Source of the DNA: an uncultured Acetobacteraceae bacterium
Lineage (GTDB): Bacteria; Pseudomonadota; Alphaproteobacteria; Acetobacterales; Acetobacteraceae
Length of the DNA: 64,000 bases
Direction: 5' to 3'
Assembly: GCA_903924985.1 (NCBI GenBank)
Contig: CAIYDT010000117.1
Span: 1-64,000, forward strand
Notes under the pieces: model-generated
Databases searched by the model: none
What the model saw: only the letters and a program-made list of their open reading frames with translations
Told to the model about the DNA's origin: nothing
In this document: piece after piece, positions 1 to 64,000 of the stretch
How the letters are laid out: every line of letters starts with the position of its first letter
Position numbering within the stretch: position 1 is the first letter of the stretch
Position numbers and translations under genes: made by a program

Positions 1-69
1 CGTATCGTCATCGGCGGCGGGCATGGCAGATTCTGTCCGGGGCTGGAGAGTGGCGTCAGCACCCAATCT

Positions 70-1587
70 CTAAGCGATTCCAGATGGTTGTACCATGCCC
101 GTTTCTGAATCCCTGCTATGCGGTGAATAAGATGGGCTAAGTACGGTAATCGGCGTGACCTCCCGGATGCCAAGTTCGCGATGGAGGTAAAGCCGCAACT
201 CCGGCGCGCGATCCTGCGTGATGCCGCTGGTAAGCCACCCGCGGCTACTTACTTCCGGAAACAGTTCCTTGAGCTGGCCTTCATCAAGAAGTTCGCGAAG
301 AGCCTGTCCATCCGCGAGCAAGGCATGCCGCGCCGAAAGGTATCCGTTTCGCTGGTCCGGGAGGAGCTGCTCGTTCGCCAGCACGTTTTTAACATGCTCA
401 AAGAGTGGGGCGAACATACCGCCCTCAAATTTAGGACGGTCTAGGGGGAGGCTGTTTAAAGTCGCGACGTCCAGCATTCGATGGTCGCGCAGCCAGAGCA
501 ATGAACCAGCCAGAAGCTCCCCGGCCGTCCTCAAACAACCGATATTCCACGCATTGTCAGTCAGCACCGCGTCTCGGCTCGGCGTCGTCCGCAGCGGCCC
601 CTGAAGCAGAAAGCCGAGATGTGTTTCCACCACAGTCGGGAAGAAGACGTTCAGCATGGATCGAGCTATACGGCGGACTCGCCGGCGCCCAGTGGGCAGG
701 CCAACATCGAGTGCGAATGCGAGCTCAACACAGCCGATCTCGGCACCTTCCGGCCCCAATACCTGCCGAGAAAATATTAGCCAGTCCTCTTCGATGTCTG
801 CCTGCCCGGCCTGCTCACCGATGACCTTGACTTGCCGAGCTACACCGTCTTGGTGGATCGGCTGGTCGCGGAGGTACAGACCGGACGGGCCATCCTCAAC
901 AGTCCATTCGATTTGATCGATCTCTCGAAGAAACAGAAGGGTGTTAGCTCCCAGTGAGGCAAGTCCATTGGCAATGACGGATTGGTCCTCACGTGAGCTC
1001 AAAGGGAGGATGATGACCGTCTCTTCTATCTCTCGGTTCACTGCGTCCACTGCCACCGGACGGAGATAGTCCTCGATGGCGAAGTCTTCGGCCCCGGAGT
1101 GAACCTCGGGACGTTTAGTAAACGCATAGACGGACTTGAAACCGATACCGAAGCGGCCGATTGCCGTACGTTCTTTGGTGCTTTCGTTGATGCCGCAAAT
1201 GCCGCGGACGTCTCTCTCGTCGAACGGTGCGCCGAAATGGGATACGCGGAGGCACGTGTCAGTCAGGCAAAACTTGACCGAGCGCTTACCGTCCCACTCG
1301 CGACGCTTGCGTAGTGCATCTTCGGCATTTTGCAGCAGTTCATAGATGAAATGGTTCTTCTCAGTATAGCGTTCCGCTAAAAGCATGGGGCCTATGCGCT
1401 GCCAGTCCGTTCCGTAACGGCGTTCATTCTCCTGTGCCAGCATCACGTAGTCGACAGGCCGCGGCTTGGCTACAGCTAAGCCGTACATCGAGTTGTCATT
1501 CGGCATCATGGCGTACCTTAGCGGGCTGCTGGCGATGCACCATATCGTGCATCCGGTAAAGGGATAGGCCAATTTGCTGACCAGCAA
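70..1587 (-). CDS. Sacsin-like (HSP90/GHKL-type ATPase) protein, C-terminus apparently frameshifted; real start probably near 1509 (MMPNDNSMYG..)
   Basis: Motifs NHFIYELLQNAEDA, GRFGIGFKSVYAFTKRPEVHSG, RDAVLTDNAWN typical of sacsin-type HATPase proteins; ORF tail after ..ELGIREVTPITV looks out of frame. Confidence 0.7.
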   Translation of the reverse strand: MLVSKLAYPFTGCTIWCIASSPLRYAMMPNDNSMYGLAVAKPRPVDYVMLAQENERRYGTDWQRIGPMLLAERYTEKNHFIYELLQNAEDALRKRREWDGKRSVKFCLTDTCLRVSHFGAPFDERDVRGICGINESTKERTAIGRFGIGFKSVYAFTKRPEVHSGAEDFAIEDYLRPVAVDAVNREIEETVIILPLSSREDQSVIANGLASLGANTLLFLREIDQIEWTVEDGPSGLYLRDQPIHQDGVARQVKVIGEQAGQADIEEDWLIFSRQVLGPEGAEIGCVELAFALDVGLPTGRRRVRRIARSMLNVFFPTVVETHLGFLLQGPLRTTPSRDAVLTDNAWNIGCLRTAGELLAGSLLWLRDHRMLDVATLNSLPLDRPKFEGGMFAPLFEHVKNVLANEQLLPDQRNGYLSARHALLADGQALRELLDEGQLKELFPEVSSRGWLTSGITQDRAPELRLYLHRELGIREVTPITVLSPSYSPHSRDSETGMVQPSGIA

Positions 1588-1632
1588 TGTATATGGCCTG
1601 AAAAAGCGACATGCTCAATATCTCACATTAGC

Positions 1633-1887
1633 TCAATAACGCCACCGGCACTGCGCGATCATCACCGTGTCGTCCGTCACCCGATAAACCATCCGATGCT
1701 CCTCAGTCAGCCGCCGCGACCACCAGCCGGAGAACTCGCCCCGCAGGGGTTCCGGCTTGCCCGTCCCGGTGAACGGTGTCCGACTGCATTCCTTGATCAG
1801 GTTATTGAGCCGCGCAAGAATCTTGCGATCGGTCGTCTGCCAGAAAACATAGTCGTCCCATCCATTCGAACTGAATGCGACTTTCAC
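1633..1887 (-). CDS. yoeB: Txe/YoeB family mRNA interferase toxin
   Basis: 84 aa; ..WEDYVFWQ-like GWDDYVFWQTTDRKILARLNNLIKECSRTPFTGTGKPEPLRGEFSGWWSRRLTEEHRMVYRV.. Confidence 0.93.
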   Translation of the reverse strand: MKVAFSSNGWDDYVFWQTTDRKILARLNNLIKECSRTPFTGTGKPEPLRGEFSGWWSRRLTEEHRMVYRVTDDTVMIAQCRWRY

Positions 1888-2138
1888 TCAATCAGCTCAT
1901 GCACCGAACCACCGCCAGCTTCGAGTTCGGCGATCGACCGTAGCAGCCGCTCCGCATTCCGCGGACTGCTCAACAGGAACCGCGTCTCCTCCCACGACGC
2001 GTAATCCTCCAGCGACATCAGCACCGCCGCCGGCTTGCCGCGGTCACGGGTGATGATGACCGGGTTATGGTCGTTCACAACGCTGTCGAGCGTGGCGGCG
2101 AGGTTCCGGCGAAGCTCGCTGTAGGATGTGACTCGCAT
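1884..2138 (-). CDS. yefM: YefM/Phd-type antitoxin
   Basis: MRVTSYSELRRNLAATLDSVVNDHNPVIITRDRGKPAAVLMSLEDYASWEETRFLLSSP; 4-bp ATGA overlap with yoeB. Confidence 0.92.
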   Translation of the reverse strand: MRVTSYSELRRNLAATLDSVVNDHNPVIITRDRGKPAAVLMSLEDYASWEETRFLLSSPRNAERLLRSIAELEAGGGSVHELIE

Positions 2139-2193
2139 GGCCGGACGCGTACCGAACCGCGTACCAGAACGCAAGGTATTCCGCCCAGAGTTA

Positions 2194-2254
2194 TCGCATA
2201 GGACTACGCGCCCGCCCCTTTCGTCATGTTCTGGTGTACCGAGGTCCTATGCGA
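2194..2254. repeat. 11-bp perfect inverted repeat TCGCATAGGAC / GTCCTATGCGA upstream of yefM
   Basis: 2194-2204 and 2244-2254. Confidence 0.6.
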
Positions 2255-2472
2255 CGGCCCTGCGACCGCCCGCGACGGACCGGTCCTTATACCAAGCGAC
2301 GCGACCTTTGACTCATGCGACCGTGCCATGACGTGGAATAGCGTGCCATCGGTCATTCGTTCCGACGGCTGATACGACGTCCATACCAATCCTGACCTAC
2401 ATACCCTCGTATTAGGAATCCGATCATAAAAGTTCTTGCTCCGTTCCTCAGAACCTGCTACCACCATACCCA

Positions 2473-3231
2473 ATGCCCCGAACAGCCCCAACCACCCCGG
2501 CCCCCACAAAACCCCGCCCCATCCCTGGGCGTATCGGGGCTGTTCTCAACGTGCTCGCCGTCCTCATCGCCCACGCCCGCCACTTCGCCGCGACCGCCGC
2601 CGCCCGCGTATCCGCCCCGGAATTCGCCACCGCCGCCGCCGTCTTCGGCACCTATGATCTCCCCACCCTCCGGCAGCGCATGCAACGCGGCATGCTCAGG
2701 GCACTCGCCCTGCAACACTATCTGTTCGCCCGCGCCGCCAGGGGCCGCAACCTGCGGTTCGCCTGGCCGCCTCGCGTCGAATTGCAACCCCACCACCGTC
2801 CTCCGGCCAAACCGGCCCCCCGCCCCCGCTCCGAACACGTCCACCCACGCCGTCCCGATCCCGCGCTGCTGGACCAAGGCGATCCGGATGCGTCCCGCCT
2901 GCCCACGCCCGAAGAACTCGCCGCCGAGGTACGCCGCCGCCCTGTCGGCCGTACCATCGCCTATATCTGCATGGACCTCGGCATCGCCCCCGGTCTCTGC
3001 GACGGCGACTTCTGGAACCGCGTCGAAAAAATCCTGCGGCGCTACGGCGGCAGCCTCCGCCGTCTGTACCAGGTGCGCGCGCGGCGCGAGGAATCCTTCC
3101 AGCGCGAACGCGACAGACGCCCGGACACCTGGCACATCGACTGGCGGGACCTGCGCCCACCAACCGTGCGCCGGGCGCTCGGCTGCCTGGTTGGGGAGCC
3201 TCCGCCAAGCGCGCTCCCAAGCGCGGCTTGA
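2473..3231 (+). CDS. Hypothetical protein (lineage-restricted-looking family)
   Basis: 252 aa ORF, coding-like composition; conserved-looking core YICMDLGIAPGLCDGDFWNRVEKILRRYGGSL. Confidence 0.55.
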   Translation: MPRTAPTTPAPTKPRPIPGRIGAVLNVLAVLIAHARHFAATAAARVSAPEFATAAAVFGTYDLPTLRQRMQRGMLRALALQHYLFARAARGRNLRFAWPPRVELQPHHRPPAKPAPRPRSEHVHPRRPDPALLDQGDPDASRLPTPEELAAEVRRRPVGRTIAYICMDLGIAPGLCDGDFWNRVEKILRRYGGSLRRLYQVRARREESFQRERDRRPDTWHIDWRDLRPPTVRRALGCLVGEPPPSALPSAA

Positions 3232-3333
3232 TAGGCACGTCTTTATTGTTATCATATCGTAACTTTATTCCCGCACTGGCGCTCCCCCCCAACCCCGGTA
3301 AACTCGGCACAGCCAAACCCGGGAACAGCGCCC

Positions 3334-4245
3334 ATGGACACCACCCTCGTCCCCTACTCCCCGATCCTCCACCGCCCCGCCCTGCGCTGGCCGAACGGCG
3401 CCCGCGTCGCCCTCTGGGTCGTGCCCAACATCGAGCACTACGAGTACCAGCCCAAATACGTCCGCGTCCGCGACCCCTGGCCGCGCAGCCCGCACCCGGA
3501 TGTGCTGGGTTACGCCACCCGCGACTACGGCAATCGGGTCGGGCTGTGGCGGCTGTTTGAGCTGACCGACGACCTGCGGATCCCCTGTACCGTCAGCCTG
3601 TCGATGACCGTCATCCAGCATTTCCCGGATATCCTGGAGGGCATGGAGAAACGCCAGTGGGAGCTGATGTCGCACGGCATCTATAACACCCGCTACCATT
3701 GGAATTTCTCGCCCGACGAAGAACGCGCGGCGATGCAGGAGTCTCGGGAGATCCACCGCAAGCTCACCGGCCGCGAGCAAAAAGGCTGGTTCAGCCCGGC
3801 CATCACCAACACGGTCAACACCTTCGACCTCGCGGCTGAGTGCGGTTTCTCCTACACCGCCGACCTGTATCACGACGACCAGCCTTTCCCGCTGCGAGTC
3901 AAAACCGGCTCGTTGCTGTCCCTGCCCTACACTGTCGAACTCAACGACGTCCTGTCCCACCGGCGCGGCGAGGAGGCCGAAGAATTCGCCCGCCAAATCC
4001 GCGATTATTTCGATACGGTCTACGCGGAAGGCGCCGAACAGGGACGGGTCATGTGTATCGCGTTGCACCCCTATTGGGTCGGGCAGCCGCACCGCATCAG
4101 GGCGGTCCGAGCGGCGCTGGAATACGTGCTGTCGCACTCCGGCGTCTGGCTGGCTCGCGGGTCGGAGATCGTGGATTGGTTCAACGCCAACCATTTACCG
4201 GCGATCGAATCCCACCTCGCGGCGCGGGAGGCGGCCAATGGTTGA
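3334..4245 (+). CDS. Polysaccharide deacetylase family protein
   Basis: 303 aa; NodB-like/allantoinase-like layout RDYGNRVGLWRLFEL..ELMSHGIYNTRYHW..LHPYWVGQPHRIR. Confidence 0.8.
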   Translation: MDTTLVPYSPILHRPALRWPNGARVALWVVPNIEHYEYQPKYVRVRDPWPRSPHPDVLGYATRDYGNRVGLWRLFELTDDLRIPCTVSLSMTVIQHFPDILEGMEKRQWELMSHGIYNTRYHWNFSPDEERAAMQESREIHRKLTGREQKGWFSPAITNTVNTFDLAAECGFSYTADLYHDDQPFPLRVKTGSLLSLPYTVELNDVLSHRRGEEAEEFARQIRDYFDTVYAEGAEQGRVMCIALHPYWVGQPHRIRAVRAALEYVLSHSGVWLARGSEIVDWFNANHLPAIESHLAAREAANG

Positions 4246-5158
4246 GTTTTCCCCCTCCAACATCCCCCCGGTCAACGAACCGCGTCTCCCGGGGATGGAC
4301 CACGCGCACTATCCCTTCCGCAAACTGACCGACGCCCCGCGCTTCATATGGCCGAACGGCGCCCGCATCGCGCTGACGGTCACGCTGATGGTCGATCATT
4401 GGGAGCTCTCGCCGCCGGCCGACGCATACCCAGACCCTCGGATCGTGTCCCCATTGGGAAAATTCCACCCGGACTGGCTGACCTGGAGCCAGCGGGCGTA
4501 CGGAAACCGCGTCGGCATCTTCCGCATCCTGGATGTGCTGGACCAGTTCGGCCTGACGCCCTCCGTCGCGCTCGGTTCCGGGGCCGCCGAGCTGTGCCCC
4601 GAGTTGGTGGACGAGCTCAGCCGCCGCAATGCCTGCTTCATGGCGCACGGCGATTTCGCCAGCCGGCGGATCACCAGCAAGATGTCGGACGCCGAAGAAC
4701 GCGCGTTCATCGCCCGCGCCCGCGACGCCATCGCCAAAGCCGCCGGGGATGCCCCGCTCGGCTGGTGCGGGCAGGATTTCAACCAATCGGCCGACACGCC
4801 CGCGCGCCTGATCGAGGCCGGTTTCGAATACACCACGGATTGGGCCAACGACGACCGCCCGTACCTGCTGAACGGCAAACTGGTCGCCCTGCCGCCGCAG
4901 CCGGAATGGAACGACCTGGAGGCGATCCGCCTGCGCGGCGTCACCGTCCCGGTATGGGCCGACAATATCGCCGAGGCCTTCGCCGTATTGCACGAAGAAG
5001 GCGGCGGCACGTTCAACCTGACCTTGCATCCCTGGATCGCCGGCCAGCCGCACCGCATTCGTTATCTGCGGGAGGCACTCTCGAGGATCCTCGGCAAATC
5101 AGGTATTTGGCGAACGACAACCGACGAACTGGCCAAGGCGGCGCGCGCGCAGCTGTAA
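4238..5158 (+). CDS. Polysaccharide deacetylase family protein (tandem paralog)
   Basis: 306 aa; RAYGNRVGIFRILDVLDQFGLTPSVAL..FMAHGDFASRRI..LHPWIAGQPHRIRYL; 8-bp overlap with upstream paralog. Confidence 0.8.
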   Translation: MVEFSPSNIPPVNEPRLPGMDHAHYPFRKLTDAPRFIWPNGARIALTVTLMVDHWELSPPADAYPDPRIVSPLGKFHPDWLTWSQRAYGNRVGIFRILDVLDQFGLTPSVALGSGAAELCPELVDELSRRNACFMAHGDFASRRITSKMSDAEERAFIARARDAIAKAAGDAPLGWCGQDFNQSADTPARLIEAGFEYTTDWANDDRPYLLNGKLVALPPQPEWNDLEAIRLRGVTVPVWADNIAEAFAVLHEEGGGTFNLTLHPWIAGQPHRIRYLREALSRILGKSGIWRTTTDELAKAARAQL

Positions 5159-5181
5159 CCCAACTGCAAGGACCACCGACG

Positions 5182-5616
5182 ATGCTCGCTCCTCAACCCC
5201 CAACCTGGGTCAACGACTTCAAGAAATTCATCATGCGCGGCAATGTTGTCGACCTCGCGGTCGGCATCATCATCGGCGCCGCGTTCACCAGCGTGGTCGG
5301 CAGCCTGGTGAAGGACGTCATCACCCCCGTGATCGGGCTGCTGACCGGCGGAGTAGATTTCTCCAACATCTTCATCACGCTGAAGGGGCAGCACTACGAC
5401 ACCCTGGCCGAGGCCCAGAAGGCCGGCGTGCCGACCATGAACGTGGGCCTGTTCATCAACGCGATCATCCAGTTCCTGATCGTCAGCTTCGCGGTGTTCT
5501 GGCTGGTGCGGGTGCTGACCCACCTCAAGGTCCGGGAAGATGCCGCGCCCGCCGGCTTGACCAAGACCGAGGTTTTGTTGGGGGAGATTCGGGATTTGTT
5601 GAAGGAGAAGGGGTGA
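5182..5616 (+). CDS. mscL: Large-conductance mechanosensitive channel MscL
   Basis: DFKKFIMRGNVVDLAVGIIIGAAFTSVVGSLVKDVITPVIGLLTGGVDF; real start inside the longer ORF 4348-5616. Confidence 0.95.
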   Translation: MLAPQPPTWVNDFKKFIMRGNVVDLAVGIIIGAAFTSVVGSLVKDVITPVIGLLTGGVDFSNIFITLKGQHYDTLAEAQKAGVPTMNVGLFINAIIQFLIVSFAVFWLVRVLTHLKVREDAAPAGLTKTEVLLGEIRDLLKEKG

Positions 5617-5626
5617 TATCGGCGTA

Positions 5627-6637
5627 ATGGCCTTTCCCCCCACCGTCGTCCCCGTCTCCATCGTCACCGGCTTTCTCGGTAGCGGCAAAACCACGTTGAT
5701 CGGGCGCATTCTGCGTACGCCCGGGTACGCTCGCACCGCCGTCATCGTGAACGAATTCGGAGAGGTCGGGTTAGACCACGACCTGATCGCCAAAAGCGAT
5801 GAGACGCTGCTGTCCCTGACCACTGGCTGCCTGTGCTGCGCCGTGCGCGGCGATCTGGTGGAAACCCTGCTGGACTTGTATTGCCGGCGCGACGCCGGGG
5901 AGATCGAATTCGACCGCGTGCTGATCGAGACCTCCGGCCTCGCCGATCCCGCGCCCATCCTGCACGCGCTGATGACCGACCCCGGCGTCACCCAAAGCTA
6001 CCAGATCGACAGCGTGATCGCGGTCGCCGATGCAGTCCACGGGGAAGGAACCTTGGACCGCCACACCGAGGCGCGGCGGCAAGCGGCCCTGGCCGATCGC
6101 CTGATTCTCAGCAAAACGGATGTCGCCGGCGATGCACCCGGTCTGCGGGCGCGCCTGTCCGCGATGAACCCAGGGGCGCCGGTCATACCTTCGGCGGATG
6201 TAACGCCGGACACGCTGTTCACCCCGTCCGACCCGGCCGCCCGCGCCCTGCGGTTGACGCAGTTACCAGACCAACCCGCCGCCTCTCCGTTCGGTCAGGC
6301 GCGCCACACGGATGGGATCGAGACGTTCGTCCTGCAGCGCGACACCCCGATGCCCGCCCTTGCTTTGACGCTGCTGCTTCAGGCCATGACGGAGCACTGC
6401 GGCGCTCGCCTGCTACGGGTAAAAGGGCTGGTCGACATCGCGGAAATGCTCGGCCGCCCCGCCGTCATCCATGGCGTCCAGCACGTCTTCTCCCCGCCCG
6501 AGTTTTTGGATCGTTGGCCCTCCGAAGACCGCACCACCCGCATCGTCTTCATCGCCCGCGACATCCCCCGTCACTTCCCCGCTCGGCTTTTGGCGGCGAT
6601 CGAGGCGGAAGTTCGGGACGAGATCGCCTCGTTCTGA
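5627..6637 (+). CDS. CobW-family GTPase/metallochaperone (CobW_C containing)
   Basis: VTGFLGSGKTTLIGRIL Walker A, TGCLCCAVRGDL CxCC motif, ETSGLADPAPI. Confidence 0.92.
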   Translation: MAFPPTVVPVSIVTGFLGSGKTTLIGRILRTPGYARTAVIVNEFGEVGLDHDLIAKSDETLLSLTTGCLCCAVRGDLVETLLDLYCRRDAGEIEFDRVLIETSGLADPAPILHALMTDPGVTQSYQIDSVIAVADAVHGEGTLDRHTEARRQAALADRLILSKTDVAGDAPGLRARLSAMNPGAPVIPSADVTPDTLFTPSDPAARALRLTQLPDQPAASPFGQARHTDGIETFVLQRDTPMPALALTLLLQAMTEHCGARLLRVKGLVDIAEMLGRPAVIHGVQHVFSPPEFLDRWPSEDRTTRIVFIARDIPRHFPARLLAAIEAEVRDEIASF

Positions 6638-6652
6638 TACACTCCCGCCATC

Positions 6653-7072
6653 ATGATCCGCATCACCCACTCCATCTGGCTGGACGAGAAAGCCATCGAA
6701 GAAAGCTTCATCCGAGCCTCGGGGCCCGGTGGGCAAAACGTCAATAAGGTATCGACGGCGGTGCTGCTGCGGGTGTCGCTGGACAAGGTCGACCTGCCGC
6801 CGCCCGTCCGCGCCCGCCTGGAGAAGCTGGCCGGCCGGCGCCTGACGCTCGACGGAGAACTGCTCATCACCAGCCAGCGCCACCGCACGCAGGAGCGCAA
6901 CCGGGTGGAGGCGATGGACTCCCTGATCAAGCTCATCCAGCGCGCCGCCGTCGCCCCCATCCGCCGCGTCGCCACCAAACCCAGCTTCGGGGCGAAGCAG
7001 CGGCGCGTGGATGAAAAGACCCATCGCGGCCGCACCAAGATGGCGCGTTCCGGCCCGGCGGAGCATGACTAA
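6653..7072 (+). CDS. arfB: Alternative ribosome-rescue aminoacyl-tRNA hydrolase ArfB (YaeJ)
   Basis: SGPGGQNVNKVST GGQ motif; basic C-terminus KPSFGAKQRRVDEKTHRGRTK. Confidence 0.93.
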   Translation: MIRITHSIWLDEKAIEESFIRASGPGGQNVNKVSTAVLLRVSLDKVDLPPPVRARLEKLAGRRLTLDGELLITSQRHRTQERNRVEAMDSLIKLIQRAAVAPIRRVATKPSFGAKQRRVDEKTHRGRTKMARSGPAEHD

Positions 7073-7086
7073 GGCGACATAGCGCG

Positions 7087-7218
7087 TTGCCCAACGAAAC
7101 ACTGCTCGCTTTGGCAACGGCCCTTGCTCTCGCCACCATGATCGGGTTCGAGCGGCAGTGGCGCCAGCGCTCCGTCGCCATCGAAAGTGCGACCTGGACG
7201 GTGAGTACGACGTCATAG
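7087..7218 (+). pseudogene. Truncated MgtC/SapB-like N-terminal remnant
   Basis: Reading frame from TTG: LPNETLLALATALALATMIGFERQWRQRSV.. then stop; N-terminal MgtC-like signature only. Confidence 0.45.
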
Positions 7219-7236
7219 GCGGCAACGAGGTTGGCG

Positions 7237-7899
7237 TTAGCGCAGCGTCCCAACGCGTTCCACCAAAGCCCGCCGAGCCGCCGCCGCGTCGCGGCCTAAA
7301 GCCAACAATGCCGGCAGTTGCCTGGGCTGCCCGACGACCGACGCGATCACCCGCATCAGACCGATGGCGCCACTGTCGTCCAACGCGCAATGCGCGGCCG
7401 GTGGCAGGTCGCGCTCTGCTGGATCGCAGATGGCGCGCAGGACGGAGAAGGGCAGCCCATGTGCCTCCGCCGCGTGCGCGAGCGCACCGCTTTCCAGGTC
7501 GGCCGCGGCGCAGCCTGTTAAGACGAATAATTGGTTCTTGGCGGCAGCCGATGCCGCGATCCGGTCGGCCGCCAGCAGTGTGTGCGCGGTGCCGCCACCC
7601 AACAGTCTATTCAAGGCGGCGTTGGTCGCGACCGCGCGCCCCTGCGTCACCACCGCCTCCGGCACGATCACGGCGCCAGGGCGCAGCAGCGGATCCAGCC
7701 CACCCGCCAGCCCGAAGCTGATGAGCGCCGTAGCCCCCCGCCCTATCAGCCTTTGCACGGCGGCCTCCGCCCCGACCGCTGTGCCGCCGCCAGTCTCCAC
7801 CAAGGCAAAGCACCGCCGGGCAATCCGCGCCTCGGCGGTCAGTCCAACGACAACGCCGATGTTCTCGAACGAGGGGCGGTCAAAAGCCAAACGCGACAC
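7237..7899 (-). CDS. hpnG: Hopanoid-associated phosphorylase HpnG (nucleosidase family)
   Basis: IGVVVGLTAEARIA..ISFGLAGGLDPLLRPGAVIVPE..GCAAADLESGALAHAA; probable GTG start at 7899; adjacent to shc. Confidence 0.85.
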   Translation of the reverse strand: MSRLAFDRPSFENIGVVVGLTAEARIARRCFALVETGGGTAVGAEAAVQRLIGRGATALISFGLAGGLDPLLRPGAVIVPEAVVTQGRAVATNAALNRLLGGGTAHTLLAADRIAASAAAKNQLFVLTGCAAADLESGALAHAAEAHGLPFSVLRAICDPAERDLPPAAHCALDDSGAIGLMRVIASVVGQPRQLPALLALGRDAAAARRALVERVGTLR

Positions 7900-9790
7900 G
7901 CCGTGTGTTGCCGCGGGTGAGGGTCCGGTAGCGGGCCAGCGCCAACAGCGGGAAATACAGCCGGTAACCGTGGTAGCGCAGGTAAAACACACGCGGGAAA
8001 CCAACGGCCGTATACGGATTCTCCTCCCATTCCCCATCGTCACGCTGGGTGCGCGCCAAATACGCGATACCACGCGCGACCGCGGGGTGTTCCGCCTCCC
8101 CGGCCGCCATCAACCCCAGCACCGCCCAGGCCGTCTGGCTCGGCGTCCCTTCCTTGTAGCGGCCGGGTGGCGCGGCGCCGTAGCTTTCTTCGTCCTCACC
8201 CCAACCGCCGTCCTCACGCTGGACGGAAACCAACCAGTCCACCGCCCGCCGCATCATGGGGTCTTCGAATGGGATGCCGGCGGCGTTCAGGGCGCAGAGT
8301 ACCGACCAGGTGCCGTAGATGTAGTTGGTGCCCCAGCGGCCGAACCAGCTACCGTCCGGCTCCTGCTCGCGGCGGAGGAACGCCATGGCGCGCTGCATGA
8401 CGGGCTCCTCGGCGGACATCCCGATCTGCGCGAGGAAGGACACGCAGCGCGCGGTCACGTCGCTGGTGGGCGGGTCCAGCAGAGCGCCGTGATCGGCGAA
8501 GGGGATGTGGTTCAGGTATAAGTGCGTGTTCTCCGGCTCGAACGCGCCCCAGCCGCCGCCCAGCTTGCCGCCGCCGGAGGACTGCATGCCGATAATCCAC
8601 TCCCGAGCGCGCTCGATGGATTCGGCGTGAGCGGGGTTGCCGTTGCGGTGCAACAGCATGCCCACCACGGCGGTGTCGTCCACGTCGGGGTAGTGGGCAT
8701 TTTCGTACTGAAAGGCCCAGCCGCCGGGGCGCAGGTCCGGCCGGCGCACCGCCCAGTCGCCCGCGACATCGGTGATCTGGCGCGCGCGCAGCCAGTCGCA
8801 GGCGGCGTCGGTGGACTCCCCCGCCTCGGCCATCGCGTGCCCCGCCAACCCGGTATCCCAGATCGGGGACAGGCACGGCTGGCAGTAGGCTCGGTCGTCC
8901 TGGATTACCAGCAGCTTGCGCACCGCCTGCCAGGCGATGGCGGCGTCTGTGTGCTCCGGCGCATACCCCAGCGTGTCGAACATCATCACGCTGTTGGCGA
9001 TGGCCGGGTAAATCCCGCCCAGCCCGTCGCCCCCGTTCAGTCTTTCGCGCGTGAAGGCCACGGCCTTGGCCACCGCGCTGTCGGCGGACCGCTTGGGAAA
9101 CCACGGCTGGACCACCCTGAGTACGCTGTCGAGGTGCTTGAAGAACGTGCTCCAGCCGGACTTGTCAGGGCCCTGTATCCAGTCGCGGACCTGCGCCGGC
9201 GGCGTCCGAAACAGCTCCCGGATATGCACGGAATTTGGGTTTCGGGCGGTGGGCCGCTTCGCCATCAGCACCAGCAGCGGCACGATCACCGTGCGCGACC
9301 AGTAGGACACTTTCGACAGATGGAAGGGGAACCACAGCGGCAGATGCATGATTTCCACGGGCATAACCGGCACCGCGTGCCACGGCACCTCCCCAAACAA
9401 CGCCAGCTGCGCCCGCGTGAACACGTTGGTGCGCTCCGCCCCGCCGGCCGCCAGAATGGCCTCCCGCGCGCGCATCATGTGCGGTGCATCGGGCGAATCA
9501 CCGATGGCCTTCAACGCGAAATATGCCTTTACGCTGGCGGAAATGTTGAACGCCCCTTCGTGGAACAACGGCCACCCGCCGTGTGCGCCCTGAATTCCCC
9601 GGAGATAAACGCCAATCTTGGCTTCCAGATCCCCGTCGATGCGGTCGAGGAAGTGCTCCAACAGCACGTATTCGGCTGGGATCGTGGCGTCGGCCTCCAG
9701 CTCGAACACCCAGTGCCCGTCCGGCTTTTGCAAACGCGACAGCGCGGCTTGCGCACGTTCCACGGCCAGGCTGGTGTCAGTATCGAGCAA
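7880..9790 (-). CDS. shc: Squalene-hopene cyclase
   Basis: DVDDTAVVGM (DXDD-type) motif, repeated QW motifs (QEPDGSWFGRWGTNYIYGTW, QREDGGWGEDEESYG); start approximate (TTG ~9790). Confidence 0.95.
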   Translation of the reverse strand: MLDTDTSLAVERAQAALSRLQKPDGHWVFELEADATIPAEYVLLEHFLDRIDGDLEAKIGVYLRGIQGAHGGWPLFHEGAFNISASVKAYFALKAIGDSPDAPHMMRAREAILAAGGAERTNVFTRAQLALFGEVPWHAVPVMPVEIMHLPLWFPFHLSKVSYWSRTVIVPLLVLMAKRPTARNPNSVHIRELFRTPPAQVRDWIQGPDKSGWSTFFKHLDSVLRVVQPWFPKRSADSAVAKAVAFTRERLNGGDGLGGIYPAIANSVMMFDTLGYAPEHTDAAIAWQAVRKLLVIQDDRAYCQPCLSPIWDTGLAGHAMAEAGESTDAACDWLRARQITDVAGDWAVRRPDLRPGGWAFQYENAHYPDVDDTAVVGMLLHRNGNPAHAESIERAREWIIGMQSSGGGKLGGGWGAFEPENTHLYLNHIPFADHGALLDPPTSDVTARCVSFLAQIGMSAEEPVMQRAMAFLRREQEPDGSWFGRWGTNYIYGTWSVLCALNAAGIPFEDPMMRRAVDWLVSVQREDGGWGEDEESYGAAPPGRYKEGTPSQTAWAVLGLMAAGEAEHPAVARGIAYLARTQRDDGEWEENPYTAVGFPRVFYLRYHGYRLYFPLLALARYRTLTRGNTRRVAFGF

Positions 9791-9804
9791 GAGTGAGCCC
9801 CGGT

Positions 9805-11067
9805 TCAGGCGGCGAGAACAGCCTCGGCCGCGGTTCGGCCCGACCTGATCGCACCTTCGATCGTGGCGGGCAACCCGGTTTTGGTCCAATCCCCCGCCAG
9901 CACCAGATTGGGCAGCGCGGTTCGCGCCTCCGGCCGGCGATGCTCCTGCGCCGCGGTGGCGGCGAAGGTGGCGCGTTTTTCCTTTACGACGCGAACAGGC
10001 GGCATTTCCCGGTCCATCTCCACCGGCAGGTTCAGGGCATCGCGTACGTTCAGCCACACCACCGCCGCCAGTGCGTCGGCGGAATCGTCCACCAATTCGT
10101 TGGCAGCGCTCACGGTGACCGAGATGTGGCCCTTTTTGGCGAAGATCCACTCAGCCGTGCCCGACAGCACACCCAGAAAACCGGTCTCGGCCAGCGGCCC
10201 TTCGGGATCGGCCTCGATTTTGTAGTGCAGGTTCAAAATCGCCTCGAATTTGTCGGGGACGGTCAGCGAGGGCAGCAGGTCGGTCGCGACCCAGGGCGGC
10301 ACCGCCATCACGACGGCATCGCCGGGTCCCAGGTCGATTTGCTCGGCGGTGGTCGAGATCGAGGTCACGCGCCCATCGGTGACGCCGATGGCTGTGACGC
10401 GGCTGTTGAACCGCACGTCGGCCCCGCGCTCGCGCAGTTTAGCGACGGCGGGGTCGATCAAAGCCTCCGACAAGCCGTCCGTCGGGAACCGGGGGATGCA
10501 GGCTTTACCGCCCTTCAGCAGCGTTTCCCGCATGACGGCACCTAGCAAACGGGCAAGCCCGGCCTGCGGGCGGGTATTGAGGGCGGCCACCGCCAGGGGC
10601 TCCACCAGGCGCCAATACAGCTTGCCGCGGCGCATGGAATCCGTGACCAGGGTGTCGCCCTTGATTTCGGCGATTTTGCGCATTTTCAGGTAGTCTGACA
10701 GGCGGGTGTCCGGCACGCGCCGGCCCTTGGCCAAAATCCACCAGGGGATGCGTCCGAGGTTGGGTCGCACCCGCCAACGCTCCCCCGATTTGATGTCCAT
10801 GAACGGGAAAACGGGCAGTTTGGGGCCGCCTAACAGGCCGGCAGAGCCTATTTCGTCGATATAAGCAAACGCCGCTTTGTTACCTGTCAGTAGCAGATGA
10901 TTGCCGTTATCGATCCGGATACCCAACTCCCGGTCGAGATAGGACCGGCAGCGGCCGCCAGCAGCGGGGCCGGATTCATGCAGAGTAACCCCGCGACCTG
11001 CAGCGGTCAGCGAAAGCGCGGCCGACAGACCGGCCAATCCGGCGCCGATAACGTGAACGTGGCTCAT
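9805..11067 (-). CDS. hpnE: Hydroxysqualene dehydroxylase HpnE (FAD-dependent)
   Basis: VHVIGAGLAGLSAALSLTAAGRGVTLHE..GGRCRSY..DNGNHLLL..LVLAGDWTKTGLPATIEGAIRSGRTAA; next to shc. Confidence 0.92.
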   Translation of the reverse strand: MSHVHVIGAGLAGLSAALSLTAAGRGVTLHESGPAAGGRCRSYLDRELGIRIDNGNHLLLTGNKAAFAYIDEIGSAGLLGGPKLPVFPFMDIKSGERWRVRPNLGRIPWWILAKGRRVPDTRLSDYLKMRKIAEIKGDTLVTDSMRRGKLYWRLVEPLAVAALNTRPQAGLARLLGAVMRETLLKGGKACIPRFPTDGLSEALIDPAVAKLRERGADVRFNSRVTAIGVTDGRVTSISTTAEQIDLGPGDAVVMAVPPWVATDLLPSLTVPDKFEAILNLHYKIEADPEGPLAETGFLGVLSGTAEWIFAKKGHISVTVSAANELVDDSADALAAVVWLNVRDALNLPVEMDREMPPVRVVKEKRATFAATAAQEHRRPEARTALPNLVLAGDWTKTGLPATIEGAIRSGRTAAEAVLAA

Positions 11068-11115
11068 GATCGGCGGGGGTTTCGCACGGGGTTGGTAGCA
11101 AATGCAACGGGAATA

Positions 11116-11868
11116 TCAGTAGGCCGTGAGCCCGCCATCCAGCAGCAGGATTTGCCCGGTGATATAGGATGCGAGCGGCGATGCCAAATACCGGATCGCG
11201 CCGGCCATTTCCTCGGCATTGCCGAAACGCCCGAGAGGAATGCGGGTCAGCATGCGCCCCCGCCTCTCAGGATCGACCAGATTGGGCCGGCGGGATTCGG
11301 TTTCCGTCGTGCCGGGGGCGATGGCGTTCACACGAATGCCGTGCGGCGCCCATTCGATCGCCAGCATGCGCGTCATATGGCTAATGCCGGCTTTGGCAAT
11401 TCCATAGGCGGACGCACCCGCGAAACCCACGGTGCCATGGGTGGAGGCGAGGCTAACGACACAACCCTGCCATTTTGTATCTAACATGTGACGACCAACG
11501 GTCGTGCTCATGAAAAATGTCCCGGTCAGATTGACGCCGAGCACGCGTTCCCAATCTTCGCGCGTGATGTCGATGGCGGGTTTGCCGGGGGATGGCACAC
11601 CGGCGTTGTTCACCAGCAGGTCGATGCCGCCCAACGTGGCGACTGTGGTTGCCACGGTTTGGTTGACGCTGGTCTGATCGCGTGTGTCCAGCACCAGTGG
11701 CAATGCTTTGCGGCCGGCGGCCTCGATGGCGGCGACGGTGTTTTCCAACGCCGCGGTGGTCAGGTCGGTGACGGCGACGTCGAACCCGTCTTGTGCCAGG
11801 CCGACGGCGGTGGCGTGGCCGATGCCATAGGATGCCCCGGTAACCAGGGCGACGCGGTGCTGTTCCAT
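11116..11868 (-). CDS. SDR family oxidoreductase (FabG-like)
   Basis: TGASYGIGHATA, NNAG, YGIAKAG catalytic motif. Confidence 0.9.
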   Translation of the reverse strand: MEQHRVALVTGASYGIGHATAVGLAQDGFDVAVTDLTTAALENTVAAIEAAGRKALPLVLDTRDQTSVNQTVATTVATLGGIDLLVNNAGVPSPGKPAIDITREDWERVLGVNLTGTFFMSTTVGRHMLDTKWQGCVVSLASTHGTVGFAGASAYGIAKAGISHMTRMLAIEWAPHGIRVNAIAPGTTETESRRPNLVDPERRGRMLTRIPLGRFGNAEEMAGAIRYLASPLASYITGQILLLDGGLTAY

Positions 11869-11881
11869 GGTGTAGCCCTTC

Positions 11882-12934
11882 TCATGGGTTGAAAATGCTG
11901 AGCCATTCCTTTTTCGCGGCCTGAATGTCGGCAGCGGTTATTTTCTGCCAGTCCATTTTGATCAGCGTCAGACTGTCGATCGCGGGTGCGTATTCCGGCA
12001 GCGGACTTTTGAAATTGGACCGGCCGGAGATAAGGGCCTCGGCTTTCGACAGGATAGTCTGGCCTTTTTCCGACAGCACGAAATCCAGCCAGAGCTTCGC
12101 GGCGTTGGGGTGCGGCGCCTTGGCCAGGATGAAGGAGCATTGCGGCAACAGCACGACGCCCTCGGTTGGCAGCAGGTATTTCAGGTTCGCACCGCGTTCG
12201 TTGTATTGATAGACGCGGGTGGGCATGCCGCCGAAGGCCATGAGGTCCTGACCAGTGACGAGGCGTTCCGCCGTCGCCTCCGACCGCACGATGAAGGCGG
12301 GTTTCAGCTTCGCCAGTTCCTTGAAGTAGTCCACGGGAAATATGGTGCGCAGGCCGATGTAGGCGAGCACGCCGGTCGCGGAATTGCCGGCATCGTTCAG
12401 GCTCATGCGCCCAGGCGGCACGCTGCCCAGCACGTCCTTCCAGCTCTTGCCCTTGAATTTCAGGTTGTCCTCATTCCAGGTGGGCACGAACATATAGGCG
12501 CCGTTGAATGCGTAATAATCCGGCTTGCCGAGGCCCGCGGCAAACGCGGTACCGTAGGCCGCGTAGGACGGGGAGGCGTATTTCATAATGTGCCCGCCGG
12601 TCACCAGCGTATTGATCCAGGGCGGGGAAGCGATGGAGGCGATGTCGATGGTGACGTTGTTGGCGCTGGTTTCCTGCTCCACACGGGTGACGAGCGCCAA
12701 AGTGGGGCTGAGGGTATAATGGACGGCAAAGCTTGTTGGGATGCCGTATTCCTTGCGGAACGCGGCGACCAGCGCGTCGTTGGTTTCCGGCTGGATTACG
12801 GTGTCCCAGTAGCTGACGGAGCCTTCCTTGATCGCGGCGGCGATGAGGTCTTGCCGGTCGTCGGCGAAGGCTGGCGGGATCAGGATCGTTGCGCAAAGGG
12901 CAAGCGCGGAAAGGAAGCGGCGGGATAGGGTCAT
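11882..12934 (-). CDS. ABC transporter substrate-binding protein (Fe3+/spermidine-type fold)
   Basis: Signal peptide MTLSRRFLSALALCATILIPPAFA; SBP body; paralogous to next gene. Confidence 0.88.
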   Translation of the reverse strand: MTLSRRFLSALALCATILIPPAFADDRQDLIAAAIKEGSVSYWDTVIQPETNDALVAAFRKEYGIPTSFAVHYTLSPTLALVTRVEQETSANNVTIDIASIASPPWINTLVTGGHIMKYASPSYAAYGTAFAAGLGKPDYYAFNGAYMFVPTWNEDNLKFKGKSWKDVLGSVPPGRMSLNDAGNSATGVLAYIGLRTIFPVDYFKELAKLKPAFIVRSEATAERLVTGQDLMAFGGMPTRVYQYNERGANLKYLLPTEGVVLLPQCSFILAKAPHPNAAKLWLDFVLSEKGQTILSKAEALISGRSNFKSPLPEYAPAIDSLTLIKMDWQKITAADIQAAKKEWLSIFNP

Positions 12935-12963
12935 GGGGACTCCGTTATGACGCGAGGGGTGAT

Positions 12964-14049
12964 TCATGGCGTGAAAATGCTCTGCCATTCGGCCTTGCCC
13001 TTCTTGATGTCGTCCGCCCCAATCTTCGACCAATCCATCGGGATCAGCTTCAGCTTGTCGATTGCCGGGGCGTACTCGGGTAGCGGGCTGGTGAAACCGG
13101 TGCGGGACGATACCAAAGCCTCCCGTTTCGACAGGATGGTCTGGCCTTGTTCGGACAGTTGGAAATCCATCCACAGCTTCGCCGCGTTCGGGTGAGGTGC
13201 TTTGGCCAAAATGAACGTAGCGTTGCCGAGCAGCAGGATGCCTTCCTCCGGCAGCATGAATTTCAGATTGGCACCGCGTTCGTTATATTGCAGGATTCTC
13301 CCTGGGGACCCGCCCCAGGCCATCAGGTCCTGGCCGTTGACCAGCCGCTCCGCCGTTTGTTCGGACCGCACGATGAATTGCGGCTTCATCTTGGCCAGGG
13401 CCCTGAAATAATCCAGGTCCATAATTTGGCGGATGCCCATGTAGGACAGCAGGCCGGTGGCGGAGTTGGGGGAGTCATTGATGCTGATCCGGCCCGATGG
13501 CACCGCGTTCAGCACATCCTTCCAGGATTTTCCCTTGAAATCGAGCGTATCGGGGTTCCACGCCGGCACGAACATATAGGCGCCGTTCGGGGTAAAGTAG
13601 CTCTTTTGACCGAGCCCCGCTGCGTAGGCTTTGTCGTAGTGCCTGGCCTCGCGGCTGTCGTATTTCAGGATATGGCCTGCCTTGACCAGCCCGCTGACCC
13701 AAGGCGCCGAGGCCAAGCTGGCCAAATCGATAGTGACGTTACCGGATCCGACTTCCTGCTCCACCCGCGTCACCACGCCCAAGGTCGGGCTGAGTGTGTG
13801 CTTCACCGCGAAGCTGGCCGGTAATCCGTATGCTTTGAGGAAAAGCGGCACCAGTTCGTCGTTGGTTTCCGGCGCGATGACGGCATCCCAGTAGCTCAGC
13901 ATGCCCTCGGTTTTCGCCGCGGCGATGGTGGCACGGATGGCGTCCCGGTCGGCGGCGTCGGCGGCCAGCACGACCGGCGGATCGTCGGCGCGCGCGGTGC
14001 CGGAGACCATCAAAGCCAGTAACATCGCGACGATGACACGCATCTTCAT
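12964..14049 (-). CDS. ABC transporter substrate-binding protein (tandem paralog)
   Basis: Signal peptide MKMRVIVAMLLALMVSGTARA; shares PETND, FAVxxTLSPTL, VTRVEQE, GAYMFVP, FKGKSWKDVL, ILAKAPHPNAAKLW with upstream/downstream partner. Confidence 0.9.
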   Translation of the reverse strand: MKMRVIVAMLLALMVSGTARADDPPVVLAADAADRDAIRATIAAAKTEGMLSYWDAVIAPETNDELVPLFLKAYGLPASFAVKHTLSPTLGVVTRVEQEVGSGNVTIDLASLASAPWVSGLVKAGHILKYDSREARHYDKAYAAGLGQKSYFTPNGAYMFVPAWNPDTLDFKGKSWKDVLNAVPSGRISINDSPNSATGLLSYMGIRQIMDLDYFRALAKMKPQFIVRSEQTAERLVNGQDLMAWGGSPGRILQYNERGANLKFMLPEEGILLLGNATFILAKAPHPNAAKLWMDFQLSEQGQTILSKREALVSSRTGFTSPLPEYAPAIDKLKLIPMDWSKIGADDIKKGKAEWQSIFTP

Positions 14050-14068
14050 GGCAGTTTCCCCATTCTTG

Positions 14069-15145
14069 TTATGGCAGCACGATCCAGTCGTCCGAGAGCA
14101 TGACGGCATGCACCGCGTCGCCGCGCTTAAACCCCGCCGCCGGCTGGGTGGCCCGCAGCGACACGCCGCTGATGTCGACGATATATTCCTCGGCCACGCC
14201 CAGGAAGGACATTGCCTCGATGGTCCCCGGCAGCGCACCATCGCACGCGACCCGATCCGCGCGTACGCTTTCCTTGCGGATGCAGGCCAGTACCGTCTTC
14301 CCAGGGTTCGTATCCAGCCCGTCGCCCGCGATGCCTCGCACCGTCACACGATCGTTCAGGGCAACGTCCACATACGGCGTCCCGGCGACCGGCCCGATCA
14401 TACGAGCATCCAGGACATTCATGCCGAAGAACCGGGCGACGAAGGCCGTGGCGGGGCGGGCAAAAACCGCTCGGGCGGGTCCGGACGTTTCGATGGTGCC
14501 GTGGTTCATCAGCACGACGGTATCGGCGAGGCCGAACGCTTCCGCCTGATCGTGCGTCACGTAGATGGCGGTGAAACCCAGGCGTTCCTGCAACAAGCGT
14601 AATTCCAGGCGCATCTGCTCGCGTAGCTGGGCATCCAGGTTCGACAAAGCCTCATCGAACAGCACCAGCCGCGGTTCGTGCACCAGCGCTCGGGCCAAGG
14701 CGATGCGCTGCTGTTGGCCACCGGAGACCAATGTCGCCGACCGGCTCTCGAACCCTTTAAGCCCCACGGTTTCCAGCATCTTCGAGGCGCGCGCGAGCCG
14801 TTCCGCCGCGCCCATGCCGCGCACCTTCAGCGGGAAGGCAACGTTCTCGGCCACCGTCATGTGCGGCCAGACGGCGTAGGACTGGAAAACGATTCCAAGC
14901 TCCCGCTTTTCCGGCATCAGATCGACGTTGCGCACCTTGTCGAAGACTCGATTGCCGCCGATTTCGATAATGCCGGCGTCCGGCGTCTCCAACCCCGCCA
15001 GGCAGCGCAAAATCGTTGTCTTGCCGCAGCCGCTGGGTCCCAGCAGCGCCAGAGTGCTACCCCGCGGCACGTCGAACGATACGTCCCCCACCGCCGTGTG
15101 GCCGCCGAAGCGCTTGGTCAGATGTGCGATGTGGACAAAACTCAT
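14069..15145 (-). CDS. ABC transporter ATP-binding protein (PotA/FbpC-like)
   Basis: GPSGCGKTTILRCLAG, LVSGGQQQRIALARAL, LVLFDEALSNLD; TOBE-like C-terminus. Confidence 0.95.
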   Translation of the reverse strand: MSFVHIAHLTKRFGGHTAVGDVSFDVPRGSTLALLGPSGCGKTTILRCLAGLETPDAGIIEIGGNRVFDKVRNVDLMPEKRELGIVFQSYAVWPHMTVAENVAFPLKVRGMGAAERLARASKMLETVGLKGFESRSATLVSGGQQQRIALARALVHEPRLVLFDEALSNLDAQLREQMRLELRLLQERLGFTAIYVTHDQAEAFGLADTVVLMNHGTIETSGPARAVFARPATAFVARFFGMNVLDARMIGPVAGTPYVDVALNDRVTVRGIAGDGLDTNPGKTVLACIRKESVRADRVACDGALPGTIEAMSFLGVAEEYIVDISGVSLRATQPAAGFKRGDAVHAVMLSDDWIVLP

Positions 15146-15161
15146 GGATCAGCACTCATGG

Positions 15162-16841
15162 TCAGCTTTGGGAAATCGAGGTGCGGGTCAGGCGGAAAAT
15201 GGCGAAGGCGCTCAGCAGCAACACAAGCTGGATCACGGCCAAAGCGGCGACGTAGCCGGAGCTGCGCTCGCTCAGGATCACCATCGCCACGCTGATGGTT
15301 TCGGTGCCCTGCGCGTATAGCAGGATGGTGGCCCCGAGTTCGCGGATGAAGATCACGAACAGCATCAACCAGGCCGCCACCAAAGCCGGGCGCAGCAGCG
15401 GCAAAACGATTAGCCGCATGGTCTGCAACCAGCTCGCGCCGGAGGAACGGGCACTCTGTTCCAGTTCAGGATTGATCGCCAGGAACATGGCGGTGACGGT
15501 GCGGGTGGCGAAGGGGAAGAAGCGGGCGATGTAGGCGATCAGGATGATGGTCAGCGTCGAATAGAGCGGGGTGCGGATCGCCATGATCAGGAAGCCCAGG
15601 CCCAGGATGATTCCCGGGATGCCGAGAGGCAGGGACAGCAGCGCGTCCACCAAAGCCCGGCGTTTGGGGTTGCCTCGGGTCAAATAATACGACTGCAACA
15701 CGCTCAGCGCAACCGCCAGCGTGGCGCCGGTCAGCGCCAGGAACAGGCTGTTGCCGATCGCGGTCTTGGTCAGGTCGTATTTCGTCAGCACATATTCGAA
15801 ATTGCCGGTGGTGGCGGTGCGCCACATGAAGTGGCCGGTCCAGAGCCTGGAAAATGCCACCATCAGCAGCACCGCCGTCGGCAGGATGACCGCGCCGCCG
15901 ATGTAGACGAATTCCAGCGTCAGCGCGGCGATGCGCCCGCCGGTGCGCAGATGGATTTGCCTCGGGCGGTAGCCCTTGCCGGTCACCGTATCGAAGCGCC
16001 GGTTGGCGATGAAACTGCGCTGCACCAGGGTCAGCACGATGGTCACCGTCAGCACCACCATCCCGAAGGCCGCCGCCCGCCCGAAATCGGAGGGGTACTG
16101 GACCAACGAAAAAATCTCGGTCGGCATGAAGCGGATGCCGCGCGGGGAGCCCAGCGCCAGCGGCACGTCGAACAGCCCGGCCGAGGTGACGAACACGATC
16201 AGCGCCGCGGACAGCAACGCCGGCAGCACCAAGGGCATGGTGATATGCCGCAGCGTGTACCAGAAGGAGGCACCGTGAACGCGTGCCGCGTCCTCGAACG
16301 ACGCGTCCATCTGACGCAGCGGGCCGATGACGAACAAATAGACGTACGGCGTGTAGAACAGCGTCAGCACCCAGATCACGCCGGGGATGCTGTAGATGTC
16401 CAGCCAATCCATGGAGAACCCAAGATACGTGCGCGCCAGCCAGGGGATCAGCCCGCCATGCGGCGCCAGAAGGTAAATCCAGGAAATCGCGCCGACGTAG
16501 GGGGACAGGAAGAAGGGCACCAAATTGCCCGTCTCGAACCACGAGCGCCCCGGCATGTCGGTGCGCGCCACCAGCCAGGCCAGCGTGAACCCCAGCGCCA
16601 TGGCCAGCACGGTCGTGCAGCCCCCGGCGATCAGGGTGTTGACCGCCGCGCTGGCGAAGCGGGGGTCGGTGAACAGCCCCACGAAGTTGGCGGCCGAGAT
16701 GCCAATCGCATCCCCGTCCCACACCAGGACGCTGCGCACGATGGTCGCCAGGAAGGGCCCGGCGATCAGCAGCACGCCGATCGCGACTCCGGCGGCGGGC
16801 AAGCCCACCTGCATCCACCGGCCGTGACGGCTGGCATCCAC
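15162..16841 (-). CDS. ABC transporter permease (fused two-domain, iron-type)
   Basis: 559 aa, ~12 TM, two EAA-like loops (EDAARVHGASFWYTLRHITMPLVLPALL; EQSARSSGASWLQTMRLIVLPLLRPAL). Confidence 0.94.
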   Translation of the reverse strand: MDASRHGRWMQVGLPAAGVAIGVLLIAGPFLATIVRSVLVWDGDAIGISAANFVGLFTDPRFASAAVNTLIAGGCTTVLAMALGFTLAWLVARTDMPGRSWFETGNLVPFFLSPYVGAISWIYLLAPHGGLIPWLARTYLGFSMDWLDIYSIPGVIWVLTLFYTPYVYLFVIGPLRQMDASFEDAARVHGASFWYTLRHITMPLVLPALLSAALIVFVTSAGLFDVPLALGSPRGIRFMPTEIFSLVQYPSDFGRAAAFGMVVLTVTIVLTLVQRSFIANRRFDTVTGKGYRPRQIHLRTGGRIAALTLEFVYIGGAVILPTAVLLMVAFSRLWTGHFMWRTATTGNFEYVLTKYDLTKTAIGNSLFLALTGATLAVALSVLQSYYLTRGNPKRRALVDALLSLPLGIPGIILGLGFLIMAIRTPLYSTLTIILIAYIARFFPFATRTVTAMFLAINPELEQSARSSGASWLQTMRLIVLPLLRPALVAAWLMLFVIFIRELGATILLYAQGTETISVAMVILSERSSGYVAALAVIQLVLLLSAFAIFRLTRTSISQS

Positions 16842-16959
16842 TGCCTGATTCCCCCCTGCTTGCGCGGGAATCCCCGCGCTTTATGATCGTGCGAGACATT
16901 AAGCGGACTTCCGGCGCCAGGCCAAGGTGGCCAGCCGGCGTTCGGACAGGAGACGACCG

Positions 16960-17994
16960 ATGAAATTTGGACTTTTCGGCGCGGCGACCGCGCAGCGCAG
17001 CGCGAACCCCGACGTGGATAGCGGCGCCGGCTTCAAGGACTACATCGAATACGTGATCGAGGCGGAATCGCTCGGCTATCATTCGTCCTTCATCGTGGAG
17101 CACCATTTCACCGGCTTCGGTCAGGTGTCGGCGACGCTAAACCTGCTGACCTGGATCGGCGCCCGCACCACCACGCTGCGGCTTGGGACGGCGGTGATCG
17201 TGCTGCCCTGGCACGACCCGGTGCTGCTGGCCGAGCAGGCGGCGACGCTGGATTTGCTGTCCGGCGGGCGGCTGGATTTCGGCATTGGCAAGGGGTATCG
17301 CCACAACGAATACGTGGGCTTCCGCATCCCGATGGAAGACGGCCAGTCCCGGTTCGAGGAATCCATCGACATCATGACGAAGGCTTTCACGTCGAACGAG
17401 CGTTGGTCGTTCGAGGGCAAGCACTGGGGCTACGAAGACATCGTCGTGGAGCCGCCGACCGTGCAGCGCCCGCATCCGCCGTTCTGGCAGGGCGCCGGGC
17501 ATCCGGAGTCGATCAGGCGGGTCGCGGCGCGCGGGCACAATCTGTTGCTGGATCAATTCGCCTCGATGGACGAGACGTTGCGGCGGTTCAACATCTACCG
17601 CGATGCGATGATCGCCAACGGCTTCGGCTTCAACCCGAACCAGGTGGCGGTCGCCCGCGCCTTCTACGTGGCGAAGGACGAGGCCGACAAACAAGCCGCC
17701 GTCGATCGCCGCATCGCCGCCCAGCGCCGCCTGCACGACATCAGCCAACGCCCCGACGGCAACAACACCGCGAGCATCATGGCCTTCTCCGACACCCGCG
17801 AAGCCAGCGAGGAAAGCGCACTGTACGGCAACCCCGACGAGATCTGCCGCAAGATCGAACGCCTCCAGGCTGCCGGCGTGGAGTACATGCTGCTGAATGG
17901 CGGCGGGACCTCGCGGGAGAATCTGCGCCGCTTCGCGAAAGAGGTGATGCCGCACTTCGCCGACAAGGCGCCTGCGAAGGCAGCGGCGGAATAG
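16960..17994 (+). CDS. LLM class flavin-dependent oxidoreductase
   Basis: MKFGLFGAAT..SLGYHSSFIVEHHF..LRLGTAVIVLPWHDPVLLAEQAATLDLLSGGRLDFGIGKGY. Confidence 0.93.
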   Translation: MKFGLFGAATAQRSANPDVDSGAGFKDYIEYVIEAESLGYHSSFIVEHHFTGFGQVSATLNLLTWIGARTTTLRLGTAVIVLPWHDPVLLAEQAATLDLLSGGRLDFGIGKGYRHNEYVGFRIPMEDGQSRFEESIDIMTKAFTSNERWSFEGKHWGYEDIVVEPPTVQRPHPPFWQGAGHPESIRRVAARGHNLLLDQFASMDETLRRFNIYRDAMIANGFGFNPNQVAVARAFYVAKDEADKQAAVDRRIAAQRRLHDISQRPDGNNTASIMAFSDTREASEESALYGNPDEICRKIERLQAAGVEYMLLNGGGTSRENLRRFAKEVMPHFADKAPAKAAAE

Positions 17995-18017
17995 GTGGCA
18001 TCCTGCTCGTACCCCAA

Positions 18018-18048
18018 CGTCACGGTCGGGCTTGACCCGACCATGACG
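18018..18048. repeat. REP-like palindrome CGTCACGGTCGGG-cttga-CCCGACCATGACG
   Basis: 12/13 stem match; contains the likely lolD ATG. Confidence 0.7.
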
Positions 18049-18723
18049 AATGTTCCCCTCGTCCTGCGCGGCGTCGAACGCATCTACCGGGGGGAGGCTG
18101 GCGATCTGCCCATCCTGCGCGATGCCGACCTGACGCTACACGCGGGGGAGATCGTGGCGCTGGTCGCACCCTCCGGCGCCGGCAAGTCGACTCTGCTGCA
18201 TGTGGCGGGGCTGTTGGACCGCCCGGATGGCGGGTCCGTGCTGGTGAACGGCCGCGACGCCGGGTCCCTTCCCGACGCCGGCCGCACCGAGGTCCGCCGC
18301 GACACCATCGGCTTCGTCTACCAGTTCCACCACCTGCTCGGCGAGTTCACCGCGCTGGAGAATGTTGTCTTACCCCAAATGATCGCGGGGCGGTCGCGGC
18401 GGGAGGCGGTGACGCATGCGTCCGCGTTGCTGGATGCGTTCGGGCTATCGGCGCGGGTGGATCACTTGCCGGGCAAGTTGTCGGGTGGGGAGCAGCAGCG
18501 GGTCGCCATCGCTCGCGCCCTGGCCAATGGGCCGAAGGTCCTGCTGGCGGACGAGCCGACCGGGAATTTGGACGTGGCGACGGCGGGGACGGTGTTCGAG
18601 GAACTGCTGGCGATCGTGCGGGGTCAGGGGCTGGCGGCGTTGATCGCGACGCATAATCCGGAGCTGGCGGGGCGGATGGACCGGATTGTTACGTTACGGG
18701 ATGGGTTGGTGGTGGCGGGATAA
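18043..18723 (+). CDS. ABC transporter ATP-binding protein, LolD-like
   Basis: [56 protein letters not shown]; likely ATG start 18043 (longer GTG ORF from 17995 possible). Confidence 0.9.
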
Positions 18724-18765
18724 TAGACCTTGCCGTCGAGTTGCCGCACTGGCGCCTCTCCCTCA

Positions 18766-18793
18766 CCGTCATCCCGGCGCATGCCGGGCCCCA
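18766..18793. repeat. REP-like palindrome CCGTCATCCCGGCgcatGCCGGGCCCC
   Basis: CCCGGC/GCCGGG stem with CGTCAT head like neighbouring elements. Confidence 0.6.
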
Positions 18794-18903
18794 CGAAGCC
18801 GCTGGTCCGGAACACAGAAAGGCAGCGACTCACCCTCCACCCACAGGCGTCCGTCACGCCATCTGTTTGCGGGTCATAACGCGACATACAGTACGCCCAG
18901 ATT

Positions 18904-20094
18904 TCAGACCGGGACCGTCAGGGCGTTGTATTCGTAGAGCCAATCGTAACGTGCCCGCACCTTCGCGGGTTCGAACTCCCGTTCGATATATTCCGTCGCA
19001 CCCTCGGCCGATCCCAACGCGGGGTTGTGGAATCGTTTCGTGTTCTCCGACGACCCGCGTACGATCCTGGCGGTGCGTTCCAGGCGGGCGTTTTCGTAAC
19101 GGATCAGGGCCGAGGGCACATCGGGACTGGTATCCAGCAGGCGCGCCAGGATAATCCCGTCCTCCAGGGCCATGTTGGCACCCTGCGCCAGGAACGGCAG
19201 CGTGGGATGCGCGGCGTCGCCCATCACGCAGACGCGTCCCACGGAAAAATGTTCCAGCGGTTCGCGGCCGAGCAGGGCCCATTTGTAGGGGATGTCGATG
19301 GCGCGGACGATGTTGTGGATGTCCTGATGCCAGGGGGCGAGGTCTCTTAGGCATTCCTCCCGCGTGCCGGGTTCGGTCCAGGATTCCACGCGCCAGTCGT
19401 CGCGCTCGATGGCGGCGACGAAGTTCAGAAGTTCGCCTCGGCGCAGCGGGTACGTTACGACATGGCCACCGACGCCGATCCAGTTGTTGCCGACCAAACG
19501 GCGCTGGTGCGGCGGTAATTTGTCCATTGGCACAAGGCCGCGCCAGACCATGATGCCGGTGAACTGCGCCTTGCCGTCGCCGAACATCTGCTGGCGAATG
19601 CGGGAATGGACGCCGTCGGCGCCGATGAGTACTTCGCCCTCGACGCGTTCCCCGTTGGCCAGCAGCAACGTGACACCGGATGCGGTCTGTTCGAAGCCGG
19701 CGCAGGCGTTGCCCGGCTGCACGGCCTCCGGGTCGGCGCGGCGGACGGCGTCCAGCAATACCGCGTGAAAGTCGCCTCGGTGCACCATCCAGTAGGGGGC
19801 GCCGAAGCGTTGGACGGATTCCTCGCCCACGTCGAAGGGCATCCAGGCCTGACCGGTGCTCCAGAGGCGGAACTCGCGGCCCATGGGGACGCAGACGACT
19901 TTCAGCATGGCCTCTTCGAGGCCGAGGTCGATCAGCAGGCGGGTGCCGTTGGCGCCGAGTTGCACGCCGGCGCCGATTTCTTTCAGATCCGATGCCTGTT
20001 CGTAGATGCGGACGCGGTGGCCGCGCCGCATCAGGGCCAGCGCGGCGGTCAGGCCGCCGAGGCCGGCACCGGCTATGAGAATAGGATGTGTCAC
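18904..20094 (-). CDS. FAD-dependent aromatic-ring monooxygenase (salicylate/3-hydroxybenzoate hydroxylase type)
   Basis: LIAGAGLGGLTAALALMRRGHRVRIYEQ; VCVMGDAAHPTLPFLAQGANMALEDG. Confidence 0.9.
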   Translation of the reverse strand: MTHPILIAGAGLGGLTAALALMRRGHRVRIYEQASDLKEIGAGVQLGANGTRLLIDLGLEEAMLKVVCVPMGREFRLWSTGQAWMPFDVGEESVQRFGAPYWMVHRGDFHAVLLDAVRRADPEAVQPGNACAGFEQTASGVTLLLANGERVEGEVLIGADGVHSRIRQQMFGDGKAQFTGIMVWRGLVPMDKLPPHQRRLVGNNWIGVGGHVVTYPLRRGELLNFVAAIERDDWRVESWTEPGTREECLRDLAPWHQDIHNIVRAIDIPYKWALLGREPLEHFSVGRVCVMGDAAHPTLPFLAQGANMALEDGIILARLLDTSPDVPSALIRYENARLERTARIVRGSSENTKRFHNPALGSAEGATEYIEREFEPAKVRARYDWLYEYNALTVPV

Positions 20095-20110
20095 GGGCCG
20101 TTCCCCCTGT

Positions 20111-20199
20111 CGTCATGGCGGGCGCAGGCCCGCCATCCTCGTCTGACCGCGTCTGTGTCATTAAAGTCATGGGTGGCGGGCCTGCGCCCGCAATGACGG
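20111..20199. repeat. Pair of oppositely oriented REP-like palindromes (BIME-like)
   Basis: 20111-20138 CGTCATGGCGGGCGCAGGCCCGCCATCC and inverted copy 20169-20199 CATGGGTGGCGGGCCTGCGCCCGCAATGACGG. Confidence 0.75.
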
Positions 20200-20206
20200 T
20201 AGAGGG

Positions 20207-21421
20207 TCATCCCGCCAGTGCTTTTTTGTCGTATCCGGCAACGGTCTTGTATCGATCCGTGATTGCCCGCAGCTCGGCTTCGGGGATCACGTCCTCGATC
20301 CGAGTGAAGGGCTTGTCGCCGGTTCGTTCGTAGACCTCCCGCAGGATGGCATCGGGCGGGTTGCGACGGTTGGTCAGCACCACGTTGGTTGTGGGCGGCA
20401 GACGCAGGGCCTCGTATTGGGTCAACGCGGCCGGAACGTTTGACACACCGGCCAGGCAGTCGGCCATGGCCCGAGCATCCAGGATCGCCTGCCCTGCCCC
20501 GTTCGAGCCCCGAGGCACCATGGGGTGTGCCGCGTCGCCCAGCAGTGTCACCCGCCCGAAGGTCCAGCGTGGCAGCGGGTCCTGGTCGACCATGGGGAAC
20601 TCCAGCACCGTCTCGGCCGCGCGCATCATCGCCGGAACGTCCAGCCAATCGAAATGCCAATCCGCGAAGGCCGGCATGCAGTCATCCAGGCTTCCCGCTC
20701 GGTTCCAGTCCCGTTCCAAATGTCGGGGCGTTTCGATCTCCGCCACCCAATTTACCAGTTGGCGGCCATCGTCCAGATCGCGGATGGGGTAAATGACCAT
20801 CTTGCCGTTCGCCAACCACCCGGCTCGCACCATGGTGGCGCCGGTCAGAAACCGAGGCCACACCGTCACTCCGCGCCACATGTTGTAGCCGGAATACAGC
20901 GGCGCACCCTCATCGGGGTAGAACTGCTTACGTATCAATGAATGGATGCCGTCGCAGGCAATGACCGCTGCCCCGCGCGCGGAAAAACCGTCAGCAAACC
21001 GAGCCTCGGCGAAACCGTCGCCCTGCTCCACCCCAAGACACTGGTGGCCCGTCAGAACGCTGTCGGGGCCCAGCCGGTCCCGCACCGCGCGCAGCAGCAG
21101 CATTTGCAGCTCACCGCGATGGATCGACACCTGCGGCCAATCGTAACCCGCCGCGACACCAGCCGGCTCCCGGTAGATCAACTGCCCGAACCGGTTGAAA
21201 AAGGCACTTTCAGCGGTGGCGATGCCGGAGGATACCAACACGTCCCGCAAGCCCAGCGCCGCCAGCTCCTTCGCCGCGTGCGGCAGCACGTTGATGCCGA
21301 CGCCGATAGGACGAATTTCGGCCGAGGACTCGAAAACCCGGCAGGGGATTCCCACCTCGTGCAAGGTCAACGCCAGCGTCAGGCCGCCGATGCCGGCGCC
21401 GACGATCAATACCTCATCCAT
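20207..21421 (-). CDS. FAD-dependent aromatic-ring monooxygenase (second, divergent paralog)
   Basis: LIVGAGIGGLTLALTLHEVGIPCRVFES; VTLLGDAAHPMVPRGSNGAGQAILDARAMAD. Confidence 0.9.
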   Translation of the reverse strand: MDEVLIVGAGIGGLTLALTLHEVGIPCRVFESSAEIRPIGVGINVLPHAAKELAALGLRDVLVSSGIATAESAFFNRFGQLIYREPAGVAAGYDWPQVSIHRGELQMLLLRAVRDRLGPDSVLTGHQCLGVEQGDGFAEARFADGFSARGAAVIACDGIHSLIRKQFYPDEGAPLYSGYNMWRGVTVWPRFLTGATMVRAGWLANGKMVIYPIRDLDDGRQLVNWVAEIETPRHLERDWNRAGSLDDCMPAFADWHFDWLDVPAMMRAAETVLEFPMVDQDPLPRWTFGRVTLLGDAAHPMVPRGSNGAGQAILDARAMADCLAGVSNVPAALTQYEALRLPPTTNVVLTNRRNPPDAILREVYERTGDKPFTRIEDVIPEAELRAITDRYKTVAGYDKKALAG

Positions 21422-22460
21422 GCAGGCGGTCTTCCCGCCATAGCGACAGCACTTCCTGCACCGGCCGGTCGGAAAATGAGAAAAGCACCGACTCCTTCGA
21501 CGCCTTATGGTGATGCACCGCCCAACTCGGAACCACGAACATGTCGCGCGGCTTCCAGCGGAATACGGTATCGCCGATGACCGTTTCGCCTTCGCCTTCC
21601 ATAACGGAATAAAAAGTCCCATCGGTGGAACGGTACGGCGCCGACGAGAACCCCGCGGGCAGCAGCGCCATAAAGGCCCCGATCGTCGGCATGGGGGAGC
21701 CACCCGAACCCGGGTTGATGTAGCGCAGCTTGTAGCCGTGGCAGGGATCCGGTTCCCCATTGCGCGCCAGGGTCGCCAAAGCCTCCCGCGAGCGGGAATA
21801 CGGGTAGCTGAACACCGGCGACGAAATCCGCTCCGGCTTCCAGTCCACCGGCACCATATTGGCGCCGTAGCGTGCCAGGCTGTCGCCGGAGGGGCGGGTG
21901 ACCGTCTGGCTCTCGGCGTTGGCCGGTTCGGCGAAGCTGGCGTCCAGCAGCCGGATCATGGGGATGTCCAGCCCGTCCAGCCACACCACCGGCTTGTCCG
22001 TCTCATTCCCGTGGTCGTGCCAGGTCCAGCTGGGGGTGATGATGAAATCGCCGGGCTCCATGATTGCCCGCTCACCCTCGACCGCCGTGTAGGCGCCGCT
22101 GCCCTCCACGATGAAACGCAGGGCGGAGGCGGCGTGGCGGTGGGCCGGTGCGACCTCCCCCGGCATGATCAGTTGCAGGCCGGCGAACAGGGAATGGGTG
22201 GCCGAGGTGTGGCCTTGCAGGCCTGGGTTTTCCAGGATCAGAACGCGGCGCTCGGCTTCCTTGGCGGTGATCAGGCCGCCGGACTGCATCAGGAAGGGGC
22301 GAACGACGTTGTCATAATCCCACTTCACCGGCAGCGCGGGGGTGTTGGGAGTGCGGGTCACCAACGCGTGCAACCGCTCCCACAGGGGGGCCAGATGATG
22401 CGGGCCGATCTGGTCGTAGAACGCCTGCCGTTCGGGCGCGACGGATGGGGCATCGTTCAT
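21414..22460 (-). CDS. Gentisate 1,2-dioxygenase (bicupin)
   Basis: PGEVAPAHRHAASALRFIVEGSGAYTAVEGERAIMEPGDFIITPSWTWHDHGN; second cupin ..VVPSWAVHHHKASKE; 8-bp overlap with downstream monooxygenase. Confidence 0.92.
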   Translation of the reverse strand: MNDAPSVAPERQAFYDQIGPHHLAPLWERLHALVTRTPNTPALPVKWDYDNVVRPFLMQSGGLITAKEAERRVLILENPGLQGHTSATHSLFAGLQLIMPGEVAPAHRHAASALRFIVEGSGAYTAVEGERAIMEPGDFIITPSWTWHDHGNETDKPVVWLDGLDIPMIRLLDASFAEPANAESQTVTRPSGDSLARYGANMVPVDWKPERISSPVFSYPYSRSREALATLARNGEPDPCHGYKLRYINPGSGGSPMPTIGAFMALLPAGFSSAPYRSTDGTFYSVMEGEGETVIGDTVFRWKPRDMFVVPSWAVHHHKASKESVLFSFSDRPVQEVLSLWREDRLHG

Positions 22461-22559
22461 GCTCGGGACCTCTCCTCGGGAGTTAGCGCCCAGGATGCCA
22501 TTGTGCGCGGCCCTTCGCCAGTGGCACTGTCGCCCTTCGAACCTGGGAGCAAACAAGCG

Positions 22560-23663
22560 ATGGCACAGAAAATCCGCGTCGGCATGGTGGGGATCACCCC
22601 CAACCGTGGTTTTTCATCAATTGCCCACATGCCGGCGCTCCTGGCCCTACCCGACTTCGAGGTCGTGGCCGTCTGCACCACCAGGCAGGCATCCGCCGAG
22701 GTGGCCGCGCGGCATTACGGCGCCACCCATGCCTTCGCCGATCCCGTGAAACTGGCGCAGCACCCGGACGTCGATATGGTCACCGTGTGCGTCAGCGTGC
22801 CCGGCCACCTCGACCCCGTCATGGCCGCTATCAATGCCGGCAAGCACGTCTATTCCGAGTGGCCGCTCGGCCGCACCACCGCCGAGGCAATGCGCATGCG
22901 CGACGCCGCCGTCGCCAAGGGCGTGCGCCACGCCGTTGGGCTGCAAGGGCGGGTGTCGCCGTCGATCTGCTACGCCCGCGACCTGATCGCCGAGGGGCAT
23001 ATCGGTCAGCCGCTGTCCGCCACCCTGTTCGTCAACGCCGGCAACTGGGGGGCCACCATCGATCGCGCCTACCAGACGAGCTTTGCCAACGGCGCCAATT
23101 TGATGACCATCACCGGCGGCCACAACCTGGACGCGCTATGCTTCATGCTGGGCGAGTTCCGCGAACTCGGGGCCTTCGCCGTCAGCCAGCGCGACACCAT
23201 CCCGTTGGAGGGCACCGGCGAACCGGTCCCCAAGGACGTGCCGGACCAGCTGGTGGTCGGCGGCATCCTCGGCAGCGGCGCGGTGGTCTCGGTGCAGGTG
23301 CGCGGCGGCATGACACGGGGGCACGAGTTCCTGTGCGAAATTCACGGCTCCGAGGGCGATCTGGTGCTGGAGGCGACCGAACGCGCCTCCACCCAGCGGC
23401 AGGAGCTGAAAGTGATGGGCGCCCGCGGCAAGGGCGTGCCGCTGGCGGAGATGACGGTGCCGGAAAAATACCGCTGGGTGCCGGCGGGGGTGCCGAAGGG
23501 ATCGCCATACAACGTGGCGCAGCTTTATGCCCGGTTCGCGGCGTGCATCCGCTCGGGCGCCCCGATGGTCCCCAGCTTCGACGACGCGATCGTGCGGCAC
23601 CGGATGCTGGACATGATCGTGGCAGCGTCGAAGACAGGGCAGAAGCAGATCGGCGGGGTCTAA
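22560..23663 (+). CDS. Gfo/Idh/MocA family oxidoreductase
   Basis: KIRVGMVGITPNRGFSSIAHMPALLALPDFEVVAVCTTR..AINAGKHVYSEWPLGRT. Confidence 0.92.
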   Translation: MAQKIRVGMVGITPNRGFSSIAHMPALLALPDFEVVAVCTTRQASAEVAARHYGATHAFADPVKLAQHPDVDMVTVCVSVPGHLDPVMAAINAGKHVYSEWPLGRTTAEAMRMRDAAVAKGVRHAVGLQGRVSPSICYARDLIAEGHIGQPLSATLFVNAGNWGATIDRAYQTSFANGANLMTITGGHNLDALCFMLGEFRELGAFAVSQRDTIPLEGTGEPVPKDVPDQLVVGGILGSGAVVSVQVRGGMTRGHEFLCEIHGSEGDLVLEATERASTQRQELKVMGARGKGVPLAEMTVPEKYRWVPAGVPKGSPYNVAQLYARFAACIRSGAPMVPSFDDAIVRHRMLDMIVAASKTGQKQIGGV

Positions 23664-24523
23664 CCCCGCCGATTGGGCGTGCCGATCAGCCGCAGTCGCA
23701 GCATCCGGGACAGATTATCGATCAGCGCCACGGTGATCAGGATTAGCACGATCACGTATGCCACCTGATCCCAGGCGTTGATCTGAATGCGCTCCGACAG
23801 GCGCAGCCCGATGCCGCCGGCGCCAACCAATCCCAGAATGGTGGCCTCGCGGGAGTTGGACTCGATCTGGTACAATGTCTGACTGATCATCACCGGCAGC
23901 ACCTGCGGCAGAACGGCGTAGCGGAGCGCGCCGAGGAAGCTGCCGCCTGTGGAGGTCACGCCCTCGACCTGCTTGCGATCGGTGTTCTCGATCGCCTCAG
24001 CGAACAGTTTTGATAATACCCCAGTGTCCGCGACGCAGATGGCCAGGATGCCCGCGATGGGACCAAGCCCCACCGCGCGCACGAAAACCAGCGCCCAGAT
24101 CAGTTGATCCAACCCGCGCATCCCGTCGAACAGGCGCCGAGTGAAAAACCGGAATACGCGTGCCGGAATGACGTTACGCGCCCCCATAAACCCGAGGGGC
24201 AACGCAATCACCAATGCCAGCATACTACCGAGGTACGCCATCGCCACGGTCTCGAGCATGGAGCGCAGCAGTTCCGCGTGATCCCAGCCCGCGAAACCGG
24301 TCCAATCCACCATCAGGCGAACGATCACCCACAGCTTCGACAGGCCGGTGAAAACCTTACCGAAGTCGAACAGCCAGTGCAGGTAGATCATGTATCCCGC
24401 GACCAGCAACCCGATGCCCCAGCGGATCGCCTGCGTTTGCCGGTCCGCACCGAAGGCCCAGGGCGTGCGCAGCCTCTGCGCCGCGATGTCCTCTGGGGCG
24501 ATATCGGCCAGACGCGTGCTCAT
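23660..24523 (-). CDS. phnE: Phosphonate-type ABC transporter permease PhnE (second copy)
   Basis: 288 aa TM protein; RGLDQLIWALVFVRAVGLGPIAGILAICVADTGVLSKLFAEAIE. Confidence 0.9.
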   Translation of the reverse strand: MSTRLADIAPEDIAAQRLRTPWAFGADRQTQAIRWGIGLLVAGYMIYLHWLFDFGKVFTGLSKLWVIVRLMVDWTGFAGWDHAELLRSMLETVAMAYLGSMLALVIALPLGFMGARNVIPARVFRFFTRRLFDGMRGLDQLIWALVFVRAVGLGPIAGILAICVADTGVLSKLFAEAIENTDRKQVEGVTSTGGSFLGALRYAVLPQVLPVMISQTLYQIESNSREATILGLVGAGGIGLRLSERIQINAWDQVAYVIVLILITVALIDNLSRMLRLRLIGTPNRRG

Positions 24524-25479
24524 GAGAACTGCCCGATGAAGCGGTGCCGGATGCGTTCCGATGCCAGGTCCAGCACGACCACCACCAGCAGGATCATGAT
24601 GCAGATGGCGCTGACTTCCTCATATATATTGAAGCCGATCACCCGTTTCAGCTCCATGCCGATGCCGCCCGCGCCGACGAAGCCCATGATGGTGGAGGAT
24701 CGTACGTTGATTTCGAACCGCAGCAACGCGTAGCTGAGGAATCCCGGCAGGACCTGCGGTACCATCCCGTAACGGATTTGCGCCAGCCAGGAGCCGCCGA
24801 CCGAGCGGATGCCCTCGACGGCCCGCGGATCGGCATTTTCGTTCAGTTCAGAGAACAGCTTGCCCAGCGCGCCGGTGGTATGGATGCCGATCGCCAGGAT
24901 ACCGGCCAAGGGGCCGATACCGAACGGCCAGACGAAGATAAACGCCAACACCACCTGCGGCACGGTGCGCAAAACCTCCAGCATGCGGCGCAGCACGAAC
25001 ACGACGGGGCGCATGCCGAGCAGGGTGCCGGTCGCGGGGAAGCAGATGACGAAGGCGGCGGTGAAACCCATCACCGTCGCCAGGATCGCCATCTGCACCG
25101 TCTGCCACAGCAGCTTGGCATACACGTCGAATCGGTAGAACCAGTAGGCGAGCGACTGCGGTTCCTTCACGCCCCCGAAGACATGGGCGAACGCGAGAAC
25201 CGGCACTGGATCGGCACCACGCGACGGCTCGATGGACAAAAGCTTCCCGAAATATTCGCCAATCCGTGGGATACCATCGAAGATTTTCCGCGGCGAGAAA
25301 TCGGTCCATATCGCCGAAACCAGAAAGACCAGCACAATGACCGCGACGGTCAATATCGTTTCGGTCGAGCGGGCACGCCGCACCGCACCGAAGCGTTGTT
25401 GAAACAGCCGGTAGGCGGAGTCGTCGGTGGGGTTGTTACCCCTCTCCCCGAAGGGGAGAGGGAGGTTTGTTTGATTCAC
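24520..25479 (-). CDS. phnE: Phosphonate-type ABC transporter permease PhnE (first copy)
   Basis: PQVVLAFIFVWPFGIGPLAGILAIGIHTTGALGKLFSE; 4-bp overlap with next phnE; N-terminus overlaps a palindrome. Confidence 0.9.
   Translation of the reverse strand: MNQTNLPLPFGERGNNPTDDSAYRLFQQRFGAVRRARSTETILTVAVIVLVFLVSAIWTDFSPRKIFDGIPRIGEYFGKLLSIEPSRGADPVPVLAFAHVFGGVKEPQSLAYWFYRFDVYAKLLWQTVQMAILATVMGFTAAFVICFPATGTLLGMRPVVFVLRRMLEVLRTVPQVVLAFIFVWPFGIGPLAGILAIGIHTTGALGKLFSELNENADPRAVEGIRSVGGSWLAQIRYGMVPQVLPGFLSYALLRFEINVRSSTIMGFVGAGGIGMELKRVIGFNIYEEVSAICIMILLVVVVLDLASERIRHRFIGQFS
25440..25462. repeat. Palindrome CCCTCTCCCC-gaa-GGGGAGAGGG
   Basis: Perfect 10-bp stem; encodes LPLPFGERG in the phnE N-terminus. 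Confidence 0.75.
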
Positions 25480-25481
25480 TC

Positions 25482-26423
25482 TTAGGAACGCCCGCCGCGC
25501 TTCTCGGATTGGCGCAGTTCGATGATGTCCTTGTACAGCTCCATCGTCGCTGGCACGTAACCAACACCGGCGCCCTGCTCTACCGAGTCGTAAACGTCTT
25601 TATGCAACTTCGGCAGCTCCAGCAGGAAGTCGGCGAAAACCTTCTTCAAATCGGCCGGCAGCGCGGTGCGCACCGCCCAGGGGCCGTTCGGGATTTTGCC
25701 CGACTGCCAGATGATGTTCACGTCGGACATTTTCAGCATGCCCTTATCGACCATCGAGCGCAGGTTGCCGCGGGTGTACCCCTGCTCCTTTTCGCCCTGG
25801 CCGGAGGTCCAGGTCACGCAACCATCGTACTGATGATTGAGCATGGCAACGACGCCCTGCTCATGCCCGCCGGCGAACCCGGTGCGGGAGAAATACGCCC
25901 CGTCCGACAGGTCGATGCCCTTGGACTTCATCGTGGCACTCGGGATCAGATAGCCGGACGTCGAGTTGGGATCGGCGAATGCCAAAGAGTGGCCCTTCAT
26001 CTTCTCGATCGAGTCGATGCCGGAGTCCTTCCGGGTTACCATCACCGAGTAATAGTAGGTGGAACCGTCGGCTTCCTGCGGCACGATGATCGGCTCGATG
26101 CACTTGCAGTCGAGCCAGGCGCCCGCGAAACCGGAGGCCCCGAATTCGGCGGCTTCCAACTGCCCGGCAGCAATGCCCTGCATGACGCCGGCATAATCGG
26201 CGGCGGGGAAGAGCTTCACCGGCACGCCCAGCTTCTCCTGTAGCAGGCGCTGGAAACCGTCGTATTTCTTCAGCCGGTCCTGGGTGTTCTCGCCACCCAG
26301 AATCCCAACCCGAAACTCCTTGATCTGGCTTTTCCAGTCATCGGCGCGGCTGGCGGTAGGCATGGCAATGCCAAGCCCGGCGATGGCGACAAGCGCCATC
26401 CTGGCAATCGTACGACGCAGCAT
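25482..26423 (-). CDS. phnD: Phosphate/phosphonate ABC transporter substrate-binding protein PhnD
   Basis: Signal peptide; FRVGILGGENTQDRLKKYDGFQRLLQEKLGVPVKLFPAADYAGVMQGIAAGQLE. Confidence 0.92.
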   Translation of the reverse strand: MLRRTIARMALVAIAGLGIAMPTASRADDWKSQIKEFRVGILGGENTQDRLKKYDGFQRLLQEKLGVPVKLFPAADYAGVMQGIAAGQLEAAEFGASGFAGAWLDCKCIEPIIVPQEADGSTYYYSVMVTRKDSGIDSIEKMKGHSLAFADPNSTSGYLIPSATMKSKGIDLSDGAYFSRTGFAGGHEQGVVAMLNHQYDGCVTWTSGQGEKEQGYTRGNLRSMVDKGMLKMSDVNIIWQSGKIPNGPWAVRTALPADLKKVFADFLLELPKLHKDVYDSVEQGAGVGYVPATMELYKDIIELRQSEKRGGRS

Positions 26424-26447
26424 CGGAAATCTCCGTTAAAGGTGTAT

Positions 26448-27248
26448 CTAACGGGCCATGGCGGGCATGGCCCCGACCGGCAGGCTGGTGGAGGTCAAAC
26501 GCTCATCGAAAGCGCCAGACTCTCCATAGATCGTGCGCAGAACGGGATCCGTCAGTTCTTCCGGTTTCCCATCGAACACGACTCGCCCAGCCGACATGCC
26601 GATAATACGCCGACAATAGGTGCGTGCCGTGTCAAGTGTGTGAAGATTTGTCAGAACCGTAATGCCGTCGCGCTGGTTGATGTCCCGCAGCGCGTCCATC
26701 ACCACCTTGGCGTTCATCGGATCGAGCGAGGCGATCGGCTCGTCGGCCAAAAGAATAGTCGGTTCCTGCATCAAAGCCCGCGCGATCGCCACCCGCTGCT
26801 GCTGCCCGCCGGACAGGGCGTCGGCACGGTTCATCGCGACCTCGGCCAGTCCCAGACGGTCCAGCGCCCGGATCGCCAGCGCCCGCTCCGCCGGGGTGAA
26901 CAGCTTGAACAACACGCGCGCGGTGGACATGCGATTGAGCCGACCACACAGCACGTTGGTCAGCACATCCAGCCGGTTCACCAGATTGAACTGCTGAAAG
27001 ATCATGGCCGTGCGCGCCCGCCAGGCCCGCAGTTCCTTGCCGCGCAGGGCGGTAACGTCGATGCCATCGGCCACGATCGACCCGCCGGACGGCTCGATCA
27101 GCCGGTTGACCAACCGCAACAGGGTCGATTTGCCAGCACCGGAACGCCCGATGATGCCGACCATCTCGCCGCGCGCGATGGTCAGATTGGCACCGGCCAC
27201 GGCCAGCGTGTCGCCAAACCGGCGACTGAGTTGAACGAGTTCCAGCAC
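26448..27248 (-). CDS. phnC: Phosphonate ABC transporter ATP-binding protein PhnC
   Basis: [55 protein letters not shown]. Confidence 0.92.
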
Positions 27249-27327
27249 GGGCGTCCTGTCGATTGGTCAGCGGCGGGATAGCAGGGTCAGTATGACCGGT
27301 GTGTGACCGTTCGGTGAAGGCATGACC

Positions 27328-28197
27328 CTAGGGCAGGAACGGTTCCCACCTTATATATTTCAGGATGTACTCCCGGTAGGTCCAGGCGTGCGAGTGCCAG
27401 CGATGGCGGGCCTCCGGTTCGTACCAGGTCAGGCCCATGCGTTCGGCGACCAGCGGGTGGACCGGCACGACCTCGATATCCTGGCCGTGGTTGCCGCGCA
27501 TCAGAAACGTCATCTCCTGCCGGGCGCGCGCGATCCCGGCCGGAGACAGGCCATCGGTCAGCGCGAGCAGCCGGTGCAGCAGATAAACGAACGGCAGCGC
27601 GGTCAAATGGGTCGCGGCATGGAACAGCCTGGTGGTACGGAAATGCGCCTCCACCCAATCCCAGACCTTGATATCCGCCAGGGCATCGACGGCGCGAACC
27701 CGGGTCGCATCCAGGCGCAGCCGTCGCTCCAGGTCCGGCATCTTCTCGGTGGTCAGGCGCATGTAGCGGGCAAATAATTCGTCGTCCGGCGGATCCTCCC
27801 CGGTCAACGACGGCGCCAGGGATGCCGCGATGGAGTCCGACCAGGGATAGACATAGTCCGAACTGGCCGCAACCCGCGGGTCGGACCCGGAAAACGGCCA
27901 CAGGCACAGCAGGATCAACGGGGGGAATTTCACCACCTGACAATCGGGCCGCAACCGACTTTCCAGGATGCGCCGATGGATGGTGGGCTCACCGCTTTCC
28001 ACCTGATTCCACACCACGCGAACATCGGCGAAAAACGCTTCATCGTAGCGGGTCTCCCAGTCCTGTTCGGTGACCTGCTGCAAGGCGATGAGCTTGATAT
28101 TGTATCGATCCGTGACGCCGGACAAATAGCGGGCGACATGGGCGAGATACTCGCCTTGGCAGCTACCGTAGATCAGCAGGGAGGGTTTTTGGCTCAT
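27328..28197 (-). CDS. WcbI-like polysaccharide biosynthesis/acetyltransferase domain protein
   Basis: LLIYGSCQGEYLA.. N-terminus; C-terminal YREYILKYIRWEPFLP shared with neighbour. Confidence 0.65.
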   Translation of the reverse strand: MSQKPSLLIYGSCQGEYLAHVARYLSGVTDRYNIKLIALQQVTEQDWETRYDEAFFADVRVVWNQVESGEPTIHRRILESRLRPDCQVVKFPPLILLCLWPFSGSDPRVAASSDYVYPWSDSIAASLAPSLTGEDPPDDELFARYMRLTTEKMPDLERRLRLDATRVRAVDALADIKVWDWVEAHFRTTRLFHAATHLTALPFVYLLHRLLALTDGLSPAGIARARQEMTFLMRGNHGQDIEVVPVHPLVAERMGLTWYEPEARHRWHSHAWTYREYILKYIRWEPFLP

Positions 28198-28205
28198 GGT
28201 GCGGC

Positions 28206-30053
28206 CTATCCCAGCCATGGGCTCCAGCGGATGTAGCGGATGATGTGCTCACGGAACGTGAAATCGTTGTTTTGCCAGCGATAACGCATGTCCGGCGACC
28301 ACCAGTTCAGCCCGAAATGCCACGCGACGCGAGGATGGACCGGCAAAGCTCGGCCCTCGGCCCGCCAGCCCAGGGTCAGGCGATCCAGCGCGGCCAGCGC
28401 GGTTTCCAGATCGCAAACCTCCCGCAGGACCGGCGTTTCCAGCAATTGCCGCGCGACTTCCCGCACAATCGGCGTACCGCGCTCATAGGGTGCGGCGAAC
28501 ATGATCCGATCGCGAAAACCCGCGTCGAGGAACGCCGCCAACCGCACGTCGCTGTCCCGGTCCGCGGCCTCCCACCGCCCGCGATCGGCGGCGTACAACC
28601 CATCCAGGTCGATCGGCGCCGCCTCGGTCTGCTCCATATACATGTCGAACAACGCGTCGTCGGTCATGGTCGGATCGGTCAGCGACGCCGCGATGGGGTC
28701 GCCTTCGAAGTAGCGGCCGCTGTTATACAAAGGCGGCTCCGGCACCAGCCGCGCATCCCTTCCCTGGAACGGCCAGAGCGCATGCATGGCGCTGGTGGGG
28801 AAGGTACGAATCTGGCACGCCGTCGGCAGAACGGACCGGATACCCTGCCTGACCGCGATTTCCCCGACCATGACCTCCTCGAAATACGCATCCGCACCGT
28901 CCAGCCACCTCTCCGGCAGGCGCGCTCGGAGCCTGTCGACAGGCACGCTGGCATTGAGCCATTGCACCGAGACCTTGCCGCGCATCGGGATCATCCGGGC
29001 GAACAGCAGCGATATCTGATTGGCGAGATGATGGCCGGCGACCGCCAGCCGGATCGGAGCCGAACGGGCGACCGCCGGCCGGTCCAACGGTGCATCCACC
29101 GAAGCAGCGGAGGATAGCGGTTCGGCGGGCGGCGTCCAGGCCGCGCGCAAACCCGGGAGTTCGTCCAGTTCCTGCCGCAGCGGATCGAACCAGGGAAAGG
29201 CTTCGATACCGGCGCGATACGCGGCCTCGGCCTGATCGAACCGGCCAAGGCTGGCCAAAGTACGGGCCAAACCCAAGGACGGGTTCGCCTGGGCGGGAAA
29301 ACGAGTCCGCAACACGGCGAACCGCGCGGCGGCATCGGCCGCCTCTCCCAAATAAATGGATAGCCAGGCGCGCTCCGTCAGGATGTCGTAATCGTCCGGG
29401 AAGCGTTCCAGCGCCCGCCGCATCAGATCGCGCGCCTCGGCGAAGCGCCCACCGTAGCGCAGCGCGGTCGAGCCGCCGATATAGGCGACGGTGATTTCGG
29501 GAAAAACCCTGCCCAACTGCTCCCAGATGACGAGTGCTTCGTCCAGCCGGCGCTGATTCGTGACCAGCCAGCCAAGCTCCCACCAGGGTTGGGGCAGCCC
29601 CGGGAAACGGGTCATGATCTGGCGCAGCGCCGCTTCGGCTTCCGCCATCAGCCCCTGATCCCGCAGGCACAGCGCGGAGCCCAACCAGGGATCGAGCGCA
29701 TCGGGAAAGCGTGCCCGGGCCCGATCCCAGCGCGCCGCGGCTTCCGGCCAGTCGCGCCGAACCTGTGCGAAGCGGGCGTGTTCGGCCGCCAAGGCGGCAT
29801 CGTCGGGGAACATTTCGAGCGCCGCTTCCAGCAGCATGTCGGCCTCTTCAAAGTGGCGCACCTCCGTCAACGCGGCCGCCGCCTGCCGGAACGGTTCGGT
29901 CGCGCCGGAAAATCGCACCCGGAGTTCGGCGTAAATGGCCAGCGCCCCGGGCAGGTCCCCCGCGGCGCGCGCGTCCCGCGCCGCCGCCAGCCCGCCTTCC
30001 AGCGTGGCGGACACATCGGTTGCGATACCCTCGGATGAAGCTGTCTCGGACAT
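28206..30053 (-). CDS. TPR repeats fused to a WcbI-like domain
   Basis: N-terminal multiple TPR units (FPDDAALAAEHARFAQVRRDWPEAAARWDRA..), C-terminal domain ending FREHIIRYIRWSPWLG, parallel to the adjacent gene. Confidence 0.7.
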   Translation of the reverse strand: MSETASSEGIATDVSATLEGGLAAARDARAAGDLPGALAIYAELRVRFSGATEPFRQAAAALTEVRHFEEADMLLEAALEMFPDDAALAAEHARFAQVRRDWPEAAARWDRARARFPDALDPWLGSALCLRDQGLMAEAEAALRQIMTRFPGLPQPWWELGWLVTNQRRLDEALVIWEQLGRVFPEITVAYIGGSTALRYGGRFAEARDLMRRALERFPDDYDILTERAWLSIYLGEAADAAARFAVLRTRFPAQANPSLGLARTLASLGRFDQAEAAYRAGIEAFPWFDPLRQELDELPGLRAAWTPPAEPLSSAASVDAPLDRPAVARSAPIRLAVAGHHLANQISLLFARMIPMRGKVSVQWLNASVPVDRLRARLPERWLDGADAYFEEVMVGEIAVRQGIRSVLPTACQIRTFPTSAMHALWPFQGRDARLVPEPPLYNSGRYFEGDPIAASLTDPTMTDDALFDMYMEQTEAAPIDLDGLYAADRGRWEAADRDSDVRLAAFLDAGFRDRIMFAAPYERGTPIVREVARQLLETPVLREVCDLETALAALDRLTLGWRAEGRALPVHPRVAWHFGLNWWSPDMRYRWQNNDFTFREHIIRYIRWSPWLG

Positions 30054-30196
30054 CGAACGCTCCTGCCAGAGCCGCGTCATACCGCGCGATGCGGCAGTTC
30101 CGCCAGAGGAGCCGACAAAACAACAGGTAGGGGATTGGCAGACGGGTTATCCACAGTATTTTGTGTCTGCCGAGTCGTTTGTCGTTGACCACCGGC

Positions 30197-30928
30197 ATGA
30201 CAGGCAGTACGACCGATGCTGTGACAACCGCCGATACCCCTCCTTTTATACGTCTGCGAGGCCGTTCCGTGATGGCCCTCGTCCTCGCACCCGAACCGCC
30301 TTTGCCGACGTGGCTGGCGGCGCTGGACGCGCAGATCGCACGTGCCCCCACCTTTTTCGACGGACGCCCCGTGCTGGCCGATCTCGGCGCGCTGCCCAGC
30401 GGCACGCCGGATGTGGCGGGTTTCCTGCGCTCGCTGGAAGAACGCGGCATCCGCATCATCGGCACCGAGGGCGCCCACCCATCCTGGAAGGGTGTGGAGG
30501 CCTGGGGCCGACCCTTCCCCTCCGCCAGCAAGCCGGGTCGGCCGATTGAGATCCCGGATGAGGCGCCGAAGGTGGCTTTGCCCACGGCCGGCGGCGATGT
30601 CAGCTCCTTGGTCATCGACCAGCCCATCCGCTCCGGCCAGTCCGTGGTGTTCGAGAAGGGCGACGTGACGGTGCTGGGCTCCATCGCCTCGGGCGCCGAG
30701 GTCATGGCCGGCGGGTCCATCCATGTTTACGGCGCCATAAGGGGCCGGGCGATCGCCGGGCTGGCGGGCAACAGCAAAGCCCGCATCTTCTGCCGCAAAT
30801 TGCAGGCGGAGCTGGTGGCGATCGACGGAGTTTACCAAACGGCGGACGACATGCCGGCAGCCCTGGTTGGGTGCGCCGTGCAGGCGTGGCTCGAGGGCGA
30901 GCAGATGAAAATGACGGCCCTGGACTGA
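30197..30928 (+). CDS. minC: Septum site-determining protein MinC
   Basis: RSGQSVVFEKGDVTVLGSIASGAEVMAGGSIHVYGAIRGRAIAGLAGN; followed by minD, minE. Confidence 0.93.
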   Translation: MTGSTTDAVTTADTPPFIRLRGRSVMALVLAPEPPLPTWLAALDAQIARAPTFFDGRPVLADLGALPSGTPDVAGFLRSLEERGIRIIGTEGAHPSWKGVEAWGRPFPSASKPGRPIEIPDEAPKVALPTAGGDVSSLVIDQPIRSGQSVVFEKGDVTVLGSIASGAEVMAGGSIHVYGAIRGRAIAGLAGNSKARIFCRKLQAELVAIDGVYQTADDMPAALVGCAVQAWLEGEQMKMTALD

Positions 30929-30950
30929 TATCGAACAACGGGAGACGCGC

Positions 30951-31766
30951 ATGGCCAAAGTCTTGGTCGTAACATCCGGCAAGGGCGGCGTCGGGAAGAC
31001 GACATCCACCGCGGCACTCGGCGCGGCGCTGGCACAGAACGGCGCCAACGTGGTGGTGGTCGATTTCGATGTTGGCCTGCGAAACCTCGATTTGGTCATG
31101 GGGGCGGAACGACGGGTCGTTTACGACCTGATCAACGTCGTGCAGGGCGATGCCAAGCTGGCGCAAGCGCTGATCCGCGACAAGCGCATCGACAATCTGT
31201 CGCTGCTGCCGGCCTCGCAAACCCGCGATAAGGATGCGCTGACGCCCGAGGGTGTCGAACGCGTGGTTGGCGAGTTGAAGGAAAAATTCGACTGGGTGAT
31301 CTGCGACAGCCCGGCCGGTATCGAGAAAGGCGCCATGCTGGCCATGCGCCATGCCGACATTGCGGTGGTCGTAACCAACCCGGAAGTATCCTCCGTTCGA
31401 GATTCCGACCGCATCATCGGCATGCTGGATTCCAAAACCGCCAAGGCTGAAAAAGGCGAGCGGATCGAGAAGCATCTGCTGCTGACCCGGTACGATCCCG
31501 GTCGCGCGGCACGCGGCGAGATGCTGAACGTCGAGGACGTGCTGGAAATCCTGTCCATCCCGCTGCTGGGGATCATTCCGGAAAGCGAGGAAGTGCTGCG
31601 TGCCTCGAATATCGGGTCGCCGGTGACCTTGGCCAACCCAACCGGCCTCGCGGCCCGCGCTTACTTCGACGCGGCTCGGCGGTTGGGCGGGGAAAAGATC
31701 GAGGTCGTCGTGCCGATGGAGCGTAAGGGCTTCATGAGCCGGCTGTTCGGACGGAGGGTCGCATGA
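30951..31766 (+). CDS. minD: Septum site-determining ATPase MinD
   Basis: [26 protein letters not shown] deviant Walker A; amphipathic C-terminus [11 protein letters not shown]. Confidence 0.97.
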
Positions 31767-32035
31767 ACCTTCTCTCGCTCCTGTTCAAACGAAAGTCCTC
31801 GGCGCCGGTCGCGCGCGAGCGCTTGCAGGTGCTGCTGGCGCATGAACGTATCGCCACCGGTCATTCCGAGCTACTGGCGAAGTTACAGGAGGAGATCATC
31901 CAGGTGATCGCCCGGCATATCAAGATCGACCGCGAACAGGTGCATGTGAAGCTGGATCGCGGGAAGGATACGTCGACGCTGGAGATCGACGTGGATTTGC
32001 CGGCGGTGATGCCGTTGATGGGGGCTCGTGGGTAA
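31763..32035 (+). CDS. minE: Cell division topological specificity factor MinE
   Basis: [29 protein letters not shown]; 4-bp overlap with minD. Confidence 0.96.
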
Positions 32036-32117
32036 TGGGGGCGACAGCGGAAGCCAGGGGTCTCACTGACGACATTCTCGATCGTGAGTTGGCACTCTTC
32101 AAAGACGAGCGCACACA

Positions 32118-32309
32118 CTGATCGTCCCGGATACGTCTTGCATTGTCAGCGCCGCGATGAGAGCCGGTGTTCCTCGCAGCGCTGTTCTGGCTATTTGTGC
32201 GGCCGAGCCGATCGCGATGAGCGCGGAGGTTTGGGACGAAATCCAGGCGGTACTGCATCGGCCGGGACTGACCAGGTTCGTCAATGCGTCGGACAGGAAC
32301 GAGGTTTAA
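32118..32309 (+). pseudogene. Truncated PIN-domain toxin remnant
   Basis: Frame from CTG reads LIVPDTSCIVSAAMRAGVPRSAVLAICAAEPIAMSAEVWDEIQAVLHRPGLTRFVNASDRNEV* ; PIN N-terminal half, no normal start codon. Confidence 0.6.
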
Positions 32310-32323
32310 CCAGCAAAAGCCAC

Positions 32324-33343
32324 CTATCCCTTATCGTGCCCCACCCGCACCAACAGCTTCCCGAAATTTTGACCGCCGAGAATCCCCGCCAAAGCCGCCG
32401 GCGCCTGTTCCAGCCCCTCGTGGATATCTTCCCGGTAAATCAGGCTCCCATCCGCCACCCAAGGTGCCGCCATCTCCCGCCACTCGGTCAGCCGCGCCGG
32501 CCGGTCGGACACGATGAAGCCCTGGATAAGCACGGCTTTCCCCACCACAAACCCCAGATTGGGGCCAGGCGGAAACACGTCCTCATTGTACTGCGACACC
32601 ATCCCGCACATCGCGACCCGAGCATGGCGGTTGAGCTGGTCGAACACCGCCGCTTGCACGGCGCCGCCGACATTCTCAAAATATCCGTCGATGCCGTCCG
32701 GGCAGGCGGTCTTCAACTCGAAAGCAAGGTCGATCGAACGGTGATCGACGCAATCGTCGAAGCCCAGGTTGTCCTGCACCCATAGGCATTTCTCCGCCCC
32801 GCCGGCGACGCCGACGACCCGAGCCCCTGCCCGCTTCGCCAACTGGCCCGCGACCGAGCCCACCGCGCCGGACGCAGCCGAAATCACGATCGTTTGGCCT
32901 TTCCGCGGCTTGATGATCTCCGTCACCCCGGCATAGGCCGTGGCACCGGGCATCCCCAGCACGCCCAGGTACGTGGACGAGGGCACCCCAGCCGGCACCT
33001 TCACCAGCCGATCCCCCGGCGTCACGGAATGCGTCTGCCACCCCCGCGACCCAACGACCACGTCGCCCACGGCGAAGCGGGGATCGGCGCTGGCGATCAC
33101 CTCCCCGACCGTCTCACCCGTCATGACTTCGCCGATCTGAATGGCGACGGCGTAGGTCTGTTCCTCCCGCAGGCGTCCGCGCATGTACGGATCGATCGAC
33201 AGCCATAACGTCCGCGTCACCACCTCCCCTGCCTTGGGCTCGGGGATCAGGTCCTGGACGATTTCGAAATCGCCGGGGCTGGGCTCGCCGGAGGGGCGGC
33301 GTTTCAGGACGACGGATTGGCGCAGTTGGTTGTTTCCGGACAT
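32324..33343 (-). CDS. NADP-dependent oxidoreductase (CurA/leukotriene B4 dehydrogenase-like MDR)
   Basis: LWLSIDPYMRGRL; VISAASGAVGSVAGQLAKRAGARVVGVAGG. Confidence 0.92.
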   Translation of the reverse strand: MSGNNQLRQSVVLKRRPSGEPSPGDFEIVQDLIPEPKAGEVVTRTLWLSIDPYMRGRLREEQTYAVAIQIGEVMTGETVGEVIASADPRFAVGDVVVGSRGWQTHSVTPGDRLVKVPAGVPSSTYLGVLGMPGATAYAGVTEIIKPRKGQTIVISAASGAVGSVAGQLAKRAGARVVGVAGGAEKCLWVQDNLGFDDCVDHRSIDLAFELKTACPDGIDGYFENVGGAVQAAVFDQLNRHARVAMCGMVSQYNEDVFPPGPNLGFVVGKAVLIQGFIVSDRPARLTEWREMAAPWVADGSLIYREDIHEGLEQAPAALAGILGGQNFGKLLVRVGHDKG

Positions 33344-33347
33344 GGCG

Positions 33348-34421
33348 TTACGCAGCCTCCGCTTTCAGGACCAGACGACCGGTGACCTTGCCGTCGCGCA
33401 GACGCATCAGCGCGGCGTCGGCTTCTCGCTGGGGCACGGTTTCGATCGGCAGGGCTTGCAGCTCACCAGCCTGCGCCAGGGCCACCAACTCCCGCAACTC
33501 CTTCGGATTGCCGACGTAGCTGCCCTGCACCGTCAGGGCTCGGATTGCCATGATCGGCAGCGGCAGCATCAGCTCGCCGCCGAACAGCCCGACCTGCACC
33601 AGCTTGCCGCCTTTGCGCAGCGCGGCGAAGGCGAAGCGGGCGGTGGCGGTGCCGTTCACCAGATCGACCACGGCCAGCACGGGGCCGCCGGCGGCCTCGG
33701 TGATGCGGGCGGTCACACCCTCCCCGCTGCCATCGACCACCTTCGTGGCACCGGCCGCGAGGGCGGCGGCGCGCTTTTCGGCGCTGATATCGACGCTGAT
33801 AATGTTCTTGTGCTTCAGGGCCTTCAGCACCGCGATGGCGTTCAGCCCGAGGCCCCCTGCCCCGACCAGCACTATGGCCTCGGACGGGGTGTAACCCGGG
33901 GTCGCCATGGCCTTCTTGATGCCGGAGAAAACCGTGATCCCCGAGCACGCGTAGGTCGCGGCAAGGGCCGGATCCAGCGTGCCGGGATCGACCAAATGTC
34001 GTGGATGCGGCGCCACCACATGCGTGCCGTAGCCGCCGTTCTGGTAGACGCCCAGACTGCGCGCCGCGACGGTGCACATGTTGTCCTCTTCCGCGAGGCA
34101 GGTGGCGCAGGTGCCGCAGCCCAGCCAGGGAAACACGATGCGCAGGTCGCCGACCTTCACGCCCTTGGCGTCGGGGCCGAGCTTCACGACACGCCCGACG
34201 ATCTCGTGCCCCATGGCAAGCGGCAGGGTCACGCCGCGATCCACCAGCGACATCTTCTGGCCACCGCCGATGTCGTAATACCCCTCCCAGATATGCAAAT
34301 CGGAGTGGCAGACGCCGCAATGGGTGACCTCGAGCAGCACCTCGGTCCCCTTCGGCTCCGGTGTGGGGAGTTCGATTTCCTTCAGGGGCTTCCCGTTTTC
34401 GACGACGGCCCAGGCGCGCAT
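33348..34421 (-). CDS. Zinc-dependent alcohol dehydrogenase
   Basis: VTHCGVCHSDLHIWEG, LPLAMGHEIVGRVVKLG, VGAGGLGLNAI. Confidence 0.92.
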   Translation of the reverse strand: MRAWAVVENGKPLKEIELPTPEPKGTEVLLEVTHCGVCHSDLHIWEGYYDIGGGQKMSLVDRGVTLPLAMGHEIVGRVVKLGPDAKGVKVGDLRIVFPWLGCGTCATCLAEEDNMCTVAARSLGVYQNGGYGTHVVAPHPRHLVDPGTLDPALAATYACSGITVFSGIKKAMATPGYTPSEAIVLVGAGGLGLNAIAVLKALKHKNIISVDISAEKRAAALAAGATKVVDGSGEGVTARITEAAGGPVLAVVDLVNGTATARFAFAALRKGGKLVQVGLFGGELMLPLPIMAIRALTVQGSYVGNPKELRELVALAQAGELQALPIETVPQREADAALMRLRDGKVTGRLVLKAEAA

Positions 34422-34537
34422 GATGGTTCTCCGGTGTGCTTGTGCGGGGGTATGGTTAGCGCGTGGGCGCTAATTTGTCAGCCCTCCGCAAAACGCTCGG
34501 CGTCGTCGCCAATCCCGGTGACAATTATTGGCGGCCA

Positions 34538-34960
34538 CTACTCCGCTGGGAGGCGAATGATTTCGGCCAAATTTTGTATCCTCCTTCGGGTCGATGATTT
34601 GATGCCCCAAACAGCACCATGATGGACATGGCCATGATCTGGGTCCCATCCGACCTTTAAGCCCAGCCGACGCAAGGCGCCAACGTTAAGACGGGCCACC
34701 CCTTTGCTTAGACTGTTGACGTAGTGCAAGGCAGGCAACCCATCGGCAATTATCCAGGGTTCAATATCGACCGACATTCCGCCTCCGGTCGATTCCGAAA
34801 AGGCACCACTTGACACTCGCGTCCCGCCGTTGCCATCGGGGACCATTTCGTTCGGCATAATGTGCCGGACCAGGTGGTCGCCATCGTGGATCTCACGATG
34901 ATCATGAGGAACGATCTCGCCAGCCGAATCACGCTCAGGGGGTTGGCGTACGATCGGCAT
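34538..34960 (-). CDS. Hypothetical protein, third gene of TIGR04255-type cassette
   Basis: 140 aa; DGDHLVRHIMPNEMVPDGNGGTRVSSGAFSESTGGGMSVDIE..; 10 bp after preceding gene. Confidence 0.6.
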   Translation of the reverse strand: MPIVRQPPERDSAGEIVPHDHREIHDGDHLVRHIMPNEMVPDGNGGTRVSSGAFSESTGGGMSVDIEPWIIADGLPALHYVNSLSKGVARLNVGALRRLGLKVGWDPDHGHVHHGAVWGIKSSTRRRIQNLAEIIRLPAE

Positions 34961-34970
34961 ATGGGAGCAA

Positions 34971-35414
34971 TTATCCCTTCGCCACCGCCCAAATCAACTC
35001 GGCCAAGTCTCGAAAGTCGGTTGTGACTTCGATCTCCTGTTCATGACCAGAGTCATGGTTTGCGTACCAAACGGAGACCGAATTCGGTTTGGTAACTTCA
35101 ATCTCGAGGTCGGCGCTCCCGGTATGCCATTCGAGTTGCAGGGCACCGTTACCTAATGGAACGATCGCCGGGCTGTTGCCGGTCGGTGGCATGGTATAGG
35201 CCAACAGTTGGAACGCGAACAACGCCGTATCCGGGGATACCGGGCCTGAGCCGCGATCGTCCCAGTTGTCCTGCAAGTCCAGAAGTTGCTCCATCGCTCT
35301 TCGAACTACAGGGACCCAGGTAATCGTCGGCAGCGCCAACTCAGACACGGCTCCGGAAGCCACGGGGGTCATAAGCCGTTCCCCGGGCCAGACAGCACTT
35401 GTATTTGCATTCAT
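34971..35414 (-). CDS. Hypothetical protein, second gene of cassette
   Basis: ~147 aa; MNANTSAVWPGERL..QLLDLQDNWDDRGSGPVSPDTALFAFQLL; ATGA overlap with TIGR04255-like gene. Confidence 0.65.
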   Translation of the reverse strand: MNANTSAVWPGERLMTPVASGAVSELALPTITWVPVVRRAMEQLLDLQDNWDDRGSGPVSPDTALFAFQLLAYTMPPTGNSPAIVPLGNGALQLEWHTGSADLEIEVTKPNSVSVWYANHDSGHEQEIEVTTDFRDLAELIWAVAKG

Positions 35415-36256
35415 TGCTTGCGCCCCCATTTGGTGTGATAAAGCGGTGACGTTATGTCTGCGAAGCTCTTGACCACATATCTTCGTCCGGCCTGTAGGAA
35501 CGCAACGGTTCCAGCGATGCTGGCTGGTTCGGGCGCTCCTCTGACAGTCAGACTCATCTGAATAACTGTTTGTCCGGTCAATAATTTACCAGGCTCCGCG
35601 CTGACGATTAGGCGGCCAAGCGGGCGTTGGTCCTCACTTTTGAGAACATATCGGAACAGCAAGTTGGCATCCTCCGGTAGACCGAGCGATTCGGCGTCCG
35701 GATGGGACAGCAGTGACCCAAACAATTCCGACATTGCGCCGTATGGCAGCTGGCCGTCTGGGACGGGGATCTGATTGACGTAGCAAATCTCGCATTGGTT
35801 CGGCGTAACGACTCCGATTTCATTATCTGTCACGAAGTCTGAAAACTGGGTCAACTTACCCTCGAACTCTGGCAGAATCTGCTCAAACCGCGGATAGGTG
35901 TCGGCATCTTTGACCTTCCGCCAGTTGTGAATGAAGCGGTCCCGTTGGATTTGCAGAACTTTCGTGCGATCGTCATTCAGAAAAAATGATCGCGGCATAC
36001 CCATGAGAACGGATGGCGAGAATGCGAATCCCGGCAACAGGCCGCCAAAAAGAGGTATCGCTTGCCCGAACGTTTCGAAGATTGGCATGATCGAAGGATG
36101 CTCCTCCGTCTGCGGATATGACTGTTCGAAGATGCGCCAAAGGCGGCCGACATATGCCGTTGTGAACTTTTCAAGGCTGTTGAACTGCACTCCTAGCACC
36201 ACTTCCGTGAGCGGAGGGTTCGAAAAATCCGGCAGGTCAATAGGCCGATTCGGCAT
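35411..36256 (-). CDS. TIGR04255-family-like protein
   Basis: MPNRPIDLPDFSNPPLTEVVLGVQFNSLEKFTTAYVGRLWRIFEQSYPQTEEHPSI..; hallmark FxNPPLxEVVLGVQF opening. Confidence 0.75.
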   Translation of the reverse strand: MPNRPIDLPDFSNPPLTEVVLGVQFNSLEKFTTAYVGRLWRIFEQSYPQTEEHPSIMPIFETFGQAIPLFGGLLPGFAFSPSVLMGMPRSFFLNDDRTKVLQIQRDRFIHNWRKVKDADTYPRFEQILPEFEGKLTQFSDFVTDNEIGVVTPNQCEICYVNQIPVPDGQLPYGAMSELFGSLLSHPDAESLGLPEDANLLFRYVLKSEDQRPLGRLIVSAEPGKLLTGQTVIQMSLTVRGAPEPASIAGTVAFLQAGRRYVVKSFADITSPLYHTKWGRKQ

Positions 36257-36316
36257 TCGGGTTCCACGCGTTGTTGTGCTTAAAATGGGCACGAACTGAA
36301 CGGATGTCAAAGCGAA

Positions 36317-36349
36317 GGTGCAAACCCGACGTTAGCCAAGGTTTGCACC
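36317..36349. repeat. Perfect 10-bp inverted repeat GGTGCAAACC / GGTTTGCACC with 13-nt loop
   Basis: 36317-36326 and 36340-36349; 28 bp downstream of the 36378 gene stop on the minus strand, possible terminator hairpin without clear T-tract. Confidence 0.6.
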
Positions 36350-36377
36350 GAATGGCTATCGAGGGGCGCACGTCTTC

Positions 36378-37373
36378 TTACCGCTTCAGCACCTCCGGAT
36401 TGGTCACCCGCACCGGTTTCCCATCCAGGAAGCCCAGCGCGTTCTCGATCATCTGCGGGTAAAAACCGTCCCAGGTCTCCTTCACGCCGTAGCCCATGTG
36501 CGGCATCAGCACGGTGTTCGGCGCGGTGCGCAGCGGATGCCCAACCGGCAGAGGCTCCCGATCGTAAACGTCCAGCGCCGCTACGATCTTGCCGGCGTTC
36601 ACCGCCGCCAGCATCGCCGCCTCATCGATGATCGGCCCGCGGGAGGTGTTGATGAGGATCGCCCCCTTCTTCATCCGTGCGATGTCGGCCGCCCCGATCA
36701 GCCCGCGCGACCGCGGCGACAGTACCAAATGCACGGAAATGGCGTCGGACTGGGCCATCAGCTCCTCCTTGGTCACCTTCGTCACGCCCATCTCGGCGCA
36801 GCGTTCGGCGGTCAGGTTCTGGCTCCAGGCAATGACGTTCATGCGCAGCGCCTTGCAGTAGGTCGCCATGTAGCCGCCGAGCCGGCCCAGGCCCATCACG
36901 CCCATGGTCTTGCCCGCCAGCCCGATACCGACCGGGACGCCCATCTGGAACGTGCCCCCGCGCATGTTGGCATCGCCCCGAGGAATGCCGCGTGCCGCTG
37001 CCAGCAGCAGGCCGAGCGATAGCTCCGCCGTCGCGGAGTCAGCGTAACCGCCGCCGGAGGTCGCGCACACCGGGATGCCGCGCGCCGTGCAGGCGGGGGT
37101 ATCCAGCGACGCATTGCGCGCGCCCGTCATGCCCATCATGCGCAATTTCGGCAGCCGGTTGATCAGGGACGCCGGCAGCGGGGTGCGCTCGCGCATCGAC
37201 AGCACGATGTCGAAATCGGCGAGTTTCGCGACGGCGTCGTCCTCATCGGCAAACGCTTCCTGGAAGATGGTGACCTCGGCGCGGGCCTCCAGCCTGGACC
37301 AGTCGGCGGCGCCGCGCGCCACGCCCTGCCAGTCGTCCAGCACCGCGACCTTGGATTTGTTGGTACCGCTCAT
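36378..37373 (-). CDS. D-2-hydroxyacid dehydrogenase family protein
   Basis: GLAGKTMGVMGLGRLGGYMA, ILINTSRGPIIDEAAML, LMPHMGYGVKET. Confidence 0.92.
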   Translation of the reverse strand: MSGTNKSKVAVLDDWQGVARGAADWSRLEARAEVTIFQEAFADEDDAVAKLADFDIVLSMRERTPLPASLINRLPKLRMMGMTGARNASLDTPACTARGIPVCATSGGGYADSATAELSLGLLLAAARGIPRGDANMRGGTFQMGVPVGIGLAGKTMGVMGLGRLGGYMATYCKALRMNVIAWSQNLTAERCAEMGVTKVTKEELMAQSDAISVHLVLSPRSRGLIGAADIARMKKGAILINTSRGPIIDEAAMLAAVNAGKIVAALDVYDREPLPVGHPLRTAPNTVLMPHMGYGVKETWDGFYPQMIENALGFLDGKPVRVTNPEVLKR

Positions 37374-37480
37374 TGTCCCGCTCCCGTTATTCGCCAGGGG
37401 CGCAAAGTGCCGCCGGGTTGGCGCTGGCGCAAGCGGGGCTGTTGTGATCGTCTGCGCGCCGTCATTCGAAGGAGTCGCGC

Positions 37481-38410
37481 ATGCCCCAGGTCGCCGTCAT
37501 CGGAGCCGGTCTTATCGGCCGAGCCTGGTCCATCGTTTTCGCTCGGGCGGGGTTCGACGTGGCGTTGTGGGACAAGTTCCCCCAGGCCGTGCCGGCCGCG
37601 CTGGATTTCATCGCCGAGCGCCTGCCGGAGCTGAAGGAACATGGATTGCTAAAGGACGATCCCGCAACGGTCATGGCCCGCATCCGGCCTGTGGAGGCGC
37701 TGGCCGACGCGCTACGGGACGCCGAATACGTGCAGGAAAATGGGCCGGAGCGCGTACCCGAGAAGATCGCCCTGTTCGCCGAACTGGACACATTGGCTCG
37801 GCCTGATGCGGTGCTCGCCAGCTCCACCAGCGGCATTCCCGCCAGCGCCTTTACCGAAGGATTGGCCGGCCGCGCCCGCTGCCTGGTCGCGCACCCGGTG
37901 AATCCGCCCTATCTGATCCCGCTGGTGGAAATCTGCCCCGCGCCCTGGACCGACGAGGCCACCGTCGCCCGCACGCGGGAGATCATGACCCTCGCTGGCC
38001 AGGTGCCCGCCACGGTGAAGAAGGAAATGGACGGGTTCGCGTTGAACCGCCTGCAAGGGGCACTGCTGGCCGAGGCATTCCGGCTGGTCGCGGATGACGT
38101 CATCTCCCCCGTCGATCTCGACGCGCTGGTGAAGCACGGCCTCGGCCTGCGGTGGAGCTTTATGGGACCGTTGGAGACCATCGACCTGAACGCCCCCGGC
38201 GGTCTGGCGGATTACTGCGACCGGTATGGCCCACTCTACGCGAAGATGCAGGAGCAGATGACCCCGCTTGAATGGACGCCCGACCTCGTCGGCAAATTAC
38301 ATGACGCTCGGCGGGCGGAGCTGCCGGCGAACATGCAGCCGGTGCGGCAGGAGTGGCGCGACCGGCGGCTGATGGCGCTGCTGGCCCATAAACTCGGATT
38401 TCCCGGATAA
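37481..38410 (+). CDS. 3-hydroxyacyl-CoA dehydrogenase family protein (lambda-crystallin-like)
   Basis: VAVIGAGLIGRAWSIVFARAGFDVALWD; VNPPYLIPLVEICPAPWTDE. Confidence 0.92.
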   Translation: MPQVAVIGAGLIGRAWSIVFARAGFDVALWDKFPQAVPAALDFIAERLPELKEHGLLKDDPATVMARIRPVEALADALRDAEYVQENGPERVPEKIALFAELDTLARPDAVLASSTSGIPASAFTEGLAGRARCLVAHPVNPPYLIPLVEICPAPWTDEATVARTREIMTLAGQVPATVKKEMDGFALNRLQGALLAEAFRLVADDVISPVDLDALVKHGLGLRWSFMGPLETIDLNAPGGLADYCDRYGPLYAKMQEQMTPLEWTPDLVGKLHDARRAELPANMQPVRQEWRDRRLMALLAHKLGFPG

Positions 38411-38615
38411 GACCGGATTGCTGGCGTCCGGGAACTGGACGACGCGCTCGGTCTTTCCGATCTGGCCGGTGCGTCGCTGTCGGAATACCGGCGTATCCGA
38501 TCGATCCACGACCGCACATTGCCCCAGGGTGCACGGCGGCATAGTGTCGATTCATCGACGTTCCGGCTCTGCCGCGATCCCCGCCGCGATCCCGTTCCTC
38601 GATCGGAGTTTCGAC

Positions 38616-39554
38616 ATGGCGCCAACGATCAAACGCGGCGATCGCGGCATTGCCGTCCGGGAATTGCAAGGTTTGCTGAACACGCGCAGCGGCGGATTGC
38701 ACCTGGTTCCCGACGGCCATTTCGGCCAACGGACCGAGGACGCCGCCCGAGCCTTCCAACGCTACGCGAAATTGACCCCGGACGGGATCGTGGGACAGCG
38801 GACCTGGGCCGCGCTGCATCGGGACGAGCATGCGCCTCCGCCGATATGCATGTGGTTCGATCCCGTCGACACCGGGCTGGTCGATCGGTTTTTCCGCGAT
38901 CTCGGGCGACCACCGCCTCCGGCCCCGGCAGCGCCGACCACGACGCCGCCGACCGCAAAACCACCCATCGCAAAACTAAGCGACCAACGGAATTACCGGC
39001 GCCTCCTCTTTCCCGACTACCGCGGCCAAGGCTATATCATCAACGACTTCCTGCGCTTTAAGGACTACGCGATCCGTCTGCTCCCCAGCACCGAAATCCG
39101 TGGACCGAACGACGACATCCAGGGCTTCAAGAACGAATGTGCCCAATTCGTCCAATATTTCGGGGTGCCCAGCACTACGTCCTGGCACCGCGGCCCGCGG
39201 GTTTGCGATTTCAAGCCCGGCGAATTGCCGCAAGGGACGGTCGTCTCGACGTTACGTGACGGCAAGTACTACAGCGACTACTCCGGGCGGTCCCATGTTG
39301 GGATCTATCTGAACCACGACGATTACGCGACGTATTTAGCCGGGAAGAATCGCGCCGCGGCTGTCACTCTGTTCGATCAATGGAACGGTACGCGCATCGG
39401 CCCACACAAAAAATTGTATGCGGTCGACGCGGACCAAGAAGGGAGCGTTCTCAAGAACGGGCGGACCTGGGAGGATAAAGGCAAACAGCGCACGCGGCGT
39501 GTGAACTGGGTCGCCGACGGCGAGGAGTATTACGTGTTGTTGACGGACCAATAG
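38616..39554 (+). CDS. Peptidoglycan-binding domain + BPSL0067-like (NlpC/CHAP-like) amidase
   Basis: IKRGDRGIAVRELQGLLN..PDGHFGQRTEDAARAFQ..DGIVGQRTWAAL (PG_binding_1); NECAQFVQYF (Cys) ... GRSHVGIYLNHDDY (His) ... LFDQWNGTRIG; no signal peptide. Confidence 0.75.
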   Translation: MAPTIKRGDRGIAVRELQGLLNTRSGGLHLVPDGHFGQRTEDAARAFQRYAKLTPDGIVGQRTWAALHRDEHAPPPICMWFDPVDTGLVDRFFRDLGRPPPPAPAAPTTTPPTAKPPIAKLSDQRNYRRLLFPDYRGQGYIINDFLRFKDYAIRLLPSTEIRGPNDDIQGFKNECAQFVQYFGVPSTTSWHRGPRVCDFKPGELPQGTVVSTLRDGKYYSDYSGRSHVGIYLNHDDYATYLAGKNRAAAVTLFDQWNGTRIGPHKKLYAVDADQEGSVLKNGRTWEDKGKQRTRRVNWVADGEEYYVLLTDQ

Positions 39555-39555
39555 C

Positions 39556-40059
39556 ATGCGCGCCGGACGCGCGGCGGCGGCGCTGTTTTTCTGGTTGGGT
39601 TCGGGCGCGGCCTGGGCCCAGGCCGATCGGCTGATCGCCGCGTGCCCGCCTTTCGCGTCCGAGCGGACCGCCATCCCACCCGGTGCGCGCATCGTCGGGC
39701 GCTTGCCCGCGCGGGATCTGCCGCTGTGGGACGCGACCGTGTCCCTAGGCACGCCTGAGGACGTCGGCACCGACCGGGTTTTGGCCGAACAAGAACGGGA
39801 TGACGAAACCTGGTCCGCCGCGGGTGCGGCGACCTATGTCTGGGACGTCCGGCCTGGGCCGCTACCGCTCATGCTGGCGTGCCGCTACGGCGCGACCTCC
39901 GCTGACAGCCTGGGCGTATCGGACGCCGCGCCGCTGCTGCTGATCCCGCTCCCGTTCGCGATGCGGGGCGAATGCGCGGTCGTCCATCAAGCACCGAGCG
40001 CCGATCGGCGAGCGCACCCGCTGAGGGAAGCCGTTTGCCGTGCGGTTCCGGGGCCGTAG
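39556..40059 (+). CDS. Exported STY0301-like protein, candidate immunity/partner protein
   Basis: Signal peptide MRAGRAAAALFFWLGSGAAWAQA; Cys-containing LIAACPPF..LMLACRYGAT..RGECAVV pattern; 1 bp after amidase stop. Confidence 0.6.
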   Translation: MRAGRAAAALFFWLGSGAAWAQADRLIAACPPFASERTAIPPGARIVGRLPARDLPLWDATVSLGTPEDVGTDRVLAEQERDDETWSAAGAATYVWDVRPGPLPLMLACRYGATSADSLGVSDAAPLLLIPLPFAMRGECAVVHQAPSADRRAHPLREAVCRAVPGP

Positions 40060-40247
40060 GCTCGGCCTCTGCGGCGGCGTGGGTTGTGCCCCCCGGCGTC
40101 GAACTCAAGTTACAGCCTGTAAACGGCGTCAGCATCGGTTGAATCGCTTCGGCATGTTCGGAGCCACATGTCATGTCCGCGGGTCATGCGTCATTAGATC
40201 GTTGATTTCGGCTGAAAATTGCATAGCCGGGACAAAGCAAGCCAGCC

Positions 40248-41306
40248 TCACACCTGATCGAAGTCCACCACCACCCGTTCGGTGACCGGCCGGGACTGGC
40301 AGGTCAGCACAAAGCCGGCGGCCAACTCCCAAGGCTCAAGGGAATAGTTCACCGCCATCTCCACTTTTCCTTCCACCACCTTGGCGCGGCAGGTGCAGCA
40401 CATGCCGCCCTTGCAGGAAAACGGCAGGTTGCGCCCGGCTCTGAGGGCGGCGTCGATGATCGCCTCCCCTTCCGCGACGGGAATTTCCACGCGAGAGCCT
40501 TCGTGGATAATGGTCGCGATGGCGGCGGGCTTGGCCCCCGCGGCAATCGCGACCGGCCGCGGCCGCCCGTCCACCGAGGGTGTGAAACGCTCCACATGCA
40601 CATGCGGGATGCCGATTTCGGTCAGCACGGCGGGCAGGCCCTCGATCATCGGCTGCGGGCCGCAGACGAAGGCGTGATCCACCGGGGGCAGCATCGCTGC
40701 CAGACGCCGCACCTTGTCGGCGTCCAGGTGGCCGTTCAGCATGGGGATGTCCTGTTCCTCCCGCGACAGCACGTGGAACACGGACAGGCGGGACAGATAC
40801 CGGTCCTTCAGATCCTCGATTTCAGAGCGGAACATGATGCTGTCGGTGGACCGGTTGCCGTTGAACAGGAAGAAGCGGCTGCCGGGCTCCCCCGCCAGCA
40901 GCGCCTTCATCAGCGACAGCACGGGGGTGATGCCCGATCCGGCGGCGAACGCCGCGAAGCAACGACCGGCCTCCGCGTCGGGCGTCAGGCCGAACCGCCC
41001 CTCCGGGGTCATCACCGATAGGGTATCTCCCACCCGCGGCACGGCATTGGCCCAGGTGGAGAATACCCCTCCCTCGACCCGCTTGATCGCCACCTGCAAC
41101 CCCGGCTCATCCGGGGCGGAGCACAGGGAGTAGCTGCGCCGCATATCCTGCCCATCGATCTCGGCGCGTAGCGTCAGGTACTGGCCCGGTGTGAAGCGGT
41201 AGGCCGGCTTCAACGCATCCGGCACCTCGAACGTCAGCACCACCGCGTCCGCTGTGTCATGGCGCAGGGCAGTGACGCGCAGCGTGTGGAACCGGGGGCG
41301 GGCCAT
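40248..41306 (-). CDS. PaaE-like ferredoxin-NADP reductase/2Fe-2S protein
   Basis: RRSYSLCS, GSGITPVLSLMKALL, CGPQPMIEG, CKGGMCCTCRAKVVEGKVEMAVNYSLEPWELAAGFVLTCQSRP. Confidence 0.88.
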   Translation of the reverse strand: MARPRFHTLRVTALRHDTADAVVLTFEVPDALKPAYRFTPGQYLTLRAEIDGQDMRRSYSLCSAPDEPGLQVAIKRVEGGVFSTWANAVPRVGDTLSVMTPEGRFGLTPDAEAGRCFAAFAAGSGITPVLSLMKALLAGEPGSRFFLFNGNRSTDSIMFRSEIEDLKDRYLSRLSVFHVLSREEQDIPMLNGHLDADKVRRLAAMLPPVDHAFVCGPQPMIEGLPAVLTEIGIPHVHVERFTPSVDGRPRPVAIAAGAKPAAIATIIHEGSRVEIPVAEGEAIIDAALRAGRNLPFSCKGGMCCTCRAKVVEGKVEMAVNYSLEPWELAAGFVLTCQSRPVTERVVVDFDQV

Positions 41307-41314
41307 GCCGGCGA

Positions 41315-41998
41315 TCAGGCCGTCTTCGCCGACCGTCCCAAGCCGCCGTACAAATCCAGCACCCGTTCGAACCAATCCGAGATCGGTCCTTCTGGATCGA
41401 TCACCGGAAATGTACTCGTGCACCGCGGCCACATCAGCGTCCCCGCCACGATATGATCCGCGTAACTCGGCGCCGCACCGCCCAGCCACGGCCGCCCCTG
41501 TAACGCCACACGCAGCGGGGTCAACGACGCGCGGAACGCCGCCACCCGCTGCTCGCGCCCGGCCTGCACCTCTTCCAGCGTCTTGCCGAATCGGGCTTCG
41601 CGGCTGGAGCGGAAATATTCCTTATCCTTCTCCGCAACCACATCCAGCAGATCGCGCACGATCAGTGTCGCGATCCCCGGCACCATCACCGAATCCGCCC
41701 AGGCGTTGATGAAGCGCGCATGCGCCTGCCCGGCGGCGCCGCCGAACAGCGTCGGTGTCGGTGCGGACGCTTCGAGGTGCACGGCGATCGCCCAGCTATC
41801 GGATACCACGGTGTTTCCGTCCTGGATCACCGGCACCCGCTCCTGCCCCGAGAACGCAATCGCGCTCTTGTCCGTGAAGCGCCAGGGAACCGCGTCCACC
41901 GACATGCCGTTGTGCGCCAGCGCGAATTTGGTGCGCCAGCAGTAGGGGCTGAAGCGCAGGTCGGGATCGGCCCCGGCCAAGTCGTACAGCGTGATCAT
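41315..41998 (-). CDS. Glutathione S-transferase family protein
   Basis: LYDLAGADPDLRFSPYCWRTKFALAHNG..RVPVIQDGNTVVSDSWAIAVHLE. Confidence 0.9.
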   Translation of the reverse strand: MITLYDLAGADPDLRFSPYCWRTKFALAHNGMSVDAVPWRFTDKSAIAFSGQERVPVIQDGNTVVSDSWAIAVHLEASAPTPTLFGGAAGQAHARFINAWADSVMVPGIATLIVRDLLDVVAEKDKEYFRSSREARFGKTLEEVQAGREQRVAAFRASLTPLRVALQGRPWLGGAAPSYADHIVAGTLMWPRCTSTFPVIDPEGPISDWFERVLDLYGGLGRSAKTA

Positions 41999-42720
41999 CA
42001 GGCCCTCGCGATTCCCAGGAAATCTTCGGCTTTCAGGCTGGCGCCGCCCACCAGCGCGCCGCCGACATGCGGCACCGCCAGCAGCGACGCGGCGTTCGAC
42101 GGCCGGACGGAGCCGCCGTACAGGATGAGGGTCTCCTCCCCGGCCGCCCCAAACCGGCGCACCAGTTCCTGTCGGATGAACAAATGCATGGCAGCGACAT
42201 CGGCCTCTGTCGCGGTGCGGCCGGTGCCGATCGCCCAGACCGGTTCGTATGCGACAACGCCCGCGAAGCCATCCGGCAAGCTGCCCGTCAGTTGCCCGCC
42301 CACAACCGAGGACTCCCGCCCCGCCTGCCGTTCGGCATCGGTCTCCCCCACGCACACGATGGGTGTCAGCCCCGCCGCCACCGCCGCCAGGGTTTTGGCG
42401 CGCACCAGCGCGTCACTTTCCCCGTGGTTCTGGCGCCGTTCGGAGTGGCCGAGGATCACGAATCTGGCCCCGGCATCCCGCAGCATGGCCGCCGAAATAT
42501 CGCCGGTATGCGCGCCATGGGTTTCGGTGTGGCAGTCCTGCCCGCCCACCGCGACCGGGGATCCTGCCAGAATGCGCACCACGGCCGCGATTTGAGTCGC
42601 GGGGGGGCACACCAGCAGGTCGCGGGTCAGCGCACCGGCGTCCAGCAGGGGGGTAGCGATCGCCGCGGCCTCCGCCGTCAGGCCATGCATCTTCCAGTTA
42701 CCCGCGATCAGTTGGCGCAT
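41998..42720 (-). CDS. tpiA: Triosephosphate isomerase
   Basis: [39 protein letters not shown]. Confidence 0.97.
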
Positions 42721-42736
42721 GGCGTGTTCCTCCTAG

Positions 42737-42756
42737 GCAAACCTCTCGAGGTTTGC
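42737..42756. repeat. Perfect hairpin GCAAACCT-CTCG-AGGTTTGC
   Basis: 8-bp stem, 4-nt loop; further GGTTTGCGC/GAGGTTTA copies within next 45 bp. Confidence 0.65.
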
Positions 42757-42940
42757 GCTCAAACAAAAACCTAAGCTGGTTTGCGCCCGCACGAGGTTTA
42801 CGATCCCATCTGTGTCCTGACCCGCGCAAGCCTGCTTAGGCCCCTCCCCTACCAGAACTCCGCCCCGGCTGGCAAAGCGCCCCTTGCCCATCTATATGCT
42901 GCCGGCTCCGCCATTGAGGCCGCCAAATGGAATCAACTGT

Positions 42941-44848
42941 ATGATCACCGCCTTCCGCCGCGCTTTGGATACCTGGTACGTCAAGGCGTTCTTCGTCATC
43001 ATGGTGGGGGCGTTCATCTTCTGGGGCATCGGCGACGTCGTGCGCTTGGTGGGCACCTCCACCTGGGTGGTGAAGGTCAGCGGCCAAACCATTGAGGCGC
43101 AGGCATTTCAGGCGGAGTACCAACGCGCGCTGTCGGCCGCGACGCAACAACTGCCACCAGGGCAGGAAGCCACGCCGGACCTCAAACGCAAGGTCGGCGA
43201 GTCCGCGATGGAGCGCATCGTCGGCGAAGCGGCCATGAGCGGAATTTTGCGGGACATGCGCCTGGTCAGCCCCGATTCCACCGTCGCCGCCTACGTGCGC
43301 GGCATGCCGGTGTTCAAGGACAACACCGGGCAATTCAGCAAACCTCTGTTCGACGCGGCGCTGCGCAACAACGGGCTGACGGAGCAGCGGTTCCTGCAAT
43401 CGGTGCGCATCGACCTCACACAGCGGCAATTGCTGGGCGCGGTGACGGCCGGCGTGCTCGCGCCGCAGGCCGAGGCGATGCCGGTGTACGCCGCCATCTA
43501 CGAAAAGCGCGCTGCCGATATGGTGGCGTTCTTGTTCAACCGAGCGCCCGCGGTGCCGCCGGCGGATGAAGCGACGCTGCGGCGGTTCTACGACAATCAC
43601 CCCGACATTTACGCCACCCCGGAATACCGGCGGATCAAGGCCGTGATCCTGTCGCCGAAATCCCTGGCGAACGAGATCGCGATCACCGACGACGACCTGC
43701 ACGCTGCGTATGAACGGGCCAAGATCACCTACATCACCCCGGAAAAACGTTCCGCTCAGGTGATTTCGGTCGGCGATGAGGCGAAGGCCAAGGCGCTGCA
43801 AGCAACCTGGCAGGGCAACGCCGACTGGGCCGCGATGCAGGAAGCCGCCAAAACCGCGGACGCCGCCGCCGTGGCACTGGACGATTCGACACAGGAGCAG
43901 TTTCCCGATTCCGATCTGGCGAAAGCCGTGTTCGCCGCCCAGGAAAACGCCGTGACCGGACCGGTCAAAGGCGCGCTCGGCTGGTACCTGGTGAAAGTCA
44001 CCCATGTCGCGGCCGGGAGCGAGAAAACCTTCGACGCGATCAAGAATGAGCTGAAGGACCGGGTGCTGGCGGAAAAGGCCACCGACATCATCTACACGCG
44101 CGCCAACACGCTGGACAATCTGCTGGGCAATGGCACGTCTCTGGACGATCTGCCGGGCGACCTCGGCCTGATCGCGCTCGCCGGCACGCTTGACGCGGAA
44201 GGCAAGACGCCAGAAGGCGAGCCGGCCCCGCTACCCGATCCCGCCGAACTGCGAACCGCGATTATCGCCACCGCCTTCCAACTGCGCCCCGGCGATCCGT
44301 TGCGCCTGACAGAGGCCAAGACACCCAGCGGCCCCGCCTATTTCGCGCTGACGATCGAGGAGATCACCCCGCCCAGCGTCAAACCCTTCGACGCGGTAAA
44401 GGACCGGGTCAGCGGAGATTGGACCTTCGAGCAACAGCACCACGCCCAGAACGAGGCCGCCGCCGCGATGCTGGCCGCCATCCAGGGTGGCCGCAATTTC
44501 GCCGATGCCGCGACCATCGCCGGCGTGATACCGCGTCTGACACCGTTGGTTTCCCGCGGGGAGGGCGTGGCGGGCATGCCGCCGGAGCTGCACCAAATGC
44601 TGTTCGGGCTGAAAAAGGGCGAACCCACCATGGTCGAGACAGCGGAAGGCTTCATCGTCGCCATCCCGGCGGAGATCGTCGTACCCGATCCGAACACCGA
44701 CAAAGCCGGCTACGACAAGATGCGCACCGACCTGTCGCGCAACATCGCGTCCGATTATGCCAGCGTGTTCCAGGAAGCCGTGCGCCTGCGCGCCAACCGG
44801 CGTATAAACCAGGCGAATTTCGACCAGATCGTGCAACCCCAGCAGTAA
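42941..44848 (+). CDS. ppiD: Peptidylprolyl isomerase PpiD/SurA-N type
   Basis: MITAFRRALDTWYVKAFFVIMVGAFIFWGIGDVV N-terminal anchor; upstream of trpE and next to tpiA. Confidence 0.88.
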   Translation: MITAFRRALDTWYVKAFFVIMVGAFIFWGIGDVVRLVGTSTWVVKVSGQTIEAQAFQAEYQRALSAATQQLPPGQEATPDLKRKVGESAMERIVGEAAMSGILRDMRLVSPDSTVAAYVRGMPVFKDNTGQFSKPLFDAALRNNGLTEQRFLQSVRIDLTQRQLLGAVTAGVLAPQAEAMPVYAAIYEKRAADMVAFLFNRAPAVPPADEATLRRFYDNHPDIYATPEYRRIKAVILSPKSLANEIAITDDDLHAAYERAKITYITPEKRSAQVISVGDEAKAKALQATWQGNADWAAMQEAAKTADAAAVALDDSTQEQFPDSDLAKAVFAAQENAVTGPVKGALGWYLVKVTHVAAGSEKTFDAIKNELKDRVLAEKATDIIYTRANTLDNLLGNGTSLDDLPGDLGLIALAGTLDAEGKTPEGEPAPLPDPAELRTAIIATAFQLRPGDPLRLTEAKTPSGPAYFALTIEEITPPSVKPFDAVKDRVSGDWTFEQQHHAQNEAAAAMLAAIQGGRNFADAATIAGVIPRLTPLVSRGEGVAGMPPELHQMLFGLKKGEPTMVETAEGFIVAIPAEIVVPDPNTDKAGYDKMRTDLSRNIASDYASVFQEAVRLRANRRINQANFDQIVQPQQ

Positions 44849-44859
44849 CAGAGACCCCG

Positions 44860-46392
44860 ATGAACGTGTCCGTCCCACCCGGTTTTGCCGCCTTCCGCTC
44901 CGCTTACGAGGACGGGCGCGGCTGCCTGGTGTGGCGCAAAGGCGTGTCGGACCTGGATACTCCGGTTGCCGCGTTCCTGAAGCTGGCGCATGGCCAACCG
45001 AATTCTTTTCTGTTGGAAAGCGTGGAGGGCGGGGCGAAACGCGGCCGCTACTCCATCATCGGCATGGCGCCAGATTTGATCTGGAAGTGCCAGGACGGCA
45101 AGGCGTCGGTCAACCGGCATGCGCTGTCGGCACCGCACGCCTTTCTGCCCGACCCGCGCCCGGCGCTGGAAAGCCTGCGCGCGCTGATCAATGAGGTGCG
45201 GCTGGACGTACCCGCCAATCTGCCGCCGATGTCGGGCGGGCTGGTCGGTTACCTCGGCTACGACATGGTCCGGCTGATGGAAAAGCTGCCGGAGAAGAAC
45301 AAGGACACGCTTGGCGTGCCGGAGGGCGTGATGGTGCGCCCGACGTTGTTCGCGATCTTCGACAACGTGAACGACGAGCTTTCCCTGGTGTCCCCGGTCT
45401 ACCCTCAGCCCGAGGTCTCCGCGGCCGAGGCATGGTCCCAGGCGCAGGCGCGTCTGGCCGAGGCAGCGGACGCGCTGGACCGGCCGATGCCGCGCCAGCC
45501 TCCCCCGGTGATGCTGCCCGACCCGCCGACCCCGGCGTCAAATTTCACCAAAGAAGGCTTCATCGACGCAATTGCCCGGTGCAAGGAATACGTCGCGGCG
45601 GGCGACGCGTTTCAGATCGTCATCAGCCAGCGGTTTTCCGTGCCATTCACGCTACCGCCGTTCGCGCTGTACCGCGCGCTGCGGCGGATCAATCCGGCGC
45701 CGTTCCTGTTCTTCCTCGATTTCGGGGGGTTCGCGATCGTGGGTTCCTCACCGGAGGTTCTGGTGCGGTTGCGCGACGGTGTCGTTACCATCCGGCCGCT
45801 GGCGGGGACGCGGCGGCGCGGGGTCACGCATGACGAAGACATGGCGCTGGAAGCCGAATTGCTGGCCGATCCGAAGGAGCGGGCAGAGCACCTGATGCTG
45901 TTAGACCTCGGGCGTAACGACGTAGGCCGGGTCTCGGCCGTGGGCAGCGTCAAGGTGACCGAGAGCTTCATCATCGAGCGATTCAGCCATGTGATGCACA
46001 TTTCGTCGAACGTCGAAGGCAAACTGCGCGACGGGCTGGACGCCCTGGACGCCCTGGCGGGCGGTTTCCCCGCCGGCACCCTGTCCGGCGCGCCCAAGGT
46101 GCGGGCGATGGAAATCATCGAGGAACTGGAACCCGACCGCCGCGGCATCTACGCCGGCTGCATCGGCTACTTCGCCGCCAACGGAACGATGGATACCTGC
46201 ATCGGCCTGCGCACCGCCATGGTGAAGGACGGCACGATGTACGTGCAGGCCGGCGCGGGAATCGTCGCGGAGTCCGTGGCCGAGGCGGAGTACGAGGAGT
46301 GCCACCAGAAGGCCCGTGCTTTGGTGCGCGCGGCGGAAGAAGCGGTGCGGTTCGCGGCGGGGAAGTCGGGGGGGAACAGCGGGGCCGGGTAA
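44860..46392 (+). CDS. trpE: Anthranilate synthase component I
   Basis: LESVEGGAKRGRYSIIG; IRPLAGTRRRG; LDLGRNDVGRVS; GTLSGAPKVRAMEIIEELEP. Confidence 0.97.
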   Translation: MNVSVPPGFAAFRSAYEDGRGCLVWRKGVSDLDTPVAAFLKLAHGQPNSFLLESVEGGAKRGRYSIIGMAPDLIWKCQDGKASVNRHALSAPHAFLPDPRPALESLRALINEVRLDVPANLPPMSGGLVGYLGYDMVRLMEKLPEKNKDTLGVPEGVMVRPTLFAIFDNVNDELSLVSPVYPQPEVSAAEAWSQAQARLAEAADALDRPMPRQPPPVMLPDPPTPASNFTKEGFIDAIARCKEYVAAGDAFQIVISQRFSVPFTLPPFALYRALRRINPAPFLFFLDFGGFAIVGSSPEVLVRLRDGVVTIRPLAGTRRRGVTHDEDMALEAELLADPKERAEHLMLLDLGRNDVGRVSAVGSVKVTESFIIERFSHVMHISSNVEGKLRDGLDALDALAGGFPAGTLSGAPKVRAMEIIEELEPDRRGIYAGCIGYFAANGTMDTCIGLRTAMVKDGTMYVQAGAGIVAESVAEAEYEECHQKARALVRAAEEAVRFAAGKSGGNSGAG

Positions 46393-46524
46393 GCAGGCGT
46401 ATGCTGGGAGCAAAATCGCAATCTTGCCTTAGGGTCGTGGATATCCAGATATCCGCGTGACCCCGGCGTTTGACGCCGCCCCGAAACCCCGCACCCTCCC
46501 AACCAACAACAAAGCAGGGCGCCC

Positions 46525-48066
46525 ATGGCCGAGACGACCGATCCGGCCGACACACACACCGAGGTCCCCCATCGGGCGATGATCACTGTCTGCGCGATCG
46601 GGGCAACGTTGCTGCAATCGCTGGATCAGACCATCGCCAACGTGGCGCTGCCCTATATGCAGGGCAGCTTCTCCGCCAGCTATGACGAGATCACCTGGGT
46701 CCTGACCTCCTACATCACCGCCGCCGCCATCATGACCGCGCCGGTGGGGTGGATGGCGATGCGGTTCGGACGCAAGCCGTTGTATATCGGCTGCATCGTG
46801 GGGTTCACGATCGCCTCCATGATGTGCGGGCTGGCGCAATCGCTGCCGCAGATGGTGATCTTCCGGCTGTTGCAGGGCATGTTCAGCGCCGCTTTGGTGC
46901 CGCTGTCGCAGGCCACGCTGCTGGACATCTACCCGCACGAGCGGCGGGGTTTCGCCATGGCCATCTGGGGCGTGGGCGTGATGATCGGCCCGATCATGGG
47001 GCCCACGCTCGGGGGTTTCCTGACCGAGGCCTATAATTGGCGCTGGGTGTTCTACATCAACCTGCCGTTCGGCCTGCTCGCCACATTCGGGCTGCTGACC
47101 TTCCTGCCGCGCAGCCAGGGCCTCACGCGTCTGAGCTTCGATTGGCTGGGTTTCGTCGTGTTGACCGCCGGTATCGGCGCCTTTCAGATGATGCTCGACC
47201 GCGGCCAGGACCTGGACTGGTTCACCTCGCGAGAAATTATCATCGAGGCGGTGGTCGCCGGCCTTGGCCTATACTTGGCGCTGGTGCACATCGTCTGCGC
47301 CCGCCAGCCGCTCATCCGGGCAGACCTGTTCAAGGACGTGAATTTCTCCGCCGGGCTGGCGATGATGTTCGCGGTCGGCACCCTGCTGGTGTCGAGCCTG
47401 GCGCTGATGACCCCCTGGCTACAGGTGATGAGCAACTACCCGGTCGAAACCGCCGGCCTGATCATGGCACCGCGCGGCTTCGGCAATCTGTGCACCATCA
47501 TGTTGTCCGGCCGCCTGACCACGCGGGTGGACGAGCGATACATGGTCGGCTTTGGGCTGTCGCTGATCTGCTATTCCTTCTGGCGGATGACCGGCTGGAC
47601 GCCCGACATCTCGGTGCACGACATCGTCGTGACGATTATCATTCAGGGGGCCGGCCTCGGTCTGGTGTTCACGCCCTTGCAGGTACTGGCCTTCGCGACG
47701 CTTTCACCCGCGCTGCGGACCGAGGGCGCGTCGCTGTTCAGCCTGCTGCGCAACATCGGTGCGGCGATCGGGGTGTCTGTCACCTCGGCGGTGCTGGCAC
47801 ACAACACCCAGGCGATGCACGAGGTGATCGGCGGGTCCGTGACCCCGTTCAACAGAGCGCTGGAAATAGCGGTCGGCGGACACGGATGGCTGGATCCGGC
47901 GACGCACCGGGGGGCGGCGCTGCTGGATCGCATGGTCAATCAGCAAGCGCAGATCGTCGCCTATGTGGACGACTATAAGATGCTGATCCTCACCACCTTC
48001 CCAGCTATCGCGTTGCTGCTGCTGATGCGCCTGCCGGGCCAGGCAGCGGCGATGCGCAACCGATGA
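46525..48066 (+). CDS. DHA2 family MFS transporter (EmrB/QacA type)
   Basis: LDQTIANVALPYMQGSFSASYDEITWVLTSYITAAAIMTAPVGWMA. Confidence 0.94.
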   Translation: MAETTDPADTHTEVPHRAMITVCAIGATLLQSLDQTIANVALPYMQGSFSASYDEITWVLTSYITAAAIMTAPVGWMAMRFGRKPLYIGCIVGFTIASMMCGLAQSLPQMVIFRLLQGMFSAALVPLSQATLLDIYPHERRGFAMAIWGVGVMIGPIMGPTLGGFLTEAYNWRWVFYINLPFGLLATFGLLTFLPRSQGLTRLSFDWLGFVVLTAGIGAFQMMLDRGQDLDWFTSREIIIEAVVAGLGLYLALVHIVCARQPLIRADLFKDVNFSAGLAMMFAVGTLLVSSLALMTPWLQVMSNYPVETAGLIMAPRGFGNLCTIMLSGRLTTRVDERYMVGFGLSLICYSFWRMTGWTPDISVHDIVVTIIIQGAGLGLVFTPLQVLAFATLSPALRTEGASLFSLLRNIGAAIGVSVTSAVLAHNTQAMHEVIGGSVTPFNRALEIAVGGHGWLDPATHRGAALLDRMVNQQAQIVAYVDDYKMLILTTFPAIALLLLMRLPGQAAAMRNR

Positions 48067-48164
48067 AACCGGTTCTGCCGCGGTTTCGCGACGATCTACG
48101 CCTGACGGATCGCGTCGCTTCGTGCTGGATAATCGGCGCGCTCTGCCCGTATCCTTACAAACCG

Positions 48165-48911
48165 ATGCCCCTTCCCACGATTCCCCCCCCCGACATCCCT
48201 GGCCCCGCCCTAGTCAGGGTCGTGGGCGACGTTCATGGCGATGCCACCGCGTTTCGCTACGCCGCCGCGACCGACCGGTTCGTCATTCAGCTCGGGGACC
48301 TCGTCGACAATGGCCCGAGCAGCGCCGGCGCACTGCGGATCATGTTCGATCTGATCGACCAGCGGCGCGGCCTGTTCATCCTGGGCAATCACGAGTTCAA
48401 GCTGGCCAGAGCGATCGCCGGGCAGACGAAACGCATCGACCCGGCCCTGGCCGCCACGCTCGGGCAACTCGACGAACCCCTCCGCGATCGCATCGTGCGG
48501 GAGGTCGCGCATGCGCCGCTCTGGCTCCGTCACGGCAACGCCCTGTTCGTGCACGGCGGCTTCCATGCCACGATGCTGGAGCAGCCACCACCGGGAGCAG
48601 GGCTGGAACGGCCGCACGGTGCCGCGGCGCGCGCGCTGTACGGCGAACCAACGGGCCGCATCCAATCCGATGGGTATCCGGAACGCAGTCTTGCCTGGGT
48701 GGACCGCATTCCCGCCGGTATCACCGTCTATTGCGGGCACGACCGGCGCAGCAACGATGGCCGCCCCTACCGCCGCACCGGCCAGGCCGGCGGGGTCGCG
48801 GTGTTCCTGGATACCGGCGCCGGCAAGGGCGGCCATTTGTCCTGGATCGACCTCGATTTGCTGGAAAGTAAATTTGTTGGTAACAAAACTCCCGCTGCGA
48901 ATCTGAAGTAA
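48165..48911 (+). CDS. Metallophosphoesterase (PrpE/ApaH-like)
   Basis: GDVHGD, LGDLVDNGP, LGNHEFK, HGGFH, CGHDRR. Confidence 0.85.
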   Translation: MPLPTIPPPDIPGPALVRVVGDVHGDATAFRYAAATDRFVIQLGDLVDNGPSSAGALRIMFDLIDQRRGLFILGNHEFKLARAIAGQTKRIDPALAATLGQLDEPLRDRIVREVAHAPLWLRHGNALFVHGGFHATMLEQPPPGAGLERPHGAAARALYGEPTGRIQSDGYPERSLAWVDRIPAGITVYCGHDRRSNDGRPYRRTGQAGGVAVFLDTGAGKGGHLSWIDLDLLESKFVGNKTPAANLK

Positions 48912-48917
48912 CGGCGT

Positions 48918-49250
48918 ATGCCGCATTCTGGGAGGTTGACACTGCCTAAGATTTCAGCTTTCGCCAGGGCCATAGGGTCCCTGCGCCAGACCAAAGTGCC
49001 CGCGGCTCGGCTCGCGCAGGTCGGTCGCACGCGCCACCGGCGGCTGGACGACGTGATTCAGGAAGCCTTCCAGCATGCCTGCCTGAATGGCGATCTGGAA
49101 ACAGCGGTCGATCTGGCCGACCTGCTGGAGCGCAAAACAGCCCGCTGGCTGGCGGCAAATGGCACCGACAAGCGCAACAGCGCGGCGCAGCTTACGGCGA
49201 TGCGGACGGAAATCGCACGGCGCCGCCAAATGAAAGCGAACGAGCGGTGA
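48918..49250 (+). CDS. Hypothetical protein
   Basis: 110 aa; DDVIQEAFQHACLNGDLETAVDLADLLERKTARW; good composition, start uncertain. Confidence 0.55.
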   Translation: MPHSGRLTLPKISAFARAIGSLRQTKVPAARLAQVGRTRHRRLDDVIQEAFQHACLNGDLETAVDLADLLERKTARWLAANGTDKRNSAAQLTAMRTEIARRRQMKANER

Positions 49251-49316
49251 TAGCCGAACCCGCCGCGCGATGCGGGGCGGGACAAGACGGCTCGGGCGTG
49301 GCAGAGTGTCCCTATT

Positions 49317-49850
49317 ATGCACCAGCTCCTCCTCCTGCGGCACGCCAAATCCTCCTGGGATTCCGCTAACCTCCCCGATCGCGAACGGCCGCTGAACACG
49401 CGCGGACGCCGGGCGGCGATCCTGATGCGGCAGGCGATGCACGATCTGGGGCTGGAGCCGGACATCGTCCTGGTCTCCACCGCCCGCCGCACGCGGGAGA
49501 CGCTGGAACTGCTGGAACCCTGGAATGCGACGCCGTTGGTGGAGCACATGGACTCGCTCTACCTGGCGCCGCCCCGATTGTTACTGGAAGCGCTACGCGG
49601 CGTGGCGGACACCGCCCGGTCGGTGATGCTGGTCGGGCATAATCCCGGTCTGCATGAGCTGGCACTGTCCTTGATCGAACCGGGGGCCCAAAGGGACGTG
49701 CACCAAGCCCCCTTACGCGACCTCGCCCGGGGTTTCCCTAGCGGCGCGCTGGCGGAGTTCTCGATCCCCGGCCCGTGGTCCCGCCTCGATGCGGGCGGCG
49801 GCCGGCTGGTGCGCTTCATCGCCCCACGCAGTCTCGCGGGAACCGGCTGA
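49317..49850 (+). CDS. SixA-like histidine phosphatase
   Basis: LLLLRHAKSSWDSANLPDRERPLNTRGRRAA; VGHNPGLHELA. Confidence 0.93.
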   Translation: MHQLLLLRHAKSSWDSANLPDRERPLNTRGRRAAILMRQAMHDLGLEPDIVLVSTARRTRETLELLEPWNATPLVEHMDSLYLAPPRLLLEALRGVADTARSVMLVGHNPGLHELALSLIEPGAQRDVHQAPLRDLARGFPSGALAEFSIPGPWSRLDAGGGRLVRFIAPRSLAGTG

Positions 49851-49855
49851 CCCCC

Positions 49856-51295
49856 ATGCTGATGGAGTTCAGCCTCCATCCAGACGACGCCTCTCGCCTT
49901 TCGCGGTCGAAACTGCTTGCCCGCCCCCCCGCCGCTCGGTCGATTTATCGTACGGTGCGGCTGGTTTGGCATGACAGCCCCGAACGGGATTTACGAAGCG
50001 ACGGCCTGGCGCTGGAGGAACGGCGCGGCGGCTGGCGGCTGGAACGCCTGACCCCCGGGAACCACGCCTGGCTACCGGCGCAACCGCCGCCGGAGATCGC
50101 CCATGGCCGGCTGCCGGCAGACCTCGGGTACGCCCTGCCGGATGGGCTTGGACCGTTCGCGGTCTTCGAGGGGCGGCTGGCCACCTCGGTCCTGGATGCC
50201 GTCACCATGGGGCTGCTGCGCGGCAGCATCAGTCAGACGCCCGTTTGCCGCCTGACGCTGGATGGCGCGGACGCGGCGGTGCGCGATCTCGCGCTTGCCC
50301 TGGCCGGCGGATTCCGCCTGAACGTGCCGCGCGCCAGCCTGGCGGCCGAGGCGATGGCGATCGCTGACGCTGTGGCCCCGCCCCCCCGCCGGCTGGGTGC
50401 ACCCGAACCCTTCGGCGACACGACGGTCGCCGCCGCCTTCACCAATGCCATCGGGCATTTCACCGATGTGGTGTTGCACTTCGCGCCGCTGGCGGCCGAG
50501 GGCGGGCCGAATACCGAACCCGTACACCAGATGCGCGTCGCGGTGCGGCGGGCGCGCTCCGCCATCGCGGTGTTCAAGCATGGGCTGGCGTGCCCAGACG
50601 TCGCGGCCGCCGACCAAGCCCTCAAAGCGCTCGGCGCCGTGCTTGGACCGGCGCGCGACTGGGATGTGTTCTTGACGGAAACCCTGGCCCGCGTCACCGC
50701 CGCGTTCCCCGAAGACGCGAAATTGCGGCGACTGACGAAGGCCGCGCAGCGCCAGCGGTCGGACAGCCATGCGACCTTGCGCGACTGGCTGCTGTCGCCG
50801 GGATTCCGGCAGTGGGCCATCGGTCTCGCCTGGCTCTGCGCCAGTCAAAGCTGGCACGCGACCCTCAGTGCGGAGGAACAGGCCGCCAGCGCCATGACGC
50901 CCACGGATTTCGCCGCCCACGTGTTGCAGCGCCGCTGGAAAAAGGTTTCGGCAGCCGGTAAGTCCATCAAGACGCTGGACGCTCCCGGCCTGCACAGGCT
51001 GCGCCTGCGCGCCAAGCGTGCCCGCTACGCGATGGAGATTTTCGTCCCAACCGGCAACGCCAAACCGGCGCAACGCCTCATCCGGCAACTCAGCACGCTA
51101 CAACAACGTCTGGGCACGCTGAACGACGGTGCCGTCGCGGCTGGGATGCTCGACACGCTGGGAGGAGCCGGGGGGCGGCACGGCTACGCGGTGGGGCTGG
51201 TTCTCGGCTTTCTCGCGGCGTCCGCGAACACGGAGCGGCCGCGCATCCTGCGCGCCTGGAAGAAATTTCGCAGCACCCCGCGTTTTTGGGCTTGA
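49856..51295 (+). CDS. CHAD domain protein with degenerate CYTH-like N-terminus
   Basis: EPVHQMRVAVRRARSAIAVFKHGL, LHRLRLRAKRARYAMEIF typical CHAD; N-terminus resembles CYTH layout. Confidence 0.85.
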   Translation: MLMEFSLHPDDASRLSRSKLLARPPAARSIYRTVRLVWHDSPERDLRSDGLALEERRGGWRLERLTPGNHAWLPAQPPPEIAHGRLPADLGYALPDGLGPFAVFEGRLATSVLDAVTMGLLRGSISQTPVCRLTLDGADAAVRDLALALAGGFRLNVPRASLAAEAMAIADAVAPPPRRLGAPEPFGDTTVAAAFTNAIGHFTDVVLHFAPLAAEGGPNTEPVHQMRVAVRRARSAIAVFKHGLACPDVAAADQALKALGAVLGPARDWDVFLTETLARVTAAFPEDAKLRRLTKAAQRQRSDSHATLRDWLLSPGFRQWAIGLAWLCASQSWHATLSAEEQAASAMTPTDFAAHVLQRRWKKVSAAGKSIKTLDAPGLHRLRLRAKRARYAMEIFVPTGNAKPAQRLIRQLSTLQQRLGTLNDGAVAAGMLDTLGGAGGRHGYAVGLVLGFLAASANTERPRILRAWKKFRSTPRFWA

Positions 51296-51362
51296 CCGAG
51301 TCGCGACACACCTGCATCCGGGACACTTACGGCGGCAGTCCAAGTGGGTGGGGGCCGAACGC

Positions 51363-51926
51363 GTGCCGATCGATCGCAAGCGACGCATTTTCCGTCCGGA
51401 AGGGACGCCCTTGGGTCGCCCGTCCCGCGGTGCCGCGCTGACCGTTCTGGCCGGCGCATTCATTGTTACCGGCGGCGCGTGGTTCGGGATGCAGCCTTCC
51501 CAGGCACCCGCATCCACGGCCCCACCGGGGCATCTCTCCGCCGACCCCGCTCAGGTCCGTGTCATCGATGGAAGCACTCTGTTGCTGCGGGGCCGAACGG
51601 TGCAGCTGGCGGGGGTCCAGACGGCGGAACATGGCCCGTTCTGCGAGGCCTCGAGCGGCGCGCGCTTCGATTGCGGCGCGGCGGCAACCAACGCCCTGGC
51701 TGGTCTGATCCGCGATTCCGCGATCGACTGTGCCCTGAATGGCGCCGGGCAAAATGGGCGGCCTTTGGCGGTGTGCTCCGCCGGCGGGCAGGAAATCAAT
51801 CTGACGATGGTCGCCTCAGGCTGGGCACGCGCGGAACCTGGCGCGGCCGCATTGGGAGACGCGGAACGACGCGCTCGGGCGGAACGCCGGGGGCTTTGGG
51901 CGAGCGCTTGGGCCACGGCGGACTGA
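51363..51926 (+). CDS. Membrane-anchored SNase-like (thermonuclease) domain protein, probably degenerate
   Basis: TM segment GAALTVLAGAFIVTGGAWFGM; VRVIDGSTLLLRGRTVQLAGVQTAE..NGRPLAVC..GWARAEPGA..AERRGLWA; start uncertain. Confidence 0.7.
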   Translation: MPIDRKRRIFRPEGTPLGRPSRGAALTVLAGAFIVTGGAWFGMQPSQAPASTAPPGHLSADPAQVRVIDGSTLLLRGRTVQLAGVQTAEHGPFCEASSGARFDCGAAATNALAGLIRDSAIDCALNGAGQNGRPLAVCSAGGQEINLTMVASGWARAEPGAAALGDAERRARAERRGLWASAWATAD

Positions 51927-52201
51927 CGCACGCGCCCCGGGCTTTCGGTAACGCCGATGCGAAATCCATGTACGACACGAAATAATCTTTCGCATTAGGG
52001 CGCTCGCACGTAACGGGCCGCATTGCGCTCAAGACGGCATTGCCACCCGAGCACACGATTAACCATATTGTAGTTAATTTTGATTTTTGCGTTGCAGCAT
52101 CACGGATTACGCCAACTGATCTTGCTCGCACCGTCGCGGCATGGCAGGTGTCTGCCACATTTCGGCTTAAGCGCCCCACGGATCAGGTGAGGATAACGGC
52201 G

Positions 52202-53224
52202 ATGGCACAGGCAGCGGAAACCCGCAAACGCGGGAAGGCCAGGGAACCCCAGGTCAACCAACCCGAGCTGATGGGCGCCTACCGCACCATGCTGCTGATC
52301 CGCCGGTTCGAGGAGAAGGCCGGCCAGCTTTACGGCATGGGCCTGATCGGCGGCTTCTGCCACCTTTATATCGGCCAGGAAGCGGTGGTGACCGGCATGC
52401 AGATGGCAGCCGGAGAGGGCGATCAGGTCATTACCTCGTACCGCGATCACGGCCATATGCTGGCCGCGGGCATGGAAGCGCGCGGCGTGATGGCGGAGCT
52501 GACCGGACGTTCGGGCGGCTATTCCCGCGGCAAGGGCGGCTCCATGCACATGTTCAGCAAGGAGCGGAACTTCTTCGGCGGGCACGGGATTGTGGGCGCG
52601 CAGGTCAGCCTGGGCAACGGTTTGGCGTTCAGCAATATGTATCGCGGCAACGACCGGGTTAGCTTCACCTATTTCGGCGAAGGCGCGTCGAATCAGGGGC
52701 AGGTCTATGAGAGCTTCAACCTCGCCGTGCTGCTGAAGCTGCCGACAGTCTTCATCATCGAGAACAACCGCTACGGCATGGGCACCTCGGTGGAGCGCTC
52801 TTCGGGGTCGCACGATTTGTCGAAGAACGGTGCGCCGTGGGGCATCCCCGGCCAGAAGGTGAACGGCATGGATGTGCTGGCGGTACGCGAGGCGGCCACG
52901 ACCGCGGTGGCACATTGCCGAGCGGGCAAGGGGCCGTATTTACTGGAGGTGGAGACGTACCGGTATCGTGGGCACTCCATGTCCGATCCGGCCCGCTATC
53001 GCACGCGGGAGGAAGTGCAGGCCATGCGGTCGCAGCACGACTGCATCGAAAGCGCCCGCCACCAGTTGGAAGCGCTGGGCGTCGAGGAAGGGGCCTTCAA
53101 GGCGATCGACGATGAGGTGAAGGGCATCGTTCAGGATGCAGCGGACTTCGCCCAGACCAGTCCCGAGCCGGATCCGGCCGAACTCTGGACCGATATTTTG
53201 GTGCCAGATGGAATAGGAGCCTGA
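52202..53224 (+). CDS. pdhA: Pyruvate dehydrogenase E1 component alpha subunit
   Basis: LLIRRFEEKAGQLYGMGLIGGFCHLYIGQEAV; GKGGSMHMFS; ENNRYGMGTSVER. Confidence 0.97.
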   Translation: MAQAAETRKRGKAREPQVNQPELMGAYRTMLLIRRFEEKAGQLYGMGLIGGFCHLYIGQEAVVTGMQMAAGEGDQVITSYRDHGHMLAAGMEARGVMAELTGRSGGYSRGKGGSMHMFSKERNFFGGHGIVGAQVSLGNGLAFSNMYRGNDRVSFTYFGEGASNQGQVYESFNLAVLLKLPTVFIIENNRYGMGTSVERSSGSHDLSKNGAPWGIPGQKVNGMDVLAVREAATTAVAHCRAGKGPYLLEVETYRYRGHSMSDPARYRTREEVQAMRSQHDCIESARHQLEALGVEEGAFKAIDDEVKGIVQDAADFAQTSPEPDPAELWTDILVPDGIGA

Positions 53225-53227
53225 GCC

Positions 53228-54559
53228 GTGGCAACGCAGATACTGATGCCGGCGCTGTCGCCGACCATGACCGAAGGCAAGTTGGCCAAATGGCTGAAGG
53301 GCGTCGGAGACCACGTGAAGGCGGGCGACGTGATCGCGGAGATCGAGACCGACAAAGCGACCATGGAGGTCGAAGCGGTCGATGAGGGCAAGCTGGCGCA
53401 GATACTGATCCCCGAGGGGACCGAGGGCGTGGCGGTAAACACCCCCATCGCGGTGCTGACGGTGAACGGGGAGGTGTTTACGGCCGCTCCAGTCGCGGCC
53501 CCTGCCCCCGTCGCGGCGCCGGTTGCTGCCCCCCCTGCCCCGATGGCCGCTCCGGCCACCGTCGAAGATAAGGATTGGGGCCCGACCAAGCCGACGACGG
53601 TGCGGGAGGCTTTGCGCGACGCCATGGCGCTGGAAATGCGCCGCGACGGCGACGTGTTCCTGTTGGGCGAGGAAGTCGCGCAGTACCAGGGCGCGTACAA
53701 GATCAGCCAGGGGCTGCTGGACGAGTTTGGCGCCAGGCGGGTGATCGACACGCCCATCACCGAACACGGGTTTACGGGGATGGCCGTCGGCGCCGCGCTC
53801 AACGGGTTGAAGCCCATCGTGGAGTTCATGACGTTCAACTTCGCCATGCAGGCGATGGACCAGATCATCAATAGCGCCGCCAAGACGTTGTACATGTCGG
53901 GTGGCCAGATGGGTTGCCCCATCGTGTTCCGCGGCCCGAATGGGGCGGCGTCACGGGTGGGGGCGCAGCATTCGCAGTGCTATGCGAGCTGGTACGCGCA
54001 TGTTCCAGGGTTGAAGGTGGTGGCGCCCTGGTCGGCGGCCGACGCCAAAGGGCTGCTGCGGGCGGCGATCCGCGACCCCAATCCGGTGGTCTTCCTGGAA
54101 AACGAGATCCTCTATGGGCAGACGTTCGACTGCCCGGTGGACGACGACTTCATCCTTCCCATCGGCAAGGCGAAGATCGAGCGCGCCGGCACGCATGTGA
54201 CCATCGTCGCCTTCTCCATCATGGTCGGGGTGGCACTGGAAGCGGCCAAGATCCTTGCCGAACAGGGGATCGACGCGGAGGTGATCAACCTGCGTACCCT
54301 GCGTCCGCTGGACACCGCCACGGTGGTAGAAAGCGTCAAGAAGACCAACCGCCTGGTCACGGTGGAAGAAGGCTGGCCCTTCGCCGGCATCGGTGCCGAG
54401 GTGACCATGCAGGTGATCGAGGGCGCCTTCGATTGGTTGGACGCCCCGCCGGTGCGCGTGCATGGGCTGGACGTGCCCCTGCCCTACGCCGCCAACCTGG
54501 AAAAACTGGCCCTGCCGCAGCCGTCGTGGGTTGTGGACGCGGTTAAGAAAATCGTCTGA
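53228..54559 (+). CDS. pdhB: Pyruvate dehydrogenase E1 beta subunit with N-terminal lipoyl domain
   Basis: [15 protein letters not shown] lipoyl motif plus E1-beta [24 protein letters not shown]. Confidence 0.97.
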
Positions 54560-54573
54560 GAGGGAGCGGGACC

Positions 54574-55833
54574 ATGGCCACCAACATTCTGATGCCGGCG
54601 CTGAGCCCCACCATGACGGAGGGCACGCTGGCGCGTTGGCTCAAGAAAGAGGGCGACGTGATCAAAGCCGGCGACGTAATCGCCGAGATCGAGACCGACA
54701 AGGCGACCATGGAGGTCGAGGCCGTCGATGAGGGCGTGCTCGGTCGCATTTTGGTGGTGGATGGGACGGAGGGTGTGAAGGTAAACGCGCCCATCGGGGT
54801 GATGATCGACGCTGGGGAGGCCACACCATCTGGTGCGGCACCCGCGGCGGCAAGACCGGTTCCAGTTGCGGCTGCCCCCGCCCCGGTCGCCGCGGCGATG
54901 GCGGCCCCGGTCGCGCGCCCGACTGGCGAACGGGTCGTGGCCTCGCCATTGGCGCGCCGGATGGCGGCGCAAGCTGGCGTCGATCTGGCGGCCCTGAGCG
55001 GGACTGGTCCCGGCGGGCGGATCGTGCGGGGGGATATCGAGGCGGTGGTGAAGGGCGCTCCGCCTCCCGTTGTCGCCGTTGTTCCGGTTGCTGCGCCTGT
55101 TGCTCCGAAGGCACCGGTTGTCTCGATCACGGCACCGCATCGGGTCGTGCCACACAGCTCCATCCGCAAGGTCATCGCCCGCCGGCTGACGGAGGCGAAA
55201 GCCTCCATCCCGCATTTCTACGTCTCGATGGACGTGGAAATCGACGCGCTCATCGCGCTGATGGACAAGCTGAACGCCAAATCCCCACCGCGCGAGCACC
55301 CGGATTGGCGCTTCATCACCATCAACGATCTGGTGATCAAAGCCTCCGCCGCCACGCTGCGGCAGGTGCCGGCGGTGAACGCCAGTTGGACCGACGACGC
55401 GATGGTCCTGTACGACGATGTCGATATCAGCGTGGCAGTCTCCATCCCGGACGGGTTGATCACCCCCATCGTGCGCAAGGCCGACCAGAAAGGCCTGCTG
55501 ACCATCAGCCGCGAAATGAAGGACATGGCGGCCCGAGCGCGGGCGGGAAAGCTGAAGCCGGAGGAATTCCAGGGCGGCGGGTTCTCGATCTCCAACATGG
55601 GCATGTTCGGGGTGACGGCATTCAACGCCATCATCAACCCGCCGCAGGCCGGTATCCTCGCGGTGGGCGCCGGGCAGAAGCGCGCCGTGGTGAAAGACGG
55701 CGCACTGGCGATCGCGACGGTCATGACGGTGACTCTGAGCGTCGATCACCGCGTCATCGATGGCGCTTTGGCCGCGACCTGGCTGAAGGCGTTCAAGGGC
55801 ATCGTTGAAGACCCGTTGAGCTTGATGCTGTGA
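54574..55833 (+). CDS. pdhC: Dihydrolipoamide acetyltransferase (PDH E2)
   Basis: Lipoyl domain [16 protein letters not shown]3-binding [33 protein letters not shown], catalytic [17 protein letters not shown]. Confidence 0.97.
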
Positions 55834-56327
55834 CGTTCACCCTGCGCGACGCGACGCCGGCCGACGTCCCGGACGTGCTGCGTCTGGTGCGGGGGTTGGC
55901 GGAGTACGAACAACTGCTGCACGAGGCCGTGGCCACCGATGCGGATTTCCGGACCGCGCTGTTCGGACCCACGCCGCGGGCTTACGCGGTTCTGGCGGAA
56001 GTCGCGGACAAGCCCCCCGTTGGATTGGCGCTGTGGTACTACACGTTCAGCACTTTCACCGGCCGACCGGACATGTTCCTCGAAGATCTGTTTGTGGAAC
56101 CCGCGTTTCGCGGCACCGGTATCGGGTTGGGATTGTTACGGCATCTGGCACGCCGAGCGGTCGCGGAGAAATGCCGCCGCATCGAATGGCGCGTGCTGAA
56201 CTGGAACCAACCCTCGATCGATTTCTACGCCCGTCTCGGCGCGACGCCGATGCAGGACTGGCACGTAAGGCAACTCGGCGGAGCGGCACTGGCCGCGCTG
56301 GCGCAAGGAGGCGGCGGAAATGGCTGA
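55830..56327 (+). CDS. GNAT family N-acetyltransferase
   Basis: [55 protein letters not shown] start overlapping pdhC stop. Confidence 0.92.
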
Positions 56328-57720
56328 CCAGAGCTTCGACCTGATCGTCCTCGGCGGCGGCCCCGGCGGCTACGTCGCCGCCATTCGAGCAGCGCAACTC
56401 GGCATGAAAACCGCGCTGGTGGAGCGCGAGCATCTCGGCGGCATTTGCCTGAACTGGGGCTGTATTCCTACCAAGGCGCTGCTGCGCACGTCGGAGATCA
56501 ATCATTTACTCCATCATCTGCCGGAGTTCGGATTCGCACCGGTCACGCCGCAATTCGATTTGGACAAGGTGGTGAAACGGTCGCGCGGAATCGCGAAGCA
56601 ACTGTCGCAGGGCGTGGCACACCTGTTGCGGAAGAATAAGGTCACCGTGTTCGACGGCGCCGGCGCGCTGGCCGGCAAGGGCACGCTGGCGGTGACGAAG
56701 GACGGCAAACCGGTCGCAACCCTGAAAGCTCCGCACATCATCCTGGCCACGGGGGCGCGCGCGCGGTCGCTGCCGGGGATCGAGGCGGATGGTCGTTTGA
56801 TCTGGTCCTACAAAGAAGCCATGGTCCCCACCGCGATGCCGAAATCGCTGCTGGTGATCGGCTCCGGCGCCATCGGCATCGAGTTCGCCAGCTTCTACCT
56901 GAACATGGGCGCCGCGGTCACGGTGGTGGAGGTCCTGGACCGCGTATTGCCGGTCGAGGACGCGGAAATATCGGGATTGGCCCATAAAGCGTTCGAGAAA
57001 CAGGGCATGAAAATCCTGACCAAGGCGTCGGTGAAGTCGGTGAAGAAGAATGCCGACAGCGTCGTGGTCAGCGTGGAAGCGGGCGGCAAGGTGCAGGAAA
57101 TCACCGTCGACCGCGTGATCTCCGCCGTCGGCATCGTTGGCAACACCGAAGGCCTGGGGCTGGAGGGAACCGGCGTGAAGGTCGACCGCACCCATGTGGT
57201 CATCGACGAATATTGCCGCACCGGGGAGCCCGGCGTTTACGCGATCGGGGATTTGGCGGGCCCGCCATGGCTGGCGCACAAGGCCAGCCATGAAGGCGTG
57301 ATGTGCGTCGAGAAGATCGCCGGGGTGAAGGGCGTGCACCCGATGGACCCGTTGAACATCCCGGGCTGCACCTATTGCCGACCGCAAGTAGCCTCGGTTG
57401 GGCTGACCGAGGCACGGGCCAAAGAAAGCGGGCGGGACATCCGCGTCGGCCGTTTCCCGTTCATCGGCAACGGCAAAGCGATCGCCATGGGCGAGCCAGA
57501 CGGCCTTGTGAAAACCATCTTCGACGCGCGGACGGGCGAACTGCTCGGCGCCCACATGATCGGCGCCGAGGTGACCGAGATGATCCAGGGCTACGTCATC
57601 GCCCGCACGCTGGAGACGACGGAAGCCGAACTGATGCACACGGTGTTCCCGCACCCGACGATCAGCGAGACAATGCATGAGTCGGTCCTTGACGCCTACA
57701 AGCGGGTTATCCACTTCTAG
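56320..57720 (+). CDS. lpdA: Dihydrolipoamide dehydrogenase (E3)
   Basis: GGICLNWGCIPTKALL redox-active motif; VIGSGAIGIEFASFYLNMGAAVTVVE; HPTISETMHE. Confidence 0.97.
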   Translation: MADQSFDLIVLGGGPGGYVAAIRAAQLGMKTALVEREHLGGICLNWGCIPTKALLRTSEINHLLHHLPEFGFAPVTPQFDLDKVVKRSRGIAKQLSQGVAHLLRKNKVTVFDGAGALAGKGTLAVTKDGKPVATLKAPHIILATGARARSLPGIEADGRLIWSYKEAMVPTAMPKSLLVIGSGAIGIEFASFYLNMGAAVTVVEVLDRVLPVEDAEISGLAHKAFEKQGMKILTKASVKSVKKNADSVVVSVEAGGKVQEITVDRVISAVGIVGNTEGLGLEGTGVKVDRTHVVIDEYCRTGEPGVYAIGDLAGPPWLAHKASHEGVMCVEKIAGVKGVHPMDPLNIPGCTYCRPQVASVGLTEARAKESGRDIRVGRFPFIGNGKAIAMGEPDGLVKTIFDARTGELLGAHMIGAEVTEMIQGYVIARTLETTEAELMHTVFPHPTISETMHESVLDAYKRVIHF

Positions 57721-57723
57721 GTC

Positions 57724-58662
57724 ATGACCATTACCCGAACCATCATCGACCACCGCCACCCGGAGAAGGCGCATCGCCCGGACAACCCGATCCAGCGGAA
57801 GCCCGCCTGGATCCGGGTCAAGGCGCCCAATCACCCGATCTACCGTGAAACCCGCGAACTGATGCGGACCAACGGGTTGGTGACGGTGTGCGAGGAAGCC
57901 GCCTGCCCCAACATCGGGGAATGCTGGTCGCAGCGGCACGCTACCATGATGATCATGGGGGATACGTGCACGCGGGCTTGCTCGTTCTGCAACGTGCGCA
58001 CGGGGATGCCTTTGGCGCTGGATGCGTCGGAACCCGCGCGTGTGGCAGTTGCGGTTGCGCGACTTGGGCTGCGGCATGTGGTGATTACGTCGGTGGATCG
58101 GGATGATCTGCCGGACGGAGGCGCCGAACACTTCGCGGCCGTGATACGGGCCATTCGTGGAGCGGCGCCGGGGACAACGATCGAGGTCCTGACACCAGAT
58201 TTTCTGCGCAAGACCGGCGGTGGCGACATCGTCGCGGATGCCCGGCCCGACGTGTTCAACCATAATCTGGAGACTGTGCCTCGGCTTTATCCCTCGATCC
58301 GGCCGGGGGCGCGATATTACCAGTCGTTGCGGCTGCTCGATAGCGTGAAGCAGCGCGCGCCGGGGATTTTTACCAAGTCGGGGTTGATGGTTGGGTTGGG
58401 CGAAAGCCGGAGCGAGGTGGCACAGGTGATGGACGATCTGAGGATCGCGGAGGTCGATTTTCTGACGATCGGACAATATCTGCAACCAACCGTGAAACAT
58501 GCCGCCGTCGCCGCGTTCGTCACACCCGAGGAATTCGAGGATTACGCCGCCATGGCGCGCGCCAAAGGGTTCTTGCTGGTCTCGGCGACACCGCTGACCC
58601 GCAGTTCCTACCACGCGGACACCGATTTCGCCGCGTTGGCAGCTGCCAGGAATCGCGCTTAA
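57724..58662 (+). CDS. lipA: Lipoyl synthase
   Basis: [13 protein letters not shown] and [10 protein letters not shown] Fe-S motifs. Confidence 0.97.
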
Positions 58663-59102
58663 TGCCCACGCACGCGGAACGGCAGATCGTTCCCTACAGT
58701 CCGGAACAGCTCTTCGACCTCGTGGCGGATGTAGAGGCGTACCCGAAGTTCCTGCCATGGTGCGTCGGTGCTCGGGTGCGAACAAAAACCGAGCGGGAAT
58801 TGGTGGCGGATTTGACGATCGGGTTCGGACCGTTTCGGGAGTCGTTTACCAGCCGGGTGACGCTGGAGCGGCCACAGCGGGTGAAGGTCCGGTATGAAAA
58901 TGGCCCGTTCCGATATTTGAACAACCAGTGGGAGTTTCTGCCGCATCCCCGTGGGACGGAGCTGGATTTCTTCGTGGATTTCGAATTCAAAAGCCGGATT
59001 TTACAAGCGGCGATCGGGCTGGTTTTCAATGAGGCCGTGCGCCGGATGGTCGGGGCGTTTCATAAGCGGGCACGGGATGTTTATGGGGTGGGCAAAACGT
59101 GA
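58662..59102 (+). CDS. RatA/Coq10-like SRPBCC protein
   Basis: VPYSPEQLFDLVADVEAYPKFLPWCVGARV; 1-bp overlap with lipA. Confidence 0.92.
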   Translation: MPTHAERQIVPYSPEQLFDLVADVEAYPKFLPWCVGARVRTKTERELVADLTIGFGPFRESFTSRVTLERPQRVKVRYENGPFRYLNNQWEFLPHPRGTELDFFVDFEFKSRILQAAIGLVFNEAVRRMVGAFHKRARDVYGVGKT

Positions 59103-59110
59103 CTTTCGGT

Positions 59111-59764
59111 TTACAGGCAATGAACGCTGACCAAAGCGTCTTTAAGCCGCGCCTCAAAAGCAACAAATGATCGCGATACCCTGAGACTGTCCAGGGATTG
59201 ACGTTCCGCAATCGACGAATACAGGAACTGCAGGTCATTAAGCCGTCGCCGCCGTCGGCCCGTTACAATTTGGATTGCGTTCGTCAACACTCTTTTAGGA
59301 TCGGTGAGCCGCTCCGCGCCGTTGGCATCAATCGGCAAGCCAAGATTTTCAGCTGTAGCGCGGGAGCCTAGCGCCTTGGTAACGGCCATTGGATCGGCAA
59401 GCATCCAGGATTCCGTTTCGTGCCGCGGCGTTACCGTCACGCACCTGACCGGCTCCCACCCGCACCGCCGCTGCATGGCCTCACAATAAGCAGCCCCTCG
59501 CGACGGAAGCGATGCTTCAACGCTGCGACCACCCGAGTCAGCGTGGATGAAAACCATGAGAAATGCGTCACGTGCCCTACACGCCTCCTTAGCGACCTGA
59601 TCCACTGGCCCGCGGGAAAGTCTCACGGCGGGCATTTCAGGTATAGTGGCGGCCTGAGCATTATTTCGCAGCACGAGGTCAGTCATAACTCTCGGAATGA
59701 GAGCGTTGAAATAGTGCGCATCCGTCTCCCCCTCATATAGGGCTGCCCACCCAACATAAATCAT
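59111..59764 (-). CDS. DUF4276-like (Toprim-related) protein
   Basis: LYEGETDAHYFNALIPRVM, FLMVFIHADSGGRS, PRHETESWMLADPMAV; ATGA overlap with AAA ATPase. Confidence 0.75.
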   Translation of the reverse strand: MIYVGWAALYEGETDAHYFNALIPRVMTDLVLRNNAQAATIPEMPAVRLSRGPVDQVAKEACRARDAFLMVFIHADSGGRSVEASLPSRGAAYCEAMQRRCGWEPVRCVTVTPRHETESWMLADPMAVTKALGSRATAENLGLPIDANGAERLTDPKRVLTNAIQIVTGRRRRRLNDLQFLYSSIAERQSLDSLRVSRSFVAFEARLKDALVSVHCL

Positions 59765-61092
59765 GCCGCACCATGATTTTGGTGGAGGAGTTTTTCGATT
59801 TCGAATTTCGTCAGATGCTTTTCTGGGTCTATTATATCGCCAATTCGCTTTACACCCGTACGCATACGGGTTTTGATGGACTTCCGGTTTCGCAACGGCT
59901 CAACAACGATGACGTTATCCGCGGCGACGATCTCGGCATCGTTCAGGGATTCCATCACTTGGGGCGAATGGGTGTTAAGCAAAATTTGAAACGAGGGCTC
60001 CGTTGGATCCATCGATATGTAAGCGGAATTTCGCAAAATCTCCACAAGCATGCGAATCCGCCCTTCATGCACACCGTTCTCAGGTTCCTCGAAGCATAAA
60101 GTACCGCGGCGCCGTGGATCATTCAATACAGCGATCAGTGCCAGCAGACGAATGGTCCCGTCCGAAATGACCCTTGAGCTGAAGATTGACCCATCATGAA
60201 ATTCCAAGCTAAAGGAGTAGCGCTTCTGGGACGGTTCGTCCTGGATGATGATCCGGCGCACGCTGGGAATCAACGATGCCAGATCGGCCACAACGTCCGC
60301 CAATACGCCATCCGGCCGCAGATCGGTGGCGGTTTCCTGCCGTTGGTGCGCAAGTACCGCCGCCAGGTTCGACGCATCTGCGTTCATGAGCCGGTCCTCA
60401 AATCGGCCGTTCTCAGCCCGAGCCGCCGTTGGATTGATTTCCAGAAAGCGAATGTTGATCAGGACATCCCGCAGGGCATGAAGGTGGGGAAATTCAGACG
60501 TCGTCATGGTCGACAGTGTTGTACGGGACGCTTCCTTCAACGAAACGCGCCGAGGCGATCCATGCTTATTGTGTCCGTCCTGACGGATCAGAATACCCTC
60601 TCCGTCTGGGCTCTTCTCGATAAAGGAATTGCGACGGTTGGCATATTCGATTTTTATATCGTCGGAAAATTTACCATGATCGGCAATTTTCGCGATGGGG
60701 CGGCAAGTCTCCTCCCTGACGAAAATCCCGACTGGGGTACCGTCTTTGTTTTCAATGAGTGCCAGTGCCAACCTGTAGCGGACACGCTGCCCAGATATCT
60801 TGTACGTTGTTCCGAAATCATCGACGCCATGCGAGCCCAGGAGAACCTCGACCGCAAACGACATGCACTTCGACACTTCGCCACCACTTCGACGAAAAAG
60901 TTCCTCGGGTTCTCCACGGAGCCTTCGCGTAGCTGTCGGAATGTCATGTTGGGCTAAAAGCGACAGAAACCGCAACGCATCGAACAGGTTCGACTTACCG
61001 CTGGCATTGGGTCCGACAATCGCCGTGAACGGCTGAAGGTCGAGGCTGAATCCCTCGAACGTCTTAAACCCGTCGATCTCGATGCGTGTGAT
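59761..61092 (-). CDS. AAA_21-type ATPase (OLD/SMC-like)
   Basis: ITRIEIDGFKTFEGFSLDLQPFTAIVGPNASGKSNLFDALRFL Walker A; DGTIRLLALIAVLNDPRRRGTLCFEEPENGVHEGRI Walker B; LLNTHSPQVME. Confidence 0.92.
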   Translation of the reverse strand: MTRIEIDGFKTFEGFSLDLQPFTAIVGPNASGKSNLFDALRFLSLLAQHDIPTATRRLRGEPEELFRRSGGEVSKCMSFAVEVLLGSHGVDDFGTTYKISGQRVRYRLALALIENKDGTPVGIFVREETCRPIAKIADHGKFSDDIKIEYANRRNSFIEKSPDGEGILIRQDGHNKHGSPRRVSLKEASRTTLSTMTTSEFPHLHALRDVLINIRFLEINPTAARAENGRFEDRLMNADASNLAAVLAHQRQETATDLRPDGVLADVVADLASLIPSVRRIIIQDEPSQKRYSFSLEFHDGSIFSSRVISDGTIRLLALIAVLNDPRRRGTLCFEEPENGVHEGRIRMLVEILRNSAYISMDPTEPSFQILLNTHSPQVMESLNDAEIVAADNVIVVEPLRNRKSIKTRMRTGVKRIGDIIDPEKHLTKFEIEKLLHQNHGAA

Positions 61093-61141
61093 CATGTTCG
61101 CTCCGGTGAGGGACGGAGCATGCGCCCCGCCCCACACTCCA

Positions 61142-62194
61142 TCAACCCGTCTTGAACTGTCCCCCCGGCGTGGACTTTGAAATCGCCATCTCCTCCTCCG
61201 ACATATCCGCCGGAATATCGGCGAACAGCGGCGTGCTCAGGTACCGTTCCCCAGTATCGGGCAGCATGCACAGGATATTCGATCCTTTCGGGGCTTTCGC
61301 CGCCACCTGCAACGCGCCCGCGAACGTGGCGCCGGAGGTGATGCCTACGAAGATCCCCTCCTTCGCCGCCAGTTCCTTGCTGCACCGCAGCGCGTCCGGT
61401 CCGGCCACGCGCACGATCTCACTGATCAGACCGGACGTCACCGCGTCGCCGGTGATTTTCGGGATGAAATCCGGGCTCCAGCCCTGCATCGGGTGCGGTT
61501 TGAACGCCGGATGGGCATGCGCGGGCGTTCCGTCGGCGTTGCGCCCCTGCGGCGAACCGCTGGTCAGCATCGCCGCGTCTTCCGGCTCGCATACCACGAT
61601 CTTGGTCTTCGGCGATTCCACCGCCAGCACCCGCGACACGCCGCGCAAGGTGCCGCCGGTGCCGAAGCCCGTGACCCAGTAATCCAGCGTCGTGTCGGCG
61701 AAGTCGTCGATGATTTCCCGAGCGGTGGTGCGCGAGTGAATATCGGGGTTGGCGTCGTTCTCGAACTGGCGGGTCAGGAACCAGCCGTTGGCCTTCGACA
61801 GCTCCATCGCCTTGTTCACCATGCCCATGCCCCGCTCCGCCGCCGGGGTCAGCACCACCTGGGCGCCGAGGAAACGCATCAGCCGGCGGCGCTCGACGCT
61901 GAAGGTTTCGGCCATGGTGATGACGAGGGGGTAACCCTTCTGGGCGCAGACCATCGCCAGGCCGATGCCGGTGTTGCCGCTGGTGGCCTCGACCACGGTC
62001 ATGCCGGGCTTTAGCTCGCCGGATTTTTCCGCCGCCTCGATCACGCCCAAGGCCAGCCGGTCCTTGACAGAACCAAGCGGATTGAACGCCTCGATTTTAA
62101 CGAATAAATTTACGCCCTCCGGCGCCAATTTGCCAATTTTTACTACCGGCGTATTGCCAATGGTTTCGAGGATATTCGCGTAACGGCGTCCCAT
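61142..62194 (-). CDS. cysK: Cysteine synthase A
   Basis: NILETIGNTPVVKIGKL; GSVKDRLALGVIEAAE; EATSGNTGIGLAMV. Confidence 0.95.
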   Translation of the reverse strand: MGRRYANILETIGNTPVVKIGKLAPEGVNLFVKIEAFNPLGSVKDRLALGVIEAAEKSGELKPGMTVVEATSGNTGIGLAMVCAQKGYPLVITMAETFSVERRRLMRFLGAQVVLTPAAERGMGMVNKAMELSKANGWFLTRQFENDANPDIHSRTTAREIIDDFADTTLDYWVTGFGTGGTLRGVSRVLAVESPKTKIVVCEPEDAAMLTSGSPQGRNADGTPAHAHPAFKPHPMQGWSPDFIPKITGDAVTSGLISEIVRVAGPDALRCSKELAAKEGIFVGITSGATFAGALQVAAKAPKGSNILCMLPDTGERYLSTPLFADIPADMSEEEMAISKSTPGGQFKTG

Positions 62195-62277
62195 GGTCTG
62201 CCTCCCTGACTGATACGCCGCACTATACAGAATTCCATTCCACGCGGTAGCGTCCCCCTCATTTGGAGGGAACCGCC

Positions 62278-63375
62278 ATGTCCATCGCCGCCGCCGTCTT
62301 CCGCGAAGTGCACAAGCCCCTGACCATCGAGCAGGTGGACATCGACAAGCCCTGGGGGCGGGAGGTGCTGGTGCGCACCGCCGCGACCGGCGTCTGCCAC
62401 TCCGACCTGCACATCGTGGACGGGCTCGGCCGCTACGCCACCGACAAGCCGTTCGTTCTGGGGCACGAGGGTTCGGGGGTTGTGGAGGCCGTCGGCGCCG
62501 ATGTCACCACCGTGCGCGTCGGCGACCACGTGGTTGCCTGCCTGTCCGGCTTCTGCGGCACCTGCCCGCAATGCCTGAGCGGGCATCCCAACGTCTGTAC
62601 CGGCGGCCTCGTCACAAGGTCCGAAACCGCGACCCCGCGCCTGTCGCAGAACGGCGGCCTGTTCCGTCAGTTCGCCAACATCGCCAGCTACGCGGAAAAG
62701 ATGCTGCTGCACGAAAACTCCCTGGTGCGCATCGACCCAGACCTGCCGCTTGACCGCGCCGCCTTGGTGGGCTGCGGGGTGCTGACGGGGGTCGGTGCGG
62801 CACTCCGAACCTCCGGCATGCAGGCGGGCCAAACCGTCGCGGTCTTCGGGTGCGGCGGCGTCGGCCTGTCGATCATCCAGGGTGCCCGCATCGGCGGCGC
62901 TCGGCAGATCATCGCGGTGGACCAATTCGACTCCAAGCTGGACATGGCCAAGGCCGCCGGCGCCACCCACACCGTCAACTCCACGCAGGACGACGCTGTT
63001 AAAGCTGTGCGTGGCCTGACCAAGGGCCTTGGCGTGGATCACGCCTTTGAGGCCGTGGGGCTTTCCATCCTCTGCCGCCAGGCGATCGAGAGCCTCGCCG
63101 TGCGCGGCACCGCCACGATTGTCGGCGTGCTGCCGGCGGACGCCACCATCGAGTTCCCCTGGCTGGCGATCCGGCCGGAATGCAAGGTTCAGACCTCCCG
63201 CATGGGTTCCAACCAGTTCCGGGTGGATATCCCCAACTACCTGGAATTCTACCGCCAGGGCCGGCTGGACCTGGACTCCATGATCAGCCGCCGTGGCAGG
63301 CTGGGCGACATCAACGAAGCCTTCCGCGCGATGAAGGCCGGCGAGGTCGCTCGTTCGGTGCTGATGTTCGACTGA
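62278..63375 (+). CDS. Zinc-dependent alcohol dehydrogenase (class III-like)
   Basis: GVCHSDLHIVDG, LGHEGSGVVEAVG, CGTCPQCLSGHPNVC, VFGCGGVGLS. Confidence 0.93.
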   Translation: MSIAAAVFREVHKPLTIEQVDIDKPWGREVLVRTAATGVCHSDLHIVDGLGRYATDKPFVLGHEGSGVVEAVGADVTTVRVGDHVVACLSGFCGTCPQCLSGHPNVCTGGLVTRSETATPRLSQNGGLFRQFANIASYAEKMLLHENSLVRIDPDLPLDRAALVGCGVLTGVGAALRTSGMQAGQTVAVFGCGGVGLSIIQGARIGGARQIIAVDQFDSKLDMAKAAGATHTVNSTQDDAVKAVRGLTKGLGVDHAFEAVGLSILCRQAIESLAVRGTATIVGVLPADATIEFPWLAIRPECKVQTSRMGSNQFRVDIPNYLEFYRQGRLDLDSMISRRGRLGDINEAFRAMKAGEVARSVLMFD

Positions 63376-63725
63376 TGAACCTCTACAACATCTGGTGCGA
63401 CCTGAAGCCGGGCGTGGGCGATGTGGACTTCAGCCAGAAGGTCGCCGCCTACCTCGGACACCTGGAGGAGCAGGGTTTGATCGAAGGCTGGCGCCTGTCA
63501 CGCCGCAAACTGGGACTGGGGCCGTCGTCCCTGGGCGAGTTCCATATCGTGATAGAATGCAGCGATCTCGCACAACTCGACGCCGCGTTCGGGCAGGTGG
63601 CCAGCCGGCGGGACCCGGTGGAGGGCTACCATTTCGGGGTCAATTCCCTGGTGCAGAACGCCACGTTCGCCCTCTACCGCGACTTCCCCGACCCCGAACG
63701 GCATCAGGGGGAAGAGCGTTTCTGA
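63375..63725 (+). CDS. Hypothetical protein (DUF6614-like)
   Basis: MNLYNIWCDLKPGVGDVDFSQKVAAYLGHLEEQGLIEGWRLSRRKLGLGP; 1-bp overlap with ADH. Confidence 0.65.
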   Translation: MNLYNIWCDLKPGVGDVDFSQKVAAYLGHLEEQGLIEGWRLSRRKLGLGPSSLGEFHIVIECSDLAQLDAAFGQVASRRDPVEGYHFGVNSLVQNATFALYRDFPDPERHQGEERF

Positions 63726-64000
63726 GCCAACGCCCCGGCGACTCGCCGGATGACACCGTCCCAGTCCCCCGGCGTCTCCTGCCGGAACAGCCGCGCGGAC
63801 GAGTACCAAGGGCTATCCTCCCGCCCCAGCAACCAGCGCCAATCCGGCACATGCGCCAGCAGCACCCAAACAGGCGCCCCCAACGCGCCCGACAGATGCG
63901 CGACCGCGCTGTCTACAGCAATTACCAGATCGAGGGTCCCGATCAGCGCCGCGGTTTCCGCGAAATCGGTCAGCTGCGCGGAAAGATCGGGCAACCCCGC
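63704..64000 (-). CDS. C-terminal part of glycosyltransferase-9-like/TPR protein, runs off window
   Basis: DLVIAVDSAVAHLSGALGAPVWVLLAHVPDWRWLLGREDSPWYSSARLFRQ; no stop to the right edge. Confidence 0.75.
   Translation of the reverse strand, partial: AGLPDLSAQLTDFAETAALIGTLDLVIAVDSAVAHLSGALGAPVWVLLAHVPDWRWLLGREDSPWYSSARLFRQETPGDWDGVIRRVAGALAQKRSSP

Follow-up and report, generated by a model that had tools for sequence, protein, structure and literature searches.

Systems comparable with the locus analysed here join an ATPase to a small partner protein or to a nuclease. In PARIS, two adjacent genes encode an ABC ATPase, AriA, and a small effector, AriB, which is a two-metal Toprim ribonuclease that cuts tRNA (PMC12409363). 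In the OLD family and in GajA of Gabija, an SMC/ABC-type ATPase and a Toprim nuclease are contained in one polypeptide, and AbiL (AbiLi/AbiLii) and RloAB each consist of two genes, one for an ATPase and one for a small partner. The closest described relative is HEC-01 (Hma-embedded candidate 01), a two-gene candidate defence system of PADLOC-DB 2.0. Some HEC systems have been verified (PMC12409356, PMC12988326), and activity has been reported for HEC-04, HEC-05 and HEC-06 (PMC12111858, PMC11411939, PMC12988326). In the open literature, we found no paper reporting a test of HEC-01 itself and no description of HEC-01 or of MAD3/MAD4.

Composition and relationships of the gene pair

The window, a stretch of 64,000 nucleotides from an uncultured Acetobacteraceae bacterium, contains two adjacent minus-strand genes. 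Gene A (59761..61095) encodes a 444-aa AAA_21/ABC ATPase of the SMC/OLD-like type, and gene B (59111..59764) encodes a 217-aa DUF4276 protein that is predicted to be Toprim-like. The presence of this ATPase–DUF4276 pair, first noticed in the initial annotation, is confirmed, as is the ATGA shared by the stop codon of A and the start codon of B (59761..59764, read from 59764 to 59761 on the minus strand), an overlap that points to translational coupling. For A, the gene as originally delimited stood but its start did not: the ATG lies at 61095–61093, 3 nt beyond the earlier end at 61092. The N-terminus MxTRIEIDGFK is kept in relatives. All of the motifs named earlier are present at their residues, three of three in A (GPNASGKSN, the Walker A motif, aa 28–36; LCFEEPENGVHE, aa 333–344; NTHSPQVM, aa 374–381) and three of three in B (EGETD, aa 11–15; FIHADSGG, aa 72–79; HETESWMLADP, aa 115–125). 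A also has the Walker B motif LCFEEPENG and the NTHSP switch motif, and its motifs are the same across the nine copies compared, with the exception of Shinella, which has GPNATGKSN.

The flanking genes are of the housekeeping kind, as first proposed. A ratA-like gene (58662–59102; Polyketide_cyc match) is convergent with the pair, with 8 nt (59103..59110) between its stop codon and that of B, and a cysK-like gene (61142–62194; PALP match) lies on the same strand as A, with 46 nt (61096..61141) from the cysK stop codon to the start of A. Read-through transcription from cysK, which precedes A on this strand, could extend into A; promoter and terminator scans at the pair gave no signal above chance. 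Just before the start of A, the 46-nt gap holds a hairpin, GCTCCG...CGGAGC, which overlaps the likely Shine–Dalgarno sequence GGAG and could restrict how far A is translated from cysK read-through transcripts. The GC content of the pair is 54.6% against a window median of 65.0%, the lowest among all equally long stretches of the window. Another low-GC stretch, at 34300–36300, carries minus-strand ORFs at 34538–34960, 34971–35429 and 35411–36310, none with a Pfam family match at E<=1e-5.

Searches with PADLOC models matched both proteins over their full length, A to HEC-01A (PDLC04184; 6e-143, 475 bits, aa 1–441 of 444 and profile positions 1–461 of 464) and B to HEC-01B (PDLC04209; 2e-71, 238 bits, aa 1–214 of 217). 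In Pfam, A matched AAA_21 with 99 bits. As library models match both proteins in full and the intact unit recurs in other genomes, the pair is not a chance arrangement. Judged by these profile matches, it is a further example of the catalogued kind HEC-01 and not a new system; the initial proposal of a candidate two-gene anti-phage system is supported in kind, for a pair that is already catalogued. The pair differs from HEC-01 as catalogued in that it stands free among housekeeping genes and is not embedded in an Hma system; it is a free-standing occurrence of HEC-01 in freshwater Acetobacteraceae.

The pair had also been related to PARIS, AbiL and OLD systems, and here similarity of design held whereas membership in PARIS or AbiL did not. 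Like PARIS, the locus has two adjacent genes, an AriA-like ABC ATPase upstream and a small protein predicted to be a Toprim-like nuclease, and a PARIS or AbiL member with a diverged effector would share both this gene layout and the matches of A to the AriA (8e-27) and AbiLi (2e-19) profiles of PADLOC. Both matches are, however, weaker than that to HEC-01A, which fits A far better, and in a Pfam profile search B had no match to DUF4435 (PF14491) or RloB (PF13707) at E<1. In profile–profile comparisons (hhalign), B scored 2–10% with DUF4435 and about 1–2% with RloB, against 61–91% over its full length with DUF4276 and <1% with negative controls. B thus has no significant profile similarity to DUF4435, and membership in PARIS or AbiL, largely refuted by these comparisons, is very improbable. 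The assignment of B to DUF4276 itself holds, with the profile–profile result standing beside a Pfam match (PF14103) of 30.7 bits that is barely above the curated cut-off of 30.2. AbiL and RloAB resemble the locus in having two genes for an ATPase and a small partner, but B lacks a match to RloB; OLD and GajA combine an SMC/ABC-type ATPase with a Toprim nuclease, as is predicted for the locus, but join in one polypeptide what are two ORFs and two proteins here. A likeness to MADS is also seen in NCBIfam, where the MAD3 model hits A (1e-35) and the MAD4 model weakly hits B (0.004); at 123.8 and 17.3 bits, these matches nevertheless fall far short of the respective curated cut-offs of 420 and 160 bits, and no further MADS gene adjoins the pair, whose neighbours are ratA and cysK.

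Predicted fold and conserved residues of gene B

The AlphaFold model of B, built from four sequences, has a pLDDT of 88.2 and a pTM of 0.86; a model of A, also from four sequences, reached a pLDDT of 41, and the fold searches used the B model. In this model, a strand at residues 6–9 is followed by E11–G12 and a helix at 13–33, and a central strand at 70–74 is followed by D76. This predicted topology, in which EG follows the first strand and an acidic residue, D76, follows the central one, is Toprim-like. A Foldseek search of the PDB returned no significant match. Among the matches listed, the full-length match with the highest B-normalised TM score was the C-terminal region of an OLD nuclease (6nk8), which resembles the model weakly (TM 0.49 normalised to B and 0.52 to the target; E 0.12). 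A fold search of BFVD likewise gave nothing significant, an RloB-like phage protein reaching a TM of 0.45, and a PDB sequence search found no sequence-related solved structure. The Toprim fold initially proposed for this protein accordingly finds agreement in the predicted topology and a weak structural match; because no PDB match was significant, with a TM of about 0.5 and an E value of 0.12, we regard it as likely and not as proven.

The most conserved residues across 39 divergent B proteins are E11, G12, E118, E151 and E116, and nine close copies share the invariant residues E11, H74, D76, G78, G79, R80, E116 and E118. In the B subfamily, Gly78 takes the place of the second Asp in the classic DxD, and a related protein (L085) has DAD; HxDxGGR instead of DxD appears, from the sequences, to be a signature of the subfamily. 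The conserved acids suggest E11, D76 and E116/E118 as candidate catalytic residues for DUF4276, a widespread domain of unknown function that no paper found in our search of the open literature names.

Co-inheritance and mobility of the pair

DUF4276 is present in 65 of the 399 Pseudomonadota genomes surveyed. An ATPase related to A lies directly upstream, on the same strand, in 29 of the 30 DUF4276 loci fetched from Pseudomonadota, and the remaining locus begins at a contig edge. In relatives where both ends are readable, the gap between the two genes is close to zero or the genes overlap. Within the window's genus, A directly precedes B in all seven intact B copies, as it does in Caulobacter and Shinella, and A is directly upstream in nine of nine intact close copies. 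The two genes thus co-occur well beyond this genome. Identities of A and of B are correlated (r=0.93, nine pairs); since related pairs share history, this reflects co-inheritance and not independent coevolution. The genes for the ATPase and the DUF4276 protein are passed on as one unit and travel jointly.

The distribution is patchy. B occurs in 8 of the 33 species of the window's genus and in 6 of 300 genomes sampled from the family, four of the six belonging to that genus. One match was found on a plasmid, a Shinella megaplasmid, and phage records held one distant match without annotation; a search of viral contigs with close-family patterns found no relative of B. The flanks of ten copies, up to 4 kb per side, have no detectable nucleotide homology to one another. 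The neighbours of the G266 copy, for example, are MmgE/PrpD and enoyl-CoA hydratase genes, and those of the G156 copy are a transglycosylase (SLT) gene and murA, an EPSP_synthase-family gene. For the latter a clean empty site exists: the transglycosylase gene and murA abut, and the pair is absent, in G301, G1062 and the window's own genome, G000. With flanks that lack detectable homology, patchy occurrence and an empty SLT–murA site, the locus is not syntenic in relatives.

At the window site, nucleotide homology to relatives breaks off within the final bases of ratA (59078–59092) and starts again where cysK ends (61138–61141). In G156 the two genes fall on separate contigs, and G301, G303 and G307 showed no ratA–cysK junction. 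As none of the relatives examined was seen to have ratA next to cysK, a simple insertion between them is not demonstrable; of the accessory insertion first envisaged, a mobile, low-GC pair is retained and insertion into a conserved ratA–cysK junction is not. There may be an assembly join at this site, although the pair itself is intact and single-copy. The gene that follows the downstream end of ratA (in G156, G301 and G303) or the stop end of cysK (in G156 and G307) differs by the species examined, and both gene ends look like synteny breakpoints in the genus. At the G304 copy, where an empty site was also sought, homology to the sister genome G306 stops just past the stop codon of one and the same gene, but the G306 contig ends 0.5 kb further on.

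No transposase or recombinase was seen adjoining the copies with identified neighbours, and no convincing terminal repeats were found at the window copy. In G156 (L021), an inverted repeat of roughly 11 nt, GGTAGGGGGGAC / GTCCCCCTACC, lies at the ends of the pair (7985–8012 and 9985–10005), and is probably due to chance because it was not seen at the window copy. One copy, in G099 (L022 8279–9240, contig C22), is decayed, with only the C-terminal part of A and a TAG stop in B, as expected for a dispensable gene; it adjoins a MoxR-like ATPase gene.

The pair therefore moves horizontally as a two-gene cassette of the HEC-01 type, and both its mobility and its co-inheritance are observed. These data also bear on whether A and B might instead form an accessory factor of DNA or RNA repair, or one linked to replication, of the OLD/RecF/SMC kind. 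The N-terminal region of A does match SMC/RecF ATPase heads, and the copies are chromosomal and surrounded by housekeeping genes. Against such a role stand the absence of the pair from the majority of species in the genus and in the family, its low GC content and differing sites, and its rapid divergence (between G000 and G156, B is about 53% identical whereas RatA is 87% identical), and we consider it decidedly improbable. Returning to a mobile defence cassette, a more specific version of this reading would have a bare 2-kb cassette settle precisely in intergenic gaps without a recombinase of its own, with B as a distinct Toprim subfamily in which HxDxGGR replaces DxD and the metal site or substrate possibly differs from that of AriB; we offer this combination as speculation that is unlikely to hold in full.

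Defence-gene context and proposed function

At E<=1e-20, the window contains no further convincing defence gene. Matches to TmtA-like, oxidoreductase and mad3 models were rejected, as these models fit broad enzyme families and mad3 scored in control regions as well. The window copy and its close copies lie among housekeeping genes, outside a defence island. The neighbours of 20 DUF4276 pairs elsewhere matched 74 models at E<=1e-20, and the best 25 of the 74 include KwaA, KwaB, DpdF, PsyrT, a Type I specificity subunit and several PDC models; at the same threshold, control regions matched three models only (PD-Lambda-2 A, PD-Lambda-2 B and mad3). About 7–9 of 116 neighbour proteins matched defence models, compared with 2 of 118 in the controls, which were hand-picked and partly from the same genomes (Fisher p=0.03, using 9). 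Because the named families are the best 25 of 74 and DpdF and PsyrT are possibly the same protein, we take this enrichment around DUF4276 pairs as suggestive.

A further explanation is a selfish addiction module resembling a toxin–antitoxin system, in which A would restrain a toxic nuclease B, loss of the pair would be costly, and phage defence would be secondary or absent. The pair is compact, consists of just two genes and occurs at unrelated sites without an adjoining mobility gene, the Pfam entry for AAA_21 reads 'putative AbiEii toxin, Type IV TA system', and PARIS-type systems and toxin–antitoxin modules overlap in function. By contrast, a large ATPase gene ahead of its partner is how sensor–effector defence systems are laid out, defence genes occur close to other DUF4276 pairs, and one copy, that of G099, has decayed. 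On balance, such a module appears unlikely, though less so than a repair factor.

We thus favour a horizontally moving HEC-01-type cassette in which an ATPase sensor and a Toprim-like nuclease would halt phage growth, a reading that we hold with reasonable though not full confidence; the pair probably serves in anti-phage defence. A, an AriA/OLD-type ABC/SMC-like ATPase, would act as infection sensor and scaffold, and B would be a small metal-dependent Toprim-like nuclease using the acids E11, D76 and E116/E118. Translated in a coupled manner with A, B would stay bound to A until infection triggers A; B would then be activated or released and would cut cellular or phage nucleic acid (RNA or DNA), which would stop phage growth in the way that AriB does in PARIS. 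The sensing of infection by A and the cutting of nucleic acid by B are proposed by analogy with tRNA cutting by AriB, and we likewise infer the formation of a complex, the trigger, the target and defence itself. Weighed against this proposal are the weak Toprim match, Gly78 in place of Asp, the lack of a sequence-related structure and the housekeeping surroundings. Should HEC-01 turn out to act in defence, DUF4276 would stand beside DUF4435 and RloB among the small effectors that ABC ATPases control.

A second HEC-01 pair in this genome belongs to a different subgroup and adjoins ilvC (contig C261, 4217–6099; L024). Its A protein matches PDLC04182 (2e-184) and its B protein matches PDLC04205 (7e-88), and this second B keeps the classic DTD.
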